Part shown: positions 1 through 51,155 of the stretch, piece after piece
Numbering within the stretch: position 1 is the stretch's first letter
Layout: the number at the start of each line of letters is the position of its first letter
Assembly: GCF_030851345.1 (NCBI RefSeq)
Contig: NZ_JALPNU010000027.1
Span: 1-51,155 of the forward strand
Source: Marinifilum sp. D714
GTDB taxonomy: Bacteria > Bacteroidota > Bacteroidia > Bacteroidales > Marinifilaceae
Direction of reading: 5' to 3'
DNA length: 51,155 bases
Notes under the pieces: generated by a model
What the model was told of the DNA's origin: nothing
The model's database searches: none
Seen by the model: the letters and a program-made list of their open reading frames with translations, nothing else
Made by a program: the position numbers and the translations under genes

Positions 1-34
1 GATCTTAAATCAGTTTTTAACTATATTTGAAGAA

Positions 35-59
35 AGGGTCAGACTAAACATCTAACCCT
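35..59 (-). terminator. Weak hairpin after the glycosyltransferase gene
   Basis: The arms AGGGTCAGA (35-43) and TCTAACCCT (51-59) pair with one mismatch around a 7-base loop. On the minus strand a short T-rich run follows. It lies 40 bases past the stop codon of the glycosyltransferase gene. The run of T is weak, so this is only a tentative terminator. Confidence 0.35.
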
Positions 60-98
60 CTAAATTTCATTTACACACTTTGTGGGACAGTGTCCTTT

Positions 99-896
99 TT
101 ATAAATATTTGTTTAAACCATTTTCACAATGGGCAATATCCTTTTCAACACATTCGTAATACATATTTTTGTTGTGTTGTGATCTGGCTCTATCACTTTT
201 GGGATGCCATAAGTGATATTGAATTGCCATATAAAGCAATGTTGTTTTCTTTAGACCTGAATTCATTAGTCTTTCTACCATTTCAATATCTTCATAGCCC
301 CAACCTGTAAAATCCTCATTGTAACCGTTTACTTTGATGGCATCTTGCCTCCAGTAGGCAAAATTACAACCAATAGAACCCTTTCTAGATGTATCGCTTC
401 TTTTGTTTCGGAATAATTTGGACATAAAAGGGATTCTAAAAAACCTTTTACGTTTAAATATATTTAGTGGATGTAAAGATCGATTTTCTGGATTCTCGAG
501 AAGCCTTTTTGTTCTCCCTTTTAGAACAAAACTTCGATTTCCACATACAATCTGTCCTTTACTTGCTGCAGAAAGGTGATCTTCAATAAACCTAGGGTGC
601 ACCATCACATCTCCATCAATCTGAATGATGTAGTCTGATTCCATTTTCGCGATAGCTTTATTCAGGATTTTACATTTCTGAAATCCATTATCCTCGTGCC
701 AAATGTGCTTAATCTCACAGTTAAACTTGGCTCTGTAGGAGTCAATCAAATTTTTAGTTTCCTCTGTCGAACCATCATCTCCAATAACTATTTCATTCGG
801 TAGAATGGTTTGATTTAAAACACTTCTAAATATTAGATCTAAAAATTTGGGGTTGTTATAGGTAGTTATTAATAAAGCTACACTTATGTTGCTCAT
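99..896 (-). CDS. Family 2 glycosyltransferase (GT-A fold)
   Basis: This 265-residue cytoplasmic enzyme probably transfers a sugar from a nucleotide-sugar donor to a cell-surface glycan. The GT-A signature is clear: a nucleotide-binding GDDGS at residues 39-43 and a metal-binding DGD at 94-96. A second conserved block, GYNEDFTGWGYED at 191-203, matches the galactosyltransferase-type C-terminal segment (Glyco_transf_7C) and would supply the catalytic acid. There is no signal peptide or membrane helix. It lies about 200 bases downstream of ispD on the same strand, and no other polysaccharide genes are visible, so the acceptor and sugar cannot be named. The family assignment is firm and the substrate unknown. 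Confidence 0.9.
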   Translation of the reverse strand: MSNISVALLITTYNNPKFLDLIFRSVLNQTILPNEIVIGDDGSTEETKNLIDSYRAKFNCEIKHIWHEDNGFQKCKILNKAIAKMESDYIIQIDGDVMVHPRFIEDHLSAASKGQIVCGNRSFVLKGRTKRLLENPENRSLHPLNIFKRKRFFRIPFMSKLFRNKRSDTSRKGSIGCNFAYWRQDAIKVNGYNEDFTGWGYEDIEMVERLMNSGLKKTTLLYMAIQYHLWHPKSDRARSQHNKNMYYECVEKDIAHCENGLNKYL

Positions 897-1093
897 ATTT
901 ATATTTGTTTCAGTTTATTAAAATTGTTTTTCAAGCAAGTATATCCTATTTACTATTATCTCTTTCATCTATATGAATGAATTATCAGATAAGTTTTAAT
1001 ACCTGTTTGTTGATTAATAGCCGTAAAGGTACATTATTTTAGCAAAAATCAACTTTTGTAATTACACAGAATAACAGCTTCTTCAGTTAACAA

Positions 1094-1789
1094 TTATTTT
1101 TTATCTGCAATTTGTGCTCCTTGTAGCAAATCTTGCTCAAAGGTGATTTTGATATTGGATTCATCACCATCAATAATGTGAATGGCTTCATTTGGAAGAT
1201 ATTTTAGAACAACACCACAATCATCGGTTGCCACAAAATTTGAATCGTTCATAGCAATATCATAGGCTTTTTTTATGGTTTTGTACGAGAATGCCTGAGG
1301 TGTTTGAGCTCTTCTTAGCAGGCTGCGATTGGGAACAGATGCTATGGTTTCATCCTGATTCAAGCAGAAAATGGTATCGGTAGTTGGAATTGCAACGGCT
1401 ACCGATTTTCCTGCTTTCAATGCATCAATTACATCGCTAATGATACGCGCAGAAACGAAAGGACGGACAGCATCATGAAAAATCAGATATATATTTTGCT
1501 CACGCTCATAAGCTTTAATTGCTGCTAGGCTTGAATCGCTTCTTTCTTTACCACCACTTAATACGTATTTTACTTTACTGTATTTGTTATCAGCTACCAA
1601 ATCGTTGATTTCCTTGTGGTAGTCAGCATTAATAACAATACAGATTTCATCGATGTTGGGATGATTTTCAAATGCTTCAATAGAATGTTGAATAATTGGT
1701 TTATCGGCAATCTTTAAAAATTGTTTAGGGAGTGAAGTCCCCATTCTTTTACCGCTTCCGCCAGCCAATAGAACTGCCACGTTCTTCAT
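1094..1789 (-). CDS. ispD: 2-C-methyl-D-erythritol 4-phosphate cytidylyltransferase
   Basis: The enzyme joins CTP and methylerythritol phosphate to give CDP-methylerythritol, the third step of the MEP isoprenoid pathway. The 231 residues are the usual family length. Visible motifs are the CTP-binding LAGGSGKRM (8-16), PKQF (21-24), GGKERSDS (79-86), HDAVRPF (105-111), QTPQ (162-165) and GDESNIKIT (208-216). The closest alternative is a TarI-type pentitol-phosphate cytidylyltransferase, which shares this fold and sometimes sits in glycan clusters. The adjacent glycosyltransferase makes that worth remembering, but the motifs fit IspD well. No MEP-pathway neighbour is present. Confidence 0.85.
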   Translation of the reverse strand: MKNVAVLLAGGSGKRMGTSLPKQFLKIADKPIIQHSIEAFENHPNIDEICIVINADYHKEINDLVADNKYSKVKYVLSGGKERSDSSLAAIKAYEREQNIYLIFHDAVRPFVSARIISDVIDALKAGKSVAVAIPTTDTIFCLNQDETIASVPNRSLLRRAQTPQAFSYKTIKKAYDIAMNDSNFVATDDCGVVLKYLPNEAIHIIDGDESNIKITFEQDLLQGAQIADKK

Positions 1790-1843
1790 AGTTTAAAGTT
1801 TAGTGATGAGCTAAATTAATACAAATTCTTTCATTGCGAAAGT

Positions 1844-1880
1844 GAAAAAAAATAACCGTCCCAAATTTTATTTAAGACGG
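1844..1880 (-). terminator. Rho-independent terminator of map
   Basis: On the minus strand CCGTC and GACGG (1880-1876 and 1860-1856) pair, with an inner AAAT/ATTT pairing. A run of eight T (about 1853-1844) follows, interrupted by few other bases. It starts 31 bases after the map stop codon. Confidence 0.6.
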
Positions 1881-1910
1881 CTTATATTTCAATTGGTGTG
1901 GGAAATTTCT

Positions 1911-2690
1911 TTATCTGAAGATTTCGTAATCACCTACATCAGTTAAAATCTCGTATCCATCTTTTGTAACCAAAATGGTATGTTCGAATTGAGCAGATAA
2001 TTTTTTGTCTATTGTTCTTGCAGTCCATCCATCATTTTCATCAACAACAGCTCTTGCCTTACCCAAGTTGATCATTGGCTCGATGGTGAAAACCATTCCT
2101 TCTTTCATTTTAGGACCTGAATTTCTAGGAGCAATATGTTCTACTTGAGGTTCTTCATGGAAATCTAATCCAATACCATGTCCGCAGAATTCATACACTA
2201 CACTGTATTTTTTTGCTTGAGCATAACGTCCAATCATAAAACCGATATTACCAAAATAGTTACCAGGTCTTACTTGTTCAATTCCTAAATATAGAGCATG
2301 TTCCGTATCTTCAACCAATCTTGCAGCCTGGTCGGTAATATCACCAATGGTAAACATTGTACTGGTATCGCCATAATAGCCATCAAGAATGGTTGTAACA
2401 TCAATATTAAGAATATCTCCAGGCTTTAAAATGGTTTTTTCATCAGGAATACCATGACAGATTACATCATTAAGTGAGATACAACATGATTTTGGAAAAC
2501 CATGATAGTTTAAAGGAGCTGGAATGGCTCCGTTATCACGGATGTACTCTTCAATTAATTTATCAAGATAGTGAGTTGATACACCTTCTTCAACGTAATT
2601 GCTAATATATTTTAATGTATTGCCGGCCAATTGTGAACTTTTTCTAATTCCTTCAATTTGCTCTGGTGTTTTAATTACAATTTTACCCAT
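1911..2690 (-). CDS. map: Type I methionine aminopeptidase
   Basis: This cytosolic enzyme removes the initiator methionine from new proteins. The 259 residues cover the whole pita-bread fold of a type I enzyme with no zinc-finger extension. All five dinuclear metal ligands can be placed: D97 and D108 (in IDVTTILDGYYGDTS), H171 (CGHGIG), E204 (TIEPM) and E236 (QFEHT). The substrate-positioning H79 is in CHGIP. The gene stands alone between ispD and a divergent secreted-protein gene. A near match to the phylum -7 box on the minus strand (GACCTTTG, 2745-2738) lies about 50 bases before the start. Confidence 0.97.
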   Translation of the reverse strand: MGKIVIKTPEQIEGIRKSSQLAGNTLKYISNYVEEGVSTHYLDKLIEEYIRDNGAIPAPLNYHGFPKSCCISLNDVICHGIPDEKTILKPGDILNIDVTTILDGYYGDTSTMFTIGDITDQAARLVEDTEHALYLGIEQVRPGNYFGNIGFMIGRYAQAKKYSVVYEFCGHGIGLDFHEEPQVEHIAPRNSGPKMKEGMVFTIEPMINLGKARAVVDENDGWTARTIDKKLSAQFEHTILVTKDGYEILTDVGDYEIFR

Positions 2691-2815
2691 AATTTCGATC
2701 TATTCAGATACTGTTTTTCAATCCATAATTAAGGAGGCAAAGGTCTGCATTGAAATCGACTTTTGCAAATTGAAAACGAGATATCATTTAATGTTAATTA
2801 AAAACATCTGTAAAT

Positions 2816-2823
2816 TAATTTTG
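2816..2823 (+). promoter_or_regulatory. Bacteroidota-type -7 promoter element
   Basis: TAATTTTG matches the TAnnTTTG consensus of the primary sigma factor in this phylum. It lies 53 bases before the start of the large secreted-protein gene. No convincing -33 box was picked out. Confidence 0.55.
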
Positions 2824-2876
2824 TTTACAGTGTATTAGTTTGGTATTTTAAGGCTTTCAAAATAAAAAGGCTATTT

Positions 2877-5800
2877 ATGATTAGAAAGTTGGCATTTCTA
2901 GTGTGTTTGGTTCTGGTATCTGTATCAGGATATTCGCAATATTTTATTACAGGGCAAGATCCTGCTTCGATTAAATGGAAGCAGATTAGTACTAAGGAAT
3001 TTCAGATTATTTTTCCGCAAGAATCAGAAGGTAGGGCTCGATATGTGGCAGCTTTGTTTGAGGATTTGTTGCACAAAGGAGGGAAGAGTTTAAACCGAGT
3101 GCCGAAGAAATTTTCGGTGGTATTGCATACACATTCGGCTAACTCAAATGGATTAGTGGCCTGGGCTCCTAAACGGATGGAGCTTTATACCACTTCGGCT
3201 CAAAATAATGATGCACAAATCTGGTTAGACCATTTGGCAACGCATGAGTTTCGACATGTAGTGCAAATGGATAAAATAGAACAAGGATTTACGAGAGTAT
3301 TGAATTATGTATTCGGTCAGCAGGCTACTGCCGTTGTGGTAGGCTTGTATTTGCCACCATGGTTTATGGAAGGAGATGCAGTTTGCCTGGAAACCAGCAT
3401 GAGTGAGTCAGGAAGAGGTAGATCGCCAAAGTTTGAGCAGGAATTAAGAGCTCAATTGCTTGAAAAAGGTGAGTTTTCTTACGATAAAGCGGTTAATGGT
3501 TCGTATAACGATTATGTGACAGACAGATACAAGTTGGGTTACTATTTGGTGGGAAAAGCAAGAACCAACTATGGAGATAACATTTGGGACAATGCTCTAA
3601 CGAATGTAGCTCGCTACCCGTTAGGAGTAGTTAGTTTTTCAAATGGAATAAAGAAAAATTTATCCGCCAATAGAGAACAAGTTAAACTTGAGCTTCAGAA
3701 GAAGTATGGGAAAGCAGAAGATGTGGATTGGGAGAAAGTTCAGGGAGCGAAAAAGTATTCTGATGGGAAGCTATTGCTGTATTTCGATACCATGCAAGAG
3801 TTGCTTTGGGAGTGGAAGAAACAAGATGCTGAAACGGATAAATCAGCTTATCAGTTAGTGAGTGATAGAGAAAAATACTTTACCAGCAAAAGAATTCCAC
3901 ATGTAACAGAGCAGGGTGATTTAATCTATTTAAAGCATGGTCTATCGGATGCTTTGTGTTTTGAAAAGTTGGATGCTAACGGAAAATCAGCTAAGGTTTT
4001 GGTGCCGGGATTTTTGTCAAATATCGACTATGATTATAGAAAGGGTTACCTGTTGTGGGCAGAATCGAAACAGAACATTCGTTGGGAACATGCAGACAAA
4101 AGTATTTTGGTGACTTACAATACCAAATCAAAAGTGAAAAAGTCACATCGCTTCAAGAACTCGTTGTTTGCTCCATCATTTAATATGGATGCAAGTGAAA
4201 TCGTTGCTGTTTCGTCAGATCAGAAGGGAGATAATGGTCTTGTAATAATTGATCATGAAACAGGATTAATCAAACAACGAATTGCTGCGAGTAAGAACGA
4301 GTATTTTCAGACGCCTCAATATATCGATGGTGAGAATGTAGTTCTAATTGTTTTGAATAACGAAGGGAAGCAGATTGTGAAATTGAATCTGAAGTCGCAT
4401 GAAAGAGAAGAGCTTTTTAGTTCTGGATACGCCGACATGTCGCGTCCTGTGCTTTACGATGATTACCTGTATTTTAATGCTTCATTTACAGGCATCGATA
4501 ATATTTTTGCTCTTGATTTAAATACTAAGAAAGTATACCAGGTAACTTCTTCACGATTTGGAGCCAGAGATGCTTTTGTTGATTCCAATAAGAATTTGTA
4601 CTATTCTGATTATACCTCAGATGGCTACCTTCTTGTAAAAACAGCTGTTGACAAAAGAAAATGGAAGGAATGGAAGGGCGACTTTCATCAATACCCATTG
4701 GCTGAACAATTATCCAATCAATTGGGCGAAAAGTTAGATGCCGATACTACCAATCTCGATCGGTTTGAAGTAAGGAATTACTCGAAATTGGCCAATTTGT
4801 TCAACTTTCATTCCTGGGCACCGATGTTTGTTGATGGCATTGATGGCAAAGCAGATGTAGGAGTTTCAGTTGCCAGTCAGAATAAGTTGAGTACCTTGCT
4901 GACTACGGTAGGCTACAAAAAGGAGGAAGGCTTTGATAACGGTCAGTTTTATGCCAATCTTTCATATAGAGGATGGTTTCCAATATTAGATTCTAAATTT
5001 ACAATAGGAGATAGAAATACTACTTATGCTACCATAGCACAGCGCCTGCAACCAGAGCAGATGGATACATTACTGGTGAATACCGAGTGGAAACAATGGG
5101 AGTGGGAAAACAGCATCAGCTTGCCTTTTAATTTGTCTTCGGGGCAATATACAAGGAAACTGATTCCAAAATTCACATATAGTATTGTAAAATTTGGCGA
5201 TTTAAGTACTCAAGCGTTGGCAACAACTCAAAATAATACACTTGGTATAGGTGAGTACAATTTTGGCAATGAGTCCTTCACACAGGAAATTATGGAATAC
5301 CAATTGTTTGGATACAATATTGCTAAAACAGCACCAAGGGATGTGCAATACCAATGGGCTCAAATATGGGAGTTGAACTACCGTGATACTCCTTGGGGTG
5401 ATCGAGATCTGGGCAATACCTGGTCTGCTGAGGGACATTTGTATTTTCCTGGATTGGTAAAACATCATGGAATCAAATTGTATGGTGGGTATCAATATCG
5501 TTCGTTAAATCATTCGCGATTTTCGAATATGGTAAAGAGTCCAAGAGGGATGAGCGATTTATATGGAAAACACATTGCAAGTGTAGGTATAGATTATGCA
5601 ATGCCTCTTTTTTATCCGGATTGGAACTTGGGGCCTTTGGCCTATTTTAAGCGCATTAAAATGAATGCCTTTGCAGATTATGGATACGAGAAAAAATACC
5701 TGGAAAATGAGGAAGGAGATGTTTTCCAGTTTGAAAATGATTATTTCTCAGGTGGTATTGAACTAAGGACCGATCTGCATGTATTAAGATTTTCGGCTCC

Positions 5801-5891
5801 TCTTGATTTAGGGGTTCGATTGGGTTACGAAAATCAAACCAATAGCATGTTTGCCGATTTCCTGATTTCTTTCAATTTGGCAGCATATTAA
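2877..5891 (+). CDS. Secreted zinc-metalloprotease-like protein with beta-propeller and C-terminal barrel
   Basis: This 1004-residue exported protein begins with a signal peptide (residues 1-20, cut near YSQ). An HEFRH zinc motif (H123, E124, H127) is followed by PPWFMEGDA, whose E165 is the likely third ligand, giving a gluzincin-type arrangement. Residues about 230-610 are rich in short strands with propeller-like repeats such as IFALDLNTKKVYQVTSS, resembling TolB/WD40-like blades. The last 350 residues alternate polar and aromatic positions and end in FNLAAY, as outer-membrane barrels do. I infer a surface-anchored peptidase-like protein. Proteins of this build are common in Bacteroidota but their role is not established. 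The gene is monocistronic with a promoter at 2816. Confidence 0.75.
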   Translation: MIRKLAFLVCLVLVSVSGYSQYFITGQDPASIKWKQISTKEFQIIFPQESEGRARYVAALFEDLLHKGGKSLNRVPKKFSVVLHTHSANSNGLVAWAPKRMELYTTSAQNNDAQIWLDHLATHEFRHVVQMDKIEQGFTRVLNYVFGQQATAVVVGLYLPPWFMEGDAVCLETSMSESGRGRSPKFEQELRAQLLEKGEFSYDKAVNGSYNDYVTDRYKLGYYLVGKARTNYGDNIWDNALTNVARYPLGVVSFSNGIKKNLSANREQVKLELQKKYGKAEDVDWEKVQGAKKYSDGKLLLYFDTMQELLWEWKKQDAETDKSAYQLVSDREKYFTSKRIPHVTEQGDLIYLKHGLSDALCFEKLDANGKSAKVLVPGFLSNIDYDYRKGYLLWAESKQNIRWEHADKSILVTYNTKSKVKKSHRFKNSLFAPSFNMDASEIVAVSSDQKGDNGLVIIDHETGLIKQRIAASKNEYFQTPQYIDGENVVLIVLNNEGKQIVKLNLKSHEREELFSSGYADMSRPVLYDDYLYFNASFTGIDNIFALDLNTKKVYQVTSSRFGARDAFVDSNKNLYYSDYTSDGYLLVKTAVDKRKWKEWKGDFHQYPLAEQLSNQLGEKLDADTTNLDRFEVRNYSKLANLFNFHSWAPMFVDGIDGKADVGVSVASQNKLSTLLTTVGYKKEEGFDNGQFYANLSYRGWFPILDSKFTIGDRNTTYATIAQRLQPEQMDTLLVNTEWKQWEWENSISLPFNLSSGQYTRKLIPKFTYSIVKFGDLSTQALATTQNNTLGIGEYNFGNESFTQEIMEYQLFGYNIAKTAPRDVQYQWAQIWELNYRDTPWGDRDLGNTWSAEGHLYFPGLVKHHGIKLYGGYQYRSLNHSRFSNMVKSPRGMSDLYGKHIASVGIDYAMPLFYPDWNLGPLAYFKRIKMNAFADYGYEKKYLENEEGDVFQFENDYFSGGIELRTDLHVLRFSAPLDLGVRLGYENQTNSMFADFLISFNLAAY

Positions 5892-5911
5892 ACTTACATC
5901 ACATCATTAAT

Positions 5912-6053
5912 AAAAAGAGGGTGTCCAAAGAGTTCAGTCATTCTGATCCCGAAGCCTCGGGAGAAGAATCTGTCCCTTTGATTAACAGATGTTTCACTTC
6001 ATTCAACATGACATTGTATTCGATTGAACTTGCTTTTTGGACACCCTCTTTTT
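5912..6053. repeat. Composite palindromic element with perfect 18-bp ends, probably a bidirectional terminator
   Basis: The arms 5912-5929 and 6036-6053 are perfect inverted copies (core AGAGGGTGTCCAAA) ending in A and T runs, so the pair could stop transcription from both sides. It lies between two convergent genes. The 106-base interior contains two further hairpins: CCCGAAGCCTCGGG (5948-5961) and ATCTGT/ACAGAT (5968-5990). The inner flanks AGTTCA/TGAACT extend the outer stem. The interior resembles short palindromic repeats scattered in Bacteroidota intergenic DNA. Other copies would lie outside this window, so mobility cannot be judged. Confidence 0.65.
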
Positions 6054-6070
6054 TAGACTTAATCTGATTT

Positions 6071-6604
6071 TTACTTCTTTCGCTGTTCCACTTTTATCAA
6101 TTTGCTGGTGTCGTAACCTCTTGCTTTTAATTTGTTCAGTAGTTCGAGGTACAATTCATCATCCATTTGTGGATTTCGGGAAAGGATCCACAGGTATTTA
6201 TCGGTATTGCTGCCAACAATGGCCCACTGGTAATCTTCATCCAATTCCAGAACAAAATAATCGCCATAAAAAATCCAGAAGAAGGAAACTTTCAATTTGG
6301 AAGGAAGGTTTGGGTTGGGAATTTTCGCTTTGCCAATGGCTTCCGATCTCTCTCCATCCAAACTCCCTTTGTAACCCGAGTTCACTACCTTTATTTTCCC
6401 ATCCTCACGCATGGAATAGTGGGCTGTAACACCCACCAAACCTCTTTCAAAACTGTGATCGAAGCGAGCAATTTCATACCACTTCCCCAGATAAAGATCA
6501 ATATTTAAATCCTTCACTACACTATTGTCAATTACCGACTCCTGTCCTTTGCACGAGCATAACAGAACAAGAGAGGTGAGCAGTATGTTGAGTTGTTTCT
6601 TCAT
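6071..6604 (-). CDS. Outer-membrane lipoprotein lipocalin (Blc-like)
   Basis: This 177-residue lipoprotein has a signal sequence ending in LLCSC, with C18 the likely lipidated residue. The lipocalin fold is marked by the GKWYEIARF motif (G40, W42) near the start of the barrel, a second block GDYFVLELD and the closing LWILSR motif. Bacterial lipocalins of this group bind hydrophobic ligands such as lysophospholipids or fatty acids. The gene starts directly after the stop codon of the ClbS-like gene, so the two are almost certainly co-transcribed. The ligand is not predictable. Confidence 0.9.
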   Translation of the reverse strand: MKKQLNILLTSLVLLCSCKGQESVIDNSVVKDLNIDLYLGKWYEIARFDHSFERGLVGVTAHYSMREDGKIKVVNSGYKGSLDGERSEAIGKAKIPNPNLPSKLKVSFFWIFYGDYFVLELDEDYQWAIVGSNTDKYLWILSRNPQMDDELYLELLNKLKARGYDTSKLIKVEQRKK

Positions 6605-7114
6605 TTATGATCTTATCAATTTCTTGTGTTTCTTTATTTTTTTAATGGCCCAATCGTAATGACTCGAAGTTGAAGAGACACAGTAACTGCCTAAACTGGT
6701 TGAACCAGTCCAGGGAAAATGTTTTTTTGTAAACAGTTCTTCTTCAGTAAATGAGTCAATCAAATCCATGCATTTTTCATGTGTTTGATTCAAAAGGGAA
6801 ACGGCTTTTTCATAATCTGTTTCCTGATGCTTTTCCCATATTTTTACATTCATGTCAGGATAGGTTTTCCAATTGTAATTATCGGGTAAAAACTTTGCTG
6901 TTGTTCCTGATCGATTGGATTGAACCCAGTTTAGCAACAAAATTTGCCATTCATACAGGTGCACCAATACATCCCTAACATTACGGTCTCTATCCTCGAA
7001 CACAAACTCTTTTTGTTGTTCTTCATGGGTTAATAAATCTATTAAAGTAAACAATTTTGAATAGTTTTCGCAACTGGCATTTAGCAGTTCTTCTTTTGTT
7101 TTTGGTCTGGGCAT
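6605..7114 (-). CDS. ClbS/DfsB-family four-helix bundle protein (DUF1706)
   Basis: The 169 residues open with MPRPKTKEELL and are predicted mostly helical, matching the ClbS/DfsB (DUF1706) family. The best studied member, ClbS, protects against the genotoxin colibactin by hydrolysing its cyclopropane, but most family members have no known substrate. No colibactin genes are here, so a self-protection role is only a possibility. There is no signal peptide, so the protein should be cytoplasmic. It lies 21 bases after the PD40 lipoprotein gene and abuts the lipocalin gene, forming a likely three-gene transcript. Confidence 0.85.
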   Translation of the reverse strand: MPRPKTKEELLNASCENYSKLFTLIDLLTHEEQQKEFVFEDRDRNVRDVLVHLYEWQILLLNWVQSNRSGTTAKFLPDNYNWKTYPDMNVKIWEKHQETDYEKAVSLLNQTHEKCMDLIDSFTEEELFTKKHFPWTGSTSLGSYCVSSTSSHYDWAIKKIKKHKKLIRS

Positions 7115-7135
7115 GAAATTACATTTTTGCTGATT

Positions 7136-8158
7136 TTACCAATCTGTATGTTCGTAGTCGATACCTACAAAATACAAATCAAATCCTCCTTTTCCACCGG
7201 TTCTGTTCGATGAAAATACCATCATGGTTTGGGTGTAGCTAACTCCTTCATCTATCAATATTGGTCGATATTCGTCGAATTCAGAATTAATGCCTTCTCC
7301 AAAGTTGATCGGCTGACTCCATTTCCCGTTTTCATAATTACAGTAGTACAAATCGTATCCGCCAAAGCCACCTTCTCGGTTCGAGGCAAAAACCATTTTG
7401 TTACCAAAAATAAATGGACACTTGTCATCCGCTGTACTCGAGAGTGCCTCTTCTTTATTGACTTCGTGTAATGTATCATCAGATAAAAGAGTTTCCAAAT
7501 CCATATCAGAATCTACATTAACGGAATAGAAATCGAAATTGTCCTCCTCGCGGTTCGAACAGAAAAAAATCTTGGTATTGTCGGAATTGAAACAAGGATA
7601 AAGATCGTCAAATTCAGAGTTCAGAAATGATACTTCTTTGGGATTGGTAAAGTTCGCTTCGCTGAGGTTAGAGATAAAATAGATCTGAAAATCGCCCGAA
7701 ACATTGCTTGCATACAAAAGTGAGAAATAAGTATCATTAAAATCGCGTGTAATAATTAGGTTAGGCCCAAACTCATTGCCAACGCTTTTAATTTTATCGA
7801 TTCCCGCTTCTATAATGTCATATTCTTCCTTGTAAATACCCCAATTGGAATATTCATTGCTCACTGTAAATTCACCTGTGGTTTTGTCGAAATTCACATT
7901 CATTGGTTGATAAATCACGTCAAAATCATTTCCCTGGCTATTTCTATTGGTGGAAAAGCAGAATGGAATCAGATAACCCAATGTAGGAGCAGTAGAGTTG
8001 TAATCATCGTACTCGGTATTAAAATCTTCCAAATTAACGGGAGTTTCAGGAAGACTACCAGTATTGTACTTGTATCCGCCTCCTCCGTAGCGAGTTTCAT
8101 CGCAGGCTACAGATAGAATCAATAAGATAAGTAGGAACGATAGGTTTAGTGTTTTCAT
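7136..8158 (-). CDS. PD40-repeat lipoprotein
   Basis: This 340-residue envelope protein has a lipoprotein signal (ILSVAC, C19). At least four WD40-like PD40 blades are visible, each with the FxSNR..G..DLY pattern: near residues 68-80, 197-212 (FFCSNREEDNFDFY), 256-272 (FASNREGGFGGYDLY) and 313-330 (FSSNRTGGKGGFDLY). These form a TolB-like propeller, normally a protein- or peptidoglycan-interaction surface. No OmpA-like domain follows, unlike many relatives. It is the first gene of the run leading to the ClbS-like and lipocalin genes. The specific partner is unknown. Confidence 0.85.
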   Translation of the reverse strand: MKTLNLSFLLILLILSVACDETRYGGGGYKYNTGSLPETPVNLEDFNTEYDDYNSTAPTLGYLIPFCFSTNRNSQGNDFDVIYQPMNVNFDKTTGEFTVSNEYSNWGIYKEEYDIIEAGIDKIKSVGNEFGPNLIITRDFNDTYFSLLYASNVSGDFQIYFISNLSEANFTNPKEVSFLNSEFDDLYPCFNSDNTKIFFCSNREEDNFDFYSVNVDSDMDLETLLSDDTLHEVNKEEALSSTADDKCPFIFGNKMVFASNREGGFGGYDLYYCNYENGKWSQPINFGEGINSEFDEYRPILIDEGVSYTQTMMVFSSNRTGGKGGFDLYFVGIDYEHTDW

Positions 8159-8255
8159 TTTTGTGTGATTGTTGTTAGAATATATTGGTAAGATGTGGTT
8201 GTTATCAGATGGTTGCGTGGTTTTGTTAATTGGATGATAGTGTTTTGAACGCAGT

Positions 8256-8660
8256 TTAATTTTGTGGGATAATATAATCCCATGCTATCCCATATTCTTG
8301 AACAATGAAAGTATGTCTTGAAAAAACGGTGTCTATAGCATTATTGTTCGAATCTGCTTCTATATCAAAAATTCTATATCCACATGAGTAACCCGCATTC
8401 TGTTTTTCTTTAATATCAGAGATCAAACCATCAAGCTCAATTTTTGTTTGTTCACTGTCAGCTTCAGCAAGGTCATAATTGTTTAGTAGTTGTAGAATTT
8501 TGGCATTGTCGTTAATGATTTCTATTAATTCAGATTTCTCCTTTTTGATTAAGTCAATTTCTGAATTGAGTTGATTCACTCCCCAAAAATGTTTTGTAAT
8601 GGTAATACCGATTACAATGCCTATTAGAAGAATGGCTATGTTGATTAAGTATTTCATCAT
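8256..8660 (-). CDS. Hypothetical membrane-anchored protein
   Basis: I do not recognise this 134-residue protein. Residues 5-23 form one hydrophobic helix. Residues about 30-85 are rich in Leu, Ile, Glu and Lys and look like a coiled coil. A short C-terminal part contains a CGYRIFDIE segment and ends in IAWDYIIPQN. The likely topology is a signal anchor with the rest outside the cytoplasm. It is the most downstream member of a group of four minus-strand genes of unknown function separated by 65-85-base spacers. A second possible start, one codon later, would change little. Confidence 0.6.
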   Translation of the reverse strand: MMKYLINIAILLIGIVIGITITKHFWGVNQLNSEIDLIKKEKSELIEIINDNAKILQLLNNYDLAEADSEQTKIELDGLISDIKEKQNAGYSCGYRIFDIEADSNNNAIDTVFSRHTFIVQEYGIAWDYIIPQN

Positions 8661-8725
8661 TTCATAAGTTTTTGGCTTACTATGTTTACCAGAGTTAATT
8701 ATCCTAAGGTTGTGTTAGCAGGAGC

Positions 8726-9322
8726 TTATCTATTTTCAGATATCATTCTACTAAAATAAAAAATCAGAAGACTTTTATACAATCCAGGTCTTTTCAAATC
8801 ATTGGTTTCATAATTTTTGCTAAAATCAAGCGTTGACAAGTCGAAACTAATTCTAATTGAATCAGGGTTTAATGTACCAAAAGCAATCAGCATATCTCTT
8901 GGAGAATTCGAAAGTTGTTCGAATTCTTTATACTCCTTAAGAATTGGACTAATCAAATCATACAGGAACTCATTAGCTGATTCATCATCTTGTTTAAAAC
9001 CAATTTTTTGTAGGTTATTAATCAATGTTACATTTTGTGGATTTTTTAAATCCACATAAAATTCATCTGGATATCCCGTTGTTGTTACATAAGTCATCAA
9101 GTTCTTAAGAGCCTGCAGGCTATCACTTTTCGAATTCATCAAATTTAAGTTTTCTAAGCGCTGATAAAATTCAGTTTCTAAATCATCCCAGAGTTTAGAA
9201 TCATAACTCGAGAATTTATCGATTATCTTTTGGTTAACTGCAAGATCTATTTGTTGAAGTTCTTTTGGTTCAGAACATGAGAACATGAAAAGTAATAAAA
9301 TTGTAAAAGTGAAATATTTCAT
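8726..9322 (-). CDS. Hypothetical lipoprotein
   Basis: The 198 residues begin with a lipoprotein signal (FMFSC, C16 lipidated). The rest is acidic and mostly helical, without a family I can name. A stretch at about residues 55-110 (LNLMNSKSDSLQALKNLM and following) looks like paired helices. The spacer after its stop codon reads GCTAACACAACC on the minus strand, a type of sequence also found near its neighbours. It belongs to the orphan group 8256-10904. Confidence 0.6.
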   Translation of the reverse strand: MKYFTFTILLLFMFSCSEPKELQQIDLAVNQKIIDKFSSYDSKLWDDLETEFYQRLENLNLMNSKSDSLQALKNLMTYVTTTGYPDEFYVDLKNPQNVTLINNLQKIGFKQDDESANEFLYDLISPILKEYKEFEQLSNSPRDMLIAFGTLNPDSIRISFDLSTLDFSKNYETNDLKRPGLYKSLLIFYFSRMISENR

Positions 9323-9405
9323 ATTTTCTTTTGTTTTGGAAACGTTACATACATACTGGTTTACTAAAATTAGAACTCTCGATTTACTTTTTTGGCAAGA
9401 GGTAC

Positions 9406-10329
9406 TTATTGTGTTGTGTATTTAAGTGCATCTTTTTGATATTTAAAAAAGTAAGTTAATTCAAATCCAACACCAAGCATTATCTCTTCATAGTCACCAA
9501 TTTTATTATAAGTCATAAAAGTCTTAACTCTTTTAAATCGTTTATCCATTTGAAAAAAATATACAAATTTATCTTTGTAAAATCCCATCTTGTAGGTTAA
9601 GCTTAAGAAATCCAATTTCGGAATTTCTTTCTTGTAACCTGCTATTAATCCATATTCTGAATGCTTATCCAAATTTTCAGGAGAATATGAAATCTTACCC
9701 AAACCAAGAATAATATTGTGGTTATATAATCTTGCATGGTTTTCTACGGAATACGAAAGCATATCAATACAGTTTTGAATACGCAGCTTTCGATAATTAA
9801 AATCAACATAACCATATAGCCAAGTATTTGGTCCAATCTGAAATCGATATTGTGACAAACTAAAATTTACATCAATTTTTTTATTACGGTCAAAATCTGT
9901 CAAATAGTTTAATTGAAATTTAATGGCAAAAGGGCTAACTATTGGAGTTCTAAATTCAAATCGTGCTCCCAATGGAGTTTTTCTAATGCCCGAAAGGGCA
10001 TATAATCCAATTTTTTGATCCCATGCCTCATAAATAGTATATGTTTTTAAGGACGTGTTAATTACAGTTTGTCCATTAATAGGTACTTTCCTTGTCAAAA
10101 AACCTATAAAACTAAATTCCAAAAAACTTGTAGTATCACTGACAATAATTTTGTAATCTCCGTTTAAATCAGCTGTTACAGTATTTGTCGTTCCGACTTC
10201 ATTAATCCATACACCTGGCAAACCTTTCCAGTCTTCCTCATTTAAAACAGTACCGGTAATGGTAATCTGCCCAAATGACAATTTAACTAGAATTAATAAA
10301 ATGAATAGAATTGTTAGTTTAGTTTTCAA
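9406..10329 (-). CDS. Secreted protein with CarboxypepD_reg-like domain and barrel-like C-terminal region
   Basis: This 307-residue exported protein has a signal peptide cut near SFG-QI (about residue 20). Residues 22-95 form a carboxypeptidase-D regulatory-like beta-sandwich with the typical pattern ITGTVLNEEDWKGLPGVWI, LNGDYKI and FSFIGF. In this phylum that domain usually precedes a TonB-dependent receptor, but no plug domain is present. The remaining 200 residues are strand-rich with many aromatics (YGYVDFNYRK, FVYFFQMDKRF), suggesting a small outer-membrane barrel. The function is unknown, and it could be an orphan relative of SusC-type N-terminal regions. Confidence 0.65.
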   Translation of the reverse strand: MKTKLTILFILLILVKLSFGQITITGTVLNEEDWKGLPGVWINEVGTTNTVTADLNGDYKIIVSDTTSFLEFSFIGFLTRKVPINGQTVINTSLKTYTIYEAWDQKIGLYALSGIRKTPLGARFEFRTPIVSPFAIKFQLNYLTDFDRNKKIDVNFSLSQYRFQIGPNTWLYGYVDFNYRKLRIQNCIDMLSYSVENHARLYNHNIILGLGKISYSPENLDKHSEYGLIAGYKKEIPKLDFLSLTYKMGFYKDKFVYFFQMDKRFKRVKTFMTYNKIGDYEEIMLGVGFELTYFFKYQKDALKYTTQ

Positions 10330-10376
10330 TACTTATACTTTTATTTATATCTCTGCTAGTGTTGGTTTGTGGTTCG

Positions 10377-10904
10377 TTATTTAAGTTTCTTACCATGTTC
10401 ATATTTTTCAATCAAAATTGTATCACCCTCAATTGAAAATTCATATTGTTTTCCATGCTTTTTGTCATTTTCGAACCGAACTAATTTATGAATTTTCCCA
10501 TTTTCATAGTAAGATTTTCCAATTCCATCCTTATGTCCTAATTTATATTCAATTTCATATGCTATTTTCCCTTGATTCATGTACACTGTTACAATTCCAT
10601 GTTCAGCGTTGCATTTTACAGGCATAACTATTTTAGGATCACCATTACCATGAAAACTTTCGTATTTTATTATTTCGCCATTTTTATAGTATAATTTCCA
10701 TTCAATTTGCTTATCATTATTATCAAAATAGCTAATTACTTCTCCTGAATAGTTTTCGTCGTAAAAATCTTTATTGTAGTTTGCAAGTGCTTCTAGTTGT
10801 TCATCTATGAGTACATTTTTACAATCAAATTTGGATGAAAGGCTTTTATCACAATTACAGCTAAATAGAAATAAGATAGATATTAATGTTAAAAATATTT
10901 TCAT
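10377..10904 (-). CDS. MORN/YwqK-like repeat lipoprotein
   Basis: The start at 10904 gives MKIFLTLISILFLFSC, a lipoprotein signal with the lipobox LFSC. An upstream ATG at 10928 would bury this signal behind eight polar residues. The mature part carries repeats of the MORN or YwqK antitoxin-like type: KLYYKNGEIIKYESF, GIVTVYMNQGKIAYEIEY, GIGKSYYENGKIHKLVRF and HGKQYEF. These repeats fold as a single-layer sheet used for binding. No toxin partner is adjacent, so an antitoxin role is not supported. It is the first gene of the orphan minus-strand group. Confidence 0.7.
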   Translation of the reverse strand: MKIFLTLISILFLFSCNCDKSLSSKFDCKNVLIDEQLEALANYNKDFYDENYSGEVISYFDNNDKQIEWKLYYKNGEIIKYESFHGNGDPKIVMPVKCNAEHGIVTVYMNQGKIAYEIEYKLGHKDGIGKSYYENGKIHKLVRFENDKKHGKQYEFSIEGDTILIEKYEHGKKLK

Positions 10905-11537
10905 TTTCACTTGGGGCTTATGTATCACAATGTCTGAATATAGTGCAATGCACCTTATAATACTTATCTGTTGTGTAAGAGGTTAAAAATCAATTTCTGT
11001 TAGCACACTAAATTTAATCATAAATCACAAACAGCATTGTCTTGTACACTAATTCATTATCAATAAAAATAAGAAAGTTAGTTTTTGTATAAGTTAACTA
11101 CCTCTCTTTGTACTGTTAGGAATACTTCTCAAATTACAAATGGTACACAGCAACTATTAATACAGCCACACTTCAATCTTTAATATTTCTTCAATTCAAG
11201 AGGAAAAATATCAATGCTATGTTGTTATTTCTTTCCTCCCCTGGGGAGCACGAAAATAACGACCATTATTTTGCTCCTCCCGTGGGGAGGAAGAAAATAA
11301 CATACCATTATTTTGCTCTCGCCCGTGGGAGGAGATAAATAACGGTCCTTTATCCACTCATGTTTATCTGCTTTAAAGGAGTATTTAATTATGAAATACA
11401 TGGCGCCAATGGAATGATGGTTTTATGGAAGAGTTATTCGTATTTTATTTTACGATTTGAAAAAATTATGAAATTAATTGGTTGTTATCTATAAATTAAA
11501 TAACTTCATTGGTGAAAATAATAAAAACTAACACATT
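10905..11537. other. Intergenic region, mostly without gene content
   Basis: This 630-base region separates divergent genes. I find no supportable reading frame in it. Its only clear structure is the triple palindromic repeat at 11224-11343. The first 290 bases are AT-rich and include TTACACAAC-type sequence (minus strand, near 10975) similar to spacers in the neighbouring orphan group. The last 190 bases before the DUF6261 gene are AT-rich and probably contain its promoter, though no exact -7 match was found. Confidence 0.5.
11224..11343. repeat. Three tandem 37-bp palindromic repeats
   Basis: The units are 11224-11260, 11265-11301 and 11307-11343, each 37 bases and separated by 4-5 bases. 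Each can fold into a hairpin: flanks (A/G)TTATTT and AAATAAC surround a GC-rich stem such as CTCCTCCC/GGGGAGGA. Differences between units lie mainly inside the stem and are partly compensated. The 41-42-base period with tiny spacers excludes a CRISPR array. The block sits about 195 bases upstream of the DUF6261 gene. Confidence 0.8.
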
Positions 11538-12305
11538 ATGAATTTTAAATCCATACAATTAAGACAACTAAGACACAATGAATTTATCCAGTATAATAAG
11601 AATTTTCTTGAAATACTTACTGGTTATGATTTGGAAACTTTGAAAGTGAAAATGCAATCAGATTCTTTATCATCCTTATTATCAGATATGACGGCATTGT
11701 ATATGCCTGATAGGGGAAGTGAGATTACCAAATTGTTAGAAGAGGATGATGCACGTCGTGATAAAGCCATAAATGGTATTCAAGCAGTGGTTGAAGGATT
11801 TTGTAATCACTTCGATACTGAATATGTAATGGCAGCTACTGTATTACTTAATTCTTTAAGTAAATATGGTTCACGTATTGCAAAGCAAAATTACCAGGGC
11901 GAAACGGCAATACTTGATTCTATTTTACAAGAATGGAAAAGTGAAAGTGTTTTGATAAATGCTTTAAGTAAATTATCTCTTACAGATTGGGCCAACGAGT
12001 TAGAGGCAGCTAACGCTAAATTTAATACGGATTATCTAGATCGTGTTAAGGAGGATGCTGAGCAATCGGATGTGAAAATTATTGATATTCGTAATCAAAT
12101 GATAGAATCGTACAGAGCGTTGACAACGCGAATTGAAGCATTTGCCACAATTAGCGATGATGAGACATATGCTACCATTATTAATCAGGTAAATAGTGTG
12201 ATTCCAAAGTACAATGCAGTTGTAGATGCTCGTAAACCCAAAAAAGAAGAGGAAGAAACTACTGAAGAAGAAGTTGTTAGCGAAGCTTCAAGCAACGAGT
12301 CGTAA
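11538..12305 (+). CDS. DUF6261-family protein
   Basis: The 255-residue protein is almost entirely helical and has no signal peptide. It begins NFKSIQLRQLRHNEF and ends in a very acidic tail (KEEEETTEEEVVSEASSNES, residues about 236-255). This matches DUF6261, a Bacteroidota family often duplicated in genomes and sometimes found near mobile DNA. No enzymatic motif is visible. It is monocistronic, with a terminator at 12332. The family assignment is from memory of the N-terminal pattern. The function is unknown. Confidence 0.7.
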   Translation: MNFKSIQLRQLRHNEFIQYNKNFLEILTGYDLETLKVKMQSDSLSSLLSDMTALYMPDRGSEITKLLEEDDARRDKAINGIQAVVEGFCNHFDTEYVMAATVLLNSLSKYGSRIAKQNYQGETAILDSILQEWKSESVLINALSKLSLTDWANELEAANAKFNTDYLDRVKEDAEQSDVKIIDIRNQMIESYRALTTRIEAFATISDDETYATIINQVNSVIPKYNAVVDARKPKKEEEETTEEEVVSEASSNES

Positions 12306-12331
12306 TTTTTACTTACAATCTATTATATTTT

Positions 12332-12360
12332 ACCCCATGCAGACTTGTTTTGTATGGGGT
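12332..12360 (+). terminator. Terminator after the DUF6261 gene
   Basis: ACCCCAT (12332-12338) pairs with ATGGGGT (12354-12360) around a 15-base loop and is followed by GTTTTAT. It begins 26 bases after the stop codon. The T run is short. Confidence 0.6.
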
Positions 12361-12474
12361 GTTTTATGACTGAATGTATGGGTTCTAATTCTGATAAAGA
12401 GTGTGTTATGATGTTATCTCTAATAAATGTTAGAATATATAAGTAATTCTTACACATAATTTCATATATTAGAC

Positions 12475-12551
12475 ATAACGCCAATACCCAATGTGCGAAC
12501 TGGCTGATTTTTGGGAGTTACCACAAGTTGCAAGGTGTTTGTTAGGCAACA
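12475..12551. repeat. attC-like imperfect palindrome
   Basis: The segment begins ATAACGCCAATACC and ends GTTAGGCAAC. The reverse complement of the right half starts GCCTAAC, an R-type integron box (RYYYAAC), and the two halves share TAAC..AA.ACC....GC.AACT in order. The left outer box (CATAACG) is a poor match. It resembles a degenerate attC recombination site directly before the hemerythrin gene. No integrase is in the window, so this is a suggestion only. Confidence 0.35.
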
Positions 12552-12577
12552 TTATACTAACATTAAAACATAAGTAT

Positions 12578-13018
12578 ATGGGAAGTAGAGGATTAGATGG
12601 GATAATAGAATGGAAGTCTGATTTTGAAACAGGTATTGCGAGAATAGACTTCGAACATAAAATCTTTATAGAATTGTTGAATTCTTTTAAGTATGAAATC
12701 AATTTAAAGCGTTCTGATGAAGAGTTGTTTAGAATTATGAATGAAATAGAAAAGTATGCAGAATTTCATTTTATTAGTGAGGAAAATGCTATGCGTAGAA
12801 TGAATTACCCTGCTTTTAAAGAGCATCAAATTGAACATTTTGAATTGTTGGAAAAATTTAACCTGGCAAAGTTTAAAAATTGTAATTTTGAAGGATTTCA
12901 TACATTTTTAAAAGAATGGTTTCTTAGGCATACTGTTGAATCAGATATAAAACTGAAACTGTACATGTTGGAAAATAATATAAATTTGGAAGACTATTTC
13001 TACGAACTAAAGATCTAA
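12578..13018 (+). CDS. Bacteriohemerythrin
   Basis: This 146-residue oxygen-binding di-iron protein shows all seven iron ligands: H27 (DFEHK), H64 and E68 (EFHFISEE), H83 and H87 (HQIEH), H118 and D123 (RHTVESD). It should bind O2 reversibly between its two irons and act in O2 sensing or delivery. I start at 12578 (MGSRGLDGIIEW), because the in-frame ATG at 12491 would translate the palindromic repeat and adds nothing family-like. The stop codon is one base from the start of the receiver-kinase gene, so the two are probably translationally coupled and may form one signalling unit. Confidence 0.93.
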   Translation: MGSRGLDGIIEWKSDFETGIARIDFEHKIFIELLNSFKYEINLKRSDEELFRIMNEIEKYAEFHFISEENAMRRMNYPAFKEHQIEHFELLEKFNLAKFKNCNFEGFHTFLKEWFLRHTVESDIKLKLYMLENNINLEDYFYELKI

Positions 13019-13019
13019 A

Positions 13020-14120
13020 ATGAATACACTAAATGTTATCAAGCTCCTGGTAGTTGATGATAAACCTGAAAACCTACATCTGATTTCAAGCTTTTTTGAA
13101 GATTCAAACTATTACGTAAGAACATCAAGTTCATACGAGGAAACTTATGAACTGTGCAATGAAATTGAGTTTGACCTATTGTTAATTGATATCAGAATGC
13201 CACGTGATGGTTTTGCTTTTGCCGAAAAAATAAGAGTGAGTGATTTAAACAGTAATACTCCCGTTATTTTTATGGCCGAGAAAACCGATCAGGAAAATAT
13301 CTCAAAAGCATTTAAATTAGGATGTAGGGATGTAATCACAAAACCATTTCAGTTGGAAGAGTTACTTTCAAAAATTTCTACTCATTCCATATTGCAAATT
13401 CAGCATAAGCAAATACATGAATTGATGCTTGCTAAGGATAAGATTTTCTCTATCATTGGTCATGATTTAAGAAGTCCTTTCCATTCGTTGATTGGTTTTT
13501 CGAGATTATTACTGGAGAATTTAGAAGCGAGTAAAGATGAATCATCCAAAAAATACGCAGAATTGATTTGTAATATTTCTACAAAAAACCTGGAGCTTTT
13601 GGATAATTTACTAGTGTATGCACGTGATCTTGAAAAACAAGCTGAATCTACATTGGAGAAAATAGATGTACACAGGCTAATTTCAGAAGTATTACAAATT
13701 GTACAACCTACTGCTGCATTAAAAAAGATACAGTTGGTGCAAATATTTGGAGAGGCCAAATCAACATTTGGTACCAAAGATTTAATTGCTACAATGATTC
13801 GAAATATTTTGGGAAATGCAATTAAGTTTTCGCGCCAGCAAGGTATCGTTACCGTACAAACAAGGGTAATCGGTAATATGATCGAAATTGATATTACAGA
13901 TACAGGAGTAGGAATGGATGAAAATCAACTGAACAATTTGTTTGATAAAGAGCATCCTCAATCGAGTATGGGTACTTCAGGTGAAATGGGATCGGGATAT
14001 GGTTTACTCCTTTCTAAAGAAATTGCTGATAAGCACAATGGTGAAATTAAGGTTGAAAGCCACGTGGGCAATGGTACAAGTTTTAAAATAAGGCTTCCAA
14101 TTTACGATGAGTCGAAATAA
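13020..14120 (+). CDS. Receiver-first histidine kinase
   Basis: The 366-residue cytoplasmic protein has a receiver domain first (residues 8-122: acidic pocket D13/D14, phospho-acceptor D57 in LLIDIRMP, K108) and then a HisKA domain with H148 in IIGHDLRSP. The HATPase domain follows, with an N box NILGNAIKF (262-270), a G1 box DTGVGMD (294-300) and a glycine-rich GSGYGLLLS. It has no membrane helix or PAS domain, so input should come through the receiver or a partner protein. The hemerythrin encoded one base upstream is the obvious candidate. No output regulator is adjacent. Confidence 0.92.
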   Translation: MNTLNVIKLLVVDDKPENLHLISSFFEDSNYYVRTSSSYEETYELCNEIEFDLLLIDIRMPRDGFAFAEKIRVSDLNSNTPVIFMAEKTDQENISKAFKLGCRDVITKPFQLEELLSKISTHSILQIQHKQIHELMLAKDKIFSIIGHDLRSPFHSLIGFSRLLLENLEASKDESSKKYAELICNISTKNLELLDNLLVYARDLEKQAESTLEKIDVHRLISEVLQIVQPTAALKKIQLVQIFGEAKSTFGTKDLIATMIRNILGNAIKFSRQQGIVTVQTRVIGNMIEIDITDTGVGMDENQLNNLFDKEHPQSSMGTSGEMGSGYGLLLSKEIADKHNGEIKVESHVGNGTSFKIRLPIYDESK

Positions 14121-14122
14121 AA

Positions 14123-14150
14123 AAAAGCTCCAATTAGTATTGGAGCTTTT
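14123..14150. terminator. Bidirectional terminator between kinase and phosphoesterase genes
   Basis: AAAAGCTCCAA and TTGGAGCTTTT are perfect 11-base arms around a 6-base loop. The A and T ends serve both convergent genes. Confidence 0.9.
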
Positions 14151-14153
14151 GTT

Positions 14154-15422
14154 TTATGCCAATTCCACTACGGTAATTTCGGGTGGCATACCAATTCTAC
14201 CAGGGAAACCAATGAATCCAAACCCGCGATTCACATACAGGTACTGATCGCCTTCGCGATACAATCCTCCCCAGCGAGGGTACTTGTATTGCACCGGACT
14301 CCATTTTATGCCTGCACGCTCAATTCCAAATTGCATGCCGTGGGTGTGTCCTGCAAAAGTAAGGTCGATATTCGAGTTTTTAATCACCTCCTCGTCCCAG
14401 TGCGAAGGATCGTGGCTCAACAATATTTTAAATGGAAGATGTTCGGTGCCTTGGGTAGCTTTGTTTAAATCGCCATGCTGAGGGAATGGAGGTTTGCCCC
14501 AATTTTCAACCCCTACCAAAGCAATTTCTTCTCCTTTCACATTAATGGTTTCGGTTTCGTTCAATAACAATCGAAATCCCATTTGCTTGTGGAAATATTT
14601 AATTGCAGCAAGGTTTTTGGCCTTGTCTTCTTCCGATCGCCAATAGGAGTAATCGCCATAATCGTGGTTGCCCAGTATGGAGTATTTGCCAATTTTAGCT
14701 TTCATTTTAGCCAGAACAGGAGCCCAACCATCGGTCTCTTCGGCAAAGTTGTTTACCAAATCGCCAGTAAAAACAATCAAATCTGGTTCTTGCTCATTAA
14801 TCAGTTCTACGGCTTTTTCTACCTTCTCGAAGTTTTTGTTGAAACTTCCCAGGTGCATATCCGATATCTGAACAATTTTTAATCCCTTAAATGCTTTCGG
14901 AAGATTGCTGAAACGAATGCTCTCGCGCATTACTCGGTAGTTGAATTTTCCTTTGGTTACTCCGTAAAGGATAGATGCAAACGGAATGGCTGCCAATACC
15001 AATCCCATTTGGTACAAAAACTCGGATCTCTCCATTTTTCTCTTCGAATTAAATTGTGGTACACTTCTATTCCTTCTCTCTCTGAACCATGCTATGGTTC
15101 TCCTAATCGCCCCTTGTATGTCCTTTATTAAGACGAAAAATATGAATACAAACTTTGGAAAATAAAATAACGCAAATCCGGCCACCAAATAGCCAGAATA
15201 GATGTAGGCATCGGCTTTTTGCACGTGCTTAATACCAAACATGAATGTGGTAAAAGCAGCAAAAATAAAAACTGAAATGCTCCAGAATAAATACGTTAAT
15301 GTGTGTCGTGCAATAGAATTGTTAATTCTTGCAATCAGAGGTTTAATGCCACGGTAGGTGTAAATGTCTACCAAAAGCATAAATAGTAACAGAGGTATCA
15401 GTAAATAAACGCTCGCTCTCAT
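14154..15422 (-). CDS. Membrane-anchored metallophosphoesterase (YaeI/YkuE-like)
   Basis: The 422 residues start with about four membrane helices (roughly residues 5-21, 42-62, 74-100 and 137-154), then a calcineurin-like phosphoesterase domain. Metal-binding motifs are in order: SDMHLG (D188, H190), FTGDLVNN (D221), GNHDYGD (N252, H253), LLSHDP and GHTHG. Relatives with this build act on lipid-linked substrates such as UDP-diacylglucosamine or phospholipids, and some have four N-terminal helices. No neighbour narrows the substrate. It is a single gene on the minus strand. Confidence 0.88.
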   Translation of the reverse strand: MRASVYLLIPLLLFMLLVDIYTYRGIKPLIARINNSIARHTLTYLFWSISVFIFAAFTTFMFGIKHVQKADAYIYSGYLVAGFALFYFPKFVFIFFVLIKDIQGAIRRTIAWFRERRNRSVPQFNSKRKMERSEFLYQMGLVLAAIPFASILYGVTKGKFNYRVMRESIRFSNLPKAFKGLKIVQISDMHLGSFNKNFEKVEKAVELINEQEPDLIVFTGDLVNNFAEETDGWAPVLAKMKAKIGKYSILGNHDYGDYSYWRSEEDKAKNLAAIKYFHKQMGFRLLLNETETINVKGEEIALVGVENWGKPPFPQHGDLNKATQGTEHLPFKILLSHDPSHWDEEVIKNSNIDLTFAGHTHGMQFGIERAGIKWSPVQYKYPRWGGLYREGDQYLYVNRGFGFIGFPGRIGMPPEITVVELA

Positions 15423-15625
15423 TCTTATTTCAAAGATTCTAAATGATTAAATCCGATATCTTTTTAAACATTCATTGCTTACGAATTGTTTTAAAAATTA
15501 GATACAATTCATATCGGAACAATATCTCTACAATTGATGTAATGATATTAAAATCAGCTCCAAATATATAGAATTTAATACTACCAAGTCCTTAATAATT
15601 GTTAAAAAAGAGTTATATTCAGATT

Positions 15626-15695
15626 CAAGCTTCAAAATCCAAACCCCAAACCCCACATTATTATTTGGAGCTTGGGATTTGATTTTTGAGGCTTG
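15626..15695. repeat. Long imperfect inverted repeat
   Basis: Arms 15626-15654 and 15667-15695 (29 bases each) pair at roughly 24 positions around a 12-base loop. The left arm is rich in CCAAACCCCAAACCCC and the right in GGAGCTTGGGATTTG. It ends 23 bases before the nitroreductase start, so it would be in its upstream region. It resembles palindromic interspersed repeats of this phylum. Confidence 0.7.
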
Positions 15696-15718
15696 TGAAA
15701 AACTTTAAACCAATTTAT

Positions 15719-16288
15719 ATGGCACAGATACACGAATTAATAGATAAAAGATGGAGTCCGAGAGCTTTCGCCGATCAGGATATAGAGGAGGACAAGATTG
15801 AAAAATTGTTTGAGGCGGCCTCTTTTGCTGCTTCATGTTTTAACGAACAACCTTGGCGATTTGTATATGCTACCAAGGACTATCCTGAACGATATGAACA
15901 GTTGTTTTCTTGTTTGGGGGAGTTTAATCAGATGTGGGTAAAAACGGCTCCGATGATTATTTTAACCGTGGTATCCAAAAAATTTGCACGCAATCAAAAT
16001 CCCAATGCCCATGCACGTCATGATTTGGGATTGGCCATTGGAAACATGTCCATGCAAGCCATGAGCATGAATTTGTACATGCATCAAATGGCTGGTTTCT
16101 CGACCGAAAAGGCTCGTGAGGTTTTTGATATCCCGGAAGATTTTGAGCCGGTTACCATGATTGCTCTTGGCTACCTGGGAGATGCGGAACAGTTGCCCGA
16201 AAGTATGCGAGAAATGGAATCGCCTAAGCGCGAAAGAAAAAACTTGGCCCAATTGTTGTTTGATGGCGATTGGGATAAAATGAGATAA
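15719..16288 (+). CDS. FMN-dependent nitroreductase-family protein
   Basis: The 189-residue flavoprotein has the family opening IDKRWSPRAF (FMN phosphate contacts), FNEQPWRF, the central LGLAIGNMSMQAMSM helix and the closing YLGDAEQLP. It should use NAD(P)H to reduce nitro- or quinone-type substrates. The physiological substrate is not predictable. I chose the ATG at 15719. The frame stays open upstream to a TTG at 15686, but that would put the repeat arm into the protein. It is monocistronic with a strong terminator at 16302. Confidence 0.9.
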   Translation: MAQIHELIDKRWSPRAFADQDIEEDKIEKLFEAASFAASCFNEQPWRFVYATKDYPERYEQLFSCLGEFNQMWVKTAPMIILTVVSKKFARNQNPNAHARHDLGLAIGNMSMQAMSMNLYMHQMAGFSTEKAREVFDIPEDFEPVTMIALGYLGDAEQLPESMREMESPKRERKNLAQLLFDGDWDKMR

Positions 16289-16301
16289 AATTATGCATGC
16301 T

Positions 16302-16331
16302 AAAAAGGCTCCCGTGAAGAGAGCCTTTTTT
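16302..16331 (+). terminator. Terminator after the nitroreductase gene
   Basis: AAAAAGGCTC (16302-16311) pairs with GAGCCTTTTT around a 9-base loop and is followed by further T. It lies 14 bases past the stop codon. Confidence 0.9.
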
Positions 16332-16627
16332 GTTGATAATTTACATTGATAACTTAGACCATTTAAATTTCAAAGTGAGCTTTTAGCGAAACTGTGAAAT
16401 ATTAAATAGAAATGCCGATATATAATTGGTTAGACATTTGGAGTTATTCGGACAAATGACTTATACGAATTAATAATCGGTATTATTGCAAGTAATCGTT
16501 CCTAAATCAAACGTGTTTTGAATTTAGTGGACGCAAGGTAGTTAAAAAAGACCAAACTGTCTTTTAATTGGGTGTGAATTTTTTCTTTAGAGAATATAAG
16601 AGGTAAAAAATCAATAAATTAAAAATT
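16332..16627. other. Intergenic region, no gene seen
   Basis: This AT-rich stretch between the terminator and the SIMPL gene contains only a small palindrome, AATAATCGGTATTATT (about 16470-16485). No reading frame, RNA or convincing promoter box was found. Confidence 0.5.
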
Positions 16628-17341
16628 ATGAAGAAGTTAATTCTATTAGTAGCGATCGTTATAACTAGCATAAGTGTAAATGCTCAAAATACTTATCCTA
16701 CTCTAGATGTAAGAGGAGAGAGTAAAATATTTCAAGAGCCTGATATTGTTGAGATATCGGTAAATTTGAGCACTAAGGCAGACGAATATGAAGCTTGTTT
16801 GGACAAAAATTTTTCTGATGTTGATCGATTAAAGAAATCTTTGAAATTGGCAAAGATTGAGAGTTTGAAAATATTTGATGTTGGCCAGCGAATTAATGAA
16901 GAGAAAACCTATTCATCGGGCCGACAAATTCCTGATGGTTACCGTGCCAATTACAGTATCAAGCTAAAGTTGGAAGCTAAACCAAAATTAATTCACTCTT
17001 GTCTTGAAGTGTTAAAATCATCAGATGTTGAACTGAATTATAATGCCAACTATGGTTTGAGTCCTGAATTGATTAAATCTACCGAGGCCAAATTAATTGC
17101 TATGGCTGTTACAGATGCAAAAACCAAAGCAAAGGTATTGGCAGAGTCGGCAGAGGTTCAGCTTAAAAGCATTCAGAATATTAACTATGGAACAGTTAAA
17201 ACCATATACGGACCAAAGCTACATATGGCCGAAATGAGAGTGAGTAAGGCTGGATATTCGGGGGCACAATCATTCACCAATCCAGATCCAATAGTATTGA
17301 CTGATCATGTTGAGATTACTTTCCTTTTGGCTGATAGGTAG
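16628..17341 (+). CDS. SIMPL-domain (DUF541) periplasmic protein
   Basis: The 237 residues begin with a signal peptide (KKLILLVAIVITSISVNAQ). The rest is a SIMPL/DUF541 domain: LDVRGESKIFQEPDIVEISVNLST at the start, a helical middle, then MAVTDAKTKAKVLAESAEV and a C-terminal VEITFLLADR. Members are oligomeric periplasmic or outer-membrane-associated proteins. One mammalian namesake is in signalling and bacterial BP26 forms rings, but the biochemical role is unsettled. The gene is transcribed alone, 150 bases upstream of the oxidoreductase. Confidence 0.85.
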   Translation: MKKLILLVAIVITSISVNAQNTYPTLDVRGESKIFQEPDIVEISVNLSTKADEYEACLDKNFSDVDRLKKSLKLAKIESLKIFDVGQRINEEKTYSSGRQIPDGYRANYSIKLKLEAKPKLIHSCLEVLKSSDVELNYNANYGLSPELIKSTEAKLIAMAVTDAKTKAKVLAESAEVQLKSIQNINYGTVKTIYGPKLHMAEMRVSKAGYSGAQSFTNPDPIVLTDHVEITFLLADR

Positions 17342-17494
17342 TCAGAAGAGGCTACCATCTAATGGCTTGAAATTGAGCTAAACTTGTCGTAAATTGATTA
17401 GTGAGTTTTGTACTCAGGACAATTAATGCCAAATTTATTAAAGATCAACCTTTAGTTAATTTGGCATAAGACCTTAACCGAAAAGAAAACAACG

Positions 17495-18442
17495 ATGAAA
17501 GCTATTGTAATGAGAAAATATGGTTCTCCTGATGTGTTGGAAATTACCAACTTGGATCGACCGAAGATAAAAGATAATCAAGTATTGGTGGAGGTGTATG
17601 CCTCCTCTGTTAATCCAGTGGACTGGAAGATTAGAAAAGGTTTGCTAAAACTATTTATGCGAAAGAAATTGCCTTGTATTTTAGGTGGAGATATCGCTGG
17701 TCGTATATTGGAGGTAGGGAATAAGGTGCAGTTTTACCGTGCTGGTGATGAGGTGTTTGGCAAGGTGGATATTATCAAGAATGGAGCATATGCTGAATAT
17801 GTGGCTACAACTCCCGATCATTTGGCTCTAAAGCCTCAGACCATGAGTTTTGAAGAGGCAGCTACTATTCCTTTGGCTGGATTAACTGCTTTGCAGGCTT
17901 TGCGCAATATGGGGGGAATAAAAACAGGAATGAGTGTGTTGATCAATGGTTGTTCAGGCGGCGTTGGTTCGTTTGCTTTACAATTGGCCAAGGCATTTAA
18001 ATGTAAAGCAACAGGCGTTTGCAGTACACGAAATGTTGAATTTGCAAAAGAACTGGGAGCTGATCGAGTGATCGATTACCAAAATGAAAATTTATTGGAA
18101 CTTCAGGAAGAGTACGATATCTTCTTTGATGTGGTTGGTAATCTGGAATATTCAAAAGTGAAACACTTGTTGCAGCGAGGTGGAGTTTATGTAACTACTT
18201 TACCTTCTTTCAATATACTTCTCTTGGGATCAATCCACAATTTGGTAAGCTCTAAGAAAATGAAAAAGATCTTTGTACAGGAAAGTAAAAAAGATCTTGA
18301 GTTGTTGGCCGACTTTGTTGATGCTGGATTACTTAAAACGCACATCGACAAGTCATACGAATTGGATGATATTGCAGAAGCACATCAATACAGCGAAACG
18401 GGAAGAGTTGTAGGAAAGTTGTCGTTAAAAATTACAGAATAA
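17495..18442 (+). CDS. Zinc-free medium-chain dehydrogenase (quinone oxidoreductase-like)
   Basis: The 315-residue cytosolic oxidoreductase has the GroES-like N-terminal fold (SVNPVDWKIRKG, GGDIAGRILEVG at about 61-72) and a Rossmann domain with NGCSGGVGSFALQLAK for NADPH. The family's catalytic-zinc cysteine and structural-zinc cysteine cluster are absent, as in the quinone oxidoreductase/enoyl reductase branch. It probably reduces quinones or activated enones with NADPH. No operon partner is present, and a perfect hairpin at 18467 ends it. Confidence 0.9.
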   Translation: MKAIVMRKYGSPDVLEITNLDRPKIKDNQVLVEVYASSVNPVDWKIRKGLLKLFMRKKLPCILGGDIAGRILEVGNKVQFYRAGDEVFGKVDIIKNGAYAEYVATTPDHLALKPQTMSFEEAATIPLAGLTALQALRNMGGIKTGMSVLINGCSGGVGSFALQLAKAFKCKATGVCSTRNVEFAKELGADRVIDYQNENLLELQEEYDIFFDVVGNLEYSKVKHLLQRGGVYVTTLPSFNILLLGSIHNLVSSKKMKKIFVQESKKDLELLADFVDAGLLKTHIDKSYELDDIAEAHQYSETGRVVGKLSLKITE

Positions 18443-18466
18443 TTTTTCAATTATGAATTAATAGAA

Positions 18467-18495
18467 ACAGCTAATTAACTCAGTTAATTAGCTGT
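18467..18495. terminator. Perfect hairpin between convergent genes, nested in a second inverted repeat
   Basis: ACAGCTAATTAACT and AGTTAATTAGCTGT are perfect 14-base arms with a single base between. An outer pair, AATTATGAATTA (18449-18460) and TAATTCATAATT (18519-18530), is also perfect. It lies between two converging genes, but T runs are weak, so termination is inferred from position. Confidence 0.6.
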
Positions 18496-18535
18496 GTTCA
18501 TTTATAATTTATCACTTATAATTCATAATTAAAAT

Positions 18536-19138
18536 CTATCCTTTTGTTTTAATTGAGCAACCAATGGCTTTTGTATAAGTTACTGCTGGTTTTTTATTCA
18601 TTAAAAGAGAATTAATGGCATCCTCAACATATTTGGTACTTACTTTCGAGGCATCTTTATAATTGTTGTCGATAGTACCAATATATTCTACTTTAAGATT
18701 TTTACCATTTTTGCTTAAAATGTAAACATGTGGCGTTTTGGTAGCCCCAAAATTCTTGTACACTTCTTGCTTTGCATCAAAAAGATAAGGGAAAGTAAAA
18801 CCTTTTTCTTTTGCTCTTTTTTGCATTCCTTCAAAAGAATCGCCAGGAACCACCGCAGGATCGTTCGGATTAATAGCAATTACAGGAAAACCTTTCTTCT
18901 TGTATTTTTTATCGATATCAATGATTCTGTCTTCATAAGCCACGGCATATGGGCAATGGTTACAGGTAAAGATCACCACAAATCCTTTTGCATCTTTATA
19001 ATCGGCCAATGAGATGTGTTTGCCATCAATATTTTTCAGCTTGAAATCTGTAGCTGAATCGCCTACCTTATAACCTTGAGCATGAATTGCTACCGCTGAT
19101 AGTAGCAGGAAACTTAGGAATAATATTTTTTTCATCAT
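18536..19138 (-). CDS. Exported thioredoxin-fold redoxin (AhpC/TSA-like)
   Basis: The 200-residue protein has a signal peptide (MMKKILFLSFLLLSAVAIHA). The redoxin domain follows, with KVGDSATDFKL near 24-34 and a CNHC active site (C59, C62) in FTCNHCPYAVAYEDR. A cis-proline region, KTPHVYIL, and a further conserved C-terminal cysteine (AIGCSIK) are visible. It should act in periplasmic thiol chemistry or peroxide reduction. The gene following on the same strand also encodes a thioredoxin-fold protein. The exact partner is unknown. Confidence 0.88.
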   Translation of the reverse strand: MMKKILFLSFLLLSAVAIHAQGYKVGDSATDFKLKNIDGKHISLADYKDAKGFVVIFTCNHCPYAVAYEDRIIDIDKKYKKKGFPVIAINPNDPAVVPGDSFEGMQKRAKEKGFTFPYLFDAKQEVYKNFGATKTPHVYILSKNGKNLKVEYIGTIDNNYKDASKVSTKYVEDAINSLLMNKKPAVTYTKAIGCSIKTKG

Positions 19139-19166
19139 CTAAATAAATTGGTTAATACTAGTACTT

Positions 19167-19643
19167 CTATCTATTCAAATTATCAATTGTCTCTGCTAGT
19201 TCAGAATAAGTTACTTTCCTGGCAAAGAATTTTCTTTTGTCCTTTTTATATACCACTGTTGCTGGCAATGCACCATCCCATTCGTCATCCACTTTACCAA
19301 TCCAGGAGTTTGCATCCGGATCATCTAGAATTACAACTTCAGCATTTATATTTTTCTTCATAAGAAATCTGCTAAGGCGTTCCTCTACTTTGGATCCAAA
19401 GTCCAGGCTTACCAATAAGACCTTTACTTTTGTATTTTCATATGATTTTCGGATGTGTTCAAATTCCGGGAGTTCCTCAACACAGGGTTTGCACCACATG
19501 GCCCAGAAATTGATAACATATGTGGTATCATTCTGAAGGTGGAATATAGGTTTTAGTTCCTTAAAATTTAAGGTTTCAAAGTCCTGAGATTGAACTGTTG
19601 TATTGATTGCAAATAGTAAGGCAATCGAGAATAGAATCTTCAT
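19167..19643 (-). CDS. TlpA-family thiol-disulfide protein
   Basis: I start at 19643 (MKILFSIALLFAINTTVQSQ), which gives a normal signal peptide. The ATG at 19691 would add 16 residues that do not fit one. The 158-residue protein has the WCKPC active site (C51, C54), a strand-loop YVINFWAMW before it and a cis-proline segment LPATVVY. TlpA/ResA-type proteins reduce periplasmic disulfides, for example in cytochrome c maturation. It lies 28 bases upstream of the redoxin gene on the same strand, so the two may be co-transcribed. Confidence 0.9.
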   Translation of the reverse strand: MKILFSIALLFAINTTVQSQDFETLNFKELKPIFHLQNDTTYVINFWAMWCKPCVEELPEFEHIRKSYENTKVKVLLVSLDFGSKVEERLSRFLMKKNINAEVVILDDPDANSWIGKVDDEWDGALPATVVYKKDKRKFFARKVTYSELAETIDNLNR

Positions 19644-19739
19644 GATATAGCATAAATAAGACTTGTAAGTATTAAATATACCATTAATCATTGAAACAGA
19701 ATAATCTGGCTTGTTATTGATTTGTTAATATGTACAAAA

Positions 19740-19767
19740 AAGCCTGTCAATGAAAATTGACAGGCTT
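19740..19767 (-). terminator. Terminator downstream of the efflux operon
   Basis: AAGCCTGTCAAT and ATTGACAGGCTT are perfect 12-base arms around GAAA (TTTC on the minus strand). A T run follows on the minus strand. It lies about 260 bases past the end of the RND gene, beyond the ACTT/AAGT repeats. Confidence 0.85.
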
Positions 19768-19822
19768 GCTTGAGTTTTATTTGTTTGGTCCTATATGATT
19801 TTTGGTGGGTGAGTTACTAAAT

Positions 19823-19982
19823 AGTACTTAAAATACTTAAAGTGCCTTAAGTACTTAAAATTAAAATGTATGGTATAAACATTACATTCACTCATTTAAA
19901 CTTGTATTGAATAAACTGATTAAAAAAACATTATCGTACTAATACTTTAAGTACTCCAAGTATTCTAAGTACTTTAGTCACT
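19823..19982. repeat. Degenerate ACTTAAAGT-type repeat blocks in inverted arrangement
   Basis: The left block (19823-19860) repeats AGTACTTAAAAT and similar units. The right block (19937-19982) contains ACTTTAAGTACTCCAAGTATT and related units in the opposite sense. The units are themselves near-palindromes of 8-12 bases. The 75 bases between show nothing. No gene lies between 19692 and 20024. Confidence 0.55.
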
Positions 19983-20024
19983 TCTTTAGAGTTACTCATT
20001 ATAAATCATACAGCACCATTTGTT

Positions 20025-23000
20025 TTAGTCTTGTAGCAGTGACTCGTTAAATTGATAATCTTTATAATTCACTTTATAGAATACACTATATAGTGCAGGC
20101 ATAAAAATCAAGGTAATTACTGTACCAAAAAGTAATCCTATCATAATTGAAGCTGCCATTGGTTCCCACATTAATCCTCCTCCCAGATACAATGGAATTA
20201 ATCCCAGGGAAGTTGTAAATGTGGTCAACAAAATCGGTCTGAATCTTTGCAGGCAGGCTGCAATTACGGCATCTTGTGGCGTTCGTTTCAATTCGGCGAG
20301 CTCAATTTCTATTCTGTCAATTAGAACAATGGCATTATTAATCACAATTCCAGCAAGTGATATTACACCCAGGAAGGCCATAAAACCAAAATAGGAGCGA
20401 AGTGCAATTAAACCTATTACTACTCCAATAACTCCCAATGGAATGGTACTTACCACCATTGCTGTTTTTCTAAATGAATTGAATTGAATAACCAGTAATA
20501 ACAGAATTAGAAATGCTGATAATGGCAGATATGCAATTACAGCCCCCATATTTTCAGCAGTGTTTTTACTATCACCACCAAGTTCGTAATCGTAACCCAT
20601 TGGCCAGGTTTTTATATCTTCATCCAACCACGGTAGTACCTCATTCATAATTTCAGATGCATTTCCGTCTTCTGTGATTTCGCTCGAAACATTAATGCTT
20701 CGAATCAAATCGAGGCGTTTAATTTTTGCATATTGCCATTGTGGAATAATGCTGGCTACCTGAGAAAGAGGAACACTTCTTCCTGAACTTTGCGAGAAAA
20801 CATTCATGGTTTCTATCTTCTCATAGCTTTGATTTTGACTTGAGAACCCTCTTAATAGTATCGGAATATTTTTATCATCCTCGCGATATTCACCAGTTTG
20901 AAAACCATCCAATACAGTTTTTAACGAAGTAGCGATGTCCTGATTGGTAATGCCTGCAATTTGTGCATTGTTCTGATCGATATTGATCACAAATTTTTTG
21001 GTTTTTGGGCCCCAGTCATCCTTAACGTTTTTGGTTCCTTGTATTTGTGATAATTTTGATTTGATCTTTTCCGAAAGGTCAGCCAATATATCTGGGTTGT
21101 TTCCTTTTACTTTTATCTCAATAGGTGTACCACCACCTCCTGAACCCAAAGCTGAGACTTTCACATCGGCATTTGGAAAATGTTTAAAACTGAATTCATC
21201 TAATCGACGAATCATTTCTGCATTTTCTTCAAAGGAGCTGGTATTTACAAGGATGTGAGCATAGCTTGAGTTTGCTTCATCCTGAGAATATCCCAAGTCA
21301 TATGATTCCGGTCCTTGTCCAATAAAGGATGACCAGTCTATGATTCCCTTTTCTCTCTCATCATTTACTTGTAATTCATCTGCAATGTGTTTTTCGATTG
21401 CTTTTACCACCTTTTCGGTTTGTTCAATTTTGGTTCCCAGTGGCAGGTTAATGTCAACGGTAATCATATTTCTATCACTATCAGGGAAGAAAATAAATGG
21501 CACCAAACTAAATCCTTTCAAGGATAGGAAGAATAGCAAAACAATTCCGCCAATTACAATGCCTTTGCGATTTAAAGCTGATAAAATGATGGATTTGTAA
21601 TATACTTTTAATGTATCGAAAATTCGATCCATGAAGTTTGGTTTAGCTTCTTCTTTTGGTTTTACTTTTAAGAAGTAGAAACACAACATGGTAATAATGG
21701 TAAGAGATACGATCCAGGAAGATATTAAGGCCAATGTGATAACCACGAAAATTGGTCCCATAATATCGCCCATGGTTGATTCTGCCAAATAGAATGATAG
21801 GAAGGCAACAGAGGTGGTTAAGGTTGAAATTAACAAAGGAATAATTAACTCGGAGCAAGATGAAACTGCAGCATCCTTCACAGTCATTCCTTTCTCCATT
21901 TTAACCATTATCGATTCTGATACAACAATGGCGTTATCAACCATCATTCCCAGTGCCATGATTAAGGCAGCTAATGTAACCTGGTTCAATCCCATGTTTA
22001 TAAGTCCCATTAACATTAGTGTCATGATGGTTACAATAGGAATCAAGCTGGAAATAATCAAACCTGTTCTCAATCCCAGGAAGATTAGCATTACTATCAG
22101 TACAATTACGATAGATTGAACCAAATTGCCAATAAAATTATTGATACTTTTATCCACATAGTGATCTAAAGAAGTTAAACGTTGAACATTTAAACCAATT
22201 GGTAATCGTTCATTCCAATCGGCTAAAACCTTATCTACGTCTTCACCCAACTTAATAATATTAGCACCATCCATTAAAGAGATGGAAAGTGAAATTGCTG
22301 GTTTGCCATTTACATGAACAATGGTACTGGCAGGCTCAACATATGCTTTACGAATGCTGGTAATGTCTCTTAATTGTACCACTTGACTTCCATCACCTAT
22401 TGGTATAAGTGTGTTTTCAATACTTTCCAAAGATTCATAGTTACCTGTTGGTTCAAGTACTATTCTTTCCGATTCAAGGTTAATTTCTCCTCCAGAATCC
22501 AAAATATTGGTAGATGCAATAATACTTTGAAGTTTAGAAGAGCTTAATCCATATTCTTTCAATTGTGATTCGTCAAACTCAATAAAAACTCTTTCATCTT
22601 GTACACCTCCCAGTTCAACTTTGGCTGCGTCTTCAAGCTTAATTAAGACATCTTTTAGATCATCGGCTGCCTCTTTCATTTCTACATAGGAGTACCCATC
22701 ACTTATTAAACCTACCATAATACCATACACCACTCCAACGTCATCATCATTAAGGCTTGGATTTACATTCTGAGGTAATTCTTTAAGACTATTTATTTTT
22801 CTTCTAAGCTTATCCCAAATTGCCTGAAGTTCTTCGGGAGCAACTTCATCTTTAAGACTTACTGTTACTACAGATAATCCAGTTCTGGATGTACTTTTTA
22901 TCTCTTTCACTTCAGGGATTTCTTGCGCTTTCTTTTCTATTTTGTCGGTAACCAAGAGTTCAACCCTTTCTGGTCCAGCTCCAGGAAATGAAGAAACAAC

Positions 23001-23138
23001 AGTTGCCACTCTAACTGTGTATGGAGGCATACTATCTCTTGGTAAAGTTTCGTATAAGGCCAAGCCCAAAATCACCACCACGGCAAGCAGAGTAAAGGTT
23101 ATTCGGCTTTTTTCAATAGCAAATTTTGTAAGATTCAT
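20025..23138 (-). CDS. RND-family efflux transporter permease (AcrB-like)
   Basis: This 1037-residue inner-membrane pump subunit should export small molecules using the proton gradient. The layout is typical: a first helix (about 13-30), a large periplasmic loop (31-330), a bundle of helices from 340, a second large loop (about 560-850), and closing helices. The proton-relay helix reads GMMVDNAIVV with D401, where AcrB has two acidic residues in a row and here the second is N402. It is the third gene of an operon with the adaptor (24 bases upstream) and a TolC-type channel. The substrate cannot be read from the sequence, and it lacks heavy-metal-pump signatures I would expect of CusA. Confidence 0.95.
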   Translation of the reverse strand: MNLTKFAIEKSRITFTLLAVVVILGLALYETLPRDSMPPYTVRVATVVSSFPGAGPERVELLVTDKIEKKAQEIPEVKEIKSTSRTGLSVVTVSLKDEVAPEELQAIWDKLRRKINSLKELPQNVNPSLNDDDVGVVYGIMVGLISDGYSYVEMKEAADDLKDVLIKLEDAAKVELGGVQDERVFIEFDESQLKEYGLSSSKLQSIIASTNILDSGGEINLESERIVLEPTGNYESLESIENTLIPIGDGSQVVQLRDITSIRKAYVEPASTIVHVNGKPAISLSISLMDGANIIKLGEDVDKVLADWNERLPIGLNVQRLTSLDHYVDKSINNFIGNLVQSIVIVLIVMLIFLGLRTGLIISSLIPIVTIMTLMLMGLINMGLNQVTLAALIMALGMMVDNAIVVSESIMVKMEKGMTVKDAAVSSCSELIIPLLISTLTTSVAFLSFYLAESTMGDIMGPIFVVITLALISSWIVSLTIITMLCFYFLKVKPKEEAKPNFMDRIFDTLKVYYKSIILSALNRKGIVIGGIVLLFFLSLKGFSLVPFIFFPDSDRNMITVDINLPLGTKIEQTEKVVKAIEKHIADELQVNDEREKGIIDWSSFIGQGPESYDLGYSQDEANSSYAHILVNTSSFEENAEMIRRLDEFSFKHFPNADVKVSALGSGGGGTPIEIKVKGNNPDILADLSEKIKSKLSQIQGTKNVKDDWGPKTKKFVINIDQNNAQIAGITNQDIATSLKTVLDGFQTGEYREDDKNIPILLRGFSSQNQSYEKIETMNVFSQSSGRSVPLSQVASIIPQWQYAKIKRLDLIRSINVSSEITEDGNASEIMNEVLPWLDEDIKTWPMGYDYELGGDSKNTAENMGAVIAYLPLSAFLILLLLVIQFNSFRKTAMVVSTIPLGVIGVVIGLIALRSYFGFMAFLGVISLAGIVINNAIVLIDRIEIELAELKRTPQDAVIAACLQRFRPILLTTFTTSLGLIPLYLGGGLMWEPMAASIMIGLLFGTVITLIFMPALYSVFYKVNYKDYQFNESLLQD

Positions 23139-23162
23139 AATTGCTTTGTTTGGAGGTGAATA

Positions 23163-24248
23163 CTATTTTAAACTAACTTTCTGTCCGTCAAGAAGTGTTT
23201 GTAAACCAGCAGTAGCAACAATCTGACCTGCTTTTAACCCACTCTCTACTTCAAATCCAACGGGTGAAAGTACGCCTACTTTAAAATGTTGTTTTTTAAT
23301 AACTCCAACACTCTCGCTTTCTTTCTCTATAACGAAAACAAAGTTGCCTTTGCTGTCTTCACCCACTGCCGAAATCGGAACAATTAAGCTTTCACCATTA
23401 TTTGTTTCTGCAAATTTAAATTTGATATGTGCTGCCATTCCTGACTTTACTTTAGAAGTTTCGCCTAATAATTTTATTCTTACCGGATAGGTAGCTGATC
23501 CCTCGCTAATGGATGGAGATACCTCATTTACTACACCTTGATATTCTTTACCTTGTAGAGCAGGAAATGTTGCTGATACTTTCATGCCCTTTTGTACACT
23601 GTTGATTACGTTTTCAGGCAAACCAAGACTTACCTCCATAAAACTACCAGCGTTCAAAACTGCAATAATTTGTCCTGCACTTACATTCTCATTGTTCTCT
23701 ACATTTTTAGCAGCAATAACCCCATTTGAAGGAGAGTAGATAATTCCATAACCAACTTGTTTCTGCTGAATTTCTACACTTCGTTTTGAGGATTCATAGT
23801 TTGCTTTAGCCGAAGCGTAAGAGGATTTTGCATTTTCATAATCACTTAATGAAGCACTTCCTTTCTCAAACAAGGTTCTTGTTCTATCCAATGTTGAGGT
23901 TGCTGTATTCAGATTAGCTTTAGAACTACTTAGTGCTGATATTGCTTGTTCCAAAGATAATTGAGCTTCTGAATTATCGATTCTTGCCAATAAATCATCT
24001 TTTTTTACCAATTGACCATTGGCAATGTTTAAAACCGTTAAAATGCCAGATGTTCTAAAACTTAAATTGATTTCTTTATCAGATCTTGCAGTTCCATTGA
24101 ATGATCGTACTTGTCCAATTCCTGAATAACTAACTTCTTGATATTTTACTGGGCGATATCGTTCTTGTTTTTGCTTTTTGTTGCTATTGCCACAAGATCC
24201 AAATGTAAATAAGAATAAGCCTAACGCTAGAATGTATAATGGTTTCAT
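23163..24248 (-). CDS. RND efflux periplasmic adaptor (membrane fusion lipoprotein)
   Basis: The 361-residue adaptor bridges pump and channel. It starts with a lipoprotein signal (TFGSC, C19). Then come a first barrel-sandwich half (VLNIANGQLVKKDDLLARID), a coiled-coil hairpin (about 95-165, LEQAISALSSSKANLNTATS and onward), the second lipoyl-like half (VIAAKNVENNENVSAGQIIAVL), a beta-barrel and a C-terminal membrane-proximal domain (GLKAGQIVATAGLQTLLDGQKV). It belongs to the HlyD/AcrA family. It lies 12 bases after the TolC-fusion gene, which supports one transcript. Confidence 0.95.
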   Translation of the reverse strand: MKPLYILALGLFLFTFGSCGNSNKKQKQERYRPVKYQEVSYSGIGQVRSFNGTARSDKEINLSFRTSGILTVLNIANGQLVKKDDLLARIDNSEAQLSLEQAISALSSSKANLNTATSTLDRTRTLFEKGSASLSDYENAKSSYASAKANYESSKRSVEIQQKQVGYGIIYSPSNGVIAAKNVENNENVSAGQIIAVLNAGSFMEVSLGLPENVINSVQKGMKVSATFPALQGKEYQGVVNEVSPSISEGSATYPVRIKLLGETSKVKSGMAAHIKFKFAETNNGESLIVPISAVGEDSKGNFVFVIEKESESVGVIKKQHFKVGVLSPVGFEVESGLKAGQIVATAGLQTLLDGQKVSLK

Positions 24249-24260
24249 AATTGTGCTGGT

Positions 24261-26612
24261 TTAATTATTGGTTAAAAGATAGGTTTGAAGATTTTGAATG
24301 AAGGTTTGATTTTCTTCATCTGGATTTAGGAAAAAATAATAGGATAGTATTCTTTCCATTTGTAACAGACTTAAATAAAAGTTGTAACCCGCACTTGCTT
24401 GTTGCTGTTGTGCTTGAAAGTATGCTTGTTGGGCATCAATTAAACTTGTAATTCCGATAGCTCCATTGGAGTAAGAAATTTGCATAAGTTCCAAACTCTC
24501 TTTTGCTGTTTTAGTGGTAAGTTTTGATAATTCGATATTGGTATATAAATTCAATATGGTATACACAATATCATTTACATTTTTCTTAATAAGTGTTTCT
24601 GTATTTTCTTTCTGAATATTTAATTGTTGCTGTTGAATTAAAAACTTTTGTCTGTTTAAACTTCTTTGATTTTGATTAAAAATAGGCAGGCTTAATTGTA
24701 CACCAACATTATAATATCCATCGGGAGCTCCCACAATACCTGTTGGATATCTACTTCCTTTTCCATCTCTTGAAAAAGTATAATTGTATCCTCCTTGCAA
24801 GGCAATGCTTGGAATGAATTTACTTCTTTGATATAGTTTTGCACTTCTCTCTGATGCTTCAATATTAAACTGTAAAGATTTCAGTTCATGAGCATTTTCA
24901 ATAGCAACTGTCTCCAAATATTTTAAAAGTTTACTTCTTAAAATTGGGTCATCAATCAGTGCGATTAAACCCTTGTAATTAAATTGATCTTCTGTATTCT
25001 CATCTACCAAAGAGTGTTTGATGTCAATTTTGTAGTTGATGGGATTATTTAGAAGTTGATTGATGGCATGCATTGCTTGAATAAAGTTGGTGTAAGCATT
25101 AACGATATTTTGAGTTGCGAGTGCCAATTCACTTTTCCAACGCAGAACATCACCTTTTCCGGTTTGTCCAGCCGAGTAATTTTGTTTTGCAATTTCAAAA
25201 TTCTTTCTGGTTACCCTTAGGTTTTCATCATTAATTAGGTAATTGGCCTTTGCAATTAATGCATTGTAAAAAGTAATACCAGCATCTAATATTGCATCCT
25301 TTTCTACGGCGTTATAGTTCTCCTGGCTGGCAGCTGCTAGTGTTTTCTGAATTTTGATATTTCCGCTGGCTTGTTCCGAAAATAGCAGTTGTTCAATATT
25401 AACATTACCACTTGTGGTAAACTCGGGATTCGATCCGTTTGAAACCTTGGCTAAATCAGGATCAATGTGCGAACCAGTTACCGATGTTGTAAGGTTTGGC
25501 AGATATTGACTGTTTGCCAATTTTATCTCTTGTTTAGCCAAATTGATATCAAACTTACTAGCCTTTAAACTTAAATTCTTTTCAAGAAGCTGATAAACAA
25601 AATCATCTAGGTAATACTTCTTTTTGTAAGAGAGCTTATTGGCATTTCCAATAATATTTGTTTTAATTAAAAAACTGTATTTCAGTGGAAAATTAATTTT
25701 AAAAGATGTTTCGATGTTTAAAAGAAGTTTGGTTTCAACATCCAGGTAAATCGGTAAATCCGATAAATCACTTCCCAATACTGCAGCTTCAATGTTTAGA
25801 GCAATTCTCCTAAAAAATTGATCTAACTCATTTATAGGTTGTGTATTAAGGAGTACTCCTAGTGAAGAAAATTCTTCATCTAATGAAGTGAAGGATGGCA
25901 AGTTTCGATTGTTAATCATATCAATCATTCTTTGTCTTTCCTCCTTAGAGAAATATAGGCCTCCGGAAATATATACAGCATCAATATCTTCAAGCTGGCT
26001 GTCTAACTCATCAGCAGATGATATTGAGATAAGTTTGTACTCCGATTTGATCTCGCCAAGAATTTTGTCTAATGTTTCTTTTACAGGGTAGATTTCGGTT
26101 AAATACTCATCTAAAATAATCCCAACTTTCTTGTAGGGATACATTTCTTTGAATTCGGATAAATCTTCTTTGTAAGATTTTGGAGTTAAAATATAGGTCA
26201 AATTCTTAACCTGAGAAGTGTTTTGTCCTTCAGGAAACTCTATAAAATCATCATTAATAACACCAAATAAAATAACTGGTTTCGGAAATGTTTTGTTTTG
26301 AGCAATCACAAAATTGTTAAGGGAACCAAAGGATAATATCAAATCAACATCATCGGAGTTTACTACAGTTTGATAGTTTTCTTTTGCCTTTTCCTGGCTT
26401 AGTTGGTTCATTAAAAAATATTTCTCCTTAAATACAATTGTAGCTTCCTGAGATACAACAGATTTAATTTCAGCTTTCAACCGATTTAAGATGGAGTCTG
26501 TTTCGTGAATATAATCATCACCCAAAATGGCAACCGAGTATTCCTTGGTATTTTGAGCATTTATCCACGATGCATTCAATAAAATAAATGATAGCAGGAT
26601 GAGTTGTTTCAT
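24261..26612 (-). CDS. TolC-family efflux channel fused to an ABC substrate-binding-like domain
   Basis: At 783 residues this is about 300 longer than an ordinary TolC protein. After a signal peptide (1-20), residues 25-320 resemble the periplasmic ABC_sub_bind family (PF04392): DLILSFGSLN (90-99) and PVILFGVIND (112-121), KKVGIILDE (161-169), DAVYISGGLYFS (211-222), LPSFTSLDEEF, and a closing helix before DLPIYL. From about 333 the protein is a normal outer-membrane efflux protein with its two repeats of coiled-coil helices (FDINLAKQEIKLANSQYLP and LQFNIEASERSAKLYQRS). There is no interruption or frameshift. The fusion suggests that the channel senses or captures a ligand in the periplasm. 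It is first in the efflux operon. Confidence 0.85.
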   Translation of the reverse strand: MKQLILLSFILLNASWINAQNTKEYSVAILGDDYIHETDSILNRLKAEIKSVVSQEATIVFKEKYFLMNQLSQEKAKENYQTVVNSDDVDLILSFGSLNNFVIAQNKTFPKPVILFGVINDDFIEFPEGQNTSQVKNLTYILTPKSYKEDLSEFKEMYPYKKVGIILDEYLTEIYPVKETLDKILGEIKSEYKLISISSADELDSQLEDIDAVYISGGLYFSKEERQRMIDMINNRNLPSFTSLDEEFSSLGVLLNTQPINELDQFFRRIALNIEAAVLGSDLSDLPIYLDVETKLLLNIETSFKINFPLKYSFLIKTNIIGNANKLSYKKKYYLDDFVYQLLEKNLSLKASKFDINLAKQEIKLANSQYLPNLTTSVTGSHIDPDLAKVSNGSNPEFTTSGNVNIEQLLFSEQASGNIKIQKTLAAASQENYNAVEKDAILDAGITFYNALIAKANYLINDENLRVTRKNFEIAKQNYSAGQTGKGDVLRWKSELALATQNIVNAYTNFIQAMHAINQLLNNPINYKIDIKHSLVDENTEDQFNYKGLIALIDDPILRSKLLKYLETVAIENAHELKSLQFNIEASERSAKLYQRSKFIPSIALQGGYNYTFSRDGKGSRYPTGIVGAPDGYYNVGVQLSLPIFNQNQRSLNRQKFLIQQQQLNIQKENTETLIKKNVNDIVYTILNLYTNIELSKLTTKTAKESLELMQISYSNGAIGITSLIDAQQAYFQAQQQQASAGYNFYLSLLQMERILSYYFFLNPDEENQTFIQNLQTYLLTNN

Positions 26613-26760
26613 GTGGTTTTCTCTTAAATAATAAAAATCAGATTAAAAGATATTAAAAAACATCGAGAAAACTTAGTTGTTTCTCTTATTGTTGCATTAA
26701 ATTATGTTGTTGAAATTGAATTGATTTAATGTAAAACCATTATTTTTTAAATTATTTTTT

Positions 26761-26768
26761 TACCTTTG
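26761..26768 (+). promoter_or_regulatory. -7 promoter element for the pheA leader transcript
   Basis: TACCTTTG is an exact TAnnTTTG match 25 bases before the first leader peptide, which predicts a 5' end near 26774. No comparable element precedes the second leader, so both are probably on one transcript. Confidence 0.7.
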
Positions 26769-26792
26769 AACTGTACAAATGATTTACAAACT

Positions 26793-26840
26793 ATGAATAG
26801 AGTTCACACAAACCGATTTTTTTTCTTTTTTAGCATATAG
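26793..26840 (+). CDS. Phenylalanine leader peptide 1
   Basis: This 15-codon gene encodes MNRVHTNRFFFFFSI, with five consecutive Phe codons at 26817-26831 just before the stop. A Phe run in a tiny reading frame directly before an intrinsic terminator and a phenylalanine biosynthesis gene is the hallmark of ribosome-mediated attenuation, as in enteric pheA. It starts about 19 bases after the predicted transcript start and, as usual in this phylum, has no Shine-Dalgarno site. It is too short to be supported without its context, but the context is strong. Confidence 0.85.
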   Translation: MNRVHTNRFFFFFSI

Positions 26841-26886
26841 TGCTGAAGAGGTTTTGTGTGATATAAAATATTAACTGAGCCTTTTT
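26804..26886 (+). promoter_or_regulatory. Attenuator 1: alternative pairings around leader 1
   Basis: Segment 1 (26804-26814, TCACACAAACC, inside the leader) pairs with segment 2 (26850-26861, GGTTTTGTGTGA) with one bulged base. The overlapping segment 26845-26854 (GAAGAGGTTT) can instead pair with the left arm of the terminator (26877-26886) through two G-C and several A-U or G-U pairs. A ribosome stalled on the Phe codons would cover or melt segment 1 and leave segment 2 free to block the terminator. The second pairing is weak, so this half of the model is less certain. Confidence 0.65.
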
Positions 26887-26904
26887 TGAAAGGCTCTTTT
26901 TTTT
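26877..26904 (+). terminator. Intrinsic terminator of attenuator 1
   Basis: GAGCCTTT (26877-26884) and AAAGGCTC (26889-26896) are perfect arms around TTTG, followed by eight T (26897-26904). It stands 36 bases after leader 1 and before leader 2. Confidence 0.9.
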
Positions 26905-26912
26905 ACGATATA

Positions 26913-26993
26913 ATGAGAACCATATTTTCCTTTAGCTTCTTTTTTAGCTTTTTCTTTTTTGGAGACGAGAAGGACAGGATTCTTATGGTTTAA
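26913..26993 (+). CDS. Phenylalanine leader peptide 2
   Basis: This 26-residue frame begins MRTIFSFSFFFSFFFF and contains nine Phe codons between 26925 and 26960, then an ordinary tail GDEKDRILMV. It begins eight bases after the T run of the first terminator and ends 21 bases before the second. Being another Phe-rich frame placed before another terminator, it cannot easily be chance. No separate promoter is visible, so it should be transcribed only when the first terminator is read through. Confidence 0.85.
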   Translation: MRTIFSFSFFFSFFFFGDEKDRILMV

Positions 26994-27021
26994 ATTACAA
27001 ATGCATTAAAAGAGAGTCCTG
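26918..27021 (+). promoter_or_regulatory. Attenuator 2: alternative pairings around leader 2
   Basis: AACCATA (26918-26924) pairs with TATGGTT (26984-26990) and TCCT (26928-26931) with AGGA (26976-26979), closing a hairpin over the Phe codons. The competing segment CAGGATTCT (26975-26983) pairs over nine bases, one of them G-U, with AGAGTCCTG (27013-27021), the left arm of the second terminator. A ribosome paused on the Phe run, which begins at 26925, would sit on the first segment and favour the antiterminator. All three segments are where the classical model needs them. Confidence 0.75.
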
Positions 27022-27042
27022 ATTATTCAGGACTTTTTTTTT
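27015..27042 (+). terminator. Intrinsic terminator of attenuator 2
   Basis: AGTCCTGA (27015-27022) and TCAGGACT (27027-27034) pair perfectly around TTAT, followed by an unbroken T run to 27042. It is 28 bases before pheA. Confidence 0.92.
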
Positions 27043-27070
27043 GAAAAATATCTAATAAAACCAAAATAAA

Positions 27071-27910
27071 ATGGACAAGAGAAGAATTGTTATTCAAGGA
27101 GTGGAAGGTTGTTTCCATCACATTGCGGCAAATGCATATTATGGTGAGGATGTAGAAATTATTCCAGCTGAAAATTTTGCCAAGCTTGTTGACCTTGTTA
27201 ATGATGAAAGTGTTTGCGATGCAGGAATAATGGCCATTGAGAATTCAATAGCTGGAAGTATTTTGCAAAATTATGGATTGTTACAAGATTCAGGTCTTGT
27301 TGTGGAGGGAGAGATCTTTTTACGAGTTAAGCAAAACTTGATGGCATTGCCGGGACAGAAAATTGAGGATTTAAAAGAGGTTCATTCTCATCCAATGGCT
27401 ATCAATCAGTGTAGAGCATTTTTTCGTCAATATCCACACATCAGATTGGTAGAGATGGAAGATACAGCATTAAGTGCTAAAAATATTCGTGATAAAGAAC
27501 TACATGGGGTAGGTGCAATTGCTGGTGATTTACCTGCTAAGCTTTACGATTTAGAGATCTTGGAAGAGGAAATTGAAAGTATCAAGAATAACCAAACTCG
27601 ATTTTTCTTGCTAAAACGACAAAATGATGTTGGTGTTAATGGAGGATTTACAAAGGCTTCGTTATACTTTAGTACGAGTCATGAGCCTGGTAGTTTGTCG
27701 TATATTTTAGATTGTATTGCTCAAGAGGGTATTAACCTTTCTAAAATCCAATCTCATCCAATTCCTGGAGAGAATTGGCAGTATTTCTTTCATGTTGATT
27801 TAGAATTTAAAGCTCCTATGCAATTTAAAAATGCCATGAATATGATTTCACAGAAGGTAAGGGGTATGCAAATTTTAGGGACTTACAATAAGGGTATTGA
27901 GATTCGCTAA
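27071..27910 (+). CDS. pheA: Prephenate dehydratase
   Basis: The enzyme converts prephenate to phenylpyruvate, the committed step to phenylalanine. The 279 residues contain a catalytic domain (about 5-182, with NNQTRFFLL carrying the catalytic T176-R177-F178 and HSHPMAINQC at 105-114) and a C-terminal ACT domain (about 195-272). There is no chorismate mutase domain. In the ACT domain the Phe-binding motifs GALV and ESRP of studied enzymes read GSLS (207-210) and QSHP (227-230). Feedback inhibition may therefore differ. The gene is alone behind tandem attenuators and ends two bases from a convergent gene, so control falls on this single step. Confidence 0.95.
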   Translation: MDKRRIVIQGVEGCFHHIAANAYYGEDVEIIPAENFAKLVDLVNDESVCDAGIMAIENSIAGSILQNYGLLQDSGLVVEGEIFLRVKQNLMALPGQKIEDLKEVHSHPMAINQCRAFFRQYPHIRLVEMEDTALSAKNIRDKELHGVGAIAGDLPAKLYDLEILEEEIESIKNNQTRFFLLKRQNDVGVNGGFTKASLYFSTSHEPGSLSYILDCIAQEGINLSKIQSHPIPGENWQYFFHVDLEFKAPMQFKNAMNMISQKVRGMQILGTYNKGIEIR

Positions 27911-27912
27911 AA

Positions 27913-28176
27913 TCAATTAATTGAATCAAATATCTTATCAATCTGCTTGGCAAGCAAAATGTCTTTTTCTGTAATCCTTCGCTTAGAATGAGTTGTTAAT
28001 GTTACTCTGACATTTTTGTATTTATACAATTTAATGTCAGGGTGATGATCAACTTTTTCCGCATCTTCGGCAATAAGATTGATAAATTTAATGGCATGGG
28101 TAAAATTAGATAATACGTAATTTTTAATCAACTTACTATCTATTTCACTCCAACCTTGGTCCAATAAAATATTCAT
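27913..28176 (-). CDS. 4a-hydroxytetrahydrobiopterin dehydratase (PCD/DCoH)
   Basis: This 87-residue enzyme recycles the 4a-hydroxy-pterin made by aromatic amino acid hydroxylases. The signature is present: E40...DHHPDI with H44, H45 and P46, then Y51, H63 and D72. The usual length is about 90-110 residues. It is encoded tail to tail with pheA, two bases apart. No phenylalanine hydroxylase is in the window, so it may act in hydroxylase-linked recycling elsewhere or in another pterin-related role. No promoter box was found. Confidence 0.92.
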   Translation of the reverse strand: MNILLDQGWSEIDSKLIKNYVLSNFTHAIKFINLIAEDAEKVDHHPDIKLYKYKNVRVTLTTHSKRRITEKDILLAKQIDKIFDSIN

Positions 28177-28230
28177 GATTTTCTGCTTTTGATATATAAA
28201 GTTAAGGAAAGAAAATCGTAATGTAAATAA

Positions 28231-28255
28231 AAAGGATTGCAGTAAGCAATCCTTT
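28231..28255 (-). terminator. Terminator after the secreted protease-like gene
   Basis: AAAGGATTGC (28231-28240) pairs perfectly with GCAATCCTTT (28246-28255) around AGTAA, with a T-rich run on the minus strand after it. It lies 36 bases beyond the stop codon at 28291. Confidence 0.85.
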
Positions 28256-28290
28256 ATTTAACTAATTAATTTCAGATGAGCAAAAAAGGC

Positions 28291-29256
28291 TTACAGAGCA
28301 ATTTCTCTATCCAGTTCTTCTCCCATAATTTTTGCTCCACTATACAAAACAGATCTTTCTTCAGCTTCCATGTAAACATCAAATGGTAAAGAAATGTTGT
28401 AAGCTGTTTGTACAAGTATTGAAATATCATCTTTGGAACCTAATTGGTTTCTCCAATTAATTTCGGTTTCATCCAATAAATAGGCATAAACAGGCCCGGT
28501 GAAATAAGCAAAGCAATCAACATACGATTTATTTTCCCATAAGCATTCAAGTTTCGACTGTAAGAATGATTTAAACTCTGGTTTCGATCGGCAGATTTTT
28601 TGAGCGGTATATTCAGCCATACCTTCGTGAATTTCAAATCTGTTCTCACATCCATCACAATCAGAATATAAAGCCCTGCGATATTTTCTAAAGCAAATAG
28701 CATCGATGATAGCCTGCTTTCGATCTTCTCCTTCGCTATGCAATGCATAATCTAGAGCCTTCCATTCAAGTTTTAACCATACTCTTGCTTCCATTTCTTC
28801 CATATGACTGTTGTTATATGGCAAAGGTTTTAGGTCTATTTGTGGTTGTAAACAATGGAAGGCTTCATGTAAGATGATACACTGTTGTTCAACTTTGCTT
28901 TCAGGCAAAGGAAGAGGAATAACAGCCCAATTGCGTTTGTCTATCTTTTGTGGACCTTTTTTCACTTTTACAAAATCAGGAAGTTTTCCTATGTAAATGC
29001 TATTTTTTTCTTCCAGATTTAATTTTGAGCTATTCTTATTCGAGTACACTAGTTCATTCTCTTCATCAATAAAGAGAATTGGAACATCCAGGCTATGTCC
29101 CCATAGCAATCCATTATCTTTTGAGCAAAGTTCTTGGGTTTCATCAAGAACTGCTTTGATAATTTCAGGAGAATAATTTTGATTATTTGCTTTTGTATTC
29201 ACAACGAAAATCATCAAAAAAATGACTCCAATGGTTAAAATTCTTTTGATCTTCAT
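28291..29256 (-). CDS. Secreted gluzincin-like putative metalloprotease
   Basis: I do not recognise a named family for this 321-residue protein. It has a signal peptide (about 1-23, cut after TKA) and an HEAFH zinc motif (H130, E131, H134) in a helix preceded by EQQCIIL. A second element, FEIHEGMAEYTAQ, has H210 and E211 or E215 as a candidate third ligand, as in gluzincins. Two cysteine pairs (SDCDGCE near 199-203, and C190-region) may form disulfides. It is probably an exported peptidase or a catalytically altered relative, on its own with a terminator at 28231. Confidence 0.6.
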   Translation of the reverse strand: MKIKRILTIGVIFLMIFVVNTKANNQNYSPEIIKAVLDETQELCSKDNGLLWGHSLDVPILFIDEENELVYSNKNSSKLNLEEKNSIYIGKLPDFVKVKKGPQKIDKRNWAVIPLPLPESKVEQQCIILHEAFHCLQPQIDLKPLPYNNSHMEEMEARVWLKLEWKALDYALHSEGEDRKQAIIDAICFRKYRRALYSDCDGCENRFEIHEGMAEYTAQKICRSKPEFKSFLQSKLECLWENKSYVDCFAYFTGPVYAYLLDETEINWRNQLGSKDDISILVQTAYNISLPFDVYMEAEERSVLYSGAKIMGEELDREIAL

Positions 29257-29547
29257 TTTAAGTTTGGTTAATAGGTTCGATAGAATAGCATCAGTATTTG
29301 TACCACTTTGGTTAATGATCAGTAAGTCAAGCTATAATGACTTCTTGAGGTGTGGATGGAAGTGGGGATGATGTTACATTTCGTACAGTAAGTGTTCGTA
29401 TTTGTGCAGACTTTACAATCATTTAACCATGTTTGATCGAATTGGAACTAATAAGAGAATTCTGTATCTTAAATATTAATACCTATACAAATTGCTATGA
29501 TATGATTTATAATCAATCATTTTGGGCAAACATTAAAATTGAATTGA

Positions 29548-31566
29548 ATGAATGAGTATCTTGAAATATTAATGTTCTTAATTGGTTTTCTGATTATTGC
29601 AGTTGGAGCAAATAGAATATCACTGTATTTCCCAAAAATTAAGTTACCCATAATTACTGGTCTTTTATTTATAGGAATGTTATCTGGCCCTTATGTATTG
29701 AATCTTTTGCCTAAAACTTCAATTGAGAAACTGGGGTTCATAAATGAAATATCATTGGCGTTCATTGCTTTTGCCGCAGGAGCCGAATTATTTCTGAAAG
29801 AGTTAAAAGGAAGAATGAGAAGTATTAAATGGATGACCTTTGGACAACTCGTATTTACTTTTGGGATTAGTGTCTCTTTTGTTCTGTTAGTTTCTGAGAG
29901 AATTCAATTCTTATCGGAAATGTCATTTGAATATAAGTTGGCAGTTGCCTTGCTAATTGGGACTGTATTCGTTACTAGATCACCAGTTTCGGCCATTGCT
30001 GTAATTAATGAAATGCGTGCAAAAGGCCCTTTTACACAAATGGCAATTGGTGTAACAGTTATTAAGGATGTATTAGTAATTGTTCTTTTTACCATTTGTT
30101 TTGCTGTTGCAAACGCATTGATATCAAAAATACCATTCGATTTTTGGTTAGTGATCATTTTGTTTGGCGAGTTGTGTTTATCTGTATTTTTGGGTTTTGT
30201 ATTAGGAAATTTATTAAATCTAATATTAGCCATTCGCATATACACGCAGCTTAAGGCTTTTGTTATTGTGCTTACCGGATACAGTGTGTATCTTTTCGCA
30301 AGTTTGGTTCACCATCAAAGTTTAGAATGGTTTGGATTCGAATTATATATTGAACCACTACTGATCTGTATTCTTGGAAGTTTTGTTGTCGTTAATTTTG
30401 GTAAAAACCGAAGAGAGTTTAATCGTATCATCGAATTGGTTGTTCCATCTATTTATGTATTGTTCTATACATTAACCGGGGCATCAGTAAAAATTGATAT
30501 TTTACATGATGTGTGGTCCATTGCCTTGATATTTTTTGTTGTCCGGTTAATCAGTATGGCGATTGGAGCATTTATAGGTGGTACTTTGGGTGGTGATCCT
30601 GTGCGTTACAATAGAATTTCCTGGATGCCATTTGTAACTCAGGCTGGGGTTGCCATTGGTTTAGTTTCAGTAGTGTCGGCAAAATATCCAACTTGGGGAC
30701 CAGAGTTTGCTACAATCCTTTTAGCTGTAATTGTATTAAACGAGATATTTGGACCTCCATTATTTAAATGGTCTATTCTTTTGGTTGGTGAAAGTCATAA
30801 ACAAAGAGAACTACAGCATGAAAATAAAGTACAAAAAGCACTTATTTTTGGATTGGAAGGTCAATCGCTGGCATTGGCACGACAGTTAGCTGATAATGAT
30901 TGGAAAGTAAAATTGATAACTCGAAATGAAGCTAAGGCAAAATTAGAATATCAAGGAGTAAATGTAGTGCACGTTCCTGAATATAATTTGAGAGAATTGA
31001 AGAAGATTAAAGCACATAAGGCAGATGCTTTGGTTCTTTTAAATAAAGATAATGACAATTTAACAGTTTGTGAATTGGCTTATGAGCACTTTGGCACCAG
31101 AGATATTGTGGTTAGAGTTCATGAGAGAAGTTTTATCAAGAAATTTCATGAATTAGGAGCTCTGATTGTTGAACCATCTACTGTGATGGTGAGCCTTATG
31201 GATCATTTGGTTCGTTCACCAATTGCTACCTCATTATTGCTTGGTATGGAAGAAAATCAGGATACTGTTGACATAGAAATGCAAAATCCAGAATTACATG
31301 GAATTGCAATTCGCGATCTGCAAATTCCAACGGATTTGATTATATTGGCTACCAAAAGAAATCAGAATACTCTAATTTCTACAGGATTCACAAGGTTACG
31401 TTTAGGAGATGTTTTGACAGTAGTTGGCTCAATTGATAGTATTGATAAATTGAGACTTAAGTTGGAGAATGCAGAAATGCCAGATTTTAAGAAAATAAGA
31501 TTTGCAGGGAAAAAGATTTCTTTTAAACGGAAGCCAATACAACCAGATACAGATTTACCAGGTTAA
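29548..31566 (+). CDS. Cation:proton antiporter with RCK domains (CPA2/KefC-like)
   Basis: The 672-residue membrane protein has a Na+/H+ exchanger domain of about 12 helices (residues 5-405). A Rossmann TrkA-N domain follows from about 425 (KALIFGLEGQSLALARQLAD), then a TrkA-C domain (about 555-640, MQNPELHGIAIRDLQIPTDLIIL). This organisation is typical of K+ or Na+/H+ antiporters gated by nucleotides. The usual GxGxxG of the Rossmann turn reads GLEGQS, so nucleotide specificity is uncertain. Its 3' end overlaps the convergent TPR gene by 12 bases. Confidence 0.93.
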   Translation: MNEYLEILMFLIGFLIIAVGANRISLYFPKIKLPIITGLLFIGMLSGPYVLNLLPKTSIEKLGFINEISLAFIAFAAGAELFLKELKGRMRSIKWMTFGQLVFTFGISVSFVLLVSERIQFLSEMSFEYKLAVALLIGTVFVTRSPVSAIAVINEMRAKGPFTQMAIGVTVIKDVLVIVLFTICFAVANALISKIPFDFWLVIILFGELCLSVFLGFVLGNLLNLILAIRIYTQLKAFVIVLTGYSVYLFASLVHHQSLEWFGFELYIEPLLICILGSFVVVNFGKNRREFNRIIELVVPSIYVLFYTLTGASVKIDILHDVWSIALIFFVVRLISMAIGAFIGGTLGGDPVRYNRISWMPFVTQAGVAIGLVSVVSAKYPTWGPEFATILLAVIVLNEIFGPPLFKWSILLVGESHKQRELQHENKVQKALIFGLEGQSLALARQLADNDWKVKLITRNEAKAKLEYQGVNVVHVPEYNLRELKKIKAHKADALVLLNKDNDNLTVCELAYEHFGTRDIVVRVHERSFIKKFHELGALIVEPSTVMVSLMDHLVRSPIATSLLLGMEENQDTVDIEMQNPELHGIAIRDLQIPTDLIILATKRNQNTLISTGFTRLRLGDVLTVVGSIDSIDKLRLKLENAEMPDFKKIRFAGKKISFKRKPIQPDTDLPG

Positions 31567-32130
31567 AAATACAGTTGTCCAAAAGGCCAAAGGAACTACA
31601 GTATTCCAGATTACTTCCTCTCGATGTCGTGCTCTTTGAAGTCTTTCATTTTCAACTTGTAATCGTAAGTAATCTAATTGTTGCTGGTTATGAATATAAG
31701 CCCGTTCCTTTTCTTTTTGGATATTTTCGAGATAAATAATTGCCTCTCTGCTTTTGGAAGGGTTGGAGTTGATAACAGCAATTAGGTCTTGTTCTGATTC
31801 AATTAATCGGTTCAGATGGTAGTAAGCCATTCCTCTTTGCAGTTTCACTTGGTTCATATATGGTTTTTTAGCCAATACATGATCGAAATCCAATACTGCT
31901 TTTTTATAGTTTTTTAATTGCATGTATGCATATCCTCTATCTTGAAAAATAGTAGGATAATAAGGCATAATATTAATGGCAGTGTCGAGGTAGGGGATTG
32001 CCTTATCATACTTGCCTTCCAGGATGAGCATTCTACCTTTGTCATGATATTGCATGTAGCGTTCTACATTTTGCGATTGGGCAAAAAATGAGAATAGTAT
32101 GCTTAAGGTTAAAATTATTGATGTTTTCAT
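31555..32130 (-). CDS. Exported TPR-repeat protein
   Basis: The 191-residue protein starts with a signal peptide (KTSIILTLSILFSFFAQSQ) and holds about three tetratricopeptide repeats: KGRMLILEGKYDKAIPYLDTAI (about 31-52), the next unit from FQDRGYAYMQLKNYKKAVLDF, then QRGMAYYHLNRLIESEQDL. A charged helix (NERLQRARHREE) and a C-terminal hydrophobic segment (TVVPLAFWTTVFLTW) follow, suggesting a tail anchor. It should be a scaffold for protein contacts in the envelope. The overlap of its 3' end with the antiporter gene has no obvious functional meaning. Confidence 0.8.
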   Translation of the reverse strand: MKTSIILTLSILFSFFAQSQNVERYMQYHDKGRMLILEGKYDKAIPYLDTAINIMPYYPTIFQDRGYAYMQLKNYKKAVLDFDHVLAKKPYMNQVKLQRGMAYYHLNRLIESEQDLIAVINSNPSKSREAIIYLENIQKEKERAYIHNQQQLDYLRLQVENERLQRARHREEVIWNTVVPLAFWTTVFLTW

Positions 32131-32204
32131 GAACGTTTTATTGTTTAATTGATTTTATATTTTAACGTTAAACATGCAACATAAATTGTACCAAAATGCA
32201 TAAA

Positions 32205-32230
32205 AAACCCTTCGGTTTTTCGAAGGGTTT
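32205..32230 (-). terminator. Terminator after the Cys/Lys-rich gene
   Basis: AAACCCTTCG and CGAAGGGTTT are perfect 10-base arms around GTTTTT on the plus strand. On the minus strand the hairpin is followed by TTT and more T. It is 21 bases past the stop codon. Confidence 0.9.
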
Positions 32231-32250
32231 ATCTGTTACTAAATAATTAA

Positions 32251-32628
32251 TTATGACTTTTTACAACACTCTTTTTTACAATTAGCATCGCATTTTTTAT
32301 TTGCGTTTGCTTCTTTAGTACATGATTTTTTACATTTTGAGTCACATTTTTTTGCACTAGCTTCTTTTTTAGAACACTCTTTTTTGTCTTTGCAACATGC
32401 TTTCTTCTTAGAGCATTCTTTTTTAGAACAGTCTTTTTTCTTTGAACAGCAAGCTTTTTTATCAGCTTTAGCTTCTTTCTTTACTTTCTTTTTATCTTGT
32501 TCCTGATCCTGATCTACATCTTGAGTAAGTACAACTTCGTTATCAGTAGAAATGCTAATTGGTTGAACTGCGATACTTACCGCGCTAATTGCGAAAACAA
32601 ATAATAGGCTCAATAATAATTTTTTCAT
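32251..32628 (-). CDS. Exported cysteine/lysine-rich low-complexity protein
   Basis: The 125 residues start with a signal peptide (KKLLLSLLFVFAISAVSIA). A short acidic linker (about 27-45, ending DVDQDQEQD) follows, then an 80-residue tail of roughly 33 Lys and 14 Cys with almost no hydrophobic residue. The Cys occur as CC pairs and as CxxxC spacings (KCDSKC, KCDANC) separated by KK. It resembles a metallothionein-like or disulfide-crosslinked secreted protein, but no family can be named. Being exported, its cysteines would be oxidised or bound to metal. It is divergently arranged with a two-component gene pair 180 bases away and has its own terminator. Confidence 0.7.
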   Translation of the reverse strand: MKKLLLSLLFVFAISAVSIAVQPISISTDNEVVLTQDVDQDQEQDKKKVKKEAKADKKACCSKKKDCSKKECSKKKACCKDKKECSKKEASAKKCDSKCKKSCTKEANANKKCDANCKKECCKKS

Positions 32629-32755
32629 TGTTTTAAATTTAAAATGTTAATTAATCCGTTTTGATTTTATTGAATTGTATTATAAAGAACGTAAAAGATC
32701 TTTTTGTCTGCTGTTAATGAATTGTTAAAGAAATTTAATTTTTTAAAAATTAAAC

Positions 32756-32763
32756 TACCTTTG
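32756..32763 (+). promoter_or_regulatory. -7 element for the two-component operon
   Basis: TACCTTTG matches TAnnTTTG and ends 46 bases before the kinase start codon. No unambiguous -33 box. Confidence 0.6.
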
Positions 32764-32808
32764 AATTGATTAATAGACCCATTATTAAAGGAATACAGAA
32801 GGTGTTAA

Positions 32809-34077
32809 ATGATAAAAAAAGTTCAAAAATTAATAAACAGGTTAGGTAATTATAGAATTCAGATATTTCTCGGAATATCAGTAGTAGTTCTCATTACGCT
32901 TCTCTTGATACAAATAAGGTGGATAGGTAGAGCTCGCGATTTGAACGAAGAACAATTTAACCATAGGGTAGGTATGGCTTTGCATGAATCAGTTGACGAG
33001 TTTATGAAGGACCGAGAGAGATGTGAAGCTATGAGTGCTTGTATGAGTAAATCGAGATTTGATGCCAATGATAGTGCAAAATTAGAAAGCGAAGTAGAAC
33101 GATTGGATTCGATCATTAAGCAACAATTTCAAAATTACCAAATTCAATCAGCATACACCATTGAGGTATTAACTTCCGCTGATGAGCAGCCAAGAAGTAA
33201 GTGTTTCTACTATAGTTTGCGTAAGGCATTAAGCCATGATAAGGCGGTTCTGAATGTTTACTTTAATAAAAGAGAGCAGAGTTTAATGGATAGTATGGGC
33301 AGCATGTTTGTATTATCAGTAATTCTGATATTAATACTATTTGTATTTTTTGGATTGACGGTTTTCTCATTTCTTAAAGACAAGAAAATTTTAGGCAGAA
33401 CAACAGACCTTATAAATAATATTGCTCACGAATTTAAAACACCTATGGCAACCATTGCCTTGGCTGGAAAAATGCTTGGGCGTGAGAAGGTCCATTCTCA
33501 ACCAAATCAGGTAATTCATTATGCCAATATGATTACTTCTGAAAATGATAGGCTCAAGAAGCAAGTCGATCAGCTTTTAAAATTGTCATGTATTGATAGA
33601 GGTGAGTTACATTTAAATTCAAATCAATTTAATGTACATGAACTACTAAAAGAATGTGTCGATTCTATATCGGTTAGATTATCAGAACGAAAGGGAGAAT
33701 TAATTATAAACAAATCTGCTGTAAATGATTTAATTATAGCAGATAGGGAGTTAATTCAAAATGTGTTTTTAAACCTTTTAGATAATGCTATCAAGTATTC
33801 TTCAGGTAAACCTGAATTGAAATTAGAAACCAAAAACAATAATGGAAGTTTACTTGTTTTGGTATCCGATAAAGGAGTCGGAATGAGTAAAGAGGAACAA
33901 AAACATGTATTCGATAGATATTATCGAGCTCCAACGGGTGACCGTCATGATGTTAAAGGCTTTGGAATTGGCTTGTCATATTCTCGAATGATAATTGATG
34001 CTCATAAAGGTTCGATAAATGTTTGGAGTAAGAAAAATTATGGTAGTACCTTTACTGTTTCAATACCACAATCTTAA
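32809..34077 (+). CDS. Membrane sensor histidine kinase
   Basis: This 422-residue kinase has two membrane helices (about 19-37 and 166-188) framing a 130-residue periplasmic sensor with three cysteines (C72, C78, C132) and mostly helical content. The cytoplasmic part has a HisKA domain with H207 in IAHEFKTP, an N box NLLDNAIKYS, a G1 box DKGVGMS and a GFGIGLSYS lid. It should phosphorylate the response regulator encoded six bases downstream. The periplasmic cysteines could sense redox state or metal, which is a guess suggested by the Cys-rich protein encoded divergently. Confidence 0.93.
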   Translation: MIKKVQKLINRLGNYRIQIFLGISVVVLITLLLIQIRWIGRARDLNEEQFNHRVGMALHESVDEFMKDRERCEAMSACMSKSRFDANDSAKLESEVERLDSIIKQQFQNYQIQSAYTIEVLTSADEQPRSKCFYYSLRKALSHDKAVLNVYFNKREQSLMDSMGSMFVLSVILILILFVFFGLTVFSFLKDKKILGRTTDLINNIAHEFKTPMATIALAGKMLGREKVHSQPNQVIHYANMITSENDRLKKQVDQLLKLSCIDRGELHLNSNQFNVHELLKECVDSISVRLSERKGELIINKSAVNDLIIADRELIQNVFLNLLDNAIKYSSGKPELKLETKNNNGSLLVLVSDKGVGMSKEEQKHVFDRYYRAPTGDRHDVKGFGIGLSYSRMIIDAHKGSINVWSKKNYGSTFTVSIPQS

Positions 34078-34083
34078 AAATTT

Positions 34084-34782
34084 ATGTCTACACTTACAAC
34101 AAAAAATATATTACTGGTTGAAGATGATCCTAATCTTGGGGAGGTCTTAAACGCTTTTCTTGAAATGGAAGGTTTCACCGTTAGCTTGGCTCGAGATGGG
34201 GAAGAAGGCTATGAAAAGTTTTCCAAATCAAAATATAACATTTGCCTTTTGGATGTTATGCTGCCTAAAATGGATGGGTTTTCATTAGGCAAGATGATTA
34301 GAAAAAAAGATAAGGACATTCCTATTATTTTTCTCACGGCAAAATCTTTAAAGGAAGATAAATTGAAAGGATTTGATTTAGGAGGAGATGATTACATAAC
34401 CAAACCATTTGATGAGGATGAATTGATTAGAAGAATCAATGCAATATTAAAAAGAACAGCTTCAGTTCAGGATATCTCTGAATTATCTTTTAAACTTGGT
34501 AAGTTTGAGTACAATCATGTAAATCTTACTCTAAGAATTGATGAGCATGAATCTCGAATAACGCAAAAAGAAGGAGAGGTTCTGTACATGTTGCTTCAAT
34601 CAAAAAATAATGTTGTTCGACGTGAGGATATCCTTGTAAAGGTTTGGGGAGAAAATGATTACTTCATGGGAAGAAGTTTGGATGTGTTTATTACGAAACT
34701 GAGAAAGCATCTTAAACCAGATCCACAGGTGAAAATCGAAAATGTTCATGGCGTGGGATTTATCCTATCTGATGATAATTAA
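34084..34782 (+). CDS. OmpR/PhoB-family response regulator
   Basis: The 232 residues form a receiver domain (phospho-acceptor D57 in LLDVMLPKMDG, acidic pocket E13/D14/D15, K107) and a C-terminal winged helix (about 130-228, ending DVFITKLRKHLKPDPQVKIENVHGVGF). It is the expected partner of the kinase six bases upstream. It should bind direct repeats near target promoters. None can be identified here with confidence. Confidence 0.95.
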   Translation: MSTLTTKNILLVEDDPNLGEVLNAFLEMEGFTVSLARDGEEGYEKFSKSKYNICLLDVMLPKMDGFSLGKMIRKKDKDIPIIFLTAKSLKEDKLKGFDLGGDDYITKPFDEDELIRRINAILKRTASVQDISELSFKLGKFEYNHVNLTLRIDEHESRITQKEGEVLYMLLQSKNNVVRREDILVKVWGENDYFMGRSLDVFITKLRKHLKPDPQVKIENVHGVGFILSDDN

Positions 34783-34818
34783 TTTAACTTCTAGGGCAGA
34801 CTTAAATCTGAAAAGTTG

Positions 34819-34826
34819 TAATTTTG
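34819..34826 (+). promoter_or_regulatory. -7 element for the yggS-like gene
   Basis: TAATTTTG matches TAnnTTTG, ends 28 bases before the ATG at 34855 and implies a short leader. A separate promoter means the gene need not depend on the two-component operon. Confidence 0.6.
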
Positions 34827-34854
34827 AGTTTTAAAATTCAAAACTAGTATTGGT

Positions 34855-35532
34855 ATGAGCATACCTGAAAAAATAGAAGAAATTAAAAAATCAATACCGG
34901 AGAATGTAACCTTAGTAGCGGTTTCTAAAACAAAGCCCAATGAAGCAATAATGGAAGCTTACAATGGTGGTTATAGAATTTTCGGAGAAAATAAACCTCA
35001 AGAGTTAACCAGAAAATTTAACGAATTGCCAAAAGATATAATTTGGCACATGATTGGTCATTTGCAAACCAATAAGGTTAAATATATTGCTCCATTTGTT
35101 AGCTTAATTCATGCAGTAGACAGTTTAAAGTTGTTGAAAGAGATTAACAAACAAGCCTTAAAAAACAATCGTGTGATTGATTGTTTATTGCAGTTTCATA
35201 TAGCCGATGAGGATACAAAATTTGGGTTGGATTTGAGCGATGCAAGGCAAATTATTAATTCGGAAGAATATCAGAATATGCAAAATGTGCGCATTGTAGG
35301 TGTTATGGGAATGGCTACCTACACTGATGATGAAAATCAGGTTCGTTCGGAATTTAGCAACTTGAAATCTATTTACAGCGAACTTAAATCGAAGTTCTTT
35401 TCTGCAGAGGAGAGTTTTAAAGAAATTTCCATGGGAATGTCCGGAGATTATAAACTGGCTATTGAAGAGGGAAGCACAATGATTCGTGTTGGAAGCACTA
35501 TTTTTGGAGCTAGAGATTATTCAAATAAATAA
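34855..35532 (+). CDS. YggS-family PLP homeostasis protein
   Basis: The 225-residue alanine-racemase-like barrel binds pyridoxal phosphate at K25 (AVSKTKP). Other family marks are FGENKPQEL, WHMIGHLQTNKVKYI and the phosphate-binding C-terminal GMSGDYKLAIEEGSTMIRVGS. Family members (YggS/PLPBP) have no racemase activity and keep free PLP and amino acid pools in balance. This one is the standard length. It is monocistronic, with a promoter at 34819. Confidence 0.95.
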   Translation: MSIPEKIEEIKKSIPENVTLVAVSKTKPNEAIMEAYNGGYRIFGENKPQELTRKFNELPKDIIWHMIGHLQTNKVKYIAPFVSLIHAVDSLKLLKEINKQALKNNRVIDCLLQFHIADEDTKFGLDLSDARQIINSEEYQNMQNVRIVGVMGMATYTDDENQVRSEFSNLKSIYSELKSKFFSAEESFKEISMGMSGDYKLAIEEGSTMIRVGSTIFGARDYSNK

Positions 35533-35584
35533 CATTTGCCACAAAGTCCTTCGTTGATGAATCGAAATTATTTATTTAAATGAT

Positions 35585-35592
35585 TATATTTG
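35585..35592 (+). promoter_or_regulatory. -7 element for the DHOD-like gene
   Basis: TATATTTG fits TAnnTTTG exactly and ends 38 bases before the ATG. Confidence 0.65.
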
Positions 35593-35629
35593 TTCGTTAA
35601 CGATTGAAATTCAATAAAATCAAAATACT

Positions 35630-36634
35630 ATGATAAATCTTGAAACCACTTATATGGGATTGCCTTTAAAGAATCCTGTAATTGTTAGTAGTTCTGGTTT
35701 AACCAATTCGGTAAGAAAGATTAAGATTATCGAAGAAAAGGGAGCTGGTGCTGTTGTATTAAAATCTTTATTTGAAGAGCAAATCACTAACGAAGCCCGC
35801 CATCTTATTAGTAAAGATCCTACAAATGTTGGATATCCTGAAGCTGAGGACTATATCCAAAATTACATCAAGGGTAACTCGGTTTCAAATTATTTGACAT
35901 TAATTAAGGAGGCAAAAGAAGCAGTTTCGATTCCTATTATTGCTAGTATTAACTGTGTATCGTCATCGGATTGGACTCACTTTGCAAAAGAGATCGAAAA
36001 AGCTGGTGCTGATGCTATTGAGCTGAATGCGTTTATTGTTCCAAACGATAGAAACATGAGTGCTACCGCGTATGAACAACTTTATTACGATATTTTTAAC
36101 GCTGTCAAGAAAGAAGTGAATATTCCTATTTCAATGAAATTGGGTATTTATTTTACAAACTTGTTTTCTGTAACAAACCGATTAAATGCTGATGGAGCTG
36201 ATTCTGTTGTTTTGTTTAATAGATTCTACGAACCAGACATTGATATTGAAGATTTGAAGATTACTAGTGCTGAAGTGTTAAGTAATGCAAGTGATATTCG
36301 AAGATCTTTACGTTGGGTAGGAATGTTATCTGATAAAATAAAAGGTATTGATATTTCTGCTTCAACAGGTATTCACAGTGGTGAGGCTGCGATCAAGCAA
36401 TTGTTGGCAGGAGCAAAAACAGTTCAAATTTGTTCTACAGTTTATGAACATGGATTTGATCAGGTAACCAAAATTTTGGAAGAAATTTCGGCTTGGATGA
36501 CGAAAAAAGAATTCAAATCAATTGACGAATTCAGAGGTAAATTAAGCTATGGAAACATTCCTGATTCTGCACTTTACGAAAGAGCACAATTCATGAAATA
36601 CTTTTCGAATAATGAAAAAGATGTAATGATCTAA
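35630..36634 (+). CDS. Dihydroorotate-dehydrogenase-like flavoprotein
   Basis: The 334-residue protein folds as the TIM barrel of class 1 dihydroorotate dehydrogenase: TTYMGLPLKNPVIVSSSG at the start, IPIIASINC, GADAIELNAF, IPISMKLGIY and the FMN-phosphate GIHSGEAAIKQLLAGAKTVQI near the end. The segment that in DHOD carries the catalytic base (NxSCPN) reads NAFIVPN here, without the Cys or Ser. It is therefore doubtful that it oxidises dihydroorotate. Bacteroidota genomes often hold such a DHOD-like gene in addition to true pyrD. It is probably an FMN oxidoreductase of unknown substrate. Confidence 0.8.
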   Translation: MINLETTYMGLPLKNPVIVSSSGLTNSVRKIKIIEEKGAGAVVLKSLFEEQITNEARHLISKDPTNVGYPEAEDYIQNYIKGNSVSNYLTLIKEAKEAVSIPIIASINCVSSSDWTHFAKEIEKAGADAIELNAFIVPNDRNMSATAYEQLYYDIFNAVKKEVNIPISMKLGIYFTNLFSVTNRLNADGADSVVLFNRFYEPDIDIEDLKITSAEVLSNASDIRRSLRWVGMLSDKIKGIDISASTGIHSGEAAIKQLLAGAKTVQICSTVYEHGFDQVTKILEEISAWMTKKEFKSIDEFRGKLSYGNIPDSALYERAQFMKYFSNNEKDVMI

Positions 36635-36639
36635 TATAA

Positions 36640-36667
36640 AAAGGCTGAATCATTTGATTCAGCCTTT
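36640..36667. terminator. Bidirectional terminator
   Basis: AAAGGCTGAATCA and TGATTCAGCCTTT are perfect 13-base arms around TT, lying between convergent genes with A and T runs on both sides. Confidence 0.92.
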
Positions 36668-36671
36668 CTTT

Positions 36672-37193
36672 TTAAAATTGATCGAGAATGTGAATACATT
36701 CATGAATCATTCCTTTAATTTCTTCAGGTGCACTTGGAATTGCATCCTTTAATTTATCTTGTTCTTCAACTCTTTTATCCGCTTCAATTTTTTCATTGAA
36801 GTTTTCGATTACTGTAAAGGCTTCAAATGCAGTTTCAAAATCAGATTTGATCAATAAATCGGTAAACACACTTACATGTTTGGTAAAATCAATGCTTGAT
36901 TGCCAACATATACCAGTTAATTCCTTCTGAATTGATTTGTATTTTTCATTAAGAATTGCGTCAATTAAAATTAAATCCACTTTTTTGTCCTTAATGTCGG
37001 CTAAAAACTTCCAAATAGTACTTTTAACCTCTTCATCCTTATTTTTTACCAATAAATCAAACAGAATAACAATATCTTCTAATTGTCCTTCTTCTCTTAA
37101 TTGATTAATCGATTTTGTAACAGTTTTAGAATCAGAAGACTGAAGTTCTGATACTAATTTATCGTGTAATGCTTTTTTTGCTTTATCCGTCAT
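36672..37193 (-). CDS. Helical repeat protein (HEAT-like), function unknown
   Basis: The 173-residue cytoplasmic protein is built of helix pairs resembling HEAT repeats (TVTKSINQLREEGQLEDIVILFDLL, DEEVKSTIWKFLADIKDKKVDLILIDAI, and on). I start at 37193 (MTDKAKKAL). The -7 box on the minus strand at 37222-37215 overlaps the upstream ATG at 37217, so that codon would lie before the transcript start. The protein has no catalytic motif. It is probably a protein-binding scaffold. I have no better identification. Confidence 0.7.
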   Translation of the reverse strand: MTDKAKKALHDKLVSELQSSDSKTVTKSINQLREEGQLEDIVILFDLLVKNKDEEVKSTIWKFLADIKDKKVDLILIDAILNEKYKSIQKELTGICWQSSIDFTKHVSVFTDLLIKSDFETAFEAFTVIENFNEKIEADKRVEEQDKLKDAIPSAPEEIKGMIHECIHILDQF

Positions 37194-37214
37194 TTTGTTT
37201 CCATTTGTATTTTG

Positions 37215-37222
37215 CAAAATTA
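37215..37222 (-). promoter_or_regulatory. -7 element for the HEAT-like gene
   Basis: The plus strand CAAAATTA is TAATTTTG on the minus strand, an exact TAnnTTTG. It decides the start of the downstream gene in favour of 37193. Confidence 0.6.
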
Positions 37223-37300
37223 ATAAAATAAGCGATGATTAGTAGAGTTTGATAAAAATTACCTTACTTAACAATAACTAAACTTATTTCTTGTATCAGT

Positions 37301-37645
37301 ATGGTGTTTATTGGTTTTAAAAGTCATAGAGGTTCATTTTTACAAGAGAAAAAACTGTATTTAATTGAGACTATAAATTTAAACTCGTTATTGCATTTTT
37401 ATAGAAAGTGTAAGTCTTTATTGGAATATTTTAAATATGATGGAATTGTTTTAAATCTAGAAAATGTTGAACTTCATGAGGTATTTTTTAGTGGGCAAAA
37501 ATATAGAGTGGTAGTTAGTAAAGATGACTTTCTGCCACCAATTCAATTTCAGCTTCTAAATTCCAATTTTGAGGTGCTATTTGATAATAAGGTCGGTGGA
37601 TACAATAAAGAAACAATTTTGAACTGGATGAGTTACAAGCCTTAA
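37301..37645 (+). CDS. Hypothetical protein
   Basis: I do not recognise this 114-residue protein. It is rich in short strands, has no signal peptide or clear membrane helix, and ends DNKVGGYNKETILNWMSYKP. Codon use resembles its neighbours. The frame is followed after about 100 bases by a terminator at 37749. It could be a small orphan of narrow distribution. Confidence 0.55.
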   Translation: MVFIGFKSHRGSFLQEKKLYLIETINLNSLLHFYRKCKSLLEYFKYDGIVLNLENVELHEVFFSGQKYRVVVSKDDFLPPIQFQLLNSNFEVLFDNKVGGYNKETILNWMSYKP

Positions 37646-37748
37646 TTGTCTCAATGAAGTTTGTACATGAAAATGAAGAATTCGAAAAAAATATAAATGG
37701 TTTTGTTGTCGTACTTTTTGGATTTGAAATGTAGTAATAAGATCCTAG

Positions 37749-37773
37749 AAAGGCTCCTTAATTAGGAGCCTTT
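37749..37773. terminator. Terminator between the small hypothetical gene and uvrA
   Basis: AAAGGCTCCT (37749-37758) and AGGAGCCTTT (37764-37773) are perfect 10-base arms around a 5-base loop, followed by CTTCT. It lies directly before the uvrA stop and can act from both sides. Confidence 0.85.
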
Positions 37774-37776
37774 CTT

Positions 37777-40560
37777 CTATAACTTTTCTTTTAAATATTT
37801 TCCTGTATAGGATTGTTTGCATTTAGCTGCATCTTCAGGAGTGCCCTCAAAAACAATTTTTCCTCCATTGTTTCCTCCTTCTGGACCAAGATCAATTAAC
37901 CAATCAGCACTCTTAATAATCTCCATATTGTGCTCAATAATAATCAAAGTATGTCCTCTTGCAATTAGAGCATTAAATGCATCCATCAATTTATGGATAT
38001 CATGAAAATGCAGTCCTGTTGTTGGTTCATCGAAAATGAAAAGACAAGGTTCTGCTTTTTCTTTGGCAAGGAATGAAGCCAATTTTACCCTTTGGCTTTC
38101 TCCGCCACTTAATGTGCTTGATGATTGACCTAATTTAACGTATCCTAGACCAACATCAACTAACGGCTTTAGACGTTGTGCTATTTTTTTCTCGATATTT
38201 CCTTTTGAAGCACTAAAAAATTCAGTAGCTTCATTTACGGTCATTTCCAACACATCGTGGATGTTCTTTCCATTGTATAGAATGTCTAAAATATCATCTT
38301 TAAACCTTCTACCTTTACAGCTTTCACATTGCAGATATATGTCAGCCATAAACTGCATCTCAACCTTTATAATACCTTCTCCCTGACACTCATCACATCT
38401 TCCACCATCAATGTTAAAAGAGAAGTGTGAAGCTTTAAAACCGGCATATTGCGAAGCTTTTTGGTCGGCAAATAGTTTTCTGATTTCATCATATGCCTTC
38501 AAATATGTAACAGGATTCGATCGTGAAGACTTACCAATTGGATTTTGATCGACAAACTCTATGTTTTTCACCAATTGCAAATCACCTTGAAGTAAATCAA
38601 AATGACCGCTCTTATCGGAGTAACCTCCGTAGTGTTTTTTAAGAGCCGGGTACAAAATTGTTTTCACCAATGATGATTTACCAGAACCACTTACCCCTGT
38701 AATCACAGACATTACATTAAGTGGAAATTTGATATTAAGGCCTTTTAAGTTATTTTCTCTCGCACCAATAATTTCAATGTAATTATTCCATTTTTTTCTG
38801 TTCGAAGGAACCGGAATATTTCTTTCTTGCGAGATGTATTGTGATGTTAAACTTTCGTTTGATTTTTTTAAGGCATTCAGGTCACCTTGGAAAACAACTT
38901 CACCGCCAAGTCTACCAGCATGTGGGCCAATATCAATCACATGATCTGCAGCCAGAATAATGTCTTCATCGTGTTCAACCACAATAACTGTATTTCCTAA
39001 ATCGCGGAGTTGTTTTAGAACTTTAATCAATAAATCGGTATCTCGCGAGTGAAGACCAATGCTTGGCTCATCAAGAATGTAGAGCGATCCTACAAGACTA
39101 CTTCCCAATGATGTTGCCAAATTGATTCTCTGTGACTCTCCACCGGATAAGCTACTGGAAAGACGATTTAGGGTAAGATATCCCAAACCTACATCGGAGA
39201 GAAATTGAAGTCGGTTTCTGATATCTACCAAAAGCCTTTTTGCAATTTTTTCATCGGTTTTGCTTAATTCTAAACTCTGAAAGAAGCTATTTAGTTCCGT
39301 GATTGGCATTAGCACCAAATCCTGAATATTTTTCCCATTAATTTTAATGTAGCCAGCTTCTTTTTTTAATCGAGTACCTCTACAATCGGGACAAGTGGTT
39401 TTACCTCTATATCTCGATAACATTACACGATATTGAATTTTATATTGCTTAGATTCCAGATATTTGAAAAATGCATTCAATCCTTTAAAGTGTTTGTTTC
39501 CGGTCCACAATAGAAGCTTTTGTTCCTCACTCAATTCAAAATATGGTCGGTGAATTGGGAAATCAAATTTATCAGCAGCATAAATCAATTGATTTTTCCA
39601 TTCTTGCATTTTTTCTCCTTTCCAACAAACAACTGCATCATCGTAAATACTCACCGTTTTGTTAGGAATTACAAGGTCTTCATCAATCCCAATTACTTTT
39701 CCAAAACCTTCACATTTTGGACAAGCACCAACTGGGTTGTTAAAACTAAAAGTATGAACATTAGGATCTTCAAATTCTATTCCGTCAGCTTCAAATCGAT
39801 TCGAAAAAGAGTAGGTTTTTCCTTCAATCATGACCAGGCATTCACCTTTTCCTTCGTAAAACGCAGTCTGTAACGAATCGGCTATTCTATTCTGTGTATC
39901 TTCATCAGAAGAGACACGAATTCTATCGATGACAATATGAATTGGTTTGTCTGCAGGAATGATTTCAGGAGCTTCTAAGGCATCGAAAATTTTGTGAATT
40001 TTACCATCAATTTCAATGCGCGAAAATCCTTGCTTCGAAAGTACTTCCAGCTGTTCTTTTTTGCTTCTGTCACCATTTAGCATTTCTGCTAAAATCATAA
40101 CTGGCAAATCCTCTTTTTGCTTCAGAATAAACTTTACAGCATCGCTAACTGTATGGCGTTTTACTAAAGTATTTGAAATTGGTGAATATGTTTTACCAAT
40201 TCTTGCAAAAAGTAATTTTAAATAATCGTAAATTTCAGTAGATGTTCCAACCGTGGATCTAGGATTCCTAGTGTTCACTTTTTGCTCAATAGCAATTGCT
40301 GGTGGAATTCCTTTTATAAAATCTACCTCAGGTTTATCTATTCTCCCAAGAAACTGACGTGCGTAAGCTGATAAACTTTCCACATATCTTCTTTGGCCTT
40401 CGGCGTACAAAGTATCAAATGCAAGTGATGACTTTCCCGATCCTGAAAGTCCTGTAATCACAATCAATTGATTCCGAGGAATCTTTAAGTCAATGTTCTT
40501 TAGATTGTGAACTCTTGCACCTTTTATATGAATAAAATCTTCTGAAAATTTCTCTGCCAT
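37777..40560 (-). CDS. uvrA: UvrABC excinuclease subunit A
   Basis: UvrA scans DNA for bulky damage and loads UvrB in nucleotide excision repair. The 927 residues are the normal length. Two ABC ATPase halves show Walker A GLSGSGKSS (37-45) and GVSGSGKSS (about 620-628), with matching LSGGESQR signatures. Two zinc-binding regions carry paired CxxC motifs (CPKC...CPDC and CDEC...CESC). The gene is monocistronic with a -7 element at 40623-40616 and a terminator at 37749. No uvrB or uvrC is in the window. Confidence 0.98.
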   Translation of the reverse strand: MAEKFSEDFIHIKGARVHNLKNIDLKIPRNQLIVITGLSGSGKSSLAFDTLYAEGQRRYVESLSAYARQFLGRIDKPEVDFIKGIPPAIAIEQKVNTRNPRSTVGTSTEIYDYLKLLFARIGKTYSPISNTLVKRHTVSDAVKFILKQKEDLPVMILAEMLNGDRSKKEQLEVLSKQGFSRIEIDGKIHKIFDALEAPEIIPADKPIHIVIDRIRVSSDEDTQNRIADSLQTAFYEGKGECLVMIEGKTYSFSNRFEADGIEFEDPNVHTFSFNNPVGACPKCEGFGKVIGIDEDLVIPNKTVSIYDDAVVCWKGEKMQEWKNQLIYAADKFDFPIHRPYFELSEEQKLLLWTGNKHFKGLNAFFKYLESKQYKIQYRVMLSRYRGKTTCPDCRGTRLKKEAGYIKINGKNIQDLVLMPITELNSFFQSLELSKTDEKIAKRLLVDIRNRLQFLSDVGLGYLTLNRLSSSLSGGESQRINLATSLGSSLVGSLYILDEPSIGLHSRDTDLLIKVLKQLRDLGNTVIVVEHDEDIILAADHVIDIGPHAGRLGGEVVFQGDLNALKKSNESLTSQYISQERNIPVPSNRKKWNNYIEIIGARENNLKGLNIKFPLNVMSVITGVSGSGKSSLVKTILYPALKKHYGGYSDKSGHFDLLQGDLQLVKNIEFVDQNPIGKSSRSNPVTYLKAYDEIRKLFADQKASQYAGFKASHFSFNIDGGRCDECQGEGIIKVEMQFMADIYLQCESCKGRRFKDDILDILYNGKNIHDVLEMTVNEATEFFSASKGNIEKKIAQRLKPLVDVGLGYVKLGQSSSTLSGGESQRVKLASFLAKEKAEPCLFIFDEPTTGLHFHDIHKLMDAFNALIARGHTLIIIEHNMEIIKSADWLIDLGPEGGNNGGKIVFEGTPEDAAKCKQSYTGKYLKEKL

Positions 40561-40615
40561 CTGTCTTTAATCTGCTTCTATGAGGAGTTGAATTTATATC
40601 ATGAAAACGAATTTC

Positions 40616-40623
40616 CAAAGTTA
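40616..40623 (-). promoter_or_regulatory. -7 element for uvrA
   Basis: The minus strand reads TAACTTTG, a TAnnTTTG match 56 bases before the uvrA start. No LexA-type box was identified. Confidence 0.6.
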
Positions 40624-40752
40624 TTTAACTTCTAAAGATTTTCAAATCTCAGGAAAAATTAGTTTATTGCAAACTGTTACCAATTTATAAACCCCAAAAA
40701 AGGAGATACTGCTTATAGAAAAACTTTTACGCTGTTTAAAAAATAAATAGTT

Positions 40753-41349
40753 GTGAATTTGAGACAAAATAATCCTACCGATTATGATCTCGTGAAGCAG
40801 TATATGGATGGTAACCATGAATGCATTGATAAATTAATCAATCGTCATAAGGATAGAATTTATACCTATATCTATCTGATCGTAAAAAATCATCAGCTTA
40901 CCGAGGACATTTTTCAGGACACTTTTATAAAAGTGATCCGATCGCTGCGTTTAGGCAAATATCAAGACAATGGTAAATTTCTAGCTTGGGTTTTGCGCAT
41001 TGCGCACAATTTAATCATTGATCATTTCAGACGAGAGAAACAAAGTAATACCTTCTCGAAGGACGATTATGAATTGGATATATTTAATTCCAATAAGTAT
41101 TGTGAAGGCAATTGCGAAGATGATTTAATTCGTGATCAAATACATGATGACATAAGAGAGTTGGTTCAAGAGCTGCCCGAGGATCAAAGAGAAGTTGTAA
41201 TTCTTAGACACTATAAAGGATTAAGTTTTAAGGATATTGCTGAACAAACCGATGTTAGTATTAATACTGCATTGGGTAGAATGCGATATGCATTAATTAA
41301 TATGAGAAAGATTATCGAAGAGAGAAATATGACTTTAACTTTTCATTAG
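40753..41349 (+). CDS. ECF-type RNA polymerase sigma factor
   Basis: The 198-residue sigma70-family factor starts at a GTG. Region 2 (about 24-90, LINRHKDRIYTYIYLIVKN and ILFQDTFIKVIRSL-like) and region 4 (LPEDQREVVILRHYKGLSFKDIAEQTDVSINTALGRMRY) are clear, with a short linker lacking region 3. ECF factors direct RNA polymerase to stress or surface-signal promoters. No anti-sigma gene follows. A hairpin terminator is 21 bases past the stop. The target regulon cannot be inferred. Confidence 0.92.
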   Translation: MNLRQNNPTDYDLVKQYMDGNHECIDKLINRHKDRIYTYIYLIVKNHQLTEDIFQDTFIKVIRSLRLGKYQDNGKFLAWVLRIAHNLIIDHFRREKQSNTFSKDDYELDIFNSNKYCEGNCEDDLIRDQIHDDIRELVQELPEDQREVVILRHYKGLSFKDIAEQTDVSINTALGRMRYALINMRKIIEERNMTLTFH

Positions 41350-41369
41350 TTTTTTATTTGATTTTAGTA

Positions 41370-41395
41370 GGCCGGAAATATTTTCCGGCTTTTTT
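41370..41395 (+). terminator. Terminator after the sigma factor gene
   Basis: GCCGGAAA (41371-41378) pairs with TTTCCGGC (41382-41389) around TAT, then six T. A clean intrinsic terminator. Confidence 0.95.
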
Positions 41396-41455
41396 CGTTT
41401 TTGGAATACTAAATGAAAATCATAGGCGTTTTAGAATAAAATAAATTAGCCAATT

Positions 41456-41701
41456 ATGCCTATGAATGAAATTTACGCTTTGTTACAACATGATGTTTTA
41501 TTTTCACCTGAAGAGATGCTTACTTTACTTGAAAGAATTTCAGATTTAAACCTGTTTGATTCATCAGATTTATACAATTTGCTCGATGAATTTAAAGTGA
41601 AAGCATCAGGAGAATTAGTAGAACGTATAAAAACATTTAATCGATCAACGGTTAATGTTGACCTTAAACTAACCGATATAAGGGAGTTGATGTTGAATTA
41701 A
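41456..41701 (+). CDS. Hypothetical small helical protein
   Basis: The 81-residue frame begins MPMNEIYALLQHDVLFSPEEM and is mostly helical and acidic, with no known motif. A perfect terminator begins at its stop codon. The frame shows the codon use of its neighbours and is a plausible gene, but its function is unknown. It may be transcribed separately, because a terminator lies between it and the sigma gene. Confidence 0.6.
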   Translation: MPMNEIYALLQHDVLFSPEEMLTLLERISDLNLFDSSDLYNLLDEFKVKASGELVERIKTFNRSTVNVDLKLTDIRELMLN

Positions 41702-41736
41702 AAAAAATCGGAACGATAATCGTTCCGATTTTTTTT
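41701..41736 (+). terminator. Terminator overlapping the stop codon of the small gene
   Basis: AAAAATCGGAACG (about 41703-41715) and CGTTCCGATTTTT (41721-41733) pair around ATAAT, followed by further T. The last A of the TAA stop (41701) begins its A run. Confidence 0.9.
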
Positions 41737-41807
41737 GTGGGTCTTGTTTTGGTAATTCTTAAAATAATTGTAAATTGATATCAAAACAATATCAAAAAGA
41801 TTCAAAT

Positions 41808-42662
41808 ATGAAACAAGAACAAAGTTTTACGGCCATTTCGGGTTTTGCAATGTTATTTGTATGTCTTCTTCTTCTGGCAGGAGGAATTTTGGGTACTGTA
41901 TTTTTACGTAACCCCATTTTTATGTTACTCATCTTCGTATTGATGATCTGTCTGCCGGGATTTACTGTCGTTAATCCAAATCAATCTGCTGTGTTGGTTC
42001 TTTTTGGAGCTTATAAGGGAACGATTTTAAATAATGGATTTTTCTGGGTAAATCCATTGTTTGTAAAAAAGAAGATATCTTTGCGTGCAAGAAATCTCGA
42101 TAGCGATCCGCTTAAGGTAAATGATAAAATAGGTAATCCTATTATGATCGGAGTTGTATTGGTCTGGAGAGTTAAGGATACTTATAAGGCTGCTTTTGAT
42201 GTGAACAATTACGAAAATTTTGTTTCCATTCAATCTGAAGCGGCAATTCGACATATGGCAGGTGTATATCCTTACGATAACTTTGAAGATGAGAAGGCTG
42301 AAATAACTTTAAGATCTGGGGGAAATGAAGTAAGTGAATTGTTGGAGCAAGAGTTAACGGAACGATTGGCAATTGCTGGAATTGAGGTTATGGAGGCGAG
42401 AATCAATTATTTGGCTTATGCTTCCGAAATTGCAGGGGCCATGTTAAGAAGACAGCAAGCCACGGCAGTGGTAGCAGCACGATTTAAAATTGTTGAAGGA
42501 GCTGTAAGTATGGTGGAAATGGCATTGGAAGAACTTGCTGATAAAGATATAGTAGATTTGGATGAAGATAAAAAAGCTACCATGGTAAGTAATTTAATGG
42601 TTGTGCTTTGTTCAGATAAAGATGCAACGCCAGTATTAAACACTGGTAGCTTGTATCAATAA
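41808..42662 (+). CDS. SPFH/Band 7 membrane protein
   Basis: I start at the ATG 41808 (MKQEQSF). The frame is open to a TTG at 41775, but the extra 11 residues are not family-like. The 284-residue protein has two hydrophobic segments near residues 9-30 and 35-53 and then a SPFH (stomatin/prohibitin/flotillin) domain: VNPNQSAVLVLFGAYKGT, GFFWVNPLF, NPIMIGVVLVWRVKDTYKAAFDV, and a coiled C-terminal part. SPFH proteins form membrane rings or microdomains. The small ribbon-helix-helix gene 10 bases downstream is a known companion of this subfamily. Its function is not established. Confidence 0.9.
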   Translation: MKQEQSFTAISGFAMLFVCLLLLAGGILGTVFLRNPIFMLLIFVLMICLPGFTVVNPNQSAVLVLFGAYKGTILNNGFFWVNPLFVKKKISLRARNLDSDPLKVNDKIGNPIMIGVVLVWRVKDTYKAAFDVNNYENFVSIQSEAAIRHMAGVYPYDNFEDEKAEITLRSGGNEVSELLEQELTERLAIAGIEVMEARINYLAYASEIAGAMLRRQQATAVVAARFKIVEGAVSMVEMALEELADKDIVDLDEDKKATMVSNLMVVLCSDKDATPVLNTGSLYQ

Positions 42663-42672
42663 TAAATAAAAT

Positions 42673-42852
42673 ATGACTAAAAAGAAATCATTTGTTCTGC
42701 GTTTGAGTCCGGAGATGTTTAAGAAGTTGGAGAAATGGGCCGTTGATGATTTTCGCAGCACTAACGGTCAAATAGAATGGATTTTAAATAAAGCTCTTAA
42801 AGAAGCAGGTCGGTTGAAAGATGAAAAAAAGAGTGATGACCACTCTGAGTAA
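42673..42852 (+). CDS. Arc-family ribbon-helix-helix protein
   Basis: This 59-residue protein reads MTKKKSFVLRLSPEMFKKLE at its start, giving a strand FVLRL followed by two helices with FRSTNGQIEWILNKALKEAG, the classic Arc/MetJ-type fold. The tail is charged (DEKKSDDHSE). It should bind DNA as a dimer through the N-terminal strand. It follows the SPFH gene by 10 bases, and this pairing recurs in bacteria, usually annotated as Arc-like next to Band 7. It may autoregulate or serve an unrelated role. A terminator at 42872 ends the unit. Confidence 0.85.
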   Translation: MTKKKSFVLRLSPEMFKKLEKWAVDDFRSTNGQIEWILNKALKEAGRLKDEKKSDDHSE

Positions 42853-42871
42853 ATAGTTAATTCAGTTATGC

Positions 42872-42901
42872 AAAGACCATCTAATATTAGGTGGTCTTTT
42901 T
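42872..42901 (+). terminator. Terminator after the SPFH/ribbon-helix-helix unit
   Basis: AAAGACCA (42872-42879) pairs with TGGTCTTT (42892-42899), extended inward by a T-G pair and CTAAT/ATTAG, then T. A good intrinsic terminator. Confidence 0.9.
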
Positions 42902-43026
42902 GTATTTGTATCCATTTAAGAATATTATTTTAAATTAAACAAAAAGTGCTTGCTCAAATTTCATTTTACTAATTTTTTGATTTTGTGTATCTTGTATATA
43001 AATGATAGGGGACTTATACTATAGAT

Positions 43027-43830
43027 ATGAATAAATTAAGCACGTTTTACAAAAAAAGATTTGATGCATTTTTATTGCATCTGACAGAGGCTAAAAGTCT
43101 GAATGAGGATAATGTACACAGGTTACGTGTTGACATTAAATATATGAGAAGTTTGCTTTTGCTAGTAGAAGCTCTGCACTTGGATACGGTTATCATCGGA
43201 AAACTGTTAAAACAATTAAGACCTGTATTTAAATATTCAGGTCGTTTAAGGACTGTTCAGGTTTGTAAAAGTTTAGTCTTACAGCACAATGTGAAGAACC
43301 AGGAAAAAGTAGTTCAGATTTTAAAAGAAAATCAGTCGAATATATCGAATGATTTTATTAATGTGTTGGATAAGTTCAAGCTTGATAAATTTAAAAAACG
43401 AATGGAAAAGCTTTATCAAGTTTTGGATGGAATATCTGCTTCAGAATTAAGAGAAAAGGCTGATAAAATCATTCTTGATGAGTTAGATTTGATATACAAA
43501 TTATGGGCCTCTTCGAGAGGAGAGGAGAATTATCACGAAATTCGTAAGTTTTTCAAAATCATTAAATCCTTACTACAATTATTAATTGCTGTAGAAAGTT
43601 CTGAAGATTTAGAAAGAGAATATAATATTGTGAATGAAACTGAGTCTACCCTTGGTAACTGGCACGACCGAGATGTTCTGGATAAGAAATTAGCTAAAAT
43701 TCAAAGCTTTGCTCCAGATCCAGAATTCAAATCATTGGTTCGTGAAATAAAGAATAAAAACAGAAGCGAAAAGAATACTTATAATAAAGAATTCAAACAA
43801 CAAATGCTGACCAATTTTTTAAAGCATTAG
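43027..43830 (+). CDS. CHAD-domain protein
   Basis: The 267-residue helical protein has the CHAD pattern of conserved histidines and basic residues: VHRLRVDIKYMRSLL (about 31-45), FKYSGRLRTVQ, HEIRKFFKIIKSLL, and WHDRDVL. CHAD domains bind inorganic polyphosphate and associate with polyphosphate granules. There is no CYTH domain, so it is a stand-alone form. It converges with the PBP1A gene, overlapping it by four bases. A role in phosphate storage is inferred from the family only. Confidence 0.85.
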   Translation: MNKLSTFYKKRFDAFLLHLTEAKSLNEDNVHRLRVDIKYMRSLLLLVEALHLDTVIIGKLLKQLRPVFKYSGRLRTVQVCKSLVLQHNVKNQEKVVQILKENQSNISNDFINVLDKFKLDKFKKRMEKLYQVLDGISASELREKADKIILDELDLIYKLWASSRGEENYHEIRKFFKIIKSLLQLLIAVESSEDLEREYNIVNETESTLGNWHDRDVLDKKLAKIQSFAPDPEFKSLVREIKNKNRSEKNTYNKEFKQQMLTNFLKH

Positions 43831-46226
43831 TCTTTGTTTTTCTTTTTAAAAATATTCTTTATTCTTTGGTAAATTGATTTTTTCTCTGCTTTTCTCTTTG
43901 CTCTTCGGGCTTTTCGTTCCATTAATTTATCGCGATCCTTCGCTTTAACGCCAAAAATATTCTTAAGAAACCCTGTATCTTTAGGCATATAGTGGGGGAT
44001 GCTTAATTGTGCAAGAATATCATTATCAGGTTTGCGAATTGAGGCATAACTATAGTTCGAGAATTTCCGATCACGACTTAGTTTATGCATGAATTTGCCA
44101 TAAATAGGCAAGGCCATACTTGCTCCTTGGCCTAAAGTTAAGGAGCGGAAATGTACACGCATATCATCGGCTCCAACCCAGGCGCCAGCTACCAAATTGG
44201 AATTGTAACCAATATACCATCCGTCGGCATGTGAATTTGTAGTTCCTGTTTTTCCAGCCAAATCGCCTTCCAATTTATATACATTTCGAAGTGATTTGCC
44301 GGTTCCACTGTTTACAACAGCTTGCAGCATGTGATTGATGATATCTGCATTCTGAGGAGATAACACAAATCTATTTTCATCTCTTTGTTTAGATAAATCA
44401 GCAATTAAATTTCCATTTTTATCCTCAATTTTTACCAGGTAATAAGGATCAACATGTACACCACGGTTGGCTAAGGTGGCATATACTTGAATCATTTCGA
44501 ATAAGGAAATGTTTGCTGTACCCAATGCAAGCGAAGGAACTTTAGGCAAGTTGCTATCGACTCCCATTTCTTCGGCCAGAACAATCGCATCCCGAATGCC
44601 GGTTTGCAAAAGTACATCTACAGCAATGGTATTTACTGATTCAGCCAAAGCACCTTCCATACTGTAGCTGCCCTCGTATTTGTTGTCGGCATTTCTAGGC
44701 GACCAATTATCGTATTCTTCGTAAATCTTTCTTTCGTTAGGTAAATATTCAAAAGGAGATACTCCTTCTTCCAGAGCAGCAGAGAAAACTACAGGTTTAA
44801 ATACAGACCCGACTTGTCTTTTTGCAGTAACATGATCGTATTTAAAATGATTAAAATCGATTCCTCCAACCCAGGCTTTTATTTTTCCTGAATGTGGCTC
44901 CATAGCCAAAAAACCTGTATTTAAAAGTTGAACGTAGTGTTTAATTGAATCGTTAGGCGACATGTTTACATCCTTTTCACCAGACCAGGTGAAAATTTTC
45001 ATGTCTACTTTTTCATTGAAAATCTTGTTGATTTCCTTTTCCGTTTTTCCGGATTTTTTCAACTTCTTGTATCGATCCGATCGACGTTTTGCATCGGTAA
45101 GAATGTCCTTTTTATTGTCCCAAGGTTTAGAGCTTCTCCAATGCTTGTAAAACAAATTTTGAAGTCGCTTTAAATGTTCACCTACCGATTGTTCGGCATA
45201 TGCCTGTAGTTTGGAATCTAGAGTTGTAGTAATCTTTAAACCATCTCTGTAGATGTCAAAATAACTTCCATCTTCCTTAGGGTAATCTGCTAAAATTTTA
45301 TTCGCTTCAATTCTAATTTTTTCTCTTAAATAAGGAGCCAAGCCATTTTTCGAAGCCTGATTATTATATCTTAATCCCAATGGTAAAGCTTTCAGTTGCT
45401 TTGCTTTTGCTTCTGAAATGTATTCATATTTTGACATTTGATTCAATACAACATTTCGTCTTTGTTTTGATCTTTCAGGATGTAATCGTGGATTGTAATA
45501 GGTTGGTGCTTTAAGCATTCCGATTAATACTGCACATTCATGAGTTTTTAAAGCGGAAGCTGGTTTGCTAAAAAATTGTCTGGATGCACTTTCAATTCCA
45601 AATACATTTTCTCCAAAGGAAACTGTATTCAGGTATAGTTGTAAGATTTCTTTTTTGGAGTATATTTTTTCCAATCTCGATGCAGTTATGGCTTCTCTGA
45701 TCTTATTGATAGGCATGCTTATGGCACCATAGTTTTTTCTAGGATATAGATTTTTTGCAAGCTGTTGACTCAAGGTACTTCCTCCACCTGAGCTACGATC
45801 TCCCATAATCAAAGATTTTACCAAAACCCGAAGCATACTTCTTTGATCAACACCTTGATGTTCGTAAAAACGAGCATCTTCGGTAGCAATTAATGAGTTA
45901 ATCACATTGGGCGAAATATCCTTAAAACTAACATTGGTTCTGTTTTCAGCATAAACTCTACCCAAAATTGCACCATCTTCAGAGTAGATTTCGGAGGCAT
46001 CTGCATTTTTAATGTTTCGCAATGTGTAATAATCTGGCAATTTCCCCCATAACCCAAGGTATACGGTTGAAAACAGTAATCCAAGCCCAACTACGGCACA
46101 TGCTATTGCTAGTAAACCCAATCGAATGATGTGAGATTTAAAACTTCTTTTTTTTGTTTTTCTTTTAGAAGAAGTTCTTCTCTTGGAATTCGTTTTTCTG
46201 CTTGTCGTTTTTTTTGTTTTTGCCAT
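43827..46226 (-). CDS. Class A penicillin-binding protein (PBP1A-type)
   Basis: This 799-residue bifunctional enzyme polymerises and crosslinks peptidoglycan. A very basic cytoplasmic tail (1-35, many Lys/Arg) precedes one membrane helix (about 36-58). The glycosyltransferase domain starts with catalytic E116 (ATEDARFYEHQG) and includes GGSTLSQQLAKN. The transpeptidase has S474-x-x-K in GSVFKP, an SVNT triad and KTGTT. A long basic C-terminal tail ends it. The gene is alone, with a -7 element at 46320-46313. Confidence 0.96.
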   Translation of the reverse strand: MAKTKKTTSRKTNSKRRTSSKRKTKKRSFKSHIIRLGLLAIACAVVGLGLLFSTVYLGLWGKLPDYYTLRNIKNADASEIYSEDGAILGRVYAENRTNVSFKDISPNVINSLIATEDARFYEHQGVDQRSMLRVLVKSLIMGDRSSGGGSTLSQQLAKNLYPRKNYGAISMPINKIREAITASRLEKIYSKKEILQLYLNTVSFGENVFGIESASRQFFSKPASALKTHECAVLIGMLKAPTYYNPRLHPERSKQRRNVVLNQMSKYEYISEAKAKQLKALPLGLRYNNQASKNGLAPYLREKIRIEANKILADYPKEDGSYFDIYRDGLKITTTLDSKLQAYAEQSVGEHLKRLQNLFYKHWRSSKPWDNKKDILTDAKRRSDRYKKLKKSGKTEKEINKIFNEKVDMKIFTWSGEKDVNMSPNDSIKHYVQLLNTGFLAMEPHSGKIKAWVGGIDFNHFKYDHVTAKRQVGSVFKPVVFSAALEEGVSPFEYLPNERKIYEEYDNWSPRNADNKYEGSYSMEGALAESVNTIAVDVLLQTGIRDAIVLAEEMGVDSNLPKVPSLALGTANISLFEMIQVYATLANRGVHVDPYYLVKIEDKNGNLIADLSKQRDENRFVLSPQNADIINHMLQAVVNSGTGKSLRNVYKLEGDLAGKTGTTNSHADGWYIGYNSNLVAGAWVGADDMRVHFRSLTLGQGASMALPIYGKFMHKLSRDRKFSNYSYASIRKPDNDILAQLSIPHYMPKDTGFLKNIFGVKAKDRDKLMERKARRAKRKAEKKSIYQRIKNIFKKKNKD

Positions 46227-46312
46227 ACTTAAAATTCTTGATGCTACTATTATTCAACGAATATTCACAATAAAGATTATATCTCATTGTAAAACATTAC
46301 TTACTGAAAGTT

Positions 46313-46320
46313 CAAAAATA
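46313..46320 (-). promoter_or_regulatory. -7 element for the PBP1A gene
   Basis: The minus strand reads TATTTTTG, which fits TAnnTTTG, 87 bases before the start codon. Confidence 0.45.
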
Positions 46321-46445
46321 GTGATAAAATCTAATTTTTTAATTAACTTATGTAACATACTTTGCTGTGAATCGTATTAAAATGTTGACGAATAATATAA
46401 AATTCACCATTAAGTGGAGTTCTACTACTTATTTACACCTATAGC

Positions 46446-47582
46446 ATGAAAATTGACAAGCTGAGAATTAATTCAATTGATGAGTTGCCAAATATTAATA
46501 ATTTGCGTGTTAAAGCAGATCTGATATTTGTTTTTGGATATCGAAAGTTAATGTTGGATGAGACACTCACATTAGCATTAAAGAACCATTATCCGGAAGC
46601 AGTTTTATTTGGTTGTTCTTCGGCTGGTGAAATCTCTGGAACCGAAGTGGTGGATGATTCAGTGGTAATTACTGCAATTGAATTTGAAAATTCGAAGGTA
46701 AAGTTGGAATCCATACAAATTGAAGAGGGGGTGGATAATAAACTGCTAGGAGCTAAATTACTGGACAAACTGGATAAGGACGGTTTAAAGCATGTTATGA
46801 TTCTTTCTGATGGTTTGAATATTAATGGTGCCGAGTTGGTTAATGGGATAGAAAATAAGCTGCCTGCTAATGTTACGGTAACCGGTGGACTAGCGGGTGA
46901 CGGTAATGATTTCAACGAAACGGTTGTGTATGATAAATCAGGTAATCCAGTGTCCAATTGTATTGCTGCTTTAGGTTTTTATGGCGAAAAGATTTCCGTA
47001 GGCTATGGTTCAAATGGAGGATGGGATAGTTTTGGGTTGGAAAGGTTGGTAACCAAATCGAAAGGAAATGTATTGTACGAATTGGATAGAAAACCAGCCT
47101 TACAGCTTTACAAACAGTTTTTGGGTGATAAAGCAGAAGGATTGCCAGCATCGGGTTTATTATTTCCTTTAAGTTTACGTGAGGATGGCATTCAGGAACC
47201 AGTGGTTCGCACCATTCTTGGGGTGAACGAACAAGATCAATCAATGACTTTTGCTGGCTGTTTACCCGAGGGTGCTTATGTGAGGTTGATGAAAGCCAAT
47301 GTGGACAGATTAATAAATGGAGCAGAAAACTCTGCCATAACCACTACCGAAATATTACCAAAGGATAGAGCTGAAATAGCCATTTTGATTAGTTGTGTTG
47401 GCCGAAAATTAGTTTTAAAGCAGTTGATTGAAGAGGAGGTAGAAGCTGTGTCGGATGTGATTGGTAATGACGTGTGCATTACAGGATTTTACTCTTACGG
47501 AGAAATTTCTCCATTTCGCAAAAACACTCCGTGTAAGTTGCACAATCAAACCATGACTATTACTACAATTTCTGAAAAATAA
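46446..47582 (+). CDS. FIST-domain sensor protein
   Basis: The 378-residue protein contains FIST_N (about 20-215, VLFGCSSAGEISGTEVVDDSVV and GGLAGDGNDFNETVVY) and FIST_C (about 215-375, closing with CITGFYSYGEISPF). FIST domains are thought to bind small ligands such as amino acids and are found in signal transduction proteins. There is no signal peptide, so it is cytoplasmic. It lies four bases before the hybrid kinase gene, which strongly suggests it supplies the input to that kinase. Confidence 0.92.
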   Translation: MKIDKLRINSIDELPNINNLRVKADLIFVFGYRKLMLDETLTLALKNHYPEAVLFGCSSAGEISGTEVVDDSVVITAIEFENSKVKLESIQIEEGVDNKLLGAKLLDKLDKDGLKHVMILSDGLNINGAELVNGIENKLPANVTVTGGLAGDGNDFNETVVYDKSGNPVSNCIAALGFYGEKISVGYGSNGGWDSFGLERLVTKSKGNVLYELDRKPALQLYKQFLGDKAEGLPASGLLFPLSLREDGIQEPVVRTILGVNEQDQSMTFAGCLPEGAYVRLMKANVDRLINGAENSAITTTEILPKDRAEIAILISCVGRKLVLKQLIEEEVEAVSDVIGNDVCITGFYSYGEISPFRKNTPCKLHNQTMTITTISEK

Positions 47583-47586
47583 AGCA

Positions 47587-49725
47587 ATGCATCGACTACT
47601 TAAAAGACAAATCAGAAAATATTTATCAGAAGAGGAGCAAGAAAAATTCAAAGATTTTCTTGATGTGATTAATGATGCATATGTTGACTTTGATTCTGAT
47701 ATCAAACAAATTGAAAATATTCTGGAAAAAAGTTCGCAAGAATTGTTCAATGTCAATAGTGAGCTTAAGAAAAATCTGGAAACAAAATCTGCAGAGGTTA
47801 AAACAACAAGCTCAAGATTGGAGTCTATTGTTGAAAATATTAATGAGGTGATTTTCCAAGCTAATATCAAAGGAGAATGGGTGTATTTAAATCCAGCCTG
47901 GACGAAAATGACAGGTTTTGATTTGTGGTCGAGTATTGGTACAAATGTATTTGAGTTTGTTCACCCAGATGATATTGAATTGTGCAAACTAAAGCTTCGA
48001 TTCTTACTAGAGAATAAGGAGAAAAATAATGATTTTGAGCTGCGTTTTGTTACCAAATCGGGAAGTTACAAGTGGTGCAAAATAGAAGAACGACTAATCA
48101 TAGGAGAAGAAGGTAAAGTAACGGGGGTATCAGGATTTATAAAAGACATTTCGGAGCGCAAAATTTTAGAAGAGGAGAAAAACTTAACTACTGAAAAATT
48201 CAGAATGATATTTGAAAAATCATCAGTAGCATACTTGATTATTAAAGATTCGAGATTTTTAGATTGCAACCAGGCTTGTTTGGATCTTTTTGGAGTGAAA
48301 GAGCGAAGAAATTTCATCGGTAAATTTGTAAAAGATTTTTCTCCGGAATTCCAGCCCGATGGCATTAAATCATCTGATAAAGCAATAGATTCTATTCGTC
48401 AAGCCAGAGAAAAGGGCTTTAACAAGTTCGATTGGATTCATATTAAGGAGGATGGAATGGAATTTCCTGTGGAAGTAATTTTGAATCCCGTACAGTTGGC
48501 CGATGGTAATATTCATTTTGTTGTGCTTAACGACTTGTCGGAACGAAAAAGAGTAGAATCGGAATTGATTGCTGCCAAAGAAAAAGCAGAAGAAGCTACA
48601 AAAGCCAAGGCACAGTTTCTTTCTACCATGTCGCACGAAATACGCACCCCAATGAATGCTGTAATTGGCGTTACACATTTGTTATCTGAAAATGAGCCTA
48701 GAGAAGATCAGTTAACTAATCTGAACATTTTAAAATTATCGGCTGATAACTTAATGACATTGATAAATGACATTTTGGATTTTAGTAAAATTGAAGCAGG
48801 TAAGATTGAATTGGAGAATGTGGACTTTAATTTTAGAAATTTTATCAATAATATTACTGCTGGATTTTTTATAAAGGCAAAAGAAAAAGACTTGGATTTT
48901 CTTATTGAAATTGATCCAAAAATTCCCGCACATCTTAATGGCGATCCTACCAGGTTATCTCAAATTATTACCAATTTGTGCTGTAATGCCATAAAATTTA
49001 CAGATGAGGGTAGAGTTCTTTTAAGGGTTGATTTTAAGGGAAGTTCGAAGGATAAAGTGAACATTCAGTTTGAAATTAACGATACTGGAATTGGTATTCC
49101 TGTGGATAAAAAAGATCAGATTTTCGAATCATTCTCGCAGGCAGATTCAAACACCACCCGATTGTATGGTGGAACCGGATTAGGCTTAGCCATTACTGGT
49201 AAGTTGGTGGAGCTGATGAATGGTAGTATTGATGTGGAAAGTGAAGCAGGAAAGGGAACCTCTTTCTTTGTGAATGTTGATTTAAAAATTAGTTTGAAAT
49301 GCAAATCTAAACTTAGTTTTTCCGACGAACATTTTACAGGTGGTGAAAAGTTGAAAGGGATACATGTTTTGGTGGCAGAAGACAATCCAATGAATGTGCT
49401 AATTATTAAGCAATTCCTTAAAAAATGGGATGTTACATACGATGTTGCCAAGAATGGTAAAATAGCATTGGATAAAGTACAGGAAGCCGACTATGATATG
49501 GTACTTATGGACTTGCAAATGCCAGAAATGGATGGTTATGATGCTTCTGAAAACATTCGAAAACTGGAGGGTGAAAAGTATCAGAATTTACCAATTATTG
49601 CGGTCACAGCATCTGCTTTTAACGAAATAAGAGCCAAAGTAATGAGTGCAGGCATGACTGATTTTGTAACCAAGCCAATAAATCCTGAAGAATTGTATGT
49701 GAAGTTGGAGAAGTATGCGAATTGA
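47587..49725 (+). CDS. PAS-containing hybrid histidine kinase
   Basis: This 712-residue soluble kinase begins with a coiled-coil segment (about 15-80). Two PAS domains follow (about 80-195 and 205-320; FQANIKGEWVYLNPAWTKMTG and FDWIHIKEDGMEFPVEV), then HisKA with H350 in SHEIRTPMN, HATPase (DTGIGIP and GGTGLGLAI), and a receiver domain (acidic start near residue 593, D642 in LMDLQMPEMDG, K696). No phosphotransfer or output domain is encoded nearby. It should relay a signal from the FIST protein upstream through its receiver to an unlinked partner. Confidence 0.95.
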   Translation: MHRLLKRQIRKYLSEEEQEKFKDFLDVINDAYVDFDSDIKQIENILEKSSQELFNVNSELKKNLETKSAEVKTTSSRLESIVENINEVIFQANIKGEWVYLNPAWTKMTGFDLWSSIGTNVFEFVHPDDIELCKLKLRFLLENKEKNNDFELRFVTKSGSYKWCKIEERLIIGEEGKVTGVSGFIKDISERKILEEEKNLTTEKFRMIFEKSSVAYLIIKDSRFLDCNQACLDLFGVKERRNFIGKFVKDFSPEFQPDGIKSSDKAIDSIRQAREKGFNKFDWIHIKEDGMEFPVEVILNPVQLADGNIHFVVLNDLSERKRVESELIAAKEKAEEATKAKAQFLSTMSHEIRTPMNAVIGVTHLLSENEPREDQLTNLNILKLSADNLMTLINDILDFSKIEAGKIELENVDFNFRNFINNITAGFFIKAKEKDLDFLIEIDPKIPAHLNGDPTRLSQIITNLCCNAIKFTDEGRVLLRVDFKGSSKDKVNIQFEINDTGIGIPVDKKDQIFESFSQADSNTTRLYGGTGLGLAITGKLVELMNGSIDVESEAGKGTSFFVNVDLKISLKCKSKLSFSDEHFTGGEKLKGIHVLVAEDNPMNVLIIKQFLKKWDVTYDVAKNGKIALDKVQEADYDMVLMDLQMPEMDGYDASENIRKLEGEKYQNLPIIAVTASAFNEIRAKVMSAGMTDFVTKPINPEELYVKLEKYAN

Positions 49726-49747
49726 GGTTACAGACTCTAGGCTTTTA

Positions 49748-49830
49748 CCTTTTAGGGAAAAGGGTGAAGAAAGAAAAATATAATCAAAAACACACCCTTC
49801 TGGCTGTAGCCATCTTCCCTAAGAGGGAAG
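49748..49830. repeat. Composite palindromic intergenic repeat
   Basis: Three inverted pairs are nested or adjacent: CCTTTT/AAAAGG (49748-49763), AAGGGTG/CACCCTT (49760-49766 and 49793-49799), and CTTCCC/GGGAAG (49814-49830). The last part reads like gene-independent repeats found between genes in this phylum. It sits between convergent genes, so a termination role is also possible. Confidence 0.55.
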
Positions 49831-49929
49831 AATTCCTAAATTAAGCTAATTATACATCCAAAAGCTAAATCCAATTTGTCGAAATCCTTATTTCTTTGGT
49901 AATTTACCCTTTAAACTTGAAGCTTTCGG

Positions 49930-50736
49930 CTAAACAAGAATCCATTCCTTCAAATCCATCATGATACACTGATTGGATAAATTTTCCTGTTCTAAAAACG
50001 GATATTTAATTTCTGATAGGTACAAGCCCTGGGGATATGCCAAATTCAATGGGGAAGGAGTGATTTTATGATGCAATTGTTGCTCAAATTCCTCTAGGCT
50101 CAGTTTTCCTTGTCCAACTTCGAGCAACTGATGAACAATGATTCGAATCATTCCTTTTAAAAAGCGATTGGCAGTAATCTCGAATCTCAAAGAGCCAGAA
50201 TCGGTACTTTTGTAAATTTGTGCTTTGCTTACCTTACAAATGGTATGATTGTGTCGGTCGGGTGTTTTGCAGAAGGCACGAAAATCCTTTTCGCCAATCA
50301 AGAGTTGGGCAGCCATCTGCATTTTGCTACTGTCCAAATCAAGAGAATAAAGCGAAGAGATATCGCTTAAATACGGATTCTTACTGGTGTGAATAAAATA
50401 ATTGTAAGTGCGCTCATTGGCGCTATGTTGAGCATGATTTTGTGGTTCAACCTGCTGAAAATCGAAAACAGAAATGTCAGGCGGAAGCATTCGGTTGATG
50501 GCAAACAATAGATTCTCCTCAATTGGATGACTCACATCGATATGAAAGTAATATTGCGATGCATGAACCCCCGCATCGGTTCTGCCACAACCCATGCAGT
50601 GTACTTTTTCCTTCAGAAACCTACTTAATACATCTTCTATGCTTTCCTGCACACTGGTGGCATTAATTTGCTTTTGCCAGCCTCTGTAATTGCTGCCTTT
50701 ATAGGCGATATGAAAAAAGTACCTGTATTTCGACAT
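49930..50736 (-). CDS. truA: tRNA pseudouridine(38-40) synthase
   Basis: TruA makes pseudouridine at positions 38, 39 and 40 of the tRNA anticodon arm. I start at 50736 (MSKYRYFFHIAYKGSNYRGW). The in-frame upstream start at 50790 overlaps the -7 box at 50795-50788 and so cannot be transcribed. The 268 residues carry the catalytic aspartate D54 in GCGRTDAGVHA, the ANERTYNYFI block and RFEITANRFLKGMIR. The gene stands alone. Confidence 0.96.
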   Translation of the reverse strand: MSKYRYFFHIAYKGSNYRGWQKQINATSVQESIEDVLSRFLKEKVHCMGCGRTDAGVHASQYYFHIDVSHPIEENLLFAINRMLPPDISVFDFQQVEPQNHAQHSANERTYNYFIHTSKNPYLSDISSLYSLDLDSSKMQMAAQLLIGEKDFRAFCKTPDRHNHTICKVSKAQIYKSTDSGSLRFEITANRFLKGMIRIIVHQLLEVGQGKLSLEEFEQQLHHKITPSPLNLAYPQGLYLSEIKYPFLEQENLSNQCIMMDLKEWILV

Positions 50737-50787
50737 GAATTCTTGATTTATTCTATACTCTAACGATCTGCTAAACCTGAACGTGCA

Positions 50788-50795
50788 CAAAGGTA
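50788..50795 (-). promoter_or_regulatory. -7 element for truA
   Basis: The minus strand reads TACCTTTG, an exact TAnnTTTG, giving a leader of about 45 bases. It sets the truA start at 50736 and separates truA from the upstream RNA unit. Confidence 0.65.
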
Positions 50796-50899
50796 TGAAT
50801 AATTACAATGATAGGGTGAGAAGCGTTGAATGTGTTGGATTATGGCTATAGCAAACTAATTGTAATTTCTATCAGCTTTAGCCGAGGACTGAATATTGC

Positions 50900-50996
50900 C
50901 AAAGAAAAATCCCGAACCTTATAAAAGTTCGGGATTTTCTCTAACCACTATTTACTAACCTAAATCTAATCTATGAAAAAACATCTCTGTTTTGTA
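50900..50996 (-). ncRNA. Candidate small RNA ending at an intrinsic terminator
   Basis: A minus-strand unit runs from an exact -7 box (51009-51002) to a strong terminator: AAAATCCCGAAC and GTTCGGGATTTT (50938-50906), with a T run after it. The roughly 95-base product has a 5' hairpin AAAACA-GAGA-TGTTTT with a GNRA loop, then an unpaired stretch with the repeated motifs ATTAG, TTTAG, GTTAG, AATAG and GTTAG. No reading frame on this strand explains it. It may be a small RNA. The alternative, a leader of truA, is less likely because truA has its own promoter. Confidence 0.55.
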
Positions 50997-51001
50997 TGTT
51001 A

Positions 51002-51009
51002 CAAATGTA
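51002..51009 (-). promoter_or_regulatory. -7 element for the candidate small RNA
   Basis: The minus strand reads TACATTTG, matching TAnnTTTG, about six bases before the assumed transcript start. The -33 region (GCATTTAGC) is only a loose match. Confidence 0.55.
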
Positions 51010-51072
51010 GGGTAGAAGATTGCTAAATGCATTGAATAAAAGTTAATAAAACTTAAAAGTGATTAGAATATT

Positions 51073-51150
51073 GTGATTCATATCACGGTGCGCTGCACCT
51101 CATTAAATATAAAAATTTGTAGTTCTATAAATATTTCGCAGCTCTGCTGC
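51073..51150. repeat. Three short palindromes at the window end
   Basis: GTGAT-TCAT-ATCAC (51073-51086), GGTGC-GCT-GCACC (51087-51099) and GCAGC-TCT-GCTGC (51138-51150) are perfect short hairpins. The last two share the same 5-3-5 build. They look like part of an interspersed repeat that continues past the window. No gene lies between 50796 and the window end except the candidate RNA. Confidence 0.5.
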
Positions 51151-51155
51151 TTTAT

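Follow-up and report, generated by a model that had tools for sequence, protein, structure and literature searches.

Within the window (the whole 51,155-nt stretch of Marinifilum DNA that was analysed), pheA, the gene for prephenate dehydratase (PF00800, E 1e-51), is preceded by two short Phe-rich reading frames, each followed by an intrinsic terminator. The original prediction had described a single gene behind two Phe leaders, and a profile search of the genome agreed, returning this pheA as its single PF00800 match. Its downstream neighbour, a pterin-4a-carbinolamine dehydratase gene (27913–28176, − strand), is convergent with pheA, with 2 nt between the ends. The gene 5′ of the pheA region is likewise on the − strand; with both neighbours on that strand, pheA stands alone. 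Also on the − strand are an outer membrane efflux protein of 783 residues (24261–26612; PF02321, best stretch 335–522), for which no Pfam match was listed over the first ~330 residues, and a 125-residue ORF (32251–32628) with a signal-like start followed by many Lys-Lys-Cys type repeats. For known riboswitches or T-boxes, there were 0 Rfam matches at the gathering score within the window.

On the + strand between 26761 and 27070, the order is one −7 box, leader 1, terminator T1, leader 2 and terminator T2, and pheA follows. When the sequence was read again, the coordinates predicted for the box, both leaders, both terminators and the pairings all held. The features are as follows:

26761–26768, + strand: −7 promoter box TACCTTTG, matching TAnnTTTG
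26793–26840, + strand: leader peptide 1, MNRVHTNRFFFFFSI plus stop (ATG at 26793, stop codon 26838–26840; 15 amino acids, 5 consecutive Phe codons)
26805–26814, + strand: unit 1 segment 1, partner of 26850–26860
26845–26854, + strand: unit 1 segment 2 (GAAGAGGTTT), antiterminator strand against 26877–26886
26877–26904, + strand: terminator T1 (8-bp stem 26877–26896, U-run 26897–26904)
26913–26993, + strand: leader peptide 2, MRTIFSFSFFFSFFFFGDEKDRILMV plus stop (ATG at 26913, stop codon 26991–26993; 26 amino acids, 9 Phe codons)
26919–26924, + strand: unit 2 segment 1, partner of 26984–26989
26975–26983, + strand: unit 2 segment 2 (CAGGATTCT), antiterminator strand against 27013–27021
27013–27042, + strand: terminator T2 (stem 27015–27034, U-run to 27042; 27013–27021 is also the partner of segment 2)
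27071–27910, + strand: pheA, prephenate dehydratase

The promoter box was named by its match to TAnnTTTG, which we take to be the Bacteroidota −7 consensus, and it is the sole such box in the window from 150 nt 5′ of leader 1 to pheA. Judging from its position, transcription would start at about 26774–26775. T1 was also considered as the terminator of the upstream gene and rejected for that role, as the upstream gene is transcribed away from T1.

Conservation was assessed in a set of 17 close, non-identical loci, made up of the window (L001), L031, L003, L002, L004, L035, L008, L009, L005, L006, L007, L010 and L093–L097. L092 was excluded, as its contig stops short of the leaders. The window genome sits with Marinifilum, as PheA is 98% identical in M. 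breve and M. flexuosum. Based on alignments and coordinates, the two Phe-rich frames and the two terminators are all present in 17/17 loci, with 4–5 Phe codons in leader 1 and 7–10 in leader 2; conservation of the Phe runs in relatives was one test that the original prediction had set for itself, and both runs are there. L097 is a qualified case: its leader 2 no longer has the ATG, although a GTG may serve as start codon, and its T2 is imperfect. The −7 box lies 28–32 nt 5′ of the leader-1 ATG in 17/17 loci (L007 has a second box 103 nt before this ATG), and from leader 1 to pheA none of the 17 has a TAnnTTTG box. Between the six Marinifilum and the nine Labilibaculum-like loci, identity is 0.55 in unit 1, 0.67 in unit 2, 0.77 at the start of pheA and 0.35 in the DNA 5′ of the −7 box; the corresponding values against L008 and L009 are 0.70, 0.77, 0.81 and 0.24. 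T1 and leader 2 adjoin in the window, with about 10 nt between them. In the 16 loci other than L097, leader 2 follows the T1 U-run at a distance of 7–11 nt in 11 and of 97–220 nt in 5. The long-gap loci are L010 and L093–L096, and in L094 the stretch between the units resembles, by eye, repeated copies of a related element.

Unit 1 was judged by duplex energies, as the MAFFT alignment shifted the 3′ arm of T1. In the window, the 1:2 duplex has −14.9 kcal/mol, the 2:3 duplex −9.8 kcal/mol and T1 −10.9 kcal/mol. The strong 1:2 pairing that had been predicted for this unit is borne out; the 2:3 pairing, predicted to be weaker, is comparable to T1 and is therefore not weak relative to the terminator with which it competes. 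Across the 17 loci, segment 2 pairs with the 5′ arm of T1 at −7.8 to −12.9 kcal/mol, and T1 itself ranges from −8.2 to −10.9 kcal/mol. The 1:2 hairpin is present, and in part of the relatives it takes in sequence 5′ of the ATG.

In unit 2, both predicted pairings were recovered in the window. The 2:3 pairing is a 9-bp helix of 26975–26983 with 27013–27021, and it keeps 8–9 of 9 pairs in 17/17 loci. The 1:2 pairing has a 6-bp core (26919–26924 with 26984–26989), which is kept in 8/17 loci (5–6 of 6 pairs) and lost in 9/17 (1–3 of 6), so this helix is probably not essential. T2 has 8/8 pairs in 16/17 loci and 6/8 in L097. Over 15 distinct rows of the alignment, 97.0% of cells are paired in the antiterminator helix, against 30–54% when one strand is slid by 1–3 columns; for the T2 stem, the value is 98.3% against 21–59% when slid. 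As to compensatory changes in the stems, L006 has a joint change of three partner bases that preserves both rival helices; the covariation of the antiterminator is modest, being reached by 66/500 shuffles. As base changes in this helix are few, its covariation does not go beyond that of shuffles, and taken by itself it is weak evidence for the pairing.

We folded each unit with the ribosome-covered RNA removed, assuming a 13-nt footprint. With the ribosome stalled at a middle Phe codon, the probability of the antiterminator before the terminator was complete averaged 0.89 in unit 1 and 0.95 in unit 2 (mean of 17 loci), and with the ribosome at the stop codon it fell to 0.12 and 0.00, respectively. 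Shuffled spacers reached the observed switch amplitude in 43/1020 cases for unit 1 and 21/1020 for unit 2. In both units, the last Phe codon begins 13–19 nt ahead of segment 2, whose own start lies at −20 to +9 nt relative to the stop codon. As modelled, both units have the classical attenuator geometry, in which a stalled ribosome frees segment 2 and a ribosome at the stop codon largely covers it. The geometry holds only in part for unit 1 in four loci (the window, L031, L003 and L002), where a ribosome at the stop codon only partly frees the terminator arm and 5–8/60 shuffles match the amplitude. Unit 1 of L009 is weaker (13/60), unit 1 of L097 gave 0.08 on the antiterminator helix picked, and for unit 2 the amplitude was reached by 6/60 shuffles in L006 and 5/60 in L097. 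At equilibrium, the finished T2 beats the antiterminator despite the stalled ribosome (0.93 in the window, mean of 0.54 over the 17 loci), so the unit 2 switch of the window would need kinetic trapping.

The two units differ in these models when no ribosome is present, which raises the possibility that both are attenuators with different jobs, stage 1 being a gate that closes when leader 1 is untranslated and stage 2 the sensor of Phe, so that expression would demand translation capacity and Phe shortage jointly. Without a ribosome, the antiterminator of unit 1 is closed before its terminator is complete (mean 0.05, maximum 0.45), as this division of labour would have it, and that of unit 2 tends to form, with mixed values (mean 0.64, with at least 0.69 in 12/17 loci). 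However, unit 2 of the window behaves like unit 1 (0.01), as it does in L031, L008 and L097 (0.00–0.03), and at equilibrium without a ribosome T2 wins (mean 0.83). The no-ribosome value is also not simply tied to loss of the 1:2 helix, as L035 and L004 keep this helix and give 1.00 and 0.84, and the Phe run of leader 1 is as pure as that of leader 2. Considering these points, we regard separate jobs for the two stages as unlikely.

We asked how widespread this arrangement is by collecting pheA upstream regions from an order sample (295 genomes, pheA found in 139, of which 136 became loci with G193, G202 and G314 left out) and a family sample (56 genomes, pheA found in 35, all of which became loci), along with relatives and named contigs (35 loci). 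After removing five duplicates and six loci with less than 300 nt upstream, the 203 loci gave 192 upstream regions. A fixed detector found a Phe/Tyr leader with a terminator in 166/192 of them: two units in 41, one in 125 and none in 26. Manual assignment of L004 and L097 brings the number with two units to 43/192; the detector undercounts, as in L022, which shows a second leader frame but yielded no second terminator that passed the test. Applied across the 51-kb window, it found both pheA units and one other place (− strand, 19895). Among the 164 whole-genome loci, of which 34 are from the window's own oversampled family, 41 have two units, 103 have one and 20 have none, and two units occur in 10/53 families. 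On the pheA tree, the tandem state requires at least 14 changes, compared to at least 35 in 50 label shuffles; it thus clusters by descent, yet has changed repeatedly. Outside the order, a phylum sample of 69 loci (from 257 genomes with a match) had one unit in 44, none in 24 and two in 1 (L212). In Lentisphaeria and Victivallales MAGs (L052 and L064, which are records outside Bacteroidota, with 44% identity), a Phe/Tyr-rich frame and a terminator precede pheA too.

These counts bear on two further explanations. First, T-rich sequence might yield Phe codons and U-runs by chance, and Phe-like T runs are indeed common in this genome (32 matches to five Phe codons, against 27 for the reversed control pattern). 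The same detector, however, found a unit in 0/960 dinucleotide shuffles and 1/192 antisense regions, and conservation in relatives and a codon content matched to the genes (see below) also speak against chance, to which we give almost no credence. In a scan of 20/32 of the Phe-run matches for other Phe leaders in the genome, there was one weak hit besides the pheA locus (L277, with a frame of 40 residues and a poor U-run), which was not counted, and no His leaders were found in 9/9 loci scanned. Second, unit 2 might be the only working unit, matching the single unit of most sampled loci, with unit 1 a leftover that has a weak terminator. The 125/192 upstream regions with a single detected unit would fit this, as would the short T1 stems (6 pairs) in part of the relatives. 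Against it, the antiterminator and terminator of unit 1 are intact in 17/17 close loci while the DNA 5′ of the promoter has diverged, 10/53 families carry two units, and L097 is the opposite case, in which unit 2 is damaged and unit 1 intact. A relic unit 1 is therefore improbable in our view, distinctly more so than a division of labour.

Two attenuators before one gene would act in parallel rather than in series if a second promoter lay between them. In favour of this are a sigma-70-like pair at 26886–26914 (11/12), as a candidate, and the 97–220 nt between T1 and leader 2 in 5/17 loci. Such pairs occur in the region at shuffle level (49, against a mean of 50.6), and the candidate is not kept in relatives according to the alignments, so an E. 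coli-like promoter between the units was rejected. Of the tandem loci, 26 are outside the Marinifilum clade. The 90 nt before leader 1 contain a −7 box in 14 of these and yielded none in 12, and the 90 nt before leader 2 contain one in 0/26; a TAnnTTTG box does occur between T1 and pheA in 2/26 (L011 and L098), and the antisense control had a box in 14/166. Given also that the 17 close loci have no TAnnTTTG box from leader 1 to pheA, a second promoter is very unlikely.

The codons of the leaders track the gene set that follows: they are (almost) only Phe if pheA is apart, and Phe and Tyr if tyrA or related genes follow. Counting genes that begin no more than 400 nt after pheA, 137 loci have an aminotransferase, tyrA or DAHP synthase gene; all of these loci have Tyr codons, and Tyr makes up a median of 0.43 of their Phe plus Tyr codons. 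In the 27 loci without such genes within 400 nt, the median share is 0 and 16 are without any Tyr. With a 700 nt limit, the Tyr share exceeds 0.2 in 137/139 loci with an aminotransferase, tyrA or DAHP synthase gene and in 0/25 without, of which 16 have no Tyr codon. A tree-corrected test of codons against operon found 5 independent pairs, with 5/5 in agreement in nearly all pairings (p = 0.0625); with five contrasts only, this test cannot reach 0.05, and the uncorrected p of 1.7e-13 overstates. We also considered whether leaders 1 and 2 read different aromatic amino acids and rejected this, as in the 41 detector-tandem loci the two have the same median Tyr share (0.4; Wilcoxon p = 0.74) and are correlated (rho 0.78). 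Both pheA leaders of the window have Phe and no Tyr.

A separate aminotransferase–tyrA–DAHP synthase operon is present in seven close genomes (G000, which is the window's own, and G001, G003, G012, G015, G009 and G011). It has a fourth ORF in 7/7 and a fifth related ORF in 6/7, which we take to be aroB and aroA from their appearance. This operon carries two serial leaders in 7/7 genomes tested (L310–L316), each with Phe, Tyr and one Trp; those of the window genome are MKTVSTYISNFYYFWFYFYPTR and MSNKAFTYRFYFYYFWFNTNRAGCLIP (L310, G000:C21:18600-26400). In 7/7, the stretch from leader 1 to the first gene of the operon has no −7 box. The first terminator was called by script in 7/7, and the second by script in 3/7 (L315 among them) and by eye in L310, L311, L312 and L316. 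This is an internal control: one genome has two operons with two serial pairs of leaders, and the codons of each fit the products. The tandem at this pheA is real, as predicted, and it is not peculiar to this gene or genus, considering the 43/192 pheA regions and the 7/7 tyrA operons.

Overall, the best reading of the locus is the one first proposed, in which one promoter feeds a series of two Phe attenuators: both units are found in 17/17 loci, with a −7 box in front and none between, and the Phe runs are conserved. We put the probability at roughly 0.85 that two ribosome-mediated transcription attenuators, both reading charged tRNA-Phe, act in series to control the lone pheA from one promoter, judging from sequence and folding models. 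Computation shows the layout of the units and how it is conserved, the lone promoter box, helices that exclude each other and leader codons that fit the gene set; that the leaders are translated, that transcription terminates at T1 and T2, that there is a response to Phe and that the two stages multiply is what we infer. In each unit, a ribosome would get to the leader stop codon when Phe is ample, covering segment 2 and allowing the terminator to form. When Phe-tRNA is short, the ribosome would wait at the Phe codons, and the free segment 2 could pair with the 5′ arm of the terminator, letting polymerase read on. As polymerase would have to get past T1 and T2 alike for PheA to be made, the two read-through fractions would multiply, with a drop in leak and a steeper relative response; as arithmetic, independent stages that leak 10% each would leak 1% together. 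Such a switch may give a steeper or wider response and would imply coupling of ribosome and polymerase.

A broader picture is possible and is offered tentatively, since we would sooner bet against it than for it. Serial same-signal attenuation may be a recurrent control of aromatic amino-acid genes in Bacteroidales that has been repeatedly gained or lost. Without a ribosome, stage 1 would close and stage 2 would in many species tend to open, which would make the leader RNA a two-input gate for translation capacity and amino-acid shortage, and the codon set of the leaders might be re-tuned at each operon split.

The pheA tandem would be a natural, many-replicate case of two attenuators in series on one charged tRNA, and removing one stage would allow a test of how attenuation obtains high gain together with low leak. 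Leader-peptide attenuators appear to be spread across the phylum, and each such switch would require a ribosome close behind the polymerase; to our knowledge, polymerase–ribosome coupling has been little studied in Bacteroidota. The match between leader codons and gene set (Phe; Phe and Tyr; Phe, Tyr and Trp) offers a simple readout of what an operon may sense.

Leader-peptide attenuation is a classical mechanism. The enterobacterial pheA leader has a Phe-rich leader peptide with a mutually exclusive antiterminator and intrinsic terminator before pheA, in a single unit. Marinifilum differs in having two units in series, in its phylum and in its promoter type. Against the Rfam model RF01859 (Phe_leader, gathering score 55), unit 1 scores 31.4 bits (26800–26903), below gathering but with Phe_leader as the best family, and unit 2 scores 18.7 bits (26917–27042), also below gathering and with unrelated families scoring higher. 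The match of each unit runs over the whole model (positions 1–125).

Within the phylum, Flavobacterium psychrophilum has been described as having a structured 5′ element before pheA, with hints of leader-peptide attenuation of amino-acid operons (PMC9723704). This element shares the phylum and the pheA upstream region with our locus; as described there, it has no tandem units and comes without an analysis of codons. In Bacteroides thetaiotaomicron, short ORFs resembling leader peptides have been described (PMC7366714). Among the matches listed from openly accessible literature, we found neither a serial attenuator for a single charged tRNA nor a serial attenuator in Bacteroidota. The original prediction had called a serial Phe double attenuator in Bacteroidota undescribed, as far as known. 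For two adjacent charged-tRNA units before a biosynthetic gene, this appears to stand within that literature and among those matches, but single leader-peptide attenuation is hinted at in the phylum (PMC9723704), and a double attenuator for one signal is known from mefA/msrD (PMC10314930).

Several systems share part of the layout. The Salmonella mgtCBR leader RNA, like that of pheA, holds two short ORFs, each governing elongation, and its authors call it a “singular example” (PMC3641672); it responds to ATP and proline through stem-loops unlike intrinsic terminators, whereas both pheA stages read the same amino acid and end in intrinsic terminators. The gammaproteobacterial rimP leader resembles pheA in having two terminators in series before one gene (the second, in tandem, is found with a potential antiterminator in several species), but is without a leader peptide or amino-acid codons as described (PMC2965389). 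Tandem metE riboswitches of Bacillus clausii also put a pair of intrinsic terminators, one after the other, ahead of a single gene, as described in PMC3641672, but bind two different metabolites directly, without leader peptides. In the ErmB leader, two leader peptides are required for induction by one signal (PMC8274638); in this case, unlike pheA, attenuation is translational rather than transcriptional and the signal is a drug. For sensitivity, attenuation models emphasise how many control codons there are and what fraction they make up, and serial stages are not treated in them as described (PMC1183508).

A same-signal parallel is the streptococcal mefA/msrD operon, in which one promoter is followed by two ribosome-mediated transcription attenuators (MefAL and MsrDL) for the same signal (PMC10314930). 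The notion that no same-signal serial attenuator was in print was therefore dropped. This drug-sensing operon is the only same-signal transcriptional precedent that we encountered, and its likeness to pheA, two same-signal attenuators on one transcript, is for pheA drawn from anatomy alone. In mefA/msrD, the signal is a macrolide, mefA lies between the stages and the second stage controls msrD only, whereas the pheA leaders have Phe runs and T1 and leader 2 are adjacent. As msrD is made only past both attenuators, the authors describe a double-lock system against basal expression (PMC10314930), and by analogy the tandem pheA units may serve as a low-leak double lock.
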